This document shows, in pieces, positions 1 to 37,039 of a stretch of 37,039 bases of DNA (position 1 is its first letter; each line of letters opens with the position of its first letter). Below the pieces are notes generated by a model. That model saw only the letters and a list, made by a program, of their open reading frames with translations, was not told the DNA's origin and searched no databases. Location: assembly GCA_028874795.1 (NCBI GenBank), contig JAPPHT010000072.1, forward strand, positions 4,256-41,294, given 5' to 3'. This stretch comes from Chloroflexota bacterium. Its GTDB lineage: Bacteria > Chloroflexota > Dehalococcoidia > Lucifugimonadales > Australimonadaceae. The position numbers were made by a program, and so were the translations under genes.

Positions 1-4
1 GCGT

Positions 5-81
5 GGCGCATTCGTCTAGCGGCCCAGGACACCGCCCTCTCAAGGCGGAGATCACGGGTTCGAATCCCGTATGCGCCACCA
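5..81 (+). tRNA. tRNA-Glu (anticodon CUC)
   Basis: The complete cloverleaf can be folded by eye. The acceptor stem pairs 5-11 with 71-77 over 7 perfect base pairs. The D-arm begins GTCTAG. The anticodon stem CCGCC/GGCGG encloses the loop CTCTCAA, giving anticodon CTC, which reads GAG. The T-arm is ACGGG-TTCGAAT-CCCGT, the discriminator is A78, and CCA is encoded at 79-81. Layout and D-arm resemble the E. coli tRNA-Glu pattern. It lies at the very edge of the window, so its promoter is not visible. Confidence 0.96.
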
Positions 82-139
82 AACCTGACAAGGTCAAGTA
101 CCTTCGTATCGCGGTCCGCTCAGGAGGGTGCAGAACCTT

Positions 140-670
140 ATGAGAACTTATGTTGTTCTATTGCGCGGGGTTATGCCCTACGGCAGGAATAAGGTCCCCA
201 TGGCGACCCTTCGCGCCATACTGTCCGAGGCTGGGTTAGGAGACGTACAAACTTATATTCAAAGCGGGAATGTAATTGCCAGATCAGAACTGGAGCGCGA
301 GGACATCGAGGCGCTGGTGCACGATGAAATAAGAGAGAGGATAGGCGCCTCTATCTCTGTCATAGCCAGAACTGCCGAGCACTTCAGAATGATCTTCGAG
401 CAGAATCCTTTTGCCGATTCCGAGAGTGCACGGACCTACTTCTCGCTCTTTGACAAACATCCGAGTAGAGAACAACGGGAGAAGTTCCTGCTCACTGATT
501 TTTCACCTGATACAGTGCAACTCGTTGATGATGCGCTATACACTCTTTACCATACGAAGCTCAGCGATTCCAGATTCACCAACAGCTTCTTCGAGAAGCA
601 ACTCAAAGTAACCGCCACCTCAAGGAATTTCAACACTATGAGCAAACTGGTGGAGTTGAGTGCAGTTTGA
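140..670 (+). CDS. DUF1697 family protein
   Basis: This 176-residue protein begins MRTYVVLLRGV and contains YIQSGNV near residue 40. The N-terminal RGV/GRNKVPM pattern followed by YIQSGNV is characteristic of DUF1697, a family of small cytosolic proteins with no established function. I chose ATG 140 rather than GTG 128 because AGGAGG at 122-127 abuts the GTG directly but sits 12 bases before the ATG. The gene is visibly poorer in GC than its neighbours and uses AGA, AGG, ATA and TTA codons that are rare elsewhere in the window, suggesting recent acquisition. It lies just downstream of tRNA-Glu. Family call is fairly sure; function is unknown. Confidence 0.85.
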   Translation: MRTYVVLLRGVMPYGRNKVPMATLRAILSEAGLGDVQTYIQSGNVIARSELEREDIEALVHDEIRERIGASISVIARTAEHFRMIFEQNPFADSESARTYFSLFDKHPSREQREKFLLTDFSPDTVQLVDDALYTLYHTKLSDSRFTNSFFEKQLKVTATSRNFNTMSKLVELSAV

Positions 671-758
671 GAAACGAAATACCATTGCAACCGTCGGCGC
701 CGGACCATCCGGCCGCGTCGGGCGCAGGCCCGCGCGGATGCAGGTTGGAGTGAACACG

Positions 759-1541
759 ATGGCCAAACCATCGACGGCATCCCGGAAGATCGACGAGAGG
801 ATCGCGGAACTGGGCGACTGGCGCGGCGAGCGGCTGAGCGAGGTCCGCAGGCTCATCCTCGAGGCCGACCCCGAGGCGGTCGAGGAGTGGAAGTGGCAGA
901 ACTCCGCCGTGTGGTCGCACGACGGCGTGGTAGCCGCCGCGAAGGCGACCAAGGTCAAGGTGCGGCTGACGTTCGCGCAAGGGGCCAGCCTCCCCGACCC
1001 CGCCAAGCTGTTCAACGCGAGCCTGGACGCGGACACTATGCGGACGATAGAGATCCTCGAGGGCGATGCGATAGACGGAGCCGCGTTGCAGGCGCTGGTG
1101 CGCGAGGCCGTCGCCTGGAACGTCAGTCAGGACGGTTCGGCGCCGGTGCTCCTCTCGGGTGGCAACCCGCAGATACCGAAAGGGGACGGCGACGCCCCCG
1201 TGCAGGCCTACATCGCGGCGATGCCCGGCTGGAAGAGTGACGTCGGACGACGCCTCGACGCGCTCATCGAGCAGAACGTGCCCGATGTGCGCAAGGCTGT
1301 GCGGTGGAACTCGCCCTTCTACGGTGTCGAGGGCATGGGCTTCTTCCTGAACCTCCACGTCTTCACCCGCCACGTGCGCGTGACCTTCTTCCGCGGTGCG
1401 GAGTTGGAGCCGGCGCCGCCTGGCAGGATGAAGGACCCGGACGCGCGCCATGTCGACATCCACGAGGGCGAACTCGATGAGGCGCAGATGGCGGCTTGGG
1501 TGCGGCAGGCGTCTGTCATCCCCGGCTGGGACCTGACCTGA
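759..1541 (+). CDS. Tandem DUF1801 domain protein
   Basis: The 260-residue protein carries two DUF1801-like units. The first (about residues 10-130) has EEWKWQNSAVWSHDG and a phosphorylation-independent, YdhG-like fold pattern. The second (about 145-255) repeats it with VRKAVRWNSPFYGVEG and ends in a helix near WVRQASVIPGW. Single-domain DUF1801 proteins are usually 110-150 residues, so this is an in-frame duplication or fusion. Start ATG 759 is preferred over GTG 660 because GGAG lies 8 bases upstream, and the longer N-terminus is Arg/Gly-rich and overlaps the preceding gene. Function of the family is not established. It is probably cytosolic, with no signal peptide or membrane segment. Confidence 0.8.
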   Translation: MAKPSTASRKIDERIAELGDWRGERLSEVRRLILEADPEAVEEWKWQNSAVWSHDGVVAAAKATKVKVRLTFAQGASLPDPAKLFNASLDADTMRTIEILEGDAIDGAALQALVREAVAWNVSQDGSAPVLLSGGNPQIPKGDGDAPVQAYIAAMPGWKSDVGRRLDALIEQNVPDVRKAVRWNSPFYGVEGMGFFLNLHVFTRHVRVTFFRGAELEPAPPGRMKDPDARHVDIHEGELDEAQMAAWVRQASVIPGWDLT

Positions 1542-1583
1542 CGCCCGGCATCGTCACCCGCCCCACCGTGAGCCGTTCAGGGC

Positions 1584-1589
1584 TATACT
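1584..1589 (+). promoter_or_regulatory. Probable -10 element (TATACT) before the amidohydrolase
   Basis: TATACT at 1584-1589 in the context GGCTATACTG lies 60 bases before the amidohydrolase start at 1649. No good -35 is seen at 16-18 bases upstream. Similar GGC(G)TATACT or GGCTATGAT strings precede genes at 11699 and 14890, which supports a house promoter motif. Confidence 0.4.
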
Positions 1590-1648
1590 GCGCTCACGCA
1601 GGAGAACGAGAGGGAGAACCGCTACCGGCAAGACAGGGGAGGTGCGCT

Positions 1649-2680
1649 ATGTCGGGCTATGTCGACGCTGATGGCCACGTGATGGAGGACGCCGCAGCGA
1701 TCTTCCAGTTCCTGGAGCCTCCCTTCGACAGGCTGCGCACGTCGCTCAACATCCTGCCCCAGGGCGACTGGTTCCACACCCCGAGCGGGCGGAGCGTCAA
1801 GACGCCGCCCGGGGCATTCCAGCCCGCCGACTCGAAGAAGTGGACGGACTTCATGGACCAGACCGGGACCGACTGGGCCGTCCTCTACCCCACGCGGGGC
1901 CTCTTCTACGGACGCGTCATCTTCGAGGACTGGGCCATCGCATACGCCCGGGCGTACAACAACTGGCTGCACGATGCCTTCCTGAAGGACAATCCGCGCC
2001 TGCGGGGCGTCGCTCTGCTCCCGATGCAGGTCATCGACGAGGCCGTCGCCGAGCTGCGCAGGTGCGTGCGGGACCTGGGCATGGTCGGCGGCATGATCCC
2101 GTCCAACGGGCTGGCGAAGCACGTCTCCGCTCGGGAGTACTGGCCGCTGTACCGGGAGGCCGAGGAGCTCGGATGCGTCCTCGCGGTACACGGTGGGATA
2201 TACGAGAACCTGGGCTTCAACACGATGTCGAACTTCCCCGCGTCGCGGGCGCTCGGCATGCCGATACCGCTGCTCAACGGGATGACGGGCATGATGGTCG
2301 ACGGCGTACTCGACCGGTTCCCGAACCTGCACGTGGGGTTCATGGAGGGCGGCACCGCGTGGATACCGCTCCTCATCGACCGCCTGGAGCGCGAGATGGA
2401 GTACGGCGGGCTGGAGCTGCCGCACCATCCAGAGGAGTACTTCCGCCGCGGGCAGGTGTTCGTCGGCTGTGAGGGGAACGAGAAGGCGCTCGCGTATGCG
2501 ATCGAGCGCGTCGGGCCGGACCCGTTCATGTTCGCGTCCGACTTCCCCCACGAGATAACGATGGACAACTGCATGGAGGAGATCAACGAGATCCTCGAGC
2601 GGGACGACATCAGGGAGGAGCACAAGATGCTCATCCTCCGCGAGAACGCCCGCAGGATGTACGGCGAACCCCAGGCGTAG
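1649..2680 (+). CDS. Amidohydrolase family protein (PF04909 type)
   Basis: This is a 343-residue TIM-barrel metal-dependent hydrolase/decarboxylase of the PF04909 (Amidohydro_2) group. The first barrel strand carries D-A-D-G-H (Asp8, His10) as the likely metal ligands, where classical amidohydrolases have HxH. Further signatures are LAVHGG (mid-protein His), VGFMEGG and the C-terminal FASDFPHE, whose Asp is the expected barrel-strand-8 residue. Start ATG 1649 follows GGGGAGG with 6-base spacing; the upstream extension from 1496 overlaps the previous gene and is not credible. It closely resembles the paralogue at 16021-17088 (shared GFMEGG, GCEG and SDFPHE/SDYPHE). Family members include decarboxylases and hydrolases; the substrate cannot be told. 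The VOC gene follows 8 bases after its stop. Confidence 0.88.
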   Translation: MSGYVDADGHVMEDAAAIFQFLEPPFDRLRTSLNILPQGDWFHTPSGRSVKTPPGAFQPADSKKWTDFMDQTGTDWAVLYPTRGLFYGRVIFEDWAIAYARAYNNWLHDAFLKDNPRLRGVALLPMQVIDEAVAELRRCVRDLGMVGGMIPSNGLAKHVSAREYWPLYREAEELGCVLAVHGGIYENLGFNTMSNFPASRALGMPIPLLNGMTGMMVDGVLDRFPNLHVGFMEGGTAWIPLLIDRLEREMEYGGLELPHHPEEYFRRGQVFVGCEGNEKALAYAIERVGPDPFMFASDFPHEITMDNCMEEINEILERDDIREEHKMLILRENARRMYGEPQA

Positions 2681-2688
2681 GTGCGGCA

Positions 2689-3051
2689 CTGAGCACGGAA
2701 CGTTCCCCCATCGGCTTCCTCGAAGCCGTCTGTTACGACGTTGCGGACATCGACCGCGCTGCGGAGTTCTGGTCGGGGCTGCTCGGCTGTACGTTCGGCA
2801 GGTCCACCCAGGCGGGCTTCCGCCGGGCGCAGCTTCCCGGCGGCCTCTACTTCCTGCTGCAGCAGAGCGACGAGCCGAAGACGGGCAAGAACCGTGCGCA
2901 CGTGGACTTCGAGACGGACGAGATGGACGCGGCGGTGGCCCTCGTGGTGGAGCTTGGCGGCCGGGCTCTGCACCGGGTCGACAACGGCCTCGCCGGCTTC
3001 TGGGTGTGCGCGGACCCGGACGGCAACGAGTTCTGCATCACTCCGCCGTAG
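2689..3051 (+). CDS. VOC (glyoxalase/bleomycin-resistance) family protein, apparent CTG start
   Basis: The frame ending at TAG 3049-3051 encodes about 120 residues with one complete VOC domain: IGFLEAVCYDVADIDRAAEF at the N-terminus, FYWSG-type beta-alpha-beta repeats, HVDFETDEMDAAVALV in the middle, and the C-terminal metal-site motif DPDGNEFCI. There is no ATG, GTG or TTG in frame before the conserved N-terminus. The best start is CTG 2689, with AGGTG at 2679-2683 and 5-base spacing. It lies 8 bases after the amidohydrolase, so the two are probably cotranscribed and perhaps translationally coupled. VOC proteins bind a metal and act on varied small molecules; the reaction is unknown. ORF callers limited to ATG/GTG/TTG truncate this gene to about 51 codons. 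Confidence 0.8.
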   Translation: MSTERSPIGFLEAVCYDVADIDRAAEFWSGLLGCTFGRSTQAGFRRAQLPGGLYFLLQQSDEPKTGKNRAHVDFETDEMDAAVALVVELGGRALHRVDNGLAGFWVCADPDGNEFCITPP

Positions 3052-3156
3052 CCGCGTCCGCCGAGGGAGGGTTAAGGGACTCCCGAGAGGTCCCTCGACT
3101 CCGCCGCGCTCCGTTTGGAACGACAACCACAGATACGGGAGAAGGAAGAGACCATC

Positions 3157-3549
3157 ATGCCCACCGCTCGCGGGACCTTTGAGGTCAACATGGAGCCTGA
3201 ACCGCCGTTCCTCGAGCAGGACGGGGTAACCCTGAACCGCAACGTCGTGCGCAAGGAGTTCTCCGGCGACATGGTCGGCTCATCGGAGGCGCAGATGCTC
3301 GCGGCCTTCACCGGCACCCCCGGTTCGGCCGGCTACGTGGCGATCGAGCACTTCAAGGGCACGGTGGCCGGGAGATCGGGCTCGTTCGTGCTCCAGCACA
3401 ACGGAGTGATGGACAAGGGCGACGCTAAGCTGATGGTCACCATCGTGCCGGACTCGGGCACCGGAGAGTTGGTGGGCATCTCAGGGACGATGGAGCTCGA
3501 TAACAACGAGGGTCAGCACTCGTACGTGCTGGAGTACGAGATCGCGTAG
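3157..3549 (+). CDS. DUF3224 domain-containing protein
   Basis: This 130-residue protein starts MPTARGTFEV and contains KEFSGDMVGSSEAQM, AGYVAIEHFKGTVAGRSGSF and LVGISGTMEL, the pattern of DUF3224, a small beta-barrel family related to allene oxide cyclase-like folds. ATG 3157 is preceded by the purine-rich GGAGAAGGAAGAG, which serves as ribosome binding site; the upstream GTG/ATG extension adds a charged stretch with no family similarity. No signal peptide is present, so it is probably cytosolic. Function is unestablished. It stands 105 bases after the VOC gene on the same strand and could share that transcript. Confidence 0.8.
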   Translation: MPTARGTFEVNMEPEPPFLEQDGVTLNRNVVRKEFSGDMVGSSEAQMLAAFTGTPGSAGYVAIEHFKGTVAGRSGSFVLQHNGVMDKGDAKLMVTIVPDSGTGELVGISGTMELDNNEGQHSYVLEYEIA

Positions 3550-3598
3550 GGCCGTGCGTGGTTGACAGGCTCACCATGAGCGGAACCCCACCCCACGC

Positions 3599-3665
3599 GC
3601 CACCCCCAGTTACCCCTCACCCCCTCGCGCCTCAGCGCGCCCCTCCTCCCAGAGGGCGAGGGGCA
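3599..3665. repeat. Dispersed C/G-rich palindromic repeat (family B, degenerate copy)
   Basis: The stretch has CCCTCACCCC, the inner hairpin GCGCCTCAGCGCGC (3627-3640) and then CCTCCCAGAGGGCGAGGGG. The same order recurs at 13567-13604 (short) and 15907-16016 (full palindrome). It lies between convergent genes. Confidence 0.6.
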
Positions 3666-3730
3666 GACAGCCTCCCCCGGTCCACCACCCCGTGTGCGCT
3701 GGCTGCGCACGTGTGACCTGCCGGTCACTC

Positions 3731-3777
3731 TGGATTCCCGCCTTCGCGGGAATGACGGGTGAGGGCGGGAATGACGG
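3731..3777. repeat. ATTCCC...GGGAAT palindromic repeat (family A)
   Basis: ATTCCCGCCTTCGCGGGAAT at 3734-3753 is a near-perfect 20-base palindrome, followed by TGACGG and then a half copy, GGGCGGGAATGACGG. The same core appears three times at 8289-8308, 8396-8415 and 8503-8522. The ATTCCC-N8-GGGAAT plan resembles the dRS3 repeats known from Neisseria and similar small dispersed repeats in other genomes. It ends just before the stop of the minus-strand hydrolase and may also act as a hairpin at the convergent junction. Confidence 0.8.
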
Positions 3778-3781
3778 AAGC

Positions 3782-4636
3782 TCAGCCGTTGACGTGCCGC
3801 GAGAGGAATGAGCGCATGAGGTCGATGGCGCGGTCGGACTCGGGGCCGGGGTCGCGCGCGAACCCGTGCGGCATGCCGGGGAACGCCTCGTACTCGGCGT
3901 GGCCGCCCGCTCGCTGGTAGCTCTCGGCGAAGTGCTGGGGGATCTCGTGCGGGATGTTGCCGTCAGCCGTTCCCTGCACCACCAGCAGCGGCGGCAGCAC
4001 TACGTCCTCGCCCCTGTCGAGTATCTCCTGCGGGTTGGCCTCGTGGACGGCGTCCCACGGCTGGAAGTAGTTCTCGGTTGAGCGCACGAGCCGTTCGACC
4101 GGCGCGCCCTTCGCCCACTCGTAGCGGGCGAGCGGGTCGACGATCGACCAGAGCGCGATGAGGAAGGCGAGGCTGGCGTCGTCGCCCACGCCGTCGGCAG
4201 AGATGGAGGCGTAGCGCGTGTCCCGGGGCCGCATCGCGGTGAGGAGGATGGTGTGTCCGCCGCTCGAGTCGCCCGCGCCCCCGACGCACGAGGGGTCGCC
4301 GTTGAACTCGCCTGCGTGGGCCTTCAGCCATCGCACTGCGAAATTGGTCTGTGCCACCTGGACCGGGTACGGGTACGCGGGCGCCAGGCCGAAGTCGTGC
4401 GCCGCGACGACCATGCCGCACTCGGCGAGTTGGGTGTCGATGGGCGAGGCCCCCAGGCGCTCGCCCGTGTTCCATGCGCCGCCGTGCGCGCGGAGGAGCA
4501 TGGGGAACGGCCCGTCGCCCACCGGACGGTAGACCGTCATCAGCAGCGACTCGCCGTCGACGCGCAGGTACTCCACGTCCTGAGAGACGACGTCGTACCG
4601 GGCGGTAGGGTCGTACTGAAGCGTGCGCTGTGCCAT
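3782..4636 (-). CDS. Alpha/beta hydrolase (esterase, HSL/BD-FAE-like)
   Basis: The 284-residue protein has the full alpha/beta-hydrolase apparatus: oxyanion HGGAW at 51-55, nucleophile elbow GDSSGG at 122-127 (Ser124), acid GTADGN (Asp225) and MPHGF (His257). The HGG plus GDSxGG combination is typical of hormone-sensitive-lipase and BD-FAE esterases, which cleave short acyl esters or amides. I start at ATG 4636 (MAQRTLQYD); the ORF extends to 4765 but the extra 43 residues are Arg/Ser/Pro-rich with no family match. There is no clear Shine-Dalgarno before 4636, so the message may be leaderless. No signal peptide is present. Substrate unknown. Confidence 0.85.
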   Translation of the reverse strand: MAQRTLQYDPTARYDVVSQDVEYLRVDGESLLMTVYRPVGDGPFPMLLRAHGGAWNTGERLGASPIDTQLAECGMVVAAHDFGLAPAYPYPVQVAQTNFAVRWLKAHAGEFNGDPSCVGGAGDSSGGHTILLTAMRPRDTRYASISADGVGDDASLAFLIALWSIVDPLARYEWAKGAPVERLVRSTENYFQPWDAVHEANPQEILDRGEDVVLPPLLVVQGTADGNIPHEIPQHFAESYQRAGGHAEYEAFPGMPHGFARDPGPESDRAIDLMRSFLSRHVNG

Positions 4637-4919
4637 GAGGGGAGGATACACGAGCGATGCGGCGCATGTGACACGCGCCCCTTTCGCGGTCGCGCCGTGC
4701 CTGCGTACGCTGTCTGGGAAGCCCCGAAGTCGCCGTGGCCCGCCACTGCTCGACGGTGGTCTCACAGGAGTGGCGTGGCTCAGAATGTCTCACAATGGCC
4801 CACCTGGAACGAGACGCTCCCCGTTTCACTCCTGGGCAGGAACGTTGAGGCGTGGACAAGAGATACCTCAGAAAAGCCTGCCTGGGCCTGCCGGGGGTGC
4901 GGTGTGACGCTGGACGGCG
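4637..4919. other. Intergenic region with CAGGAGTG/CACTCCTG inverted repeat
   Basis: This 283-base gap separates two minus-strand genes. It contains CAGGAGTG at 4765-4772 and its inverse CACTCCTG at 4827-4834. Between them is AGAATGTCTCACAATGGCCC, two near-copies of AATGTCNC. A related arrangement occurs at 17273-17365. A short plus-strand frame from GTG 4775 reads about 67 codons but overlaps the YbaY-like gene antisense and has no recognisable family. I see no other gene here. Confidence 0.45.
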
Positions 4920-5318
4920 TCAGCCGCCGACGGCGACGACCCACATGTCCACGCCGCGGCTCGGGTTGCCCCGGGTGAGGACGTCGAACGCGGTGTCGTT
5001 GATGAAGAGCAGGCGGTCGCCGAGGGTGACGCGGGCCTGCAGGCCGTAGACCGCGCGGGAGTCGATGTCGTCAGGGTCGTAGGGCACCGAGAAGTCGATG
5101 GGGAAGCTCCCCGGGTCCTCGATGGTCTGGGAGGCGATGAGCGGCGCCGCTGCGTCCTGGTAGGAGACGTCGCGCAGCTGGACCTCGAGGACGGCGCCTG
5201 CGGGGATGGCGGCGTCGCCGTCGAAAGTGATCGTGCCGGATACGGCGTTCCGCTCCCCGCAGGCGGTCACGGTGAGCACCAGGGCGGCGGTTAGAATGAT
5301 GATCGAGATGATGCGCAT
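4920..5318 (-). CDS. YbaY-family lipoprotein
   Basis: The 132-residue protein begins with a lipoprotein signal peptide (MRIISIIILTAALVLTVTAC, lipobox TVTAC, Cys20). The mature part starts VSGTITF and contains AIPAGAVLEVQLRDVSYQDA, followed by IASQTI and IDFSVPYDP. This matches the YbaY/type III secretion pilotin-like fold (PF09619), a small beta-sandwich lipoprotein found widely outside secretion systems. It would be exported and lipid-anchored at the outer face of the membrane. Its start is only 15 bases from the ATG of the divergent thioredoxin-like lipoprotein, suggesting a shared control region or that the neighbour starts further in. Function unknown. Confidence 0.85.
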   Translation of the reverse strand: MRIISIIILTAALVLTVTACGERNAVSGTITFDGDAAIPAGAVLEVQLRDVSYQDAAAPLIASQTIEDPGSFPIDFSVPYDPDDIDSRAVYGLQARVTLGDRLLFINDTAFDVLTRGNPSRGVDMWVVAVGG

Positions 5319-5333
5319 CCCCGTGCTCCCCGG

Positions 5334-6299
5334 ATGAGTATGCCTCCACCTGATACTACGCGTGCGCGGGTCGATGGGTTCCGCCTCTTCAGGGGCGCCC
5401 GGAGGCTCCCGCTCATGGTGGGGTTGGCGCTTGCGGCGCTGCTGGCCGGGTGCGGCGCGGAGCCGGAGCCGCCCGCGCCCGTGTACAGCGGCATCCTCGG
5501 GGCCGCTGAACTGGTGGCGGGACCGGACCCGAACCGGTTCCCCTTCGCGCTCGCTGACAAGGACGGCGCGTTCCTAAAGGGAGCCGAGGTGTCGGTGCGA
5601 TTCTTCGAGTTCGAGGGCGAGGATTCGCGCTTCCACGCGGAGGGCCAGGCGGTGTGGCGGCAGGTGGAAGGGGTGACGCCGCACCTGCACGACGACGGCG
5701 AGTTGCACCTGCACCTCGACTACACGGGACTGTACGTGGTGGACGAGGTGACCTTCCCGACTCCGGGTTTCTGGGGCGCGGAGTTCCTCGTGGCGGACGG
5801 TACCCGGACCGAGGGCACCGCCTTCCAGGTGCTCGCGGAAGCGCGAGCGCCGACCGTGGGACAGCCCGCGCCGCGAACGGAGAACCTGACCATCCACGAC
5901 GCCCCGTTCTCCGAGATATCGACACGCCCGGTGGAGGGCGACGCGCTCCACAACGTGTCGGTCGCGCAGGCGATCGATGCGGGCGAGACGTTCGTGGTGT
6001 TCTTCGCTTCGCCGCGGTTCTGCGTGAGCGCCCTCTGCGGCCCGGTCACCGACACGCTGGAACGCGTGCAGCAGGAGCTCGGCGGCGCAGTGGAGGTCAT
6101 CCACATCGAGCCGTGGGACCTGGACGCCGCGCGGAACGAGGGGCGGCTGACGCCGTCGGCGGAGATGCTGGAGTGGGGGCTGCCGTCCGAGCCGTGGACG
6201 TTCGTCGTGGACGACAGCGGGCGCGTCTCGGCGCGGTACGAGGGGCTCGTGACTGCCGAGGAGGTGGTGGAGGCGGTGCGGGCGGCCCAGCGAGGTTAG
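5334..6299 (+). CDS. Thioredoxin-like fold lipoprotein
   Basis: This protein of up to 321 residues has RRLPLMVGLALAALLAGC (Cys40), a lipoprotein signal. Residues about 45-170 form an immunoglobulin-like region rich in His and Asp (VTPHLHDDGELHLHLDY). Residues about 200-320 look like a thioredoxin fold: FVVFFASPRFCVSALCGPVTDTL with Cys230 and Cys235 (C-x4-C rather than CxxC), then EPWTFVVDDSGRVSARYEG, the usual strand with a partner before the end. It probably acts outside the membrane in redox or metal handling. ATG 5415 has a good GGAGG 9 bases upstream, but starting there leaves a signal without positive charge, so I keep 5334. Specific role is unknown. Confidence 0.72.
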   Translation: MSMPPPDTTRARVDGFRLFRGARRLPLMVGLALAALLAGCGAEPEPPAPVYSGILGAAELVAGPDPNRFPFALADKDGAFLKGAEVSVRFFEFEGEDSRFHAEGQAVWRQVEGVTPHLHDDGELHLHLDYTGLYVVDEVTFPTPGFWGAEFLVADGTRTEGTAFQVLAEARAPTVGQPAPRTENLTIHDAPFSEISTRPVEGDALHNVSVAQAIDAGETFVVFFASPRFCVSALCGPVTDTLERVQQELGGAVEVIHIEPWDLDAARNEGRLTPSAEMLEWGLPSEPWTFVVDDSGRVSARYEGLVTAEEVVEAVRAAQRG

Positions 6300-7054
6300 A
6301 CGGCGACGCCGACTGCGGTGCCGATGCCGTAGGCGGCGGCCACGGCGATGCCCGCGAGGACGACCATCTCCGCTCCCTTGTGGAGCGTGTTCCCCTGGGT
6401 GAGAGCGGCGCGCCACGCCCCGACCGTGAAGAGCGCGACGCCGCTCATGACGAACGCAGCGGCGAGCGCCGCGGCGCCCTCGGCGACGAAGAACGGCAGC
6501 ACCGGCACGATGGCCGCGAAGGCGAACGATACGCCCATCACGCTGGCGGCGAGATACGGCTTCGGGGGCTTGCTGGGCAGGCCGAGCTCCTCCGTCATCA
6601 TCAGTTGCACCCACTGGTCGTGATCGCGCGAGACGACGTCCACGACCTCGTCGAGGAGCGGGCCGGTGATGCCCTTGAGACGGAAGATGCGGCGCGTCTC
6701 CTCGATCTCGTCCTCCCGCATGTGCTCGATCTCCCAGAACTCGCGGGCCTCCTCGGACTCGTGGAGCTCGCGCTGGCTCTTCGTGGACACGTAGGCGCCG
6801 AGTGCCATGGAGATGGTGCCTGCCACTGCGCCCGCCACGCCTCCGAGGATGATGATGCCGGTATCGGACGTGCCCCCGGCCACCGCGGCGACGAGGGCGG
6901 TGTTCGAGACGAGGCCGTCGTTCGCGCCGAACACGACCTCGCGTATGGACGCGCCTCCCGTCCGGTGGTGATGCTCTCCGTGCGCAAGGTGGCCGATGTT
7001 GAGGCCGATGGCGCGGCGGAACCCGGTGAGGGCAGTCTGGATGAGCGTGGTCAT
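6296..7054 (-). CDS. VIT1/CCC1 family iron/manganese transporter
   Basis: This 252-residue membrane protein carries the VIT1/CCC1 signature EVVFGANDGLVSNTALVAAVAGG in the first helix. It is followed by the second helix (IIILGGVAGAVAGTISMALGAYVS), a cytosolic acidic metal-binding segment (KSQRELHESEEAREFWEIEHMREDE) and three C-terminal helices. Known members move Fe2+ or Mn2+ out of the cytosol, typically by H+ antiport. The His-rich N-terminus (HLAHGEHHHRTGG) may also bind metal. Its stop codon overlaps the end of the convergent thioredoxin-like lipoprotein by 4 bases. It lies in the inner membrane; the direction and metal are inferred from the family. Confidence 0.9.
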   Translation of the reverse strand: MTTLIQTALTGFRRAIGLNIGHLAHGEHHHRTGGASIREVVFGANDGLVSNTALVAAVAGGTSDTGIIILGGVAGAVAGTISMALGAYVSTKSQRELHESEEAREFWEIEHMREDEIEETRRIFRLKGITGPLLDEVVDVVSRDHDQWVQLMMTEELGLPSKPPKPYLAASVMGVSFAFAAIVPVLPFFVAEGAAALAAAFVMSGVALFTVGAWRAALTQGNTLHKGAEMVVLAGIAVAAAYGIGTAVGVAV

Positions 7055-7082
7055 GTCAGGGACAGCGTATCACCGGCGAGTC

Positions 7083-7811
7083 TCAGAAGTAGAGGCCGGC
7101 CTGCGGGAGCAGCAGCAGGTCCTCGATCACCTGCTTGTCCGAGACGGTCATAGCGCTCACGATGGCGTCGGCGACCTCCTCAGCGGTCAGCATCTCCTCC
7201 ACGGGGAGCGGCGGGCTCCCTCCCTCCCATATCGGCGTGGCGACGGGCCCGATGAAGGCGTTGACGACGCGCACGCCCTGCCGCCGCACCTCGGTCGTGA
7301 GCGCCCGTGCGAAACCGGTTACGGCGTGCTTCGTGGCGCCGTAACCGGTCATGCCGGCGTAACCCCGGTGGGCGGCGACGGAGGAGATGATGACGACGTA
7401 GCCCAGCCCTCGCTCCAGCATGCCTGGCAGCAGTGCGCGCGTGGGGAACAGCGTGCCGCTCACGTTCGTCTCCCACAGGTCGCGCCAGGTCTCGTCGTCC
7501 AACTCGGTGAGCGGCACGGCGGTGAAGACTCCCGCCGAGTTCACGAGGATGTCGACGCGCCCCAGCTCCCGCTCGGCGCGTGCTGCCATCTCCCGGACGG
7601 CGGCGCTGTCCCGCACGTCGCAGGGGAGCGCGACCCACGCATCGGCCGGCCAGCCGGACGCGGCCTCGCGCAGCCGCTCCTCGCTGCGTCCCACGAGCGC
7701 GACGCGCACGCCCGCGTCGACGAGGCGCTGAGCGATTGCCCGGCCGATGCCGCTCGATGCGCCGGTGACGACGGCGGTCTTCCCGGCGAGGACGCTCGCG
7801 GCGTCGGTCAC
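7083..7811 (-). CDS. SDR family oxidoreductase (possible pterin reductase)
   Basis: The 242-residue short-chain dehydrogenase has TGASSGIG at 16-23 (dinucleotide binding), NSAG at 91-94, catalytic Ser143/Ser144, and YGATK at 157-161. It begins at GTG 7811, which overlaps the TGA of the upstream pterin synthase as GTGA (7808-7811). This 4-base coupling places it last in a four-gene minus-strand operon: Rieske protein, two pyruvoyl-tetrahydropterin synthases, SDR. By position it may reduce the side-chain carbonyls of a 6-pyruvoyl-tetrahydropterin, as sepiapterin reductase does. Sequence alone only says classical SDR, about 245 residues as usual. Cytosolic. Confidence 0.88.
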   Translation of the reverse strand: MTDAASVLAGKTAVVTGASSGIGRAIAQRLVDAGVRVALVGRSEERLREAASGWPADAWVALPCDVRDSAAVREMAARAERELGRVDILVNSAGVFTAVPLTELDDETWRDLWETNVSGTLFPTRALLPGMLERGLGYVVIISSVAAHRGYAGMTGYGATKHAVTGFARALTTEVRRQGVRVVNAFIGPVATPIWEGGSPPLPVEEMLTAEEVADAIVSAMTVSDKQVIEDLLLLPQAGLYF

Positions 7812-8236
7812 GGGTTCGCTCCGGCAGCCGGGTACTCGAACCGGTTGTTGCGGGTCTCGTCCAGGATCACTCGTTCGAGGCGTCCGGCGAGCGGCCCACT
7901 GAGGCGCTGCCAGACCATCCGGGCGATGTTCTCGCCGGTGGGCACGAGGTGGAAGTAGTCCTCCACGTCCAGGTTCAGGTAGCGGTGGTCGTAGAGGTCG
8001 AGGACGTTGCGCCTGACCGCGTCGTCGAGCTCGGTCAGCGGTATGACGAAGCCGGTCTCCGGGTCGACGGGGCCGCCAACAGTCACGGTGAGCCCGTAGT
8101 TGTGACCGTGGCCGTTGGGATTGGCGCACTTGCCGAAGATGGCCTCGTTCTCTTCCGGCGAGAGGGTGTCCGCGTAGAGCCGGTGCGAGGCGGCGAACGT
8201 GTAGCGCCGTGAGAGGTGGACGACAGGCGCGCTCAC
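7808..8236 (-). CDS. 6-pyruvoyl-tetrahydropterin synthase-like protein, paralogue 1
   Basis: This 142-residue PTPS/QueD superfamily enzyme has zinc ligands His18 (AASHRL), His43 and His45 (NGHGHNY), catalytic Cys37 (FGKCANPNGHGHNY), the Asp83-His84 pair (DHRYLNLD), PTGENI near 99-104 and Glu127 near the end. The FGKC-x2-PNGHGHNY pattern matches animal-type PTPS, which converts dihydroneopterin triphosphate to 6-pyruvoyl-tetrahydropterin, better than E. coli QueD (C-x3-HGH). GTG 8236 is the start; it is the last of four copies of a start junction created by the upstream 107-bp repeats, the first of which is an ATG at 8557. It overlaps the SDR by 4 bases. A queuosine role (QueD) remains possible. 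Confidence 0.85.
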   Translation of the reverse strand: MSAPVVHLSRRYTFAASHRLYADTLSPEENEAIFGKCANPNGHGHNYGLTVTVGGPVDPETGFVIPLTELDDAVRRNVLDLYDHRYLNLDVEDYFHLVPTGENIARMVWQRLSGPLAGRLERVILDETRNNRFEYPAAGANP

Positions 8237-8573
8237 GTGGTTGCTCCGAACGGGGTCTCCGTCTTGACAGGTATGACAGGGCTGCTGGATTCCCGCCTTC
8301 GCGGGAATGACGGTAGATAGAGGTGGACGACAGGCGCGCTCACGTGGTTGCTCCGAACGGGGTCCCCGTCTTGACAGGTATGACAGGGCTGCTGGATTCC
8401 CGCCTGCGCGGGAATGACGGTAGATAGAGGTGGAAGACAGGCGCGCTCACGTGGTTGCTCCGAACGGGGTCTCCGTCTTGACAGGTGTGACAGGGCTGCT
8501 GGATTCCCGCCTTCGCGGGAATGACGGTAGATGGAGGTGAACGACAGGCGCGCTCATGCGGTCGCTCCGAAGT
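8213..8573. repeat. Three 107-bp tandem repeats plus partial fourth unit
   Basis: GAGGTGGA-type unit starts fall at 8213, 8320, 8427 and 8534, an exact 107-bp period. Each full unit holds a copy of the gene junction (end of paralogue 2 and start of paralogue 1, about 40 bp) plus a family A palindrome (cores 8289-8308, 8396-8415, 8503-8522). Units differ at a few bases. On the minus strand each unit is an open frame of 36 codons (8447-8557, 8340-8450, 8233-8343). Each begins ATG or GTG and ends at a TGA that overlaps the next GTG by 4 bases. The translated centre reads LPSFPRRRESSSPV. The repeat fills the gap between the two pterin synthase genes. Confidence 0.95.
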
Positions 8574-8970
8574 AGTCGACGTAGAGGTCGTCGGCTTCGT
8601 AGAGGCGGAGACGGGACAGCGTCCCCCCATCCAACGCGCCCACGATGAGGTCCCAGAGCACGGCAGCGAGGTTCTCGGTCGTGGGCTGGCGGTCGCGGAA
8701 CCAGGGCGTATCGAGGTTGAGGTGCTTGTGATCGAAGTCCACGAGCACGCTCTCGACGGCGGACTTGAGGTCGACGAGGTTGATGACCATGCCGGTGTCG
8801 GGGTCCGGTTCCCCGGAGACGGCAACCTCCAGCGTGTAGTTGTGGCCGTGGCCGTTGGGCAGGGCGCAGAGGCCGAACACGCGCCGGTTCTCCTCCTCGG
8901 ACCAGTCTTCGCGGTAGTAGCGATGGCTGGCGGAGAAGTCGAACCGGCGTGAGATGGTGACCGGGCCCAT
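8554..8970 (-). CDS. 6-pyruvoyl-tetrahydropterin synthase-like protein, paralogue 2
   Basis: The 138-residue protein has His16 (SASHRY), Cys35, His41 and His43 (FGLCALPNGHGHNY), TGMVINLVDLK (59-69), Asp80-His81 (DHKHLNLDTPWF), TTEN at 97-100 and Glu125 (RLYEADD). The run TGMV-x-NL-x-DLK, DHK-x-L and TTEN follows animal PTPS closely, so formation of 6-pyruvoyl-tetrahydropterin is the best guess. It starts at ATG 8970, 12 bases after the Rieske gene stop. Its TGA at 8554-8556 overlaps an ATG at 8557, the ancestral start junction of the next gene now displaced by the tandem repeats. It differs from paralogue 1 mainly at the C-terminus, which could alter substrate. Cytosolic; the family forms hexamers. 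Confidence 0.87.
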   Translation of the reverse strand: MGPVTISRRFDFSASHRYYREDWSEEENRRVFGLCALPNGHGHNYTLEVAVSGEPDPDTGMVINLVDLKSAVESVLVDFDHKHLNLDTPWFRDRQPTTENLAAVLWDLIVGALDGGTLSRLRLYEADDLYVDYFGATA

Positions 8971-8982
8971 ACGGGTGTTCGC

Positions 8983-9318
8983 TTACTTGACGTCGCCCAC
9001 GAGGACCTGACCGTCCTCCACCTTGCACTCGTAGATGGCGATGCTGTGGGCGTCGCCGCGGGCGGACCTGCCGTCGCCCACGTTGAACTGCCAACCGTGC
9101 CACGGGCACTCGATGACGCCGTCCGCGATCTTGCCCTCGCTGAGGGGGCCGCCGCTGTGCGGACAGACGTAGTTGGTGATGTGGAACGCGCCGTTCTCGT
9201 TCCAGACGGCCATGGGCTTCAGGCGCCACTTGCCCGCGGTGGGCCGGAAGTGACGGGCCTCGCCGGGTCTGACGTCGTCCACATTGCAGAGGGCTACGAA
9301 GTCTGGCTGTTCGGTCAT
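8983..9318 (-). CDS. Rieske [2Fe-2S] ferredoxin-like protein
   Basis: This 111-residue protein consists of one Rieske domain: Cys52-x-His54 (VCPHSGG) and Cys71-x2-His74 (ECPWHGW). These ligate a 2Fe-2S cluster in the manner of BphF/NirD-type small ferredoxins. ATG 9318 is preceded on its strand by GGGGAGG, so the longer frame from 9420 is rejected. It is first in the pterin operon (12 bases to the next gene). It may supply electrons to an oxygenase elsewhere, or to a pterin-dependent reaction; no reductase or oxygenase lies beside it. The Rieske oxygenase at 30608 lacks a visible ferredoxin partner, so this protein is a candidate, purely by inference. Confidence 0.88.
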   Translation of the reverse strand: MTEQPDFVALCNVDDVRPGEARHFRPTAGKWRLKPMAVWNENGAFHITNYVCPHSGGPLSEGKIADGVIECPWHGWQFNVGDGRSARGDAHSIAIYECKVEDGQVLVGDVK

Positions 9319-9350
9319 GGATACCTCCCCTGAGCGCCAGGTTTTGTGGA

Positions 9351-9359
9351 GCGAGTGTA
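9351..9359 (-). promoter_or_regulatory. Extended -10 promoter for the pterin operon
   Basis: On the minus strand the sequence reads TGC-TACACT with TACACT at 9359-9354, an extended -10 (TGN before the hexamer). It lies 35 bases upstream of the Rieske ATG at 9318. No convincing -35 is present, as is common for extended -10 promoters. Confidence 0.4.
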
Positions 9360-9391
9360 GCACCCGTGGAGGGAGGAGTGGGGAATGACCC

Positions 9392-10573
9392 TTACAGCAC
9401 AGGGCGGACGGCGGCAGCAACCCGCCGAGCCTTGGCGCGGGCGTCGTCGACGGTAGCTCCGAAGGCGAGGGCGACGCCCATGCGGCGGTGGCCGCTTACC
9501 TCCGGCTTGCCGAAGAGGCGCAACGCCGTGTCCGGCTCGGCGAGGGCCTCGTCCAGTCCCTGGTAGGCGACTGAGGACGAGACGCCGTCCACGAGCAACG
9601 CGCAGGAGGCGGCAGGCCCGAGCTGGCGTATCGCGGGGACGGGCAGGCCGAGGATGGCCCGGACGTGCAGGGCGAACTCGGACAGGTCCTGCGAGATGAG
9701 GGTCACCATGCCGGTGTCGTGCGGGCGCGGCGAGACCTCGCTGAACCAGACGTCGTCGCCCTTGATGAAGAGCTCGACGCCGAAGATGCCCGTTCCGCCA
9801 AGCGCGCCCGTCACCGCTTCTGCGATGCGCTGTGCTTCCTCCAGGGCGCCCGGCGTCATCGGCTGGGGCTGCCAAGACTCGCGGTAGTCGCCCTCCACCT
9901 GCAGGTGTCCGATGGGCTCGCAGAACGACGTTCCGCCCGCGTGGCGGACGGTGAGGAGCGTGATCTCGTAGTCGAACGGGACGAAGCCCTCGACGATGAC
10001 GCGGGTGCTGTCGCCGCGGGCGTTCTCGATCGCGTAACGCCACGCGGGAGCGATGTCGTCGGGAGCGCGGAGCACGCTTTGGCCGTGGCCGGAGGAACTC
10101 ATGACGGGCTTGACGATGGCGGGGAGTCCTATGGCGTCGACCGCGCCGCGCACCTCCGCCTCGCTGTCGGCGAACCGGTAGGGCGAAGTGCGGAGGCCGA
10201 GCTCCTCTGCGGCGAGCCGCCGGATGCCCTCCCTGTCCATGGTGAGGCGCGCTGCGCGGGCGGTGGGGATGACGCGCCAGCCCTCGCTCTCCAACTCGAC
10301 GAGCGTGGGGGTCGCGATGGCCTCCACCTCGGGCACGATGAGATGCGGTTGCTCGCTCTCGACGAGGCTCCGGAGCGCGCCGCCGTCCAGCATGGAGAAG
10401 ACGTGGGCGCGGTGCGCGACCTGCATCGCGGGAGCGTTGGCGTAGCGGTCGGCGGCGATGACCTCGACACCGAGCCGCTGCGCCTCGATGGCGACCTCCT
10501 TGCCCAGCTCGCCCGAGCCGAGCAGCAGCAGGCGTGTAGCCGTCGGGGAGAGCGGTGTGCCGATGGACGCCAT
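9392..10573 (-). CDS. purT: Formate-dependent phosphoribosylglycinamide formyltransferase (GAR transformylase 2)
   Basis: This 393-residue ATP-grasp enzyme makes formyl-GAR from GAR, formate and ATP in purine synthesis, without folate. Recognisable parts are [21 protein letters not shown] near residue 15, [38 protein letters not shown] (nucleotide-binding loop), [27 protein letters not shown] and the C-terminal [17 protein letters not shown]. Length is as expected for PurT. ATG 10573 lies 16 bases after the glpX stop, so the two form a minus-strand operon. Cytosolic. PurT uses formate where PurN uses formyl-tetrahydrofolate, which is of interest beside an operon for unusual pterins. Confidence 0.96.
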
Positions 10574-10589
10574 GCGCGGGTCAGGACTC

Positions 10590-11573
10590 TCAGCGGATCT
10601 TGTCGAGCCGTTCGAAGTTGTGGAAGGAATCGATCCAGCGGATGGTGCCGGAGCGGGAGCGCATGACGAGGGACTGTGTAGACGCGCCGCCGGCGAAGAA
10701 GTGGACGCCGCGCAGGAGCTCGCCGGTGCTCGCGCCGGTTGCGGCGAAGAAGACGTCCTCTCCGCCGACGAGTTCCATGGTGTCGTAGATGTGGTCGACG
10801 TCCGTGCCGCGGTCGATGGCGGCCTGGCGCTCCTCGTCGTTGCGCGGCCAGGGCTTGCACTGGATCTCGCCCCCGGTACAGCGGACGGCGGCGGCGGCGA
10901 GGACGCCCTCCGGTGAGCCGCCGATACCCATGGCGGCCTGGATGGGCGAGTCCGGGAGGGCCGCCTGGATGACGGTGGCGATGTCGCCGTCCGGCACGAG
11001 CTTGACGCGGGCGCCGGCGCCCCGTATCTGTTTCAGCAGTTCGTCGTGGCGGGGGCGGTCCAGCACGGCGACCGTGATCTCCCCCATCTTGCGGCCGAGT
11101 GCCTTGCCGATGTTGGCGAGGTTCGTCTCCACCGGCGCCTCGATGTCGATCACGCCCGCTGCGCCGGGGCCGACGGCGATCTTGTCCATGTAGAAGATGT
11201 CTGCGGGGACGTGCATGGTGTCGCGGGCGGAGAGGGCGATGGTGGCGATAGCGCCTGGCATCCCCTTGGAGAGGAGCGTGGTGCCGTCTATGGGGTCGAC
11301 GGCGATGTCCACACGGGGGTCGGAGCCGTCGCCGATCTGCTCGCCGATGTAGAGCATGGGGGCTTCGTCCTTCTCACCCTCGCCGATGACGACGATGCCG
11401 TCCATGCTGATGCCATCCAGCGTGTGGCGCATGGCGTCGACCGCAGCCTGGTCCACCATCTCCTTGTCGCCGAGGCCCATGTGGCGTGCGGCGGACATGG
11501 CGGCAGCCTCCGTAACGCGGACGAGCTCCATGGCGACGTTGCGCTCGATGGGCTGGCGTGTTCGTTCTGTCAT
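10590..11573 (-). CDS. glpX: Fructose-1,6-bisphosphatase class II
   Basis: The 327-residue GlpX-type phosphatase hydrolyses fructose 1,6-bisphosphate in gluconeogenesis. Motifs include [37 protein letters not shown] (metal Glu residues near 65-70), [13 protein letters not shown] (Asp93, Asp96, GTT at 97-99), the [14 protein letters not shown] phosphate site and [17 protein letters not shown]. Length matches the family (about 320-340). It precedes purT by 16 bases and is divergent from the DUF6159 gene. A class I aldolase at 13679-14701 supplies the neighbouring step of the pathway. Cytosolic, Mn2+-dependent by family. Confidence 0.96.
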
Positions 11574-11639
11574 GGCGGGTTGGTCCTCCGGTTGGATGGG
11601 GCGCGTTGAGATTCTAGCAGCGGGGCGGCGGGGATGGCG

Positions 11640-11645
11640 TATACT
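11640..11645 (+). promoter_or_regulatory. Probable -10 element (TATACT) before the DUF6159 gene
   Basis: GGCGTATACT at 11636-11645 lies 54 bases before ATG 11699, in the divergent region shared with glpX. A TAGAAT on the opposite strand at 11616-11611 is a candidate -10 for glpX/purT. Neither has a clear -35. Confidence 0.4.
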
Positions 11646-11698
11646 CCGCCACGGGCGCTCCGGGCATCGCCGGACTTCGATGACAGGAGGATGGAGGC

Positions 11699-12520
11699 AT
11701 GTGCGCGACGATCAAACACACCTTCCACCTGATGAAGATGAGCTGGGACGTGCTGATGCTCGACAAGGAGCTGCTGCTCTTCCCCGTATTCTCGGCGATA
11801 TCCATCCTCATCCTGGTGGTCGTGTTCGGCGGGCTGGGGTTGCTGGGGGACTTCAGCACCCAGGACGGCACAACCACCGCAGACAGTTCACTCCAGGTGG
11901 GGATGGTGGTCTTCGTGATGCTGGCCTACATCATCACGACGTTCTTCAACGCATCGCTCGTCTCCGCGGCGCTGGAGCGTCTGCGCGGAGGCGACCCCGA
12001 CGTGGGTTCCGGGCTGAGTCACGCGCTGAAGCATGCGCACCACCTCGTGCTGTGGGCGATCATCACGGCCACCGTCACCATCGTCCTGGCGGCGCTCAGG
12101 GGGGCGGCGAGGCGGTTCCCCATCGCCCAGATATTGCTCCGCATGGTTGGCGGGGTCTGGGAGTTCCTGACGTTCTTCGTCGTGCCCGTTATCGTCGCGG
12201 AGGAGCAGGGGCCCATCAGCGGCATCAAGCGCTCGGCCAGCATCGTGCGCCAGACGTGGGGACGGCAGATCACGGCGAGCTTCAGCTTCATCATCATCTA
12301 CTTCGTGGCAGCGGTCGTAGCGATCATCCCCGCGGTGCTGGTGGGGCTCGTCAACGTCGGGGCGGGCGTCCTGCTGGGCGTGGTGCTGATGGCCGGTGCG
12401 CTGACGGTGGTGCAGACGCTGGAGGGCATCTTCAAGGCGGCGCTCTACGACTACGCAGTGGGGCTGCAGCCGCAGGGGTTCGACCTGCCGACGCTCCAGA
12501 TGGCGTACCGCCCGGCGTAG
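11699..12520 (+). CDS. DUF6159 family membrane protein
   Basis: This 273-residue polytopic membrane protein begins with an amphipathic segment (HTFHLMKMSWDVLMLDKELLLFPVFS), then has about six hydrophobic spans: 28-50, 68-90, 113-132, 145-166, 198-222 and 224-245. The opening W-x-VL-x-xD-K-E-LL-x-FP and the internal RSASIVRQTWG match DUF6159, an uncharacterised inner-membrane family. ATG 11699 follows AGGAGG (11686-11691) with 7-base spacing. The GT4 glycosyltransferase starts 9 bases after its stop, so they are likely cotranscribed. Function unknown. Confidence 0.82.
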   Translation: MCATIKHTFHLMKMSWDVLMLDKELLLFPVFSAISILILVVVFGGLGLLGDFSTQDGTTTADSSLQVGMVVFVMLAYIITTFFNASLVSAALERLRGGDPDVGSGLSHALKHAHHLVLWAIITATVTIVLAALRGAARRFPIAQILLRMVGGVWEFLTFFVVPVIVAEEQGPISGIKRSASIVRQTWGRQITASFSFIIIYFVAAVVAIIPAVLVGLVNVGAGVLLGVVLMAGALTVVQTLEGIFKAALYDYAVGLQPQGFDLPTLQMAYRPA

Positions 12521-12529
12521 CGGCGCCCG

Positions 12530-13561
12530 GTGCGCATAGCCCAGATCACGAGCGTGTACATCCCCGTGCCGCCGCCGACGCACGGGGGCACGGAGATGAT
12601 GGTCTCCTATCTCACGGAGGAGCTCGTGCGGCGCGGGCACGACGTGCGGCTCCATGCCTCCGGCGACTCCTCGACGACGGCGGCGCTGCGCGCGGTGACG
12701 GAGCGCGCGACGCTCGACCAGCCGGACGTGACGCTCTACATCGAGAAGGAGTTGGAGGCGCGCAACGCGTTCGAGGCGTACCGGAGCGCGGGGGAGGTGG
12801 ACGTCGTCCACGCGCACTGGCCGGTGCTCGCTCAGTACTTCGCGCCGTTCACGGCGACGCCGACCCTGCTGACGTACCACTACATCGAGCGTCACCTGCA
12901 CGAGTACTACCGGCGTGAGATGCCGGACCTGCGACCGGTGTGCGTGAGCCGCAGGCAGGCGGAGCTGTTGGGCGAGCCGGACCTGCCCGTGGTCTACAAC
13001 GGGCTGGACATGCAGCGCATCCCGTTCCGTGAAGCGGCGGAGGACTACCTCGTGCTCGTGGCGCGCATGACGCCCACCAAGGGCATCACCGAGGCGATTC
13101 GCATCGCCCGGGCTGCGGGGGAGCGGCTGGTGCTCGTCGGCCCGGTATCGCGCTACCTGCCGTGGAGCCGCACGTTCTACGACGAGGAGGTGCTGCCGCA
13201 CGTCGACGGCGACCGCGTGACCCACGTCGAGGAAGCGCCGAACGCCGACGTGCTCGAGATCGTGTCGCGGGCGAAGGCGTTCCTCTTCCCCCTGCAGTGG
13301 GACGAGCCGTTCGGACTCGCGGCGGCGGAGGCGATGGCGTGCGGGACCCCGGTGGTGACGTACCCCCGTGGGGCGATGCCGGAGCTGGTGGCGGACGGCG
13401 TGTCCGGGTGCATCGTGGAGTCGGAGGAGGAGGCTGTCGCGGCCATTGCGCGGGCGTCCGCGCTCGATCGTCGTGCGGTGCGGTCGCACGTGGAGGGCCG
13501 CTTTACGGTGGAGCGGATGGTGGACGGCTACGAGGCGCTGTACCGGGAGTGCGTGGCGTAG
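12530..13561 (+). CDS. Glycosyltransferase family 4 protein
   Basis: The 343-residue enzyme has a GT-B fold. The N-terminal domain starts MRIAQITSVYIPVPPPTHGGTE (acceptor side) and continues with LVRRGHDV. The C-terminal domain has LVLVARMTPTKGITEAIRIARAAG, LVLVGP and the donor-binding PFGLAAAEAMACGTPVV, where the E-x7-E pattern of retaining GT4 enzymes is present. It transfers a sugar from a nucleotide sugar to an unknown acceptor at the cytosolic face of the membrane. The start is GTG 12530 with only a weak ribosome site; translation may be coupled to the DUF6159 gene 9 bases upstream. Length is normal. Confidence 0.93.
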   Translation: MRIAQITSVYIPVPPPTHGGTEMMVSYLTEELVRRGHDVRLHASGDSSTTAALRAVTERATLDQPDVTLYIEKELEARNAFEAYRSAGEVDVVHAHWPVLAQYFAPFTATPTLLTYHYIERHLHEYYRREMPDLRPVCVSRRQAELLGEPDLPVVYNGLDMQRIPFREAAEDYLVLVARMTPTKGITEAIRIARAAGERLVLVGPVSRYLPWSRTFYDEEVLPHVDGDRVTHVEEAPNADVLEIVSRAKAFLFPLQWDEPFGLAAAEAMACGTPVVTYPRGAMPELVADGVSGCIVESEEEAVAAIARASALDRRAVRSHVEGRFTVERMVDGYEALYRECVA

Positions 13562-13566
13562 GGGCG

Positions 13567-13604
13567 ACCCTCACCCCCAGCCCCTCTCCCAGTGGGCGAG
13601 GGGA
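13567..13604. repeat. Dispersed C/G-rich repeat (family B, short copy)
   Basis: CCTCACCCCCAGCCCCTCTCCC followed by GTGGGCGAGGGG in the gap between the convergent glycosyltransferase and aldolase genes. It shares its outer arms with the copies at 3599-3665 and 15907-16016 and can fold CCCTCTCCC against GGGCGAGGGG. Confidence 0.6.
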
Positions 13605-13678
13605 GCAGTCAGGGCGCCCACAAGGGGTGCCCCTGCATCAGACGCCGTGCTGTTGGGTCCTCAGTTGGCGGAGGACAA

Positions 13679-14701
13679 CTAGTTCTCCATGTCGGGGGAG
13701 TAGGCGCCCTGGCGGGCGGCGCTGGTGAGCCTGCAGCGGTGCAGGAACGCCTGCTGCGCGGCAGGCACGTTGGCTGCATCGCCGAGCCAGGTGTTGAGCG
13801 GGAGGGCCTGCAGGCCGCGTCCGAAGGAGTAACTCAGCTCCCATGGCGCGTTGACCTCCGCGCCGCGTCGCGCGATCTCATGCATGTTCAGCGTGGCCTC
13901 GTCGTCCGGCTGGCCGCCGGAGAGGAAGACGATGCCCGGCACCGCGGCGGGGACGCTTCGAAGGAAGGCGTCGACGGTCCTGACGGCAACCTCGGTGGCC
14001 GGGGCGCGGTCCGACGCCGTGGAGCCGGACGTGACCATGTTGGGCTTGAGGAGCGTTCCTTCGAGAGCGACGTCGTAGAGCGCGAGCGCCGCGTAGACCT
14101 CGCGGAGCGTCCACTCGGTGATCTCTTGGTCCGCCTCGATGGTGTGGTCGCCATCGATGAGCACCTCGGGTTCGACGATGGGAACGAGGCCGGCCTCCTG
14201 GCTGAGCGAGGCGTAGCGGGCGAGGCCGTGCGCGTTGGCGTCGATGCACTTCGCGCTGGGGATGCCGCCGCCGATGGTGATGACGGCGCGCCACTTGGCG
14301 AACCGCGCGCCGATCTCGTAGTACTCGGCGAGACGCGGGCGCAGGCCGTCCAGCCCCTCGGTCACGAGCTCGCCGGGCGAGCCTGCCAGCGGCATCGCGC
14401 CGGTGTCCACCTTGATGCCGGGGATGATGCCCTTGTTCTGCAGGCCCTCCACGAGCGGGGCGCCTTCCGCGCCGTTCTGGCGGAGCGTCTCGTCATACAG
14501 GATGACGCCGCTGACGTAGTTCTCGGCGCCCTCGGCGGTGAAGAGCATCTCGCGGTAGTTGCGCCGGTTGTCCTCGGTGCTCTCGACGCCGATGGAGTCG
14601 AAACGGCGCTTGATGGTGCCGGAACTCTCGTCGGCGGCGAGGATGCCCTTGGCGGGCGCCACGAGGGCCTGCGCGGTCTGCGCCAGTGCGTTGATGTCCA
14701 T
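13679..14701 (-). CDS. Class I fructose-bisphosphate aldolase
   Basis: This 340-residue aldolase reversibly cleaves fructose 1,6-bisphosphate to dihydroxyacetone phosphate and glyceraldehyde 3-phosphate through a Schiff base. The class I signature VALEGTLLKPN places the catalytic lysine at Lys219. Also present are GILAADESSGTIKRRF (18-34), VPIVEPEVL (173-181) and VFLSGGQPDDEAT. ATG 14701 is chosen over the ATG at 14722 because AGGAGA lies just upstream and the conserved N-terminus starts MDINALAQTA. It lies alone, convergent with the glycosyltransferase. Family symbols vary (fda, fbaB); the closest similarity is to the animal-type class I enzyme, so I leave the symbol blank. Confidence 0.95.
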   Translation of the reverse strand: MDINALAQTAQALVAPAKGILAADESSGTIKRRFDSIGVESTEDNRRNYREMLFTAEGAENYVSGVILYDETLRQNGAEGAPLVEGLQNKGIIPGIKVDTGAMPLAGSPGELVTEGLDGLRPRLAEYYEIGARFAKWRAVITIGGGIPSAKCIDANAHGLARYASLSQEAGLVPIVEPEVLIDGDHTIEADQEITEWTLREVYAALALYDVALEGTLLKPNMVTSGSTASDRAPATEVAVRTVDAFLRSVPAAVPGIVFLSGGQPDDEATLNMHEIARRGAEVNAPWELSYSFGRGLQALPLNTWLGDAANVPAAQQAFLHRCRLTSAARQGAYSPDMEN

Positions 14702-14807
14702 GCGTTCTCTCCTTCTCCTCACAGTGTCCGTGGTCTCGTCCAGGCGGGGCTGCTGTTGAAGCGTGCGCCGCAGCCCTCGCGCGACGGCCCGCCCCTGCGG
14801 GCGAGGC

Positions 14808-14813
14808 TATGAT
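14808..14813 (+). promoter_or_regulatory. Probable -10 element (TATGAT) before the cation exchanger
   Basis: GGCTATGAT at 14805-14813 lies 77 bases before ATG 14890, in the divergent region between the aldolase and the exchanger. Its left context resembles the candidate -10 elements at 1584 and 11640. Confidence 0.35.
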
Positions 14814-14889
14814 ACCCTCCGGTACCGGTCTCGGCCACATCAGGGACGCTAAGGTCCGGGCCACCCAGCACCCCAAGGAGCCTTCCCGC

Positions 14890-15897
14890 ATGGACAGCCT
14901 CGCCGTAGCAGTGCCCGTATTCCTCGCCAGCGCCGTGCTGGTCGTGCTCGCCGGCGTCGCGCTTGCGCGGTACGGGGACCAGGTGGCGGAGATCACGGGA
15001 TGGGGCACGCTGTGGGTCGGCACCATCCTGGTGAGCATCGCGACGTCGCTGCCGGAGCTGATGACGAACATCACCGCAGTGCTGATCGAGGCGCCGGGGC
15101 TGGCGCTGGGCAACGTGTTCGGCGCGGACATGATCAACATCTTCACCATCTCCATGGTGGCGATCGTGTTCGGCATCAGGAACCTGTTCCAGGACCAGCC
15201 GAAGGACACGCAGACGCTGGTGGTCGTGGCGATCGTGCTGGGCATCATCGCCTTCGTCTTCGGAGTGCTCCGCGACTGGGCCCTCGGGCCGACGAGCGTC
15301 GGTGCTGTGGTGATCGCGGTGGGCTACGTGGTGGGGATGAAGCTCGTCTACAACGCGGGGAGAGAGGGCCGTGCGGCGGCAGCGGAGGAGGGCAACGGGG
15401 ATGCAGGCGAGCAGGCGGGAGGCGCAGCCCGCGTGTGGATCGGGTTCTCGGTTGCAGCGGGAGTCGTGCTGGTGGCGGCCTACTTCCTCGCGCTCAGCGC
15501 GGACGGCATCGCCGAGGCGACCGGGCTGGGCCGCAGCTTCATCGGCGTGCTGCTCGTCTCCATCGTCACGACGCTGCCGGAGGCGTCGGTCACGGTGGCG
15601 GCCGCGATGCGGCGTTCGTACGGGCTGGTGCTCGGCAACATCTACGGAAGCTGTGCGTTCAATCTGTTCGTCATCCCCATAGCGGGGCTGTTCTTCGTTG
15701 GCGGGCCGCTGCTGGCGGAGATGGAGCCGGCGCACTTCGTGGCGGCGGGGGCGGCGGTCGGGCTGATGACCGGCGGGTTCCTCATCATCCGCAGCTTCAA
15801 GACGACGGTGCTGTCGTGGCTGCGCCACCTGACCTATGCGTTGCCGCCCGCCTACATCGTGGCGCTGTTCTTCGTGTTCCAGCTGTCGGGGGACTAG
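14890..15897 (+). CDS. Sodium/calcium exchanger family membrane protein (CaCA)
   Basis: The 335-residue protein has about ten hydrophobic spans in two halves joined by a charged loop (about 158-180, GREGRAAAAEEGNGDAGEQAGG). Each half carries a CaCA alpha-repeat: VSIATSLPELMTN (48-60, Glu56) with GNVFGADMINIF, and VSIVTTLPEASVT with GNIYGSCAFNLF. These conserved T-[ST]-LPE glutamates bind the cation in YrbG/NCX_Mj-type exchangers, which trade Ca2+ for Na+ or H+. ATG 14890 is supported by AAGGAG with 9-base spacing; the ORF reaches 14809 but those residues are polar and upstream of the first helix. The ion is inferred from family. Confidence 0.9.
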   Translation: MDSLAVAVPVFLASAVLVVLAGVALARYGDQVAEITGWGTLWVGTILVSIATSLPELMTNITAVLIEAPGLALGNVFGADMINIFTISMVAIVFGIRNLFQDQPKDTQTLVVVAIVLGIIAFVFGVLRDWALGPTSVGAVVIAVGYVVGMKLVYNAGREGRAAAAEEGNGDAGEQAGGAARVWIGFSVAAGVVLVAAYFLALSADGIAEATGLGRSFIGVLLVSIVTTLPEASVTVAAAMRRSYGLVLGNIYGSCAFNLFVIPIAGLFFVGGPLLAEMEPAHFVAAGAAVGLMTGGFLIIRSFKTTVLSWLRHLTYALPPAYIVALFFVFQLSGD

Positions 15898-15906
15898 GGG
15901 AGCAAC

Positions 15907-16016
15907 CCACCCTCACCCGCGCGCTGAAGCGCGCTGCCCTCTCCCATGGGGCGAGGGGGAAGACGCACCTCTCCCCTGGGAGAGTGCGCGTGCCCGGCAC
16001 GCGGGCGTGAGGGTGG
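15907..16016. repeat. Full-length family B palindromic repeat
   Basis: Outer arms CCACCCTCAC (from 15907) and GTGAGGGTGG (to 16016) are inverted. Nested inside are the hairpin GCGCGCTGAAGCGCGC (15919-15934) and CTCTCCCATGGGGCGAGGGG followed by CTCTCCCCTGGGAGAG. It exactly fills the gap between the convergent exchanger and amidohydrolase genes and could serve as a bidirectional transcription barrier. Confidence 0.8.
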
Positions 16017-16020
16017 CCTC

Positions 16021-17088
16021 CTACACGTTGAAGAAGCGCTTGGCGTTGCCGCCGAGGACCGCGGCCTTGTCGTCTTCGGTGAGGCCGGGGTAGTGGGCGA
16101 GCTCGTCGATCTCTTCCTCGGCCTTCAGCGCGTCGACCTCGTGCGGGTAGTCGGACGCGTAGGCGAACGGGGTCGGACCTACGCGCTCGACGAGGTGGCC
16201 GAGCGTGCCCTCGCTCCCCTCGCAGCCGATGAGCACGTTGCCGCTCTTCACCCACTCCTCGGCGTCGAGGCTCGACGCGCGGGGCCGGTACTCGTCCTCG
16301 CGAGCGATGCGGTCGAGCACGAACGCGAGCCAGCCCGCGCCGCCTTCCATGAAGCCGACCTTGAGGTTGGGGAAGCGCTCGATCGCGCCCTGCCGGAAGA
16401 ACGAGACGAAGTTGATGATGAGCGGCAGCGGGTGGTGCAGGATGTGCGACGCCCCGTTGTCGATGAAGCCCTCCATGCCGAGGTTGAGGTTGGAGCCGCC
16501 GTGCAGCGCGAGCACGCAGCCGAGCCGCTCCGCCTCCTCGTAGACCGGCCAGTACAGCTCGTGGCCGAGGTTCACGGGCAGCCCGCGGGTGGGGAGCATC
16601 GCGCCCGGCAGGCCGAGCTCCTCGACGGCGCGGCGCAGCTCCTTCACGGCCTCGGGCACGTTTTGCATGGGGATGAGCGCCATCGGGTGCAGGCGGTCGC
16701 TCACCTTGCGGTAGGCGGCGTGGACGTAGTCGTTGAAGCCGCGGCAGACGGCGACGGCGTAATCCGGGTTCTGGATGATGCCGACCGCGAGTCCCTGCGT
16801 GGTGAACATGACCGCCTTGTCGATCTCCGCGCGCTCCAGGAAGGCGACCCAGTCCTCGCCGGAGCCCATGCGGTGCTCGCTGGCGTTGACGCGCTCGCGC
16901 CCCGCTGCCCCGGACGGGCGCGCCTGGGGCATGTGCATGCCGTCCAAGCCGGGGAAGAGCCTGCCGCCGGCGCTCCGTCCGCCGCTGATGACCGACTTGA
17001 ACGGCTCCGGCATATAGTCGAGCATCTCCAGACTTGCCTCGATGATGTGCCCGTCGCAGTCGACGACGGGGAAAGCGCGCTTCGCCAT
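16021..17088 (-). CDS. Amidohydrolase family protein (PF04909 type)
   Basis: This 355-residue TIM-barrel enzyme has VDCDGHIIE at residues 9-17 (Asp12, His14 as metal ligands), AEIDKAVMFTTQGL, an LALHGGSNLN histidine, VGFMEGGAGW and FAYASDYPHEVD with the last catalytic Asp. It is a close relative of the protein at 1649-2680 (shared FMEGG, GCEG and YDxPHE-type motifs), with a longer loop around residues 45-75. It starts at ATG 17088, followed by MAKRAFPVV. It is divergent from the F420 gene pair, with 271 bases between. Reaction (hydrolysis or decarboxylation) and substrate are unknown. Confidence 0.88.
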   Translation of the reverse strand: MAKRAFPVVDCDGHIIEASLEMLDYMPEPFKSVISGGRSAGGRLFPGLDGMHMPQARPSGAAGRERVNASEHRMGSGEDWVAFLERAEIDKAVMFTTQGLAVGIIQNPDYAVAVCRGFNDYVHAAYRKVSDRLHPMALIPMQNVPEAVKELRRAVEELGLPGAMLPTRGLPVNLGHELYWPVYEEAERLGCVLALHGGSNLNLGMEGFIDNGASHILHHPLPLIINFVSFFRQGAIERFPNLKVGFMEGGAGWLAFVLDRIAREDEYRPRASSLDAEEWVKSGNVLIGCEGSEGTLGHLVERVGPTPFAYASDYPHEVDALKAEEEIDELAHYPGLTEDDKAAVLGGNAKRFFNV

Positions 17089-17272
17089 GGTCCCTCCTCC
17101 CTCGAGTCACGTTTCTCGTTGCGCGCGGATGGTACAGCGGCGGATGACGGCTGTACACGGTGGCCGAGAAGCGCCCCCCACTGCCATCTGCCCCTTGCCC
17201 GGTCAGACGCCCGCCCCCTACCATGGAGCGTCGGTGCAGTTCGGCCCGGCCCGCTCGACGACGACACTCGTC

Positions 17273-17365
17273 GGTCAGGAGCGCAGTGGCACCGAATGTC
17301 ACCAAATGTCACCATGAGAAAAGCGCCCCAGGAGTGAACGGGGCGCGGTCAGGAGTGCAATGGCC
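17273..17365. promoter_or_regulatory. Direct-repeat block and hairpin before the F420 gene pair
   Basis: GGTCAGGAGCGCAGTGGC (17274-17290) and GGTCAGGAGTGCAATGGC (17348-17365) are imperfect direct repeats; the second contains the ribosome site and ATG of the luciferase-like gene. Between them are AATGTCACC twice in tandem (17294-17312) and a hairpin GCGCCCC-N10-GGGGCGC (about 17323-17346). On the minus strand the hairpin is followed by TTTTCTC, as in an intrinsic terminator. A related tandem AATGTC pair occurs at 4781-4800. A regulator site or a remnant of a small repeat element are both possible. Confidence 0.4.
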
Positions 17366-18286
17366 ATCGCAGACCGCATGAAGATCGGCGTCGGGTCGCC
17401 GCATATCTTCCCGGACGACGCCGTTGACATGACGTTCGCCGCCTCATTCGTCCGCCGCGCCGAGGAACTCGGCTACGCGAGCCTCTGGACCCAGGAGCGC
17501 GTCACCGGCTCCCCCACCACGCTCCACCCCCTCTCGTTCCTCGCGTGGCTCGCAGGGCAGACGTCCACCGCGCGCATCGGCGTCTCCGTCCTCGTCCTGC
17601 CCCGCCACAACCCGGTCCTGCTCGCCAAGCTCGCCGCCGACATCGACGTCATGAGCGGCGGTCGGCTCGTGCTCGGGGTCGGGCTCGGCAACGGCACGTC
17701 GGACCTGCCGATGTACGGCGTCACCGGAGAGCGCCGCGTCACCCGGTTCGTCGAGCAGGTGCAGGCGATACGCGCGCTGTGGACGCAGACGCCGTCCGGC
17801 CATGCCGGGACGTTCTACGACCTGGGCGACGCGAGCATCGAACCGAAGCCGGTGCAGCGCCCGCATCCGCCCATCATCTTCGGCGCGAACGCCGACGCCG
17901 CCATCGCGCGCAGCGTGCGCCACGCCGACGGCTGGATGGGCGCCGGCAGCGGCCCGCTCGCCGATTTCCCGCGCAAGGTGACGCTCGTCCAGTCGCACCT
18001 CGCGGAGGCGGGGCGCGACCCCGCATCGTTCCCCATCTCAAAGCGGCTCTACCTGGCGGTGGACGACGACGAGTCGCGGGCGCTGCGTCGCCTGCGGGAG
18101 TGGTTCGGCTACTACTATGGGAGGCCGGACAACGCGGAGCACGCCGCGATCTGGGGCAGCGCCGCGAAGATAGGCGAGCTGCTGGAGGAGTGGGCGGAGA
18201 TGGGCGTGGACGAGGTGCTGCTCAACCCCGTGTTCGACATGGAGGAGCACCTGGAGCGCCTCGCGGACATCACGGGGCTGGCGTAG
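17360..18286 (+). CDS. LLM class flavin/F420-dependent oxidoreductase
   Basis: This 308-residue bacterial-luciferase-like TIM barrel has ADRMKIGVGSPHIFP at the N-terminus, AEELGYASLWTQERV (about 34-48), LAKLAADIDVMSGGRLVLGVGLGNG (86-110), PPIIFGANADAAIARSVRHADGWMG and a C-terminal EMGVDEVLLNPVFD. The SGGRL-x-LGVG motif is typical. Many relatives use reduced F420 instead of FMN, and the gene 2 bases downstream encodes an NADPH:F420 reductase, so F420 use is likely. ATG 17360 has AGGAG 4 bases upstream. It would oxidise or reduce an unknown small molecule in the cytosol. Confidence 0.9.
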   Translation: MAIADRMKIGVGSPHIFPDDAVDMTFAASFVRRAEELGYASLWTQERVTGSPTTLHPLSFLAWLAGQTSTARIGVSVLVLPRHNPVLLAKLAADIDVMSGGRLVLGVGLGNGTSDLPMYGVTGERRVTRFVEQVQAIRALWTQTPSGHAGTFYDLGDASIEPKPVQRPHPPIIFGANADAAIARSVRHADGWMGAGSGPLADFPRKVTLVQSHLAEAGRDPASFPISKRLYLAVDDDESRALRRLREWFGYYYGRPDNAEHAAIWGSAAKIGELLEEWAEMGVDEVLLNPVFDMEEHLERLADITGLA

Positions 18287-18288
18287 GC

Positions 18289-18939
18289 ATGACACGGATC
18301 GCGATCGTGGGAGGGACGGGGCCGGAGGGGCGCGGGCTCGCGATGCGGCTGGCGATGGCCGGACACGAGGTCGTCATCGGCTCGCGGGACGCGGGACGCG
18401 CCGCCGATGCGGCGTCCGGCCTGCTGGAGGGTCGCGACACTCTGCCCATCACGGGCGCTGCGAATGCGGATGCGGTGAGTGAGGCGGACGTCGTGCTGCT
18501 CGCGGTGCCGTTCGAGGGGCTGCGCCCGACGGCGGAGGCGCTGCGCCAGGCGCTGGCGGGGCGGCTGGTCGTGAGCATCGTTGCGCCGGTGGAGTTCGCG
18601 GACGGCCAGATGCGCGCGCTCACCGTCCCGGAAGGGTCGGCGGGCGAGCTGACGCGGGACCTGCTGCCGGAGAGCCGGGTCGCCGCCGCGTTCCAGAATA
18701 TGAGCGCGCGCGACCTGCTGCGGGCGGACCATCCCCTCGAGGGCGACGTCGCGGTGACCGCCGACGACGAGTCGGCGCGTCGCGAGACGATGGCGCTGGC
18801 GGAGGCGATGCCGTCGCTGCGCGCGGTCGACGCGGGGCCGCTGTCGAACTCGCGCTACGTGGAGGAGTTGACGGCGTTGCTGGTGAACCTGAACCGCATC
18901 CACAAGGCGCACAGCACGATACGGTTCCTGGGGCTCTGA
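18289..18939 (+). CDS. npdG: NADPH-dependent F420 reductase
   Basis: The 216-residue protein begins MTRIAIVGGTGPEGRGLAMRLAMAGHEVVIGSRD, the GGTG-x2-G nucleotide-binding fold diagnostic of NpdG-type F420:NADP oxidoreductases, with SRD for the NADPH phosphate. Further family signatures are EADVVLLAVPFEG and the C-terminal GPLSNSRYVEELTALLVNLNR. It transfers hydride between NADPH and F420, so it can regenerate F420H2 for the luciferase-like enzyme 2 bases upstream. ATG 18289 gives the family length. Cytosolic. Symbol assigned from family, reasonably sure. Confidence 0.88.
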   Translation: MTRIAIVGGTGPEGRGLAMRLAMAGHEVVIGSRDAGRAADAASGLLEGRDTLPITGAANADAVSEADVVLLAVPFEGLRPTAEALRQALAGRLVVSIVAPVEFADGQMRALTVPEGSAGELTRDLLPESRVAAAFQNMSARDLLRADHPLEGDVAVTADDESARRETMALAEAMPSLRAVDAGPLSNSRYVEELTALLVNLNRIHKAHSTIRFLGL

Positions 18940-18951
18940 CAACCCTCACCC

Positions 18952-19095
18952 TGTCATGTTGAGCGAAGCCGGAGGCGTAGTCCCGCGCTTCAGCGCGCAA
19001 CATCCTCTCGGGGAACGTTCGTGTGTACGGAGCGCTCCCTGAGAGATTCCTCGGCTACGCCATCGACTGCGTCGACGGCTCCGCTCGGAATGACA
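18952..19095. repeat. TGTCAT...ATGACA dispersed palindrome (family C)
   Basis: The left arm TGTCATGTTGAGCGAAGC (18952 on) pairs imperfectly with the right arm GGCTCCGCTCGGAATGACA (ending 19095). Inside are GGCGTAG/CTACGCC arms and GCGCTTCAGCGCGC (18985-18998), an inner hairpin shared with family B repeats. Similar TGTCAT-TGAGCG elements are common in Chloroflexota intergenic DNA. No transposase is associated. Confidence 0.75.
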
Positions 19096-19136
19096 ATACA
19101 GGCTGCGGGGTTGACGCATACACCTTGACGTGGCGG

Positions 19137-19145
19137 TGGTATGAT
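19137..19145 (+). promoter_or_regulatory. Extended -10 promoter (TGGTATGAT)
   Basis: TGG-TATGAT at 19137-19145 is an extended -10, 45 bases before ATG/GTG 19191. TTGACG occurs twice upstream (19111 and 19125) but at 23 and 9 bases, neither at the usual spacing. It would drive the small membrane protein and threonine synthase. Confidence 0.5.
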
Positions 19146-19190
19146 TAAGTTGCCTGCTTCGCCCGTAGCAAGCGGCGGAGGAAGAGGCCC

Positions 19191-19589
19191 GTGGCGCAGC
19201 GTTATCAACGAGAGATAGAAGAGATACTCGGCCAGGCCGGGGAGGACGGTCAGGGCGCCGGCCCAGACGGCTCCAAGCGGCCCCGCACTCGGAACAGGGT
19301 GTCGCGTCCCCGCGGGCCGAGGCTGGGCAGGTTCCTCCGGCCCACGTCCGGCAGGCTGCTGCTCGCGGGCATCGTGCTGCTCGTTCTCTCGGTCCTGCTC
19401 AAGGCCCTGGATGCCCCGGGTGTGACCCCTTTTCTCTGGGCGAGCGTAGTGCTGTTCGTATTCGCCTACGTCGCCTACTTCACCAGGCCGCGTCGGACGG
19501 TGGAACGGCGCTGGCGCGGGCAGCCGATGGATGATCCACAACCTGCCGGCCCTCTCTCCCGTCTGTGGCGGTGGATCACCGGAGGCTAG
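19191..19589 (+). CDS. Small membrane protein with two transmembrane helices
   Basis: The 132-residue protein has a charged N-terminus (MAQRYQREIEEILGQAGED then a Lys/Arg-rich stretch about 28-52) and two hydrophobic helices (about 56-72 and 79-97). It ends in a basic tail (RPRRTVERRWRG) and a Trp-rich end (LWRWITGG). The start is GTG 19191, following GGAGGAAGAGG with good spacing. I do not recognise a named family. It ends 3 bases before threonine synthase, so cotranscription is likely. The N-terminal helix-loop and basic region suggest cytosolic contacts, but no function can be assigned. Confidence 0.75.
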   Translation: MAQRYQREIEEILGQAGEDGQGAGPDGSKRPRTRNRVSRPRGPRLGRFLRPTSGRLLLAGIVLLVLSVLLKALDAPGVTPFLWASVVLFVFAYVAYFTRPRRTVERRWRGQPMDDPQPAGPLSRLWRWITGG

Positions 19590-19592
19590 GTC

Positions 19593-20768
19593 ATGCGCAG
19601 CTATCTGTCCCATCTCGAATGCACCGAGACGGGAGAGACGTATAACGCCGACGAACCGCACACGCTTTCACCAGCCGCTCAGAAGGTCCTCTACCCCCGC
19701 TACGATCTCGACGCCGTGCGCCGCGAGGTCGACCCGTCGGTGTTCGCGACGCGTCCTCCCACCATGTGGCGCTACTTCGAGCTGATGCCCGTTCGCGACG
19801 AGGCGAACATCGTCTCGCTGGGCGAGGGCGGCACGCCGATGATCCGCGCAACGAACCTCGAGCGCTCGCTCGACGCGCGCACGCTCTACATCAAGGACGA
19901 GGGGCAGAACCCCACGGGCACGTTCAAGGCGCGCGGGCTGTCGTCGGCGGTGTCGCGGGCGAAGGAACTCGGGCTGACGCGGCTCACGGTGCCGTCCGCT
20001 GGCAACGCTGGCGGGGCGCTCGCGTCGTACTGCGCACGCGGCGGCATGGAGTGCTACGTCTTCATGCCCGAGGACGCGCCGCCCGCCGCGAAGACGGAGG
20101 CGTCGCTCGCGGGCTCGCACCTGACGCTGGTGAAGGGGCTCATCAACGACGCCGGCAGACTCTCCCGCGAGAAGGCGGCGGAGCTGGGGCTGTTCGACGT
20201 CTCGACGCTGCGCGAGCCGTACCGCGTCGAGGGGAAGAAGACGATGGGCTACGAGATCGTGCAGTCGCTCGGGTGGCGTGTGCCGGAGGCGATCATCTAC
20301 CCGACCGGCGGCGGGACCGGCCTCGTGGCGATGTGGAAGGCGTTCAGCGAGATGGAGTGCCTGGGGTGGATCGGGCCGGAGCGACCGAAGATGATCGTGG
20401 TGCAGTCCACGGGGTGCGCGCCGATCGTGCGGGCGTTCGAGCAGGGGCTCCGTCACGCGGAGCAGTGGGAGAACGCGCAGACGATAGCCGCGGGCATCCG
20501 CGTGCCGGTGGCCGTGGGCGACTACCTGATCCTGGACACGGTGCGCGAGAGCGGCGGCACGGCCATCGCGGTGACGGACGAGGAGATCCTCGTCGGCATG
20601 CGTGAGATGGCGTCGGCCGAGGGCGTCTGGGCTGCTCCGGAGGGCGCGGCAACGCTGGTGGCGTACCACAAGCTGCGCGAGTCCGGCTTCCTGGCGCCGG
20701 AGACGGAGACGGTGCTCCTCGTCACCGGCGCGGGGACCAAGTACACGGACGTCGCGATGGGCGCGTGA
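19593..20768 (+). CDS. thrC: Threonine synthase
   Basis: This 391-residue fold-type II PLP enzyme converts O-phosphohomoserine to threonine. It opens with LECTETGETYNADEPHTLSP (a zinc-ribbon-like start reduced to one Cys), then LGEGGTPMIRATNLE, the PLP lysine in NPTGTFKARGL (Lys112), PSAGNAGGALASYCARGG, GKKTMGYEIVQSLGW and the PLP-phosphate loop YPTGGGTGLVAMWKA. It ends VTGAGTKYTD. Length and motifs match the thrC type found in Chloroflexota and archaea. It sits 3 bases after the small membrane protein and ends before a strong hairpin. A threonine-synthase-like paralogue with another substrate is possible but less likely. Confidence 0.9.
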   Translation: MRSYLSHLECTETGETYNADEPHTLSPAAQKVLYPRYDLDAVRREVDPSVFATRPPTMWRYFELMPVRDEANIVSLGEGGTPMIRATNLERSLDARTLYIKDEGQNPTGTFKARGLSSAVSRAKELGLTRLTVPSAGNAGGALASYCARGGMECYVFMPEDAPPAAKTEASLAGSHLTLVKGLINDAGRLSREKAAELGLFDVSTLREPYRVEGKKTMGYEIVQSLGWRVPEAIIYPTGGGTGLVAMWKAFSEMECLGWIGPERPKMIVVQSTGCAPIVRAFEQGLRHAEQWENAQTIAAGIRVPVAVGDYLILDTVRESGGTAIAVTDEEILVGMREMASAEGVWAAPEGAATLVAYHKLRESGFLAPETETVLLVTGAGTKYTDVAMGA

Positions 20769-20837
20769 AGACGCTCAAGCGATTCGTGCTCAAGCGAGCG
20801 CGTTCCGGGGAGCGTGAGTGAATGAGGGATAGGGTGA

Positions 20838-20866
20838 AAGAGCGCCGCGGCAACCGCGGCGCTCTT
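20838..20866. terminator. Hairpin terminator between convergent genes
   Basis: A perfect 13-base-pair stem (20838-20850 with 20854-20866) closes a CAA loop. The flanks give CTTCATT on the plus strand and CTCTTTCACCC on the minus strand, so there is only a short U-rich tail in each direction. It lies between thrC (+) and the RNA-binding protein gene (-) and can serve both. Confidence 0.8.
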
Positions 20867-20882
20867 CATTCCCGAGCGATGC

Positions 20883-21152
20883 CTAGAAGCGGGGTTCGCG
20901 GGGGCGAGCCTCGTTGACCACGAGGGCCCGGCCACTCACCGAGTAGCCGTTAAACATCTGGACCGCCTGCTCCTTCGAGGTGTCGTCCTCCATCTGGACG
21001 AACCCGAAGCCGCGAGGGCGTCCTGTCTCTCTGTCCGTCGGGATGTGTACGGAGACCACGGCCCCTGCCTGAGAGAAGAGGTCATGGAGTTCGTCCTGGG
21101 TCATCCTGAACGGTATGTTTCCTACAAACAGTCGATTGCTGTCCTCTGCCAC
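20883..21152 (-). CDS. RRM-type RNA-binding protein
   Basis: This 89-residue protein is a single RNA recognition motif: RNP2 is LFVGNI at 8-13 and RNP1 is RGFGFVQM at 47-54, with MFNGYSVSGRALVVNEARPRE at the end. Single-RRM proteins of this size occur in Chloroflexota and cyanobacteria, where they bind RNA and are often cold-induced. I start at GTG 21152, which has GGAGG 8 bases upstream; the alternative TTG 21167 is itself part of that GGAGG. Convergent with thrC. The upstream region (to about 21300) is a possible long 5' leader. Cytosolic. Confidence 0.9.
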   Translation of the reverse strand: MAEDSNRLFVGNIPFRMTQDELHDLFSQAGAVVSVHIPTDRETGRPRGFGFVQMEDDTSKEQAVQMFNGYSVSGRALVVNEARPREPRF

Positions 21153-21468
21153 TGGGCTATCCTCCAAGATACGCTACGGCGCGCCGCCGTGTATTGCCGC
21201 CCCCCACGTGCTACGAAAGCCAGAGGCACGAGATCCGATTCGAACTCGCAGGCGGCGAGCGCATTGTAGCCCCATGACGGGCTACATGCAAGCGGGAATG
21301 TTTCGCCGTCGAAAATCGCACCACAGCCCATGCCTGCTGCCGAATTGCACAAACGGCGGCGAACCGCGTTGCGCCTGCTCTGCACGACCGCCGGAGATTG
21401 CGATGGCGTTGGCCTTTCGTGAATAATGGGGGGCGCTGTCTCGTACACCATCGGAGGAGAGCGTTCTC
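21153..21468. other. Gene-free divergent region
   Basis: About 316 bases between the RRM gene (-) and the FAD subunit gene (+), with no supported ORF. It contains the hairpin GTAGCCC-N6-GGGCTAC (21266-21285) and a lower-GC part around 21285-21330. A likely plus-strand promoter is listed separately. Confidence 0.5.
21398..21427 (+). promoter_or_regulatory. Promoter of the molybdenum hydroxylase operon
   Basis: TTGCGA (21398-21403) and AATAAT (21422-21427) are separated by 18 bases, matching 4/6 and 5/6 of the sigma-70 consensus. The TTG start of the first gene is 42 bases downstream. Confidence 0.45.
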
Positions 21469-22341
21469 TTGCACCCATTCATCTACGTCGCCCCGCGGAC
21501 ATTGGACGAAGCGGTCGCGGTCCTGGAACAGCACGGCGAGAGGGCTCGGCCATTCGCGGGAGGGACCGACGTTCTCGTCCAGCTGCGCGGCGGGAGGTTC
21601 GACCTCGATGCCATCGTGGACATGAAGGGAGTGCCCGAGGCCACGACACTCGAGCTGAACGGCAGCCTGCGCATCGGCGCCGCCGTGCCCTGCTACCAGG
21701 TCTATGAGAACAGCGCCGTCGCTGCGGCCTTCCCCGGACTCATCGACGCGGCGTCGCTCATCGGCGGCATCCAGATACAGTCGCGGGCGAGCCTCGGCGG
21801 CAACCTCTGCAACGCCTCGCCGAGCGCGGACGGCATCTGCCCGCTGATCGTCCACTCCACCGTCGCGGTGGTGCGGGGCCCGCAGGGCGAGCGGCGCGTG
21901 CCGGTGGAGGAGTTCTGCACCGGGCCGGGCGCAACGGTCCTCGAGCGTGGCGAGTTGCTCGTTGCGCTGGAGGTGCCGGCCCCGGCAAGGGGGTTCGGCG
22001 CCGCGTACCAGCGTTTCATCCCGCGCAACGAGATGGACATCGCGGTGGCGGGAGTGGGCAGTGCGCTGACGCTGGACACGGACGGCACGACCATCGCGTC
22101 GGGGCGCATCGCGCTGGCGGCCGTGGGGCCGACGCCGCTGTTCGCCGCGAAGGCGTCGGCGTTCCTCGCGGGCAAGCCCGCGACGCCGGAGACGTTCGCG
22201 GAGGCGGGCGAGATCGCGTCCACGGAGGCGACGCCCATAGGAGACATGCGCGGCACGGCAGAGCACCGCGTGGAGCTCGTCAAGGTGCTCACGCGCCGGA
22301 CGCTCGCGGTCGCGCTGGGGCGCGCCCAGGCAAATCGCTGA
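21469..22341 (+). CDS. Molybdenum hydroxylase FAD-binding (medium) subunit, CoxM/XdhB-like
   Basis: This 290-residue subunit carries FAD between the iron-sulfur clusters and the final acceptor. Motifs are RPFAGGTDVLVQLR (27-40) and ASLGGNLCNASPSAD (107-121), the two FAD-contact loops, and MDIAVAGVGSALTLD in the C-terminal CO-dehydrogenase flavoprotein domain. The start is TTG 21469 with GGAGGAGA 8 bases upstream. It is first in an operon with the 2Fe-2S subunit (12 bases on) and the Mo-cofactor subunit. Length is normal. Which substrate the complex hydroxylates is not clear. Probably cytosolic, on the membrane face. Confidence 0.92.
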   Translation: MHPFIYVAPRTLDEAVAVLEQHGERARPFAGGTDVLVQLRGGRFDLDAIVDMKGVPEATTLELNGSLRIGAAVPCYQVYENSAVAAAFPGLIDAASLIGGIQIQSRASLGGNLCNASPSADGICPLIVHSTVAVVRGPQGERRVPVEEFCTGPGATVLERGELLVALEVPAPARGFGAAYQRFIPRNEMDIAVAGVGSALTLDTDGTTIASGRIALAAVGPTPLFAAKASAFLAGKPATPETFAEAGEIASTEATPIGDMRGTAEHRVELVKVLTRRTLAVALGRAQANR

Positions 22342-22352
22342 GAGCAGGTGGA

Positions 22353-22844
22353 ATGACGCAACAAGAGACACCAGTCCGAAAGGTCCCGGTCGCCTGTACG
22401 CTGAACGGTCAGCAGACGGAGTTCCTGGCAGCGCCGTACCAGTCGCTGCTGGAGGCGCTCCGCGAGGTGGTGGGACTCACGGGAACGAAGGAAGGCTGCA
22501 ACGACGGGAACTGCGGGGCGTGCACCGTCTCGCTGGACGGGCGCATCGTCGACTCGTGTCTCGTGCTCGCCGCCGAGGTGGACGGCAGGCAGGTGGACAC
22601 CATCGAGGGGATGGCGCCTCCGCACGGGTTGCACCCGTTGCAGCAGGCGTTCCTGGAGGAGGCCGCGCTGCAGTGCGGCATCTGCACGCCGGGCTTCCTG
22701 GTGGCGGCGCGGGCGCTTCTGGAACGCGAGCCCCACCCGGACGAACACCGCATCCGTCTCTGGCTGGCCGGCAACCTCTGCCGGTGCACCGGGTACGACA
22801 AGATCGTGCGCGCCGTGCAGCGCGCCGCCGATGAGACGACGTAG
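22353..22844 (+). CDS. Molybdenum hydroxylase [2Fe-2S] (small) subunit, CoxS/XdhC-like
   Basis: The 163-residue protein holds two 2Fe-2S clusters. The plant-type cluster uses Cys49, Cys54, Cys57 and Cys69 (EGCNDGNCGACTVSLDG...DSC). The second uses Cys108, Cys111, Cys143 and Cys145 (QCGICTPGF ... NLCRCTGYDKI). It passes electrons from the Mo site to FAD. Compared with most CoxS proteins (about 155-165 residues) the length is normal; the N-terminus has about 10 extra residues. Genes on both sides encode its partners. Confidence 0.94.
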   Translation: MTQQETPVRKVPVACTLNGQQTEFLAAPYQSLLEALREVVGLTGTKEGCNDGNCGACTVSLDGRIVDSCLVLAAEVDGRQVDTIEGMAPPHGLHPLQQAFLEEAALQCGICTPGFLVAARALLEREPHPDEHRIRLWLAGNLCRCTGYDKIVRAVQRAADETT

Positions 22845-22877
22845 CGTGCCTGAGGGCGCCTAGAGGAGTCGAGCGAC

Positions 22878-25187
22878 ATGAGTACGACCGCTGACCGTCC
22901 CGCACAGGAGTTCAAGGTGGTGGGGAGCCGTCCCGTCAGGCACGACGGCGTCGACAAGGTGCTGGGCCGCGCCCAGTACGGCGCCGACGTGAAGCTGTCC
23001 GGCCTGATCCATGGGGCGGTGCTCCGCAGCCCGTACGCGCACGCCGTCATCAAGAAGGTGGACGTCTCCCGCGCAGAGGCCGCTCCCGGCGTCTTTGCGG
23101 CCATCACCGGCAACGACATGCCGGTCACGGCTCCCCGGTTGGTGGACATGATGGAGGAGGTGACCAACCTGAAGTGGGCGAGCGAGCGCGTCATGGCGCA
23201 CGGCAAGGCCGTCTACCGGGGGCACCCGGTCGCGGCGGTCGCCGCCGTCGACCAGAACACGGCGCTGGAGGCGCTGAAGCTGATCGAGGTCGAGTACGAG
23301 CCGCTGGAGGCCGTCATCAGCCTGGAAGACGCGATGAAGCCGGACGCGGTGATCATCCACGACGACCTCGTGGGCGACCACCTGGGCGAGAAGGTCCCGC
23401 ACACCAACATCGCGGAGCACACGCGCACGGAGTTCGGCGACCCGGAGGCCGCGTTCGCGGAGGCGGCGCACGTCCTCGAGCGGACGTACACGATCGCCCG
23501 GGCGCACCAGGGCTACATCGAACCGCACAGCTCCACGGCGTTCTGGAGCCCGGACGACAAGATCTCGGTGTGGACGACCACGCAGGCGCCGTTCGGCGTT
23601 CGGAGCAGCATGGCAGCGGTGCTGAAGGTCCCGCTCTCAGACGTGCGTGTCGTACCGACGGAGATCGGCGGCGGGTTCGGCGGCAAGATCGGGCTGTACA
23701 TGGAGCCGCTCGCCGCGGTGCTCTCCCGCAAGTCCGGCAGGCCGGTGAAGATCACGATGGACCGCAAGTCGGTGTTCGACGCAACGGGTCCGGGCCCCGG
23801 CGGGCAGGTCACGGCGAAGATGGGCGTGGACAAGGACGGGAAGATCGTCGCTGCGACGGCGACCATCCGCTACATGGCGGGCGCATACCCCGGCTCGTCC
23901 ATCAGCGCGGCGACCGCCGGCATCTTCGCGTGCTACAAGGTGCCGAACGTCCGCATCGACGCCTACGACGTGGTCATCAACATGTCCAAGACGGCCGCGT
24001 ACCGCGCCCCAGGCACGCCGCAGGCGACGTTCGCCAGCGAATCGCTGGTCTCCGAGTTGTGCGAGACGATCGGGATGGACCCGATGGAGTTCCACCTGCT
24101 CAACGCGGCCGAGGAGGGGACGCGCAGGCCGGACGGCCCCGTGTTCCCGCGCATCGGGAACGTGGCGTGCATGGAGGCGATCCACAACTCCGACCACTTC
24201 AAGAGCGAACTGGGTGAGAGCCCGGACGGGAAGCTGCGCGGTCGCGGTTTCGCCTCCGGCTACTGGAACGGCGGCGGCAACCGCTCATCGGTCACGATCA
24301 GCGTGAACGACGACGGCGTGGTGTCGCTCGTGGAAGGCAACCCCGACATCGGTGGGACGCGCACGACGATCGCGATGCAGGCCGCAGAGGTCTTCGGGCT
24401 CCCCGCGCATGACGTGCACCCCACCGTCGTGGACACGGACTCCGTCGGCTACAACGACCTGACGGCGGGCAGCCGTACGACCTACGCCAGCGGTCAGGCG
24501 GCGATAGAGGCGGCGCGGCAGGTCGTCGAAGAGATCAAGAAGCGTGTGGCGATGATCTGGGAGACGGAGCCGGAGAACGTTTCGTTCGAGGACAGCGTCT
24601 TCCAGAACAAGGTCGCGCCCGACCAGCGGTTCACGTTCAAGGAGGCGGCGGGCAAGCTCGGGCAGACGGGCGGCCCGGTATCCAAGACGGGCGCGGTGAA
24701 CGTCCGTGGCTCCGGCGGCGGCAGCTTCGCGGCACACCTGTGCGACGTGGAAGTGGACCCGGAGACCGGCAAGGTGCAGATACTCCGCTACACGGCTGCG
24801 CAGGACGCCGGCAAGGCGGTGCACCCCTCCTACGTGGAGGGCCAGTTCCAGGGAGGCGCCGCTCAGGGCATCGGCTGGGCGCTCAACGAGGAGTACTACA
24901 CGAGCCCGGACGGCGTGATGCAGAACGCCAGCTTCCTGGACTACCGCATGCCCACCGCGCTCGACCTGCCGATGATCGACGCCATCGTGGTCGAGGTGCC
25001 GAACACGAACCACCCGTTCGGCGTGCGAGGCATCGGCGAGACGAGCATCGTCCCGCCCGCGCCGGCGGTCGGCAACGCGATCGCGGACGCCATCGGCGTG
25101 CGGATGTACCAGACGCCCATGAACCCCAGCAGGATCATGGAGGCGCTGGCGAACAAGCGGAACGGCAAGAACGGGCACCAGGGCTAG
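22878..25187 (+). CDS. Molybdenum hydroxylase molybdopterin-binding (large) subunit, XdhA/CoxL-like
   Basis: The 769-residue catalytic subunit has the a/b hammerhead domain (VGSRPVRHDGVDKVLGRAQYGADV near 12-37) and Mo-pterin loops GGGFGGKIG, AAYRAPGTPQ (373-382) and GSGGGSFAAHL. The C-terminal GVRGIGETSIVPPAPAVGNAIADA places the catalytic glutamate at about Glu721. The active-site loop AYRAPGTPQ lacks the AYXCSFR motif of form I CO dehydrogenase, so CO is not the substrate; it falls with the wider xanthine-dehydrogenase-like hydroxylases of heterocycles, aldehydes or aromatic acids. It follows the small subunit by 33 bases and precedes a MoaD-like gene by 7. Confidence 0.93.
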   Translation: MSTTADRPAQEFKVVGSRPVRHDGVDKVLGRAQYGADVKLSGLIHGAVLRSPYAHAVIKKVDVSRAEAAPGVFAAITGNDMPVTAPRLVDMMEEVTNLKWASERVMAHGKAVYRGHPVAAVAAVDQNTALEALKLIEVEYEPLEAVISLEDAMKPDAVIIHDDLVGDHLGEKVPHTNIAEHTRTEFGDPEAAFAEAAHVLERTYTIARAHQGYIEPHSSTAFWSPDDKISVWTTTQAPFGVRSSMAAVLKVPLSDVRVVPTEIGGGFGGKIGLYMEPLAAVLSRKSGRPVKITMDRKSVFDATGPGPGGQVTAKMGVDKDGKIVAATATIRYMAGAYPGSSISAATAGIFACYKVPNVRIDAYDVVINMSKTAAYRAPGTPQATFASESLVSELCETIGMDPMEFHLLNAAEEGTRRPDGPVFPRIGNVACMEAIHNSDHFKSELGESPDGKLRGRGFASGYWNGGGNRSSVTISVNDDGVVSLVEGNPDIGGTRTTIAMQAAEVFGLPAHDVHPTVVDTDSVGYNDLTAGSRTTYASGQAAIEAARQVVEEIKKRVAMIWETEPENVSFEDSVFQNKVAPDQRFTFKEAAGKLGQTGGPVSKTGAVNVRGSGGGSFAAHLCDVEVDPETGKVQILRYTAAQDAGKAVHPSYVEGQFQGGAAQGIGWALNEEYYTSPDGVMQNASFLDYRMPTALDLPMIDAIVVEVPNTNHPFGVRGIGETSIVPPAPAVGNAIADAIGVRMYQTPMNPSRIMEALANKRNGKNGHQG

Positions 25188-25194
25188 GCGGGCC

Positions 25195-25521
25195 GTGGCG
25201 ACGGTCTTCCTGTCGATTCCGCTCAGGCGCTACACGGGCGGCGAGGCCAGCATGGATGTGCCCGGAGCGACGCTGCGCTCCCTGGTACGGAACCTCGAGG
25301 AGCGGTATCCGGGCATCGCCGCGAGCCTCGTGAACCCGGAGGACGCGGACCGGCTGATGCCGGGGCTCGGGGCCATCGTGGACGGGGAGCCGGCCAACAT
25401 GGGCCTGCTGACGCCGCTCGAAGAGCGGTCCGAGGTGCACTTCATCCCCGCCATCGCCGGCGGCGCCATCGCAGGAGGAGCTCCGGTCCCGGAACGAGAC
25501 GGAGGCGGGAGATGCGGTTAG
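25195..25521 (+). CDS. MoaD/ThiS-like ubiquitin-fold protein with C-terminal extension
   Basis: The 108-residue protein follows the beta-grasp MoaD pattern: VFLSIPLRRYTGG, then MDVPGATLRSLVRNLEERYPGI, and ERSEVHFIPAIAGG, where normal sulfur carriers end. Here the frame continues about 19 more residues (AIAGGAPVPERDGGGRCG), with the 15-base GCCATCGCCGGCGGC-like segment duplicated (AIAGGAIAGG). As written, the terminal Gly-Gly needed for thiocarboxylation is internal, so it would need proteolytic trimming, or it has lost that role. GTG start 25195; it overlaps the aminotransferase start by 10 bases. Its place in the Mo-enzyme operon suggests cofactor supply. Confidence 0.75.
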   Translation: MATVFLSIPLRRYTGGEASMDVPGATLRSLVRNLEERYPGIAASLVNPEDADRLMPGLGAIVDGEPANMGLLTPLEERSEVHFIPAIAGGAIAGGAPVPERDGGGRCG

Positions 25522-26675
25522 CGTCGCGGATGTCGCGGCTCGGGACGGAGACCGCGTTCGAGGCGCTGGCGCGTGCGAAGGCGCTCGAAGCGCAGGGGCA
25601 CAGCATCGTCTTCCTGGGCATCGGCGAGCCGGACTACGACACGCCCGCGCACATCGTCGAGGCGGCGAAGGGCGCGCTGGATGCCGGATACACGCACTAC
25701 GTGCCGTCGCCCGGCATCACCGAGGTACGCGAGGCGGTCGCAGCGGACGTGGGGCGGCGGCTCGACTACGAGTTGCCCGCGAGCCGGGTCATCATCACGC
25801 CGGGCGGCAAGCCGATCATGTTCTTCACGATCCTCGCGCTCGCCGAGGAGGGCGACGAGGTCATCTATCCCAACCCCGGCTTCCCCATCTACGAGTCGAT
25901 GATCCGGTTCGCGGGGGCGACGCCGGTGCCGATGCGGCTGCGCGAGGAGCTCGGCTACAACCCGGACCCTGACGAGCTCGCGGGGCTCATCAGCCCGCGC
26001 ACGCGCCTTATCATCGTCAACTCGCCGAACAACCCGTGCGGCAGCGTCATACCGGACTCGACGCTGCAGCGCATCGCCGAGCTCGCGGTCGAGGCCGACG
26101 CGGTCGTCCTCTCGGACGAGATCTACAAGGACTTCTACTACGAGGGCTCTCACACTTCCATCACGAGCTTCCCGTCCATGTGGGAGCGGACGGTGGTGCT
26201 GGACGGGCTGTCGAAGAGCTACGCGATGACGGGCTGGCGGCTGGGCTACGGCGTCTTCCCGGAGCCGTTGGTGGAGCCGGTGACGCGGCTGGTGACGAAC
26301 AGCGTCTCCTGTACGGCGGCCTTCGGGCAGATCGCGGCGGTGACCGCGCTGCAGTCGTCGCAGGAGTCGGTCACGGAGATGGTCGCAGAATTCAACGAGC
26401 GCCGGGAGCTGCTGGTGGCGGGACTGAACGACCTGCCCGGCGTCACCTGCCCGATGCCGAAGGGAGCGTTCTACACGTTCCCGAACATCACGGGCACGGG
26501 GATGACGAGCGGCGAGTTCGAGCGGGGCGCGCTGCAGGAGGCGGGCGTCTCACTGCTCTCGGGCACGTCGTTCGGGGAGTACGGCGAGGGCTACGTGCGC
26601 ATCTCGTTCGCGAACTCGCAGGAGAATATCCGCGAGGCGCTCGACCGTCTGGGGCGCTGGCTCGCCGGGCGCTAG
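25512..26675 (+). CDS. Class I/II PLP-dependent aminotransferase
   Basis: This 387-residue fold-type I enzyme has FLGIGEPDYDTP near 34-45, YVPSPGITEVREAVA, IYPNPGFPIYESM, VNSPNNPCGSV (about 169-179), LSDEIYKDF, and the PLP lysine in LDGLSKSYAMTGWRLGY (Lys235). It ends VRISFANSQENIREAL. Such proteins transaminate aspartate, aromatic amino acids or related keto acids; the subtype is not certain. ATG 25512 has GAGGCGGGAG directly upstream within the MoaD-like gene, so they are translationally coupled. Its presence with a Mo hydroxylase suggests catabolism of an N-containing compound, as inference only. Confidence 0.9.
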   Translation: MRLASRMSRLGTETAFEALARAKALEAQGHSIVFLGIGEPDYDTPAHIVEAAKGALDAGYTHYVPSPGITEVREAVAADVGRRLDYELPASRVIITPGGKPIMFFTILALAEEGDEVIYPNPGFPIYESMIRFAGATPVPMRLREELGYNPDPDELAGLISPRTRLIIVNSPNNPCGSVIPDSTLQRIAELAVEADAVVLSDEIYKDFYYEGSHTSITSFPSMWERTVVLDGLSKSYAMTGWRLGYGVFPEPLVEPVTRLVTNSVSCTAAFGQIAAVTALQSSQESVTEMVAEFNERRELLVAGLNDLPGVTCPMPKGAFYTFPNITGTGMTSGEFERGALQEAGVSLLSGTSFGEYGEGYVRISFANSQENIREALDRLGRWLAGR

Positions 26676-26685
26676 CCCCGCGGCC

Positions 26686-27540
26686 TCACGCGCTCGCGAT
26701 CTCGTCCGCGAAACGAAGCACGGCCTGCGATACGCGCTCCCACGCGCCGCCCTCCGGCAGCGGCAGGCTGTGCGAGCCGTCCACTTTCTCGTAGCGCCGC
26801 AGGGACGGCAGCCGTTCGACGAGGCGCGACGTGTCGTCGGGCTTGACGAGGCTGTCGCGTATACCCTGCACCACGAGCGTCGGTGCGTGCAGATGTCGCA
26901 CTTCTCTCCCTGCCGCGATGCCGAGCCTGCGCAACTCGCTCAGCAGTTGTGTCGGGACCACGAACGCCCGCAACTCCGCCTGCACGGCGGGGTCGTCGAT
27001 CTGGAGGTCGGGGATGATGGCGAGCAGGCCGTTCCGGATGCGCTCGTCGGCGAAGTCGGCGCGTCTGAGCGGGCGCCAACGCTTGAAGAAGAACCTCAGG
27101 AGGGGCCAGAGCATGTGGCTCATCGGCCCGCCGAACCGCCAGTACGGCGCAAGGAGCACGTAGCCGTCGGCCGCCTCCCGCCTGGCGGCAACGACGGACA
27201 CCGCCGCTCCGAGCGAATGCCCGAGGACGATGACCCTGCTGTGCTCCTCGCGCAGCGAGCGCACACGCTCCACGACAACGTCCCGCCATTCGGCATAGCG
27301 GCGCCTGGGGAGCGTGATGATCTGCGGCCCGAACCCGGGCAGCAGGGGCGCGTCGACGTCCCAGCCAGCGGAGGCGAGCGACGCGGCGAGCAGCCGCATG
27401 TCGGCGGGGGTGCCCGGAAAGCCGTGGACGAGGAGGGCAGCGCCGCGCATGGCGCCCCGGGCGGACTTGCGGAAAGGCTGGTGCTCGTCCTCCGTGAACA
27501 GAGGCAGGCTGCGGAGGAACGGGGAAGGTTCGTACGGCAT
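26686..27540 (-). CDS. Alpha/beta hydrolase (esterase/lysophospholipase-like)
   Basis: The 284-residue hydrolase has oxyanion region HGFPGTP (39-45), nucleophile elbow LGHSLGA (Ser109), acid QGIRDSLV (Asp229) and DGSHSLPL (His257). The pattern fits monoacylglycerol-lipase or carboxylesterase-like enzymes. A cap with FFFKRWRPLRRADFADERIRNG lies around 150-170. It is convergent with the aminotransferase, ten bases apart. No signal peptide; cytosolic. Substrate unknown. Confidence 0.86.
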   Translation of the reverse strand: MPYEPSPFLRSLPLFTEDEHQPFRKSARGAMRGAALLVHGFPGTPADMRLLAASLASAGWDVDAPLLPGFGPQIITLPRRRYAEWRDVVVERVRSLREEHSRVIVLGHSLGAAVSVVAARREAADGYVLLAPYWRFGGPMSHMLWPLLRFFFKRWRPLRRADFADERIRNGLLAIIPDLQIDDPAVQAELRAFVVPTQLLSELRRLGIAAGREVRHLHAPTLVVQGIRDSLVKPDDTSRLVERLPSLRRYEKVDGSHSLPLPEGGAWERVSQAVLRFADEIASA

Positions 27541-27567
27541 GGGAACAGGCTATCAGCAGAGTGTCAT

Positions 27568-28248
27568 CTACCGGACGTACATGCCGCCGTTGAGGTCTAT
27601 GCAGGCCCCGTTCAGCTGGGACCAGTGGGGTTGCATGATGTCCAGCAGGACACGGGCGAGGTCGGCGGCGCTGATGAAGTGGCCGGTGGGAGTAGTCTTG
27701 ATGTGCATGTCCAGCACCGCCGGAGGCGTGCCGTCGTGCATGGCGGTCCCGGTCACCATGCCGGGCGCGACGACGTTCACACGGGTACGCGGCGCAAGGG
27801 ACTTTGCCAGCGACTTCGCGAGAGCGTGCATCGCCCCCTTCGTTGCGCCGTACAGCGGGTCGCCCGCGCCGCGCTGGCCTGCCAGGGAGCCCAGGATGAT
27901 GATCTGGGAGCCGTCTGCGAGGACAGGGGCGATGCGCTGGATGGCGCGGAACTGGCCTGAGAAGTTGACGTCCACGACCTCGGAAACGAGGTCGTCGTCG
28001 TAGGTCGCTATCGTCCGGCCCATCGAGAGGCCCGGCAGCAGGAGGAGCACGTCTGCGCCCTCAGCGGGCCCGGCGAGCGCATCGAGGTCGTCGGTGGAGC
28101 GCACGTCGGCACGGACCCAGGTTGCGGAGTCGAGTCCGCCCGGCACGCCGGAGCGGTACGTTGCGCAGACCTCGTGGCCGGCGTCGATCAGGACGCGTAT
28201 CGCGGCCTGCCCGATGCTCGACGATCCTCCGAGGGCGAATACCTTCAT
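27568..28248 (-). CDS. SDR family oxidoreductase
   Basis: The 226-residue short-chain dehydrogenase has an unusual glycine motif, GGSSSIG at 7-13, catalytic Ser121, and YGATK at 133-137. The Asn of the usual NNAG is replaced by LLPG, and the motif after the second strand is short. ATG 28248 is preceded by GGGAG; longer frames up to 28476 are Arg/Pro-rich. It ends PHWSQLNGACIDLNGGMYVR, the usual SDR dimer tail. It is divergent from the PEP-mutase-family gene by 86 bases. Substrate unknown. Confidence 0.82.
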   Translation of the reverse strand: MKVFALGGSSSIGQAAIRVLIDAGHEVCATYRSGVPGGLDSATWVRADVRSTDDLDALAGPAEGADVLLLLPGLSMGRTIATYDDDLVSEVVDVNFSGQFRAIQRIAPVLADGSQIIILGSLAGQRGAGDPLYGATKGAMHALAKSLAKSLAPRTRVNVVAPGMVTGTAMHDGTPPAVLDMHIKTTPTGHFISAADLARVLLDIMQPHWSQLNGACIDLNGGMYVR

Positions 28249-28334
28249 GCGTCGTCTCCCGACCGCCGCGCAGAGGCGCGATGGCGGTGGGTGAATGGTA
28301 CTATGACGCCTCCAGTGTACCGGGGAGCAACACC

Positions 28335-29114
28335 ATGGTGGACCTCGAACAGCTTTCATCGAAAGTTCGATCATTCCGCGACCTGCATGCGGGGCCCGGA
28401 ATGCTGGTGATGGCGAATGCCTGGGACGCGGCGAGTGCCAGGCGCTTCGAGGCGGCGGGTTTCCCTGCGATCGCAACGACCAGCGGAGGTGTAGCGCCTG
28501 CCATCGGTTACGCGGACCACGAGGCAGCCCCCGTCGAGGAGATGCTCGCCGCGGCGGAGCGCATCATCCGTTCGGTTCCCTTGCCTGTCTCGGTTGACTT
28601 CGAGGCCGGTTACCAACTACCTCCGGCTGAGATCGCTCGACGGTTGATCCACATCGGGGCTGCGGGCTTGAACCTGGAAGACACGGACCATCACGGGACT
28701 TTGAGGCTGGTGCCGGCCGAGGCACAGGCAGAGCGCCTGGCGGCTGTCAAGGCTGAGGCGCGGGCGCTTGGTATCGACCTGTTCCTCAACGCTCGGGTAG
28801 ATGTGTTCATCCGGGGCGAAGGGGACGTGTACACGCTATTGGAGGAGGGCCTGCAACGTGCCAGGCTCTATCGCGAAGCGGGGGCAGACTGCATCTACCC
28901 CATCAGCCTAAGCGACCCCACCGCGATCCGCGCCCTGGTTGAAGTAGCCGAGGTCGTTAACGTACTGGTCCGGCGTGGGGGACCTATCTCGGTCACTGCC
29001 GCAGCCCAGGCGGGTGCGCGACGGGTGACGTATGCTTCGAGTATCTTCCGCGACGCGATGTCTCTCGTCGACCAGATCGCTGCGGAGATCCGAGCAGAGA
29101 CCCCGGGCGTGTAG
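28335..29114 (+). CDS. Isocitrate lyase/phosphoenolpyruvate mutase family protein
   Basis: This 259-residue alpha/beta barrel belongs to the PEP-mutase/isocitrate-lyase superfamily. It has MANAWDAASARRFEAAGFPAIATTSGG (26-52), the Mg2+ site VSVDFEAGY (Asp88, Glu90), GLNLEDTD (Glu115, Asp116) and FLNARVDVF. The isocitrate lyase KKCGH motif is absent, so it is more likely a short-type lyase or oxaloacetate-decarboxylase-like enzyme cleaving a C-C or C-P bond of a 2-oxo acid. ATG 28335 has GGGGAG 8 bases upstream. It is divergent from the SDR gene. Exact reaction not known. Confidence 0.87.
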   Translation: MVDLEQLSSKVRSFRDLHAGPGMLVMANAWDAASARRFEAAGFPAIATTSGGVAPAIGYADHEAAPVEEMLAAAERIIRSVPLPVSVDFEAGYQLPPAEIARRLIHIGAAGLNLEDTDHHGTLRLVPAEAQAERLAAVKAEARALGIDLFLNARVDVFIRGEGDVYTLLEEGLQRARLYREAGADCIYPISLSDPTAIRALVEVAEVVNVLVRRGGPISVTAAAQAGARRVTYASSIFRDAMSLVDQIAAEIRAETPGV

Positions 29115-29117
29115 GAG

Positions 29118-29123
29118 TACAAT
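29118..29123 (+). promoter_or_regulatory. Probable -10 (TACAAT) of tRNA-Arg
   Basis: TACAAT at 29118-29123 lies 8 bases before the tRNA 5' end at 29132, the right position for a tRNA promoter. It overlaps just after the stop of the preceding CDS. No clear -35. Confidence 0.45.
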
Positions 29124-29131
29124 ACGCCTGT

Positions 29132-29207
29132 GCCCCTGTAGCTCAGGAGGATAGAGCAGCGGTTTCCTAAACCGCGTGCCAGGGTTCGAGTCCCTGCAGG
29201 GGTACCA
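29132..29207 (+). tRNA. tRNA-Arg (anticodon CCU)
   Basis: Acceptor stem GCCCCTG pairs with CAGGGGT (first pair G-U). The D-arm begins GCTCAGGAGG, and the anticodon stem GCGGT/ACCGC encloses TTCCTAA, giving anticodon CCT, which reads AGG. The T-arm is CAGGG-TTCGAGT-CCCTG, the discriminator is A29204 and CCA is encoded at 29205-29207. It directly precedes the aromatic catabolism cluster; arginine tRNA genes are frequent integration sites, but no second att copy or integrase is visible. Confidence 0.96.
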
Positions 29208-29387
29208 GGGTGTTCTGCTTCGTCTCCACCGACTGCCCGCGGGGCCGGGGCCAGATTGACACCGGGTGTACACTCCGCATTGCCCCGCCCCCTCCTTTCA
29301 AGAGAGGAAGACGCGATGTCCCAGGTTGTCTGAAGGCCATTGCACTGCCCGCTGCCGAGGCGGGCGGATGCAGACAAGGAGTTGGGG

Positions 29388-30527
29388 ATGGTCGACTACA
29401 AGCTGTTCTCTGCAGACTCCCACGTCACCGAACCCGCCGACCTCTGGGTGGAGCGCATCGACCGACAGTTCTCCTTCCGCGCCCCTCGGGTGGTCCCGCT
29501 GGAGAAGGACGGCAGACTCCAGGACTTCATGATCTACGAAGGCTACCCGCCCCATCCGGTTGAGCCGGGGATCGGCGCCGCAGGCCGGGAGCGAGCGGGC
29601 GGCAGCGGCGACTTCAAGGCGAGGAGCTATCATGAGGCGCTGCCCGGCGGTTGGAACCCGGCGGTGCGCCTCAACGACCAGGACACGGACGGCGTCGATG
29701 GGGAGATCATCCATCCCACGCTGGGTTTCCGCATGTTCTGGCTGAAGGATGCCGCGCTGCAGCGGGCCTGTTTCCGTGTCTACAACGACTGGCTCGCCGA
29801 GATGTGCAGCTACGCTCCCAAGCGGCTGTTCGGCGTTCCGTTGATCTCGCTGTACGACATCGACCTGGCGTGCGAAGAGTTGCGCCGGGTCAACAAGCTG
29901 GGGCTCAAGGGGGCGATGATCTGGCAGCAGCCCCCCGCAGACTTCAAGCCGTACAGCGACCCCTACTACGACCCGTTCTGGGCGACCGCGCAGGACCTGG
30001 ACGCGCCCATCGCCCTGCACGGCATCACAGGGCACGGAGAGAGCAGGTACTCCATCGCTTACTGGAACCCGGAGTCAGTCCTGGGCAACGTCACCCGGCA
30101 CCACGAGATAGAGCGCACGCTCGCCCTGCTCATCCTGTCCGGCGTGCTCGAGCGGTTCCCGCGACTCAAAGTCATCTCGGTCGAGAACCACACGGACTGG
30201 CTACCCGTCTGGATGAACCGGCTGGAGGGGTCCATCCGCAGGGCGCCCGCGACGTTCCCGACGAAGCTCACGATGACGCCGCTGGAGTACTTCCACCGCC
30301 AGGTCTACGTGACGTACATCAACGAGGTCGACGCGGTCGGGAAGCGGGAACTGATCGGCCTGGACAACCTGATGTGGTCCTCCGACTACCCGCACAGCGC
30401 CTCTACGTGGCCGAAGTCGCAGGAGGTCGTCGCCCGCGACTTCGACGGGTTGCCCGAGCAACATCGGCGCAAGATCGTCCGGGACAACGCGCTCAGGCTA
30501 TTCGACCTGGCGCCCGTAGCCGCATAG
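29388..30527 (+). CDS. Amidohydrolase family protein (PF04909 type), first gene of the aromatic cluster
   Basis: This 379-residue TIM-barrel enzyme has FSADSHVTEP at the start (Asp10, His12 as metal ligands), IALHGITGHGE in the middle, VISVENHTDW and MWSSDYPHSAST with the C-terminal Asp. The Asp-x-His first-strand motif and the SDYPHS box follow the decarboxylase/hydrolase branch of PF04909 (ACMSD- and gamma-resorcylate-decarboxylase-like). ATG 29388 has AAGGAG 6 bases upstream; the longer frame from 29340 has no ribosome site. It precedes the Rieske oxygenase by 80 bases. It could decarboxylate or hydrolyse an aromatic acid or ring-cleavage product; substrate unknown. Confidence 0.88.
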   Translation: MVDYKLFSADSHVTEPADLWVERIDRQFSFRAPRVVPLEKDGRLQDFMIYEGYPPHPVEPGIGAAGRERAGGSGDFKARSYHEALPGGWNPAVRLNDQDTDGVDGEIIHPTLGFRMFWLKDAALQRACFRVYNDWLAEMCSYAPKRLFGVPLISLYDIDLACEELRRVNKLGLKGAMIWQQPPADFKPYSDPYYDPFWATAQDLDAPIALHGITGHGESRYSIAYWNPESVLGNVTRHHEIERTLALLILSGVLERFPRLKVISVENHTDWLPVWMNRLEGSIRRAPATFPTKLTMTPLEYFHRQVYVTYINEVDAVGKRELIGLDNLMWSSDYPHSASTWPKSQEVVARDFDGLPEQHRRKIVRDNALRLFDLAPVAA

Positions 30528-30607
30528 CCAGAGGAACGGGCGGCCGCCGCCGCTCGCTCTTCCCAGGCCGATAGACGACAGATCGGCCCCGAGCAGGAGG
30601 GGGAGTT

Positions 30608-32035
30608 ATGTTCGGACTAGAGTTGCGACGAAGCTTCTCCAAGTTGGTCGCGGGATACCCCGGCGGCTGGAAGAAGTATGCCCGGGGCGACGATGCCATG
30701 CGCTGGGGGAGAACGCCTCCCTTCGTCCAGCCCGAGGACCCCGACGACCGCCGGAGCCTCATTCCCGCCGAGGGTCTCACTGAGTACTGGTATCCCGCCC
30801 TCCCGGCCAAGGACGTCAGCAGGAAGAGGCCCGTGGCGCTGAAGATCGTCGGCAAGGACTTCGTTTTCTTCCGCGACAGGAATGACGAGGTGCAGGCGCT
30901 GTGGGACTACTGCCCGCATCGCGGGGCCTATCTCTCCTGGGGCGACTCTTTCTGGAACGGGACCTTGACCTGCCCGTACCACGGAGCGACCTTCGACGGC
31001 GACGGCGAGTGCGTGGCCTTCATCACGGAGGGCCCGGACTCGAAGATGGTGGGCAGGCTGAAGGCCCGCAAGTACCCGACGGTCACGCTGAAGGGGACCG
31101 TCTTCGTCTGGACCGGTGAGGGAGAGCCGTCAGACCCGAAGGAAGACATACCGCCAGAGTGGTTCGAGCCGGACACGACCCTCATCCTGACGACATGGCG
31201 GTACTGGCACTGCAATTGGATGATCGCGCTGGAGAACAACGGGGACGCCCACAACATGTGGTTCGTGCATCGCAACTCCTTCCGGCAGTTGCGCTCCACC
31301 CGCGGCGGCCGCGACCGTTCACCGGTGGGTTACCGCATGCAGACGGTCAACAACCATGCGGTCGACACCATCAGTCCAAGCCGGGACAACATGGGCGCGA
31401 GGGACAAGGTCAATTACTACGCGGACGACGACGGCAAGGTCCCGTACCGGCTGTACTACCCGGGCGTGGACGGCTACTGGCCCAAGCACCAGTACCGCCG
31501 GCTCTGGGGATGGATCCATGACGGCTTCGTGAGTTGGCGCCGGAAGTCCCGGCAGAAGCGCCCCTTCCAGAACGATCTGAACTGGGAGGGCGTAACGCTC
31601 CCGGGGATCATCCGGTCCAACCACATCACGCACATGTACACGCGGTGGCCAGTGGCCGTGGACAAGGACATCACGCGGGTCTACTACGCCTTCGGCACAC
31701 GGCCAAGCAACGTGTGGGGACGCATCTACGACCGCCTCACGTTCGCCCTGTACCTGAAGTGGATGCTGTTCTTCAACTTCTCCGATCAGGACTACGACGC
31801 CATGCGGTCGTGCAGGTACCAGTACCCGGAGTACCTGTCGTCGACGGACAACTGCGTGGTCATGCTGCGACGGTTGATCACAGAGCATGGCCGAGGCGTG
31901 GAGAAGCCGGTCCAGGTGCAGGAGCAGACGACGGCGGAGAAGCTCGTCTACGAGGCGGACCGTCTGCTGGGCCAGCAGCCCGACGAGGAGTTGATCGGCA
32001 CCAGCACCAGCCGCAGCGCGGGGCCGGGCTCCTGA
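30608..32035 (+). CDS. Rieske non-heme iron aromatic ring-hydroxylating oxygenase, alpha subunit
   Basis: The 475-residue protein has an N-terminal Rieske domain (Cys102-x-His104-x17-Cys122-x2-His125, CPHRG/CPYHG) and a C-terminal catalytic domain. The mononuclear iron region reads ENNGDAHNMWFVHRNS (209-224): Asp213, His215 and His221. This gives D-x-H-x5-H, where most relatives have D-x2-H-x4-H. Such enzymes insert O2 into an aromatic ring or demethylate it, using electrons from a ferredoxin. No ferredoxin, reductase or beta subunit is visible nearby, so electrons must come from elsewhere (perhaps the small Rieske protein at 8983). ATG 30608 follows GGAGGGGGAG. Confidence 0.92.
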   Translation: MFGLELRRSFSKLVAGYPGGWKKYARGDDAMRWGRTPPFVQPEDPDDRRSLIPAEGLTEYWYPALPAKDVSRKRPVALKIVGKDFVFFRDRNDEVQALWDYCPHRGAYLSWGDSFWNGTLTCPYHGATFDGDGECVAFITEGPDSKMVGRLKARKYPTVTLKGTVFVWTGEGEPSDPKEDIPPEWFEPDTTLILTTWRYWHCNWMIALENNGDAHNMWFVHRNSFRQLRSTRGGRDRSPVGYRMQTVNNHAVDTISPSRDNMGARDKVNYYADDDGKVPYRLYYPGVDGYWPKHQYRRLWGWIHDGFVSWRRKSRQKRPFQNDLNWEGVTLPGIIRSNHITHMYTRWPVAVDKDITRVYYAFGTRPSNVWGRIYDRLTFALYLKWMLFFNFSDQDYDAMRSCRYQYPEYLSSTDNCVVMLRRLITEHGRGVEKPVQVQEQTTAEKLVYEADRLLGQQPDEELIGTSTSRSAGPGS

Positions 32036-32153
32036 GGTTCGGACGGCAAGGGACGGCGCCCGAAGGCCTGTCGCGGCAAGCGTGTGCCGTGCCCGGCGGT
32101 CGTCATTGCCCGTCACGCGGGCAGCGGGTCTAATCGAGAGGAGGAGGGTTTCC

Positions 32154-33011
32154 ATGACGCAGGCAACCAAGGTCCTGGACGAGCGGGCAGCGGGAGGCAA
32201 GCGGCTGCTCGGCAAGATAGGCATCGTGACGGGAGGCGGGCAGGGCCACGGCCGAGCGACGGTCAAACGCTTCGCCGAGGAGGGCGCCAGCGTGATGATC
32301 GCCGATCGCAACCCTCCGGGAGCCGAACGCGTGCGAGACGAGTTGCTCGACTACGGCGCCGACTGCGACATCTGGCTGGGCGACGTTGGTAGCCCCGAGG
32401 CTGCCAAGAGCCTCGTGGAAGCCACCATGGAGCGGTTCGGGCGCATCGATGTGCTGGTGAACGTCGTTGGCGGGACGTTCTCGCTTCCGGGCAGCGGGAA
32501 GAAGGGTTGGGAGAAGACGCCCGAGGACATCGTCGCCAACATCCAGAACAACCTGTTTACGTGCCTCTGGTGCACGTGGGCCGTGATGCCCTACATGATC
32601 GAGCAGAGATCGGGGTCGATCATCACCTTCGGGTCTCACGCGGTGCGGGGAACGGACAGGATGCCGTATGCCGTTTCCAAGGGGGGCATCGGAGCCCTGG
32701 TAACGAGCATGTCGCTCGAACTCGCGCCGCACAACGTGCGCATCAACATGGTCGTGCCGCATGCGAGCAGCCGGGCGGAAGGCGACGTGCTGGTGGGGCG
32801 CATCCCCGGCGACACCGCTTCAGCGGAGAGCAAGCGCACGCACGGGTCGAGGCCGGACGTCTCGGACCCGCATCTGTCGCCGATCCCGATGCTGCGGCCC
32901 GGCACGCCGGAGGAGGTGGCGGCGGCGGTAACCTTCTTCGCATCGGACGATTCGACGTTCACCACCGGTGAATCCATCTGTGTGGGTGGGGGAGCGTTCT
33001 GCCGGCTCTAG
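32154..33011 (+). CDS. SDR family oxidoreductase (possible dihydrodiol dehydrogenase)
   Basis: This 285-residue SDR has TGGGQGHG (26-33) for NAD(P), NVVGG, Ser161 and YAVSK (Tyr172, Lys176). A longer loop follows the active site (residues about 215-250, rich in Ser, Asp and His), and the end is GESICVGGGAF. Position after a ring-hydroxylating oxygenase makes it a candidate cis-dihydrodiol dehydrogenase that rearomatises the oxygenase product. ATG 32154 is preceded by GGAGGAGG. The gap of 118 bases from the oxygenase and 37 to the extradiol dioxygenase fits one transcript. Substrate is inferred. Confidence 0.87.
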   Translation: MTQATKVLDERAAGGKRLLGKIGIVTGGGQGHGRATVKRFAEEGASVMIADRNPPGAERVRDELLDYGADCDIWLGDVGSPEAAKSLVEATMERFGRIDVLVNVVGGTFSLPGSGKKGWEKTPEDIVANIQNNLFTCLWCTWAVMPYMIEQRSGSIITFGSHAVRGTDRMPYAVSKGGIGALVTSMSLELAPHNVRINMVVPHASSRAEGDVLVGRIPGDTASAESKRTHGSRPDVSDPHLSPIPMLRPGTPEEVAAAVTFFASDDSTFTTGESICVGGGAFCRL

Positions 33012-33048
33012 CAGGCGAAAGCATTCCAGGCTGAGGGAGAAGACAACA

Positions 33049-34089
33049 ATGGGCGAGATACTCGGCATAGGCTGCAGTCACGGTCCGGGGGTCGTTGGCG
33101 ACCTGCGAAGAGGGAGCCACTACCTGCGCCAGCACATGGAAGAAGACGAGACGCCGGAGGAGTTGAAGGACCCCCGGAACTGGCCTCAGCGGATGCAGGA
33201 GGAGTGGGGTGACGACGAGGGGCTCACGCATGCCCAGAAGTACCAGGACATCCTCCAGCCTGCGTACCGCAAGGCCCGCGCCGCGATCGACGAGTTCGCT
33301 CCCGACTTCGTGCTCATCTACGGAGACGACCAGTACGAGTGCCTGAGGGAAGACCTGCTCGTGCCGTTCAACGTCTTCGCCATCGACGCCGTCGAGGGCA
33401 AGTTGCGGGGCACGGACGCCGGCGGCGGCAACGCCCGCATCCTCGGCCACAAGGAAGCGGCCAACTACCTGGTCCGCGAACTGGTCAACGGCGGGTTCGA
33501 CGTCGGTTCCTCATGGGGACTGCCTCACGGCGACATGTACGGTCACGCCTTCACAGTGACCCTTCGCTACATGGACCTGGACGGCGACAATCCGTGGACC
33601 TATCCCATCATTCCCTTTGCCGTGAACTGCAATGGGAACGACCTGCGGGTCCCCAGTCCGGAGTACCCGAACCCGGCCGGCATCGGCCGGAGGTTGGAGA
33701 ACGTGAAGGTGCCACCGCCGCCGGGCCCCGTCCCATCGCGCTGCTACGACATCGGCGTGAAGGTAGGCGAGATCCTCAGCGCCAGCCCCTATCGTTCGGT
33801 GGTCATCGGCTCGTCCAGCTGGTCGCATGCGTCGCTGACGACCAAGAACCACTACATGTGGCCGGACGTCCCCGCCGACCGGGAGCGACTGGTTGAGCTC
33901 GAGTCCGGCGAGACATGGAAGTGGCGGGACCTCACGGCCGATCAGCTCCAGGACTCCGGTCAGCACGAGTTCCGTAACTGGATCTGCCTGGCGGGGACGA
34001 TGCACGGCCGCAGGGCAGGTTACGTGGCCTTCGCCGAGGCCTACACCAATAACTCGTGCAAGGCGGTCGCGATCTGGGAACCGGACTAG
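33049..34089 (+). CDS. Extradiol ring-cleavage dioxygenase, LigB (class III) family
   Basis: The 346-residue protein starts MGEILGIGCSHGPG, with His11 in the CSH motif that ligates iron in LigB-type dioxygenases. FVLIYGDDQYECLRED and the later SSWGLPHGDMYGH supply further active-site histidines. GSSSWSHASLTTKNHY and FRNWICLAGTMHGRRAGY are C-terminal family motifs. LigB enzymes split a catechol or protocatechuate ring beside the hydroxyls with O2 and Fe2+. A small LigA-like partner is not seen, so it may be a single-chain type. ATG 33049 follows GAGGGAGAAG. The next gene is a PF04909 enzyme that could act on the ring-cleavage product. Confidence 0.9.
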   Translation: MGEILGIGCSHGPGVVGDLRRGSHYLRQHMEEDETPEELKDPRNWPQRMQEEWGDDEGLTHAQKYQDILQPAYRKARAAIDEFAPDFVLIYGDDQYECLREDLLVPFNVFAIDAVEGKLRGTDAGGGNARILGHKEAANYLVRELVNGGFDVGSSWGLPHGDMYGHAFTVTLRYMDLDGDNPWTYPIIPFAVNCNGNDLRVPSPEYPNPAGIGRRLENVKVPPPPGPVPSRCYDIGVKVGEILSASPYRSVVIGSSSWSHASLTTKNHYMWPDVPADRERLVELESGETWKWRDLTADQLQDSGQHEFRNWICLAGTMHGRRAGYVAFAEAYTNNSCKAVAIWEPD

Positions 34090-34146
34090 CGCGGAGTGGC
34101 GGACCCGCAGGGAACCGGGCAGGACCGTGCGAATGAGGTGATGCAG

Positions 34147-35319
34147 ATGACCGCGACCCGCGTGATTTCGAGCGACTCGCACCTGGAGGTGCTTCCCGAG
34201 CGTTGGACCCACCGGGTCGATCCCAAGTACCGGGACATGGCCCCCAGGCGCGTGGTGCTGCCCGACGGCGGCGACGGCCTGGTGATCGGCGACGGGCCTG
34301 TTCAAGAGGCGAATGCGACAGATCTCAGGGCCGGTCGCCCTGAAGGCCAGTGGAAACCGTTCGGCATGCGCTACGAGGATGCCGGGGGCACCGGCCCGCC
34401 CGAGCAGCGCCTCCGGGAGCAGGAGACCGACGGCCTGGACGGCGAGGTGCTCTACCCCGGCCAGGTGGGCGGCCCGACCTTCTGGCGCAGCATCAAGGAC
34501 GACGCGGCGTACAACGCGGTCGTACGGGGCTACAACGACTGGCTGGCCGAGGAGTACTGCGCGGTCGCTCCCGACCGCCTCATCGGCCTGGGTGTGCTCC
34601 CGTGGACGAACGTCGACGACATGGTTGCCGAGATGGAACGCTGCGCGAAGCTCGGGTTCAAGGGCGTCCTCCTGGGGGTCTTCCCCAATGGCAGGGGTTA
34701 TCCAACCGCCGAGGACGACAGGTTCTGGGCGGCCGCGCTGGACCTCGACATCCCGGTCACCGTGCACGTGCAACTGAGTCGATCGGGGTCCCTGGCCAAG
34801 GACCCAACGTTCGTTTACCCGGTGACGCCGCCCCCGGAGATCGCCGACCGCATACGCCGCGGGCCGATCGACAGGATGAGCAGGTTCGGCCTGGAACCGG
34901 CGCTGTCCCTTTCGCAGCTCGTCCTGGCGGGCGTATTCGACCGCTTCCCCAGGCTCAAGATCTTCTTCGCGGAGACGCGCGTCGGGTGGCTTCCCTTCTG
35001 GTTCGAGCAGTGCGACCTGCAGTACTTCCGCACGTTCGAGTGGGCGAAGGACATGCTCGGGGCTCCGCGACTCGAGCGGCTGCCCAGCGAGTATCTCAAG
35101 GAGCACATCTACTGGAGCATCCAGTACGAGAAGGCCGCGGTCGATCTGCGGTATCACATCGGTGTCGACCATCTCCTGTTCGCCACCGACTTCCCGCACA
35201 TCGAGTGCGAGTACCCGAACACACAGCAACTGCTCGGCGACCTGTACGCGGACGTCAGCGAGGAGGAGCGGGAGCGCATCTGGGCAGGAAACGTGATCGA
35301 CTACTTCAGGCTTTCCTAG
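34147..35319 (+). CDS. Amidohydrolase family protein (PF04909 type), after the extradiol dioxygenase
   Basis: This 390-residue enzyme has ISSDSHLEVLPERW (Asp10, His12), GLDGEVLYPGQVGGPTFW, PVTVHVQLSRSG, FFAETRVGW and LFATDFPHIECEYP with the catalytic Asp. It belongs to the same PF04909 group as the three others in this window but is more like the 29388 protein. ATG 34147 has GAGGTG 6 bases upstream; the earlier GTG 34096 adds residues unrelated to the family. It follows the extradiol dioxygenase by 57 bases. Likely roles are hydrolysis or decarboxylation of the cleaved ring. Confidence 0.88.
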   Translation: MTATRVISSDSHLEVLPERWTHRVDPKYRDMAPRRVVLPDGGDGLVIGDGPVQEANATDLRAGRPEGQWKPFGMRYEDAGGTGPPEQRLREQETDGLDGEVLYPGQVGGPTFWRSIKDDAAYNAVVRGYNDWLAEEYCAVAPDRLIGLGVLPWTNVDDMVAEMERCAKLGFKGVLLGVFPNGRGYPTAEDDRFWAAALDLDIPVTVHVQLSRSGSLAKDPTFVYPVTPPPEIADRIRRGPIDRMSRFGLEPALSLSQLVLAGVFDRFPRLKIFFAETRVGWLPFWFEQCDLQYFRTFEWAKDMLGAPRLERLPSEYLKEHIYWSIQYEKAAVDLRYHIGVDHLLFATDFPHIECEYPNTQQLLGDLYADVSEEERERIWAGNVIDYFRLS

Positions 35320-35438
35320 GGTCGAGGCGGTCAGGGCGCCGGCAGGGGAAGAGGCGCCGCGCTGAGCGGGAGGCTACGTCATTCGGAAGAGGGCAGGCGA
35401 AGACCGGCGGATAACGGCGCTCACTGGATGAATCGAAG

Positions 35439-35468
35439 TTGACATGCGAAGCCGGGCGTGCCTAGCAT
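35439..35468 (+). promoter_or_regulatory. Sigma-70-like promoter of the solute-binding protein
   Basis: TTGACA (35439-35444) and TAGCAT (35463-35468) are 18 bases apart, the best match to the sigma-70 consensus in the window. The ATG is 45 bases downstream, so the solute-binding gene has its own transcript as well as possible readthrough from the cluster. Confidence 0.65.
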
Positions 35469-35513
35469 CACGAGTGGCGTCAAGGGACACTCAAATATCC
35501 CAAGGAGGGCTTC

Positions 35514-36809
35514 ATGAGCAAGAATGCCAGCCGACCGGTCCGATTGATGGCCGTATCCCTGATGATGTTGTCACTCGTCGGCGCACTGGTCGCCTGCGGG
35601 ACGGACCCCCCGACCGCAACGCCAACGTCACCTCCGGCAGCGCCACCCACGCCGACCGCTATGCCGGCCATGGCGGACACGCCGGTTCCGGCGGACACGC
35701 CCGTGCCCACGCCAACGGCGGACCCCTGGATAGCCGAATGGGACGCCCTGGTCGCGGCTGCCAAGGAAGAGGGCAAGCTGAACGCCATACAAGGCGGCTC
35801 TCAGGGCCGCGACTTCGCCGGCCTCATGGACCACTTCGAAGAGCTGTTCGACATCGAAGTGGTCGTGACGACCGGGCAGGCGCGCGGCATGGCTGACAGG
35901 GTGATCGCTGAGCGGGCGAACGGCCTGTTCGAAGTGGACACCTGGCAGACGGGCGGCATCCCCACAGGCTCCTTCGGCCGCGTGGCCATCGCGGACTCGT
36001 TCATCCCGGTGCGGGACTGGTTCGTCGAACCCTACGCGTCGAACCCGGACAACTGGCTGAATGGCGAGTGGGTACTGGGCGACGTCGACTTCGAGGACAT
36101 CCTCTGCTACGCCTCCAACGTGAGGCTCGCGGAGTGGGTCATCAATACCGACATCGTCGACCCCGCCGGACTCCAGACCGTGGACGACCTGCTCAATTGG
36201 GACGACGGCCAGATCGTCATGACCACGGACCCGAGGTTCGGAGCCGAGGGCATCAGCACCATTACGCCTCTGTTCGTGTCGGAAGCGGGCCGCGCGTGGT
36301 ATGAGCGGCTCTGGAACGAGGCCAAGCCGACGCTGACAACTGACGTAGGCCAGGGGCTGGACGGTCTGATCCGTGGCACCTACGCCATCGCCGACATCGG
36401 CGGCGCGGGCGACACACAGTTGCAGGAAGCGCTCCAACTCGGCTTCCCCATCGCCGAGCACGAAGTGGCGGGCTTCCCCACGTGGCGCGTAGGCGGTGGA
36501 GGCTGCTTCGCGATCTTCGAGAACGCGCCGAACCCGAATGCCGCGAGGCTGTTCGGGAACTGGATGCTCAGCGAGGAGGGCTGGAACGCCCGCGTCGATA
36601 CGATGAACCAGATCCCCGAAGTCATCGGCGGGTCGTCGTACAACTCGATCCCTCTGATCGAGGGCTACTCCGTTGACCACATCGAGCCGCGTCTCAGGCT
36701 CGCGGAAGGCGAGTCGTGGTACTCGGTGCAGACCGACCCGAATGCCGAGCAGATCGCCGCGGATGCCCTGGCGTGGGCGACGGAGGTGATTACGGGCGCC
36801 GGCTACTAG
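35514..36809 (+). CDS. Extracellular solute-binding lipoprotein (ABC transporter, type 2 / iron-thiamine-like)
   Basis: The 431-residue protein has a lipoprotein signal with Cys28 (LVGALVACGT), then a Thr/Pro-rich linker (about 29-70). The binding domain has WDALVAAAKEEGKL (family start), GLFEVDTWQTGG, WVINTDIVDPAGLQTVDDLLNW, the WYERLWNEAKPTL hinge region and FGNWMLSEEGW. This is the organisation of family 1/6 solute-binding proteins (iron(III), thiamine, polyamine-type). ATG 35514 follows AAGGAGGG. No permease or ATPase genes are visible before the window ends, though they could lie beyond. Its neighbours suggest uptake of an aromatic or organic acid; that is inference. Confidence 0.9.
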   Translation: MSKNASRPVRLMAVSLMMLSLVGALVACGTDPPTATPTSPPAAPPTPTAMPAMADTPVPADTPVPTPTADPWIAEWDALVAAAKEEGKLNAIQGGSQGRDFAGLMDHFEELFDIEVVVTTGQARGMADRVIAERANGLFEVDTWQTGGIPTGSFGRVAIADSFIPVRDWFVEPYASNPDNWLNGEWVLGDVDFEDILCYASNVRLAEWVINTDIVDPAGLQTVDDLLNWDDGQIVMTTDPRFGAEGISTITPLFVSEAGRAWYERLWNEAKPTLTTDVGQGLDGLIRGTYAIADIGGAGDTQLQEALQLGFPIAEHEVAGFPTWRVGGGGCFAIFENAPNPNAARLFGNWMLSEEGWNARVDTMNQIPEVIGGSSYNSIPLIEGYSVDHIEPRLRLAEGESWYSVQTDPNAEQIAADALAWATEVITGAGY

Positions 36810-36879
36810 ACCCTTGCCACGTGAACGTGACGTGCGCCCGGAAAGGGGCCCCGCAACGGGGTGCGACCCCAACTCAGCT

Positions 36880-37039
36880 ACCCCCCCCCCAAGGGGGGCG
36901 CCAACGGGCGGGGGGTTGTGGGAGGGGGGATACCCCCGCGGCGCCGGCGCGGCCCGCCCCCGCGGCGCCCCCCCGGGGGGGGGGGCCAGGGGGCGGCGGG
37001 GGGGGGGCGGACCCCCGGCGGGGGGGGTGTGGGGGGACC
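36880..37039. other. G/C homopolymer-rich terminal segment, probable artefact
   Basis: From about 36880 the sequence becomes runs of C and G of 6-12 bases with almost no A or T. It has no coding periodicity and looks like a degraded read or contig end. It should not be interpreted as biology. Confidence 0.75.

Follow-up and report, generated by a model that had tools for sequence, protein, structure and literature searches.

Duplicated gene junctions around a CGTC-1 REP at an overlapping operon joint of a Chloroflexota bacterium, with micro-ORFs as candidate translation relays

The CGTC-1 REPs, as presented in the accessible sections of Di Nocera et al. (2013, PMC3733652), include the dRS3 elements of Neisseria and RPE-6 of Rickettsia, and no dedicated transposase was found for them, according to these sections. 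The same sections report REPs reiterated in tandem along with flanking DNA, and describe CGTC clusters as rare and head-tail dimers as negligible, which is a statement of frequency and not a definition. Other palindromic repeats have entered genes, i.e., intragenic REPs, Rickettsia palindromic elements, and the ORF-bearing enterobacterial RU repeats; their frames are kept open in coding DNA and, in the excerpted text of PMC2759123, the repeat extends a single protein by additional residues. On the side of translation, the available portion of Huber et al. (PMC10666635), which deals with E. coli and Haloferax, indicates that re-initiation requires overlaps or very short gaps. Coupling is nearly abolished there by spacers of ~20–40 nt (~22 nt abolishes re-initiation in H. 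volcanii; 38 nt costs 80–100% in E. coli), and no more of the upstream gene than its last 15 nt is needed. The locus described here touches all three of these systems.

We analyzed a stretch of 37,039 nucleotides (the window), which lies on contig C24 of a 3.33-Mb genome in 90 contigs (G000). Its closest named relatives are Chloroflexota MAGs, one of them labelled SAR202 cluster bacterium; G001 is assembled as one contig, and all the other genomes are multi-contig drafts. On the minus strand, two PTPS/QueD-family genes follow each other: the upstream paralogue 2 (8554..8970, 138 aa, PF01242 with E 7e-31) and the downstream paralogue 1 (7808..8236, 142 aa, GTG start, PF01242). They are 47% identical, and both proteins score under the NCBIfam QueD equivalog cut-off and are therefore named QueD-like at most. 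Between them, TRF finds a tandem array at 8212–8571, with 3.4 copies of a 107-bp unit, 95% matches, 0 indels, and a score of 657, well beyond that of the window's two other arrays. The ORF list gives three minus-strand micro-ORFs of 36 codons each in this array: micro-ORF 1 (8447..8557, ATG start, MSAPVVHLHLPSFPRRRESSSPVTPVKTETPFGATT), micro-ORF 2 (8340..8450, GTG start, MSAPVFHLYLPSFPRRRESSSPVIPVKTGTPFGATT), and micro-ORF 3 (8233..8343, GTG start, MSAPVVHLYLPSFPRRRESSSPVIPVKTETPFGATT). Consecutive micro-ORFs overlap by 4 nt (GTGA), the stop codon of paralogue 2 overlaps the start of micro-ORF 1 (ATGA, 8554–8557), and the GTG start of paralogue 1 overlaps the stop of micro-ORF 3 (GTGA, 8233–8236), such that every link of the chain is a stop/start overlap of the form ATGA or GTGA. 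TRF and the ORF coordinates confirm the first-pass annotation, made from the letters of this DNA, which had described the 107-bp repeat and the three chained 36-codon micro-ORFs with their 4-base overlaps. Its rule that the unit equals 37 codons minus 4 bases holds as well (107 = 111 − 4), and all three units do keep their 36-codon frames open despite point differences.

These differences reach the peptide (V6F, H9Y, T24I, and E29G among the three units), whose sequence is not conserved and changes freely between units. We also considered that the micro-peptides could themselves be functional, as might be suggested by three ORFs of 36 aa that each have start and stop signals; the substitutions speak against this, the middle of each product is the peptide of a genome-wide palindrome, and different joints give unrelated peptides, so that the probability we leave to this explanation is close to negligible. 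The 111-nt unit folds no better than its shuffles (z 0.68), only the hairpin of the repeat being evident, and an Rfam scan of the window returned two tRNAs only.

Comparison with relatives defined the layout of the array. G002 has one junction (38 bp, 15378–15415), for which BLAST gives two alignments in the window, at 8213–8250 and at 8534–8571, and the single junction of G005 (36 bp) likewise aligns twice. The array is therefore read as J-R-J-R-J-R-J, where J is a 38-bp copy of the gene junction and R is a 69-bp insert. Within J, the final codons of paralogue 2 run into the overlap and on into codons 1–8 of paralogue 1: ~18 nt come from the end of paralogue 2 and 24 nt from the start of paralogue 1, 4 of them shared. 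On the minus strand, the G002 alignment places J-A (8534..8571), the end of paralogue 2 with a copied paralogue 1 start, and J-D (8213..8250), the true start of paralogue 1; the 107-bp register places J-B (8427..8464) and J-C (8320..8357). The first proposal, that a palindrome had been amplified with the gene junction, is confirmed with the correction that the junction is 38 bp long and exists in four copies around three inserts.

As its sequence directly indicates, the insert belongs to a dispersed family already known, the CGTC-1 REPs; the first-pass annotation had seen the palindrome and had not recognized the element. The three minus-strand inserts of 69 bp are R1 (8465..8533; palindrome 8503–8522, CGTC tag 8523–8526), R2 (8358..8426; palindrome 8396–8415, tag 8416–8419), and R3 (8251..8319; palindrome 8289–8308, tag 8309–8312); in R1, a CCA tail stands on the side of the palindrome opposite the CGTC tag. 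R contains CGTCATTCCCGC-N4-GCGGGAATCCAG, and the palindrome is perfect in all three units, for a chance expectation of 0.2 per whole window. With an AT-started stem of 8 bp and a 4-nt loop (ATTCCCGC-N4-GCGGGAAT), it fits the CGTC-1 definition. The genome carries 228 copies of the palindrome with at most 2 mismatches, against 0 for a reversed control pattern. Unpaired CGTC is found at one end in 69 of 71 copies from this genome and in 3 of 3 array copies, and the short unpaired tail is CCAG in 47 of the 71 and CTCG in 14. Moreover, the Y1 transposase domain (Y1_Tnp, PF01797) was not found in the bacterium's own genome and matches in 5 of 14 control genomes; a RAYT/Y1 transposase was thus rejected as the mover of this REP. 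The element hence resembles the CGTC-1 REPs of PMC3733652, in the part of that paper at hand, by its CGTC tag, its stem and loop, its CCA-type tail, its dispersed intergenic copies, and the lack of an associated RAYT gene. On the contrary, that part describes no head-to-tail units holding both a duplicated stop/start junction and closed micro-ORFs, and head-to-tail CGTC REP clusters are present in this genome, as opposed to the rarity stated there. As with the intragenic REPs, the RPEs, and the RU repeats covered by the excerpts of PMC2759123, frames are kept open in coding DNA; unlike them, the insert here yields small ORFs of its own, and the gene on either side is intact. Elsewhere in the same genome, a 54-bp unit with the same REP forms 7.6 head-to-tail copies (L154, contig C1, 14251–14657) and a REP-bearing 190-bp unit forms 2.4 copies (L155, contig C41, 9410–9866); in G001, about five copies of a REP-bearing 75-bp unit adjoin a run of ~20 C (L330, 8611–8960). 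The window itself has another single CGTC REP with an extra half-copy at 3734–3776; G005 and G002 lack this region or have it rearranged.

In 9 of the 10 relatives showing the PTPS junction, the two genes meet in a plain overlap without insert. This empty joint is ATGA or GTGA in G001, G002, G004, G005, G006, G009, G014, and G015, and TTGA in G008; the proposal of an ancestral ATGA is thus likely and not certain, as the empty sites carry either form. In the congener G003, one unit, 125 bp long, sits between the same junction repeats; its micro-ORF of 42 codons is open and its stop falls in the same overlap, the 18-nt difference between 125 and 107 bp preserving the frame. Copy number at this joint is hence 0, 1, or 3 units according to the species, and the amplification is real. 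An assembly artefact could be feared in a 90-contig draft obtained from a metagenome, and read or assembly error had been raised at the outset. We regard it as highly improbable: the copies are distinguished by private point changes, the independent MAG G003 has the one-unit form with the same junction boundaries, and similar loci exist in G004, G005, and G002. In a tree of ten flanking genes, G003 groups with G004 and G005 (99/97), away from G000. To judge from these sequences, either an older insertion was cleanly lost, a step that the 38-bp direct repeats make feasible, or the joint was hit or received by transfer more than once.

By locating direct repeats around other REPs, and naming genes from Pfam matches, we found the junction-REP-junction layout at three further operon joints in the genus, argH-rpe, an unnamed ORF-purS, and pdhA-pdhB, whose native joints are an 8-nt overlap, a 1-nt overlap, and a 2-nt gap, respectively. 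At argH-rpe, the overlap is GTGGCTGA and J is 26 bp long; the unit measures 160 bp in G000 and 166 in G005, and G002 has a unit of 139 with a different REP and a more diverged J. The ORF-purS joint, a TGATG overlap, holds two 92-bp units in G000, is empty in G002, G003, and G005, and is contiguous in G004. At pdhA-pdhB, where the native stop lies 2 nt before the ATG, G000 has two 132-bp units, G004 one of 124 bp, and G003 a 269-bp insert, while G005 is empty. Flanking repeats scoring at least 13 were nine among 150 REPs, some of these nine being double hits of one locus or REP clusters and not gene joints; five rounds with mismatched control pairs gave none. The flanking duplication is absent at most of the 150 REPs and is therefore not a general signature of REP insertion; a general target duplication was also rejected on four other aligned sites between congeners, where a flanking repeat is not clearly visible. 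A weak search of 118 genomes from the order with two narrow patterns, ATGA or TGATG directly before the REP, matched 12 and 8 genomes, respectively, with no further gene joint among the loci returned; L473, the most promising of these loci, is a cluster of intergenic repeats. When 1101 REP-like sites in the stretches examined were scanned systematically, the joints already described came up again and none was added, the other candidates looking like REP clusters or chance similarity (the two examined in full, both in G001, are REP clusters).

How would such insertions be tolerated between coupled genes? We propose that a CGTC-1 REP entered the overlapping stop/start of the two co-directional PTPS genes, and that the ~38-bp junction was duplicated on either side of it (J-R-J), both genes staying whole. 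The 38-bp direct repeats would then permit amplification to three units and probably clean loss in other species. A ribosome finishing paralogue 2 would re-initiate at the overlapping micro-ORF start, read through the REP, end at the next overlapping stop, and re-initiate again, lastly at paralogue 1. As coupling fails over spacers of ~20–40 nt, an untranslated 69-bp insert would be expected to uncouple the pair, which is why the micro-ORFs are read as relays. Overlaps of 4, 1, and 8 nt belong to the commonest classes of short gene overlaps and coupling is expected at them, in the accessible text of PMC6728339 and PMC10666635; unlike in those pairs, the relay ORFs here are borne by a repeat, a situation that this text does not mention. 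Further support for the link with coupled translation comes from the three other operon joints, where the layout and the closed micro-ORF are found again. On balance we lean, by a modest degree, toward a REP insertion with duplicated junction that was amplified and whose micro-ORFs act as translation relays. Two observations stand as counterpoints. Every J contains a purine-rich stretch that resembles a ribosome site, from which ribosomes could start de novo on the downstream gene and make a relay unnecessary, and the micro-ORF stops of pdhA-pdhB in G000 and G004 lie 13–18 nt short of the ATG, outside an overlap.

The closure of the micro-ORFs bears on selection. From the first J start, the micro-ORF runs through the REP and closes near the next start in 7 of 7 distinct inserts at four loci (PTPS in G000 and in G003, argH in G000/G005 and in G002, purS, pdh in G000/G004 and in G003). 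Stops begin at −18 to +5 nt relative to the next start, those of pdh falling 5–18 nt before the ATG without overlap, and one of the closed micro-ORFs has 88 codons. When the genus's other REPs are substituted in all three phases, chance closure is 17–47% per insert; shuffled inserts give 5–31%. Under the substitution null, the product is ~1e-4 over seven inserts taken as independent and ~4e-4 minus the discovery case; with one insert per locus, it is ~0.008, and ~0.03 for the three non-discovery loci. With so few cases, and with limits (−20 to +8 nt) that were chosen once the cases were known, these statistics are moderate evidence. The neutral explanation, in which a REP insertion with its duplicated junction was amplified by unequal recombination and the open frames are accidental, must be weighed here. 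All three forward frames of the REP are free of stops, so that closure comes cheaply; the unit length may simply have happened to fit, chance closure is not low for any one insert, the peptide is unconserved among units, and tandem REP clusters with flanking DNA are described in the sections of PMC3733652 at hand and exist in this genome (L154 and L155). Against accident stand closure in every distinct insert, once across 88 codons, and two same-joint pairs that differ in length by 18 nt (107 and 125 bp, PTPS) and 6 nt (160 and 166 bp, argH-rpe) and are still in frame. We give the neutral explanation roughly one chance in three in plain terms, a serious competitor that we nevertheless find the less convincing. 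With relays, REP insertions would survive where the micro-ORF is closed, and selection would then keep the frame open. The wider proposal, that REP-borne relays kept closed by selection hand ribosomes from gene to gene, as modules that come and go at joints across species, is put forward tentatively.

The first-pass annotation had suggested a slippage by-product or a device tuning coupled translation of the second gene. Recurrence strengthened the link with coupled translation; the tuning part fared poorly, most relatives being free of units and the peptide being free to change. A copy-number tuner, in which the unit number would set the level of paralogue 1 and vary adaptively, could draw on the differences between species (0, 1, or 3 units at the PTPS joint; 0, 1, or 2 at pdhA-pdhB) and on the direct repeats, which invite change. 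Yet differences between species do not show switching inside a population, and the four operons are unrelated, with no common regulatory logic; we consider this tuner very unlikely, and a relay that preserves coupling is the best reading of these sequences.

These joints indicate that a dispersed palindrome can enter an overlapping gene joint, the tightest-packed part of a genome, without breaking either gene, and, if the relay reading is right, while also sparing coupled translation. Filled and empty joints in sister species constitute natural experiments on ribosome hand-over along micro-ORF chains. The duplication of a 15–38-bp target at several gene ends is also a clue to the insertion of CGTC REPs, for which no transposase is known.

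Some other features of these repeats were observed. At ~1515 of L017 (G000, contig C89), a REP lies at a gene end; the product of this gene is, by eye, short-chain dehydrogenase-like, and the last 15 bp of the gene (TGGACGGCGCGCTGA) recur beyond the REP. In other genera of the order (G126, G113, G102, G090, and G076), a semi-conserved ATG-bearing stretch precedes the REPs (ATGACATAC.., ATGAAAGTGAAC..); this stretch may belong to a longer element or mark the start of small ORFs. Finally, many REPs of G000 (e.g., L002 at 1524, L019 at 1506, and L045 at 1501) have a second small hairpin after the REP tail, the stem of which varies in a paired way (GTGCCC..GGGCAC, GTGACC..GGTCAC, and GCGACC..GGTCGC).
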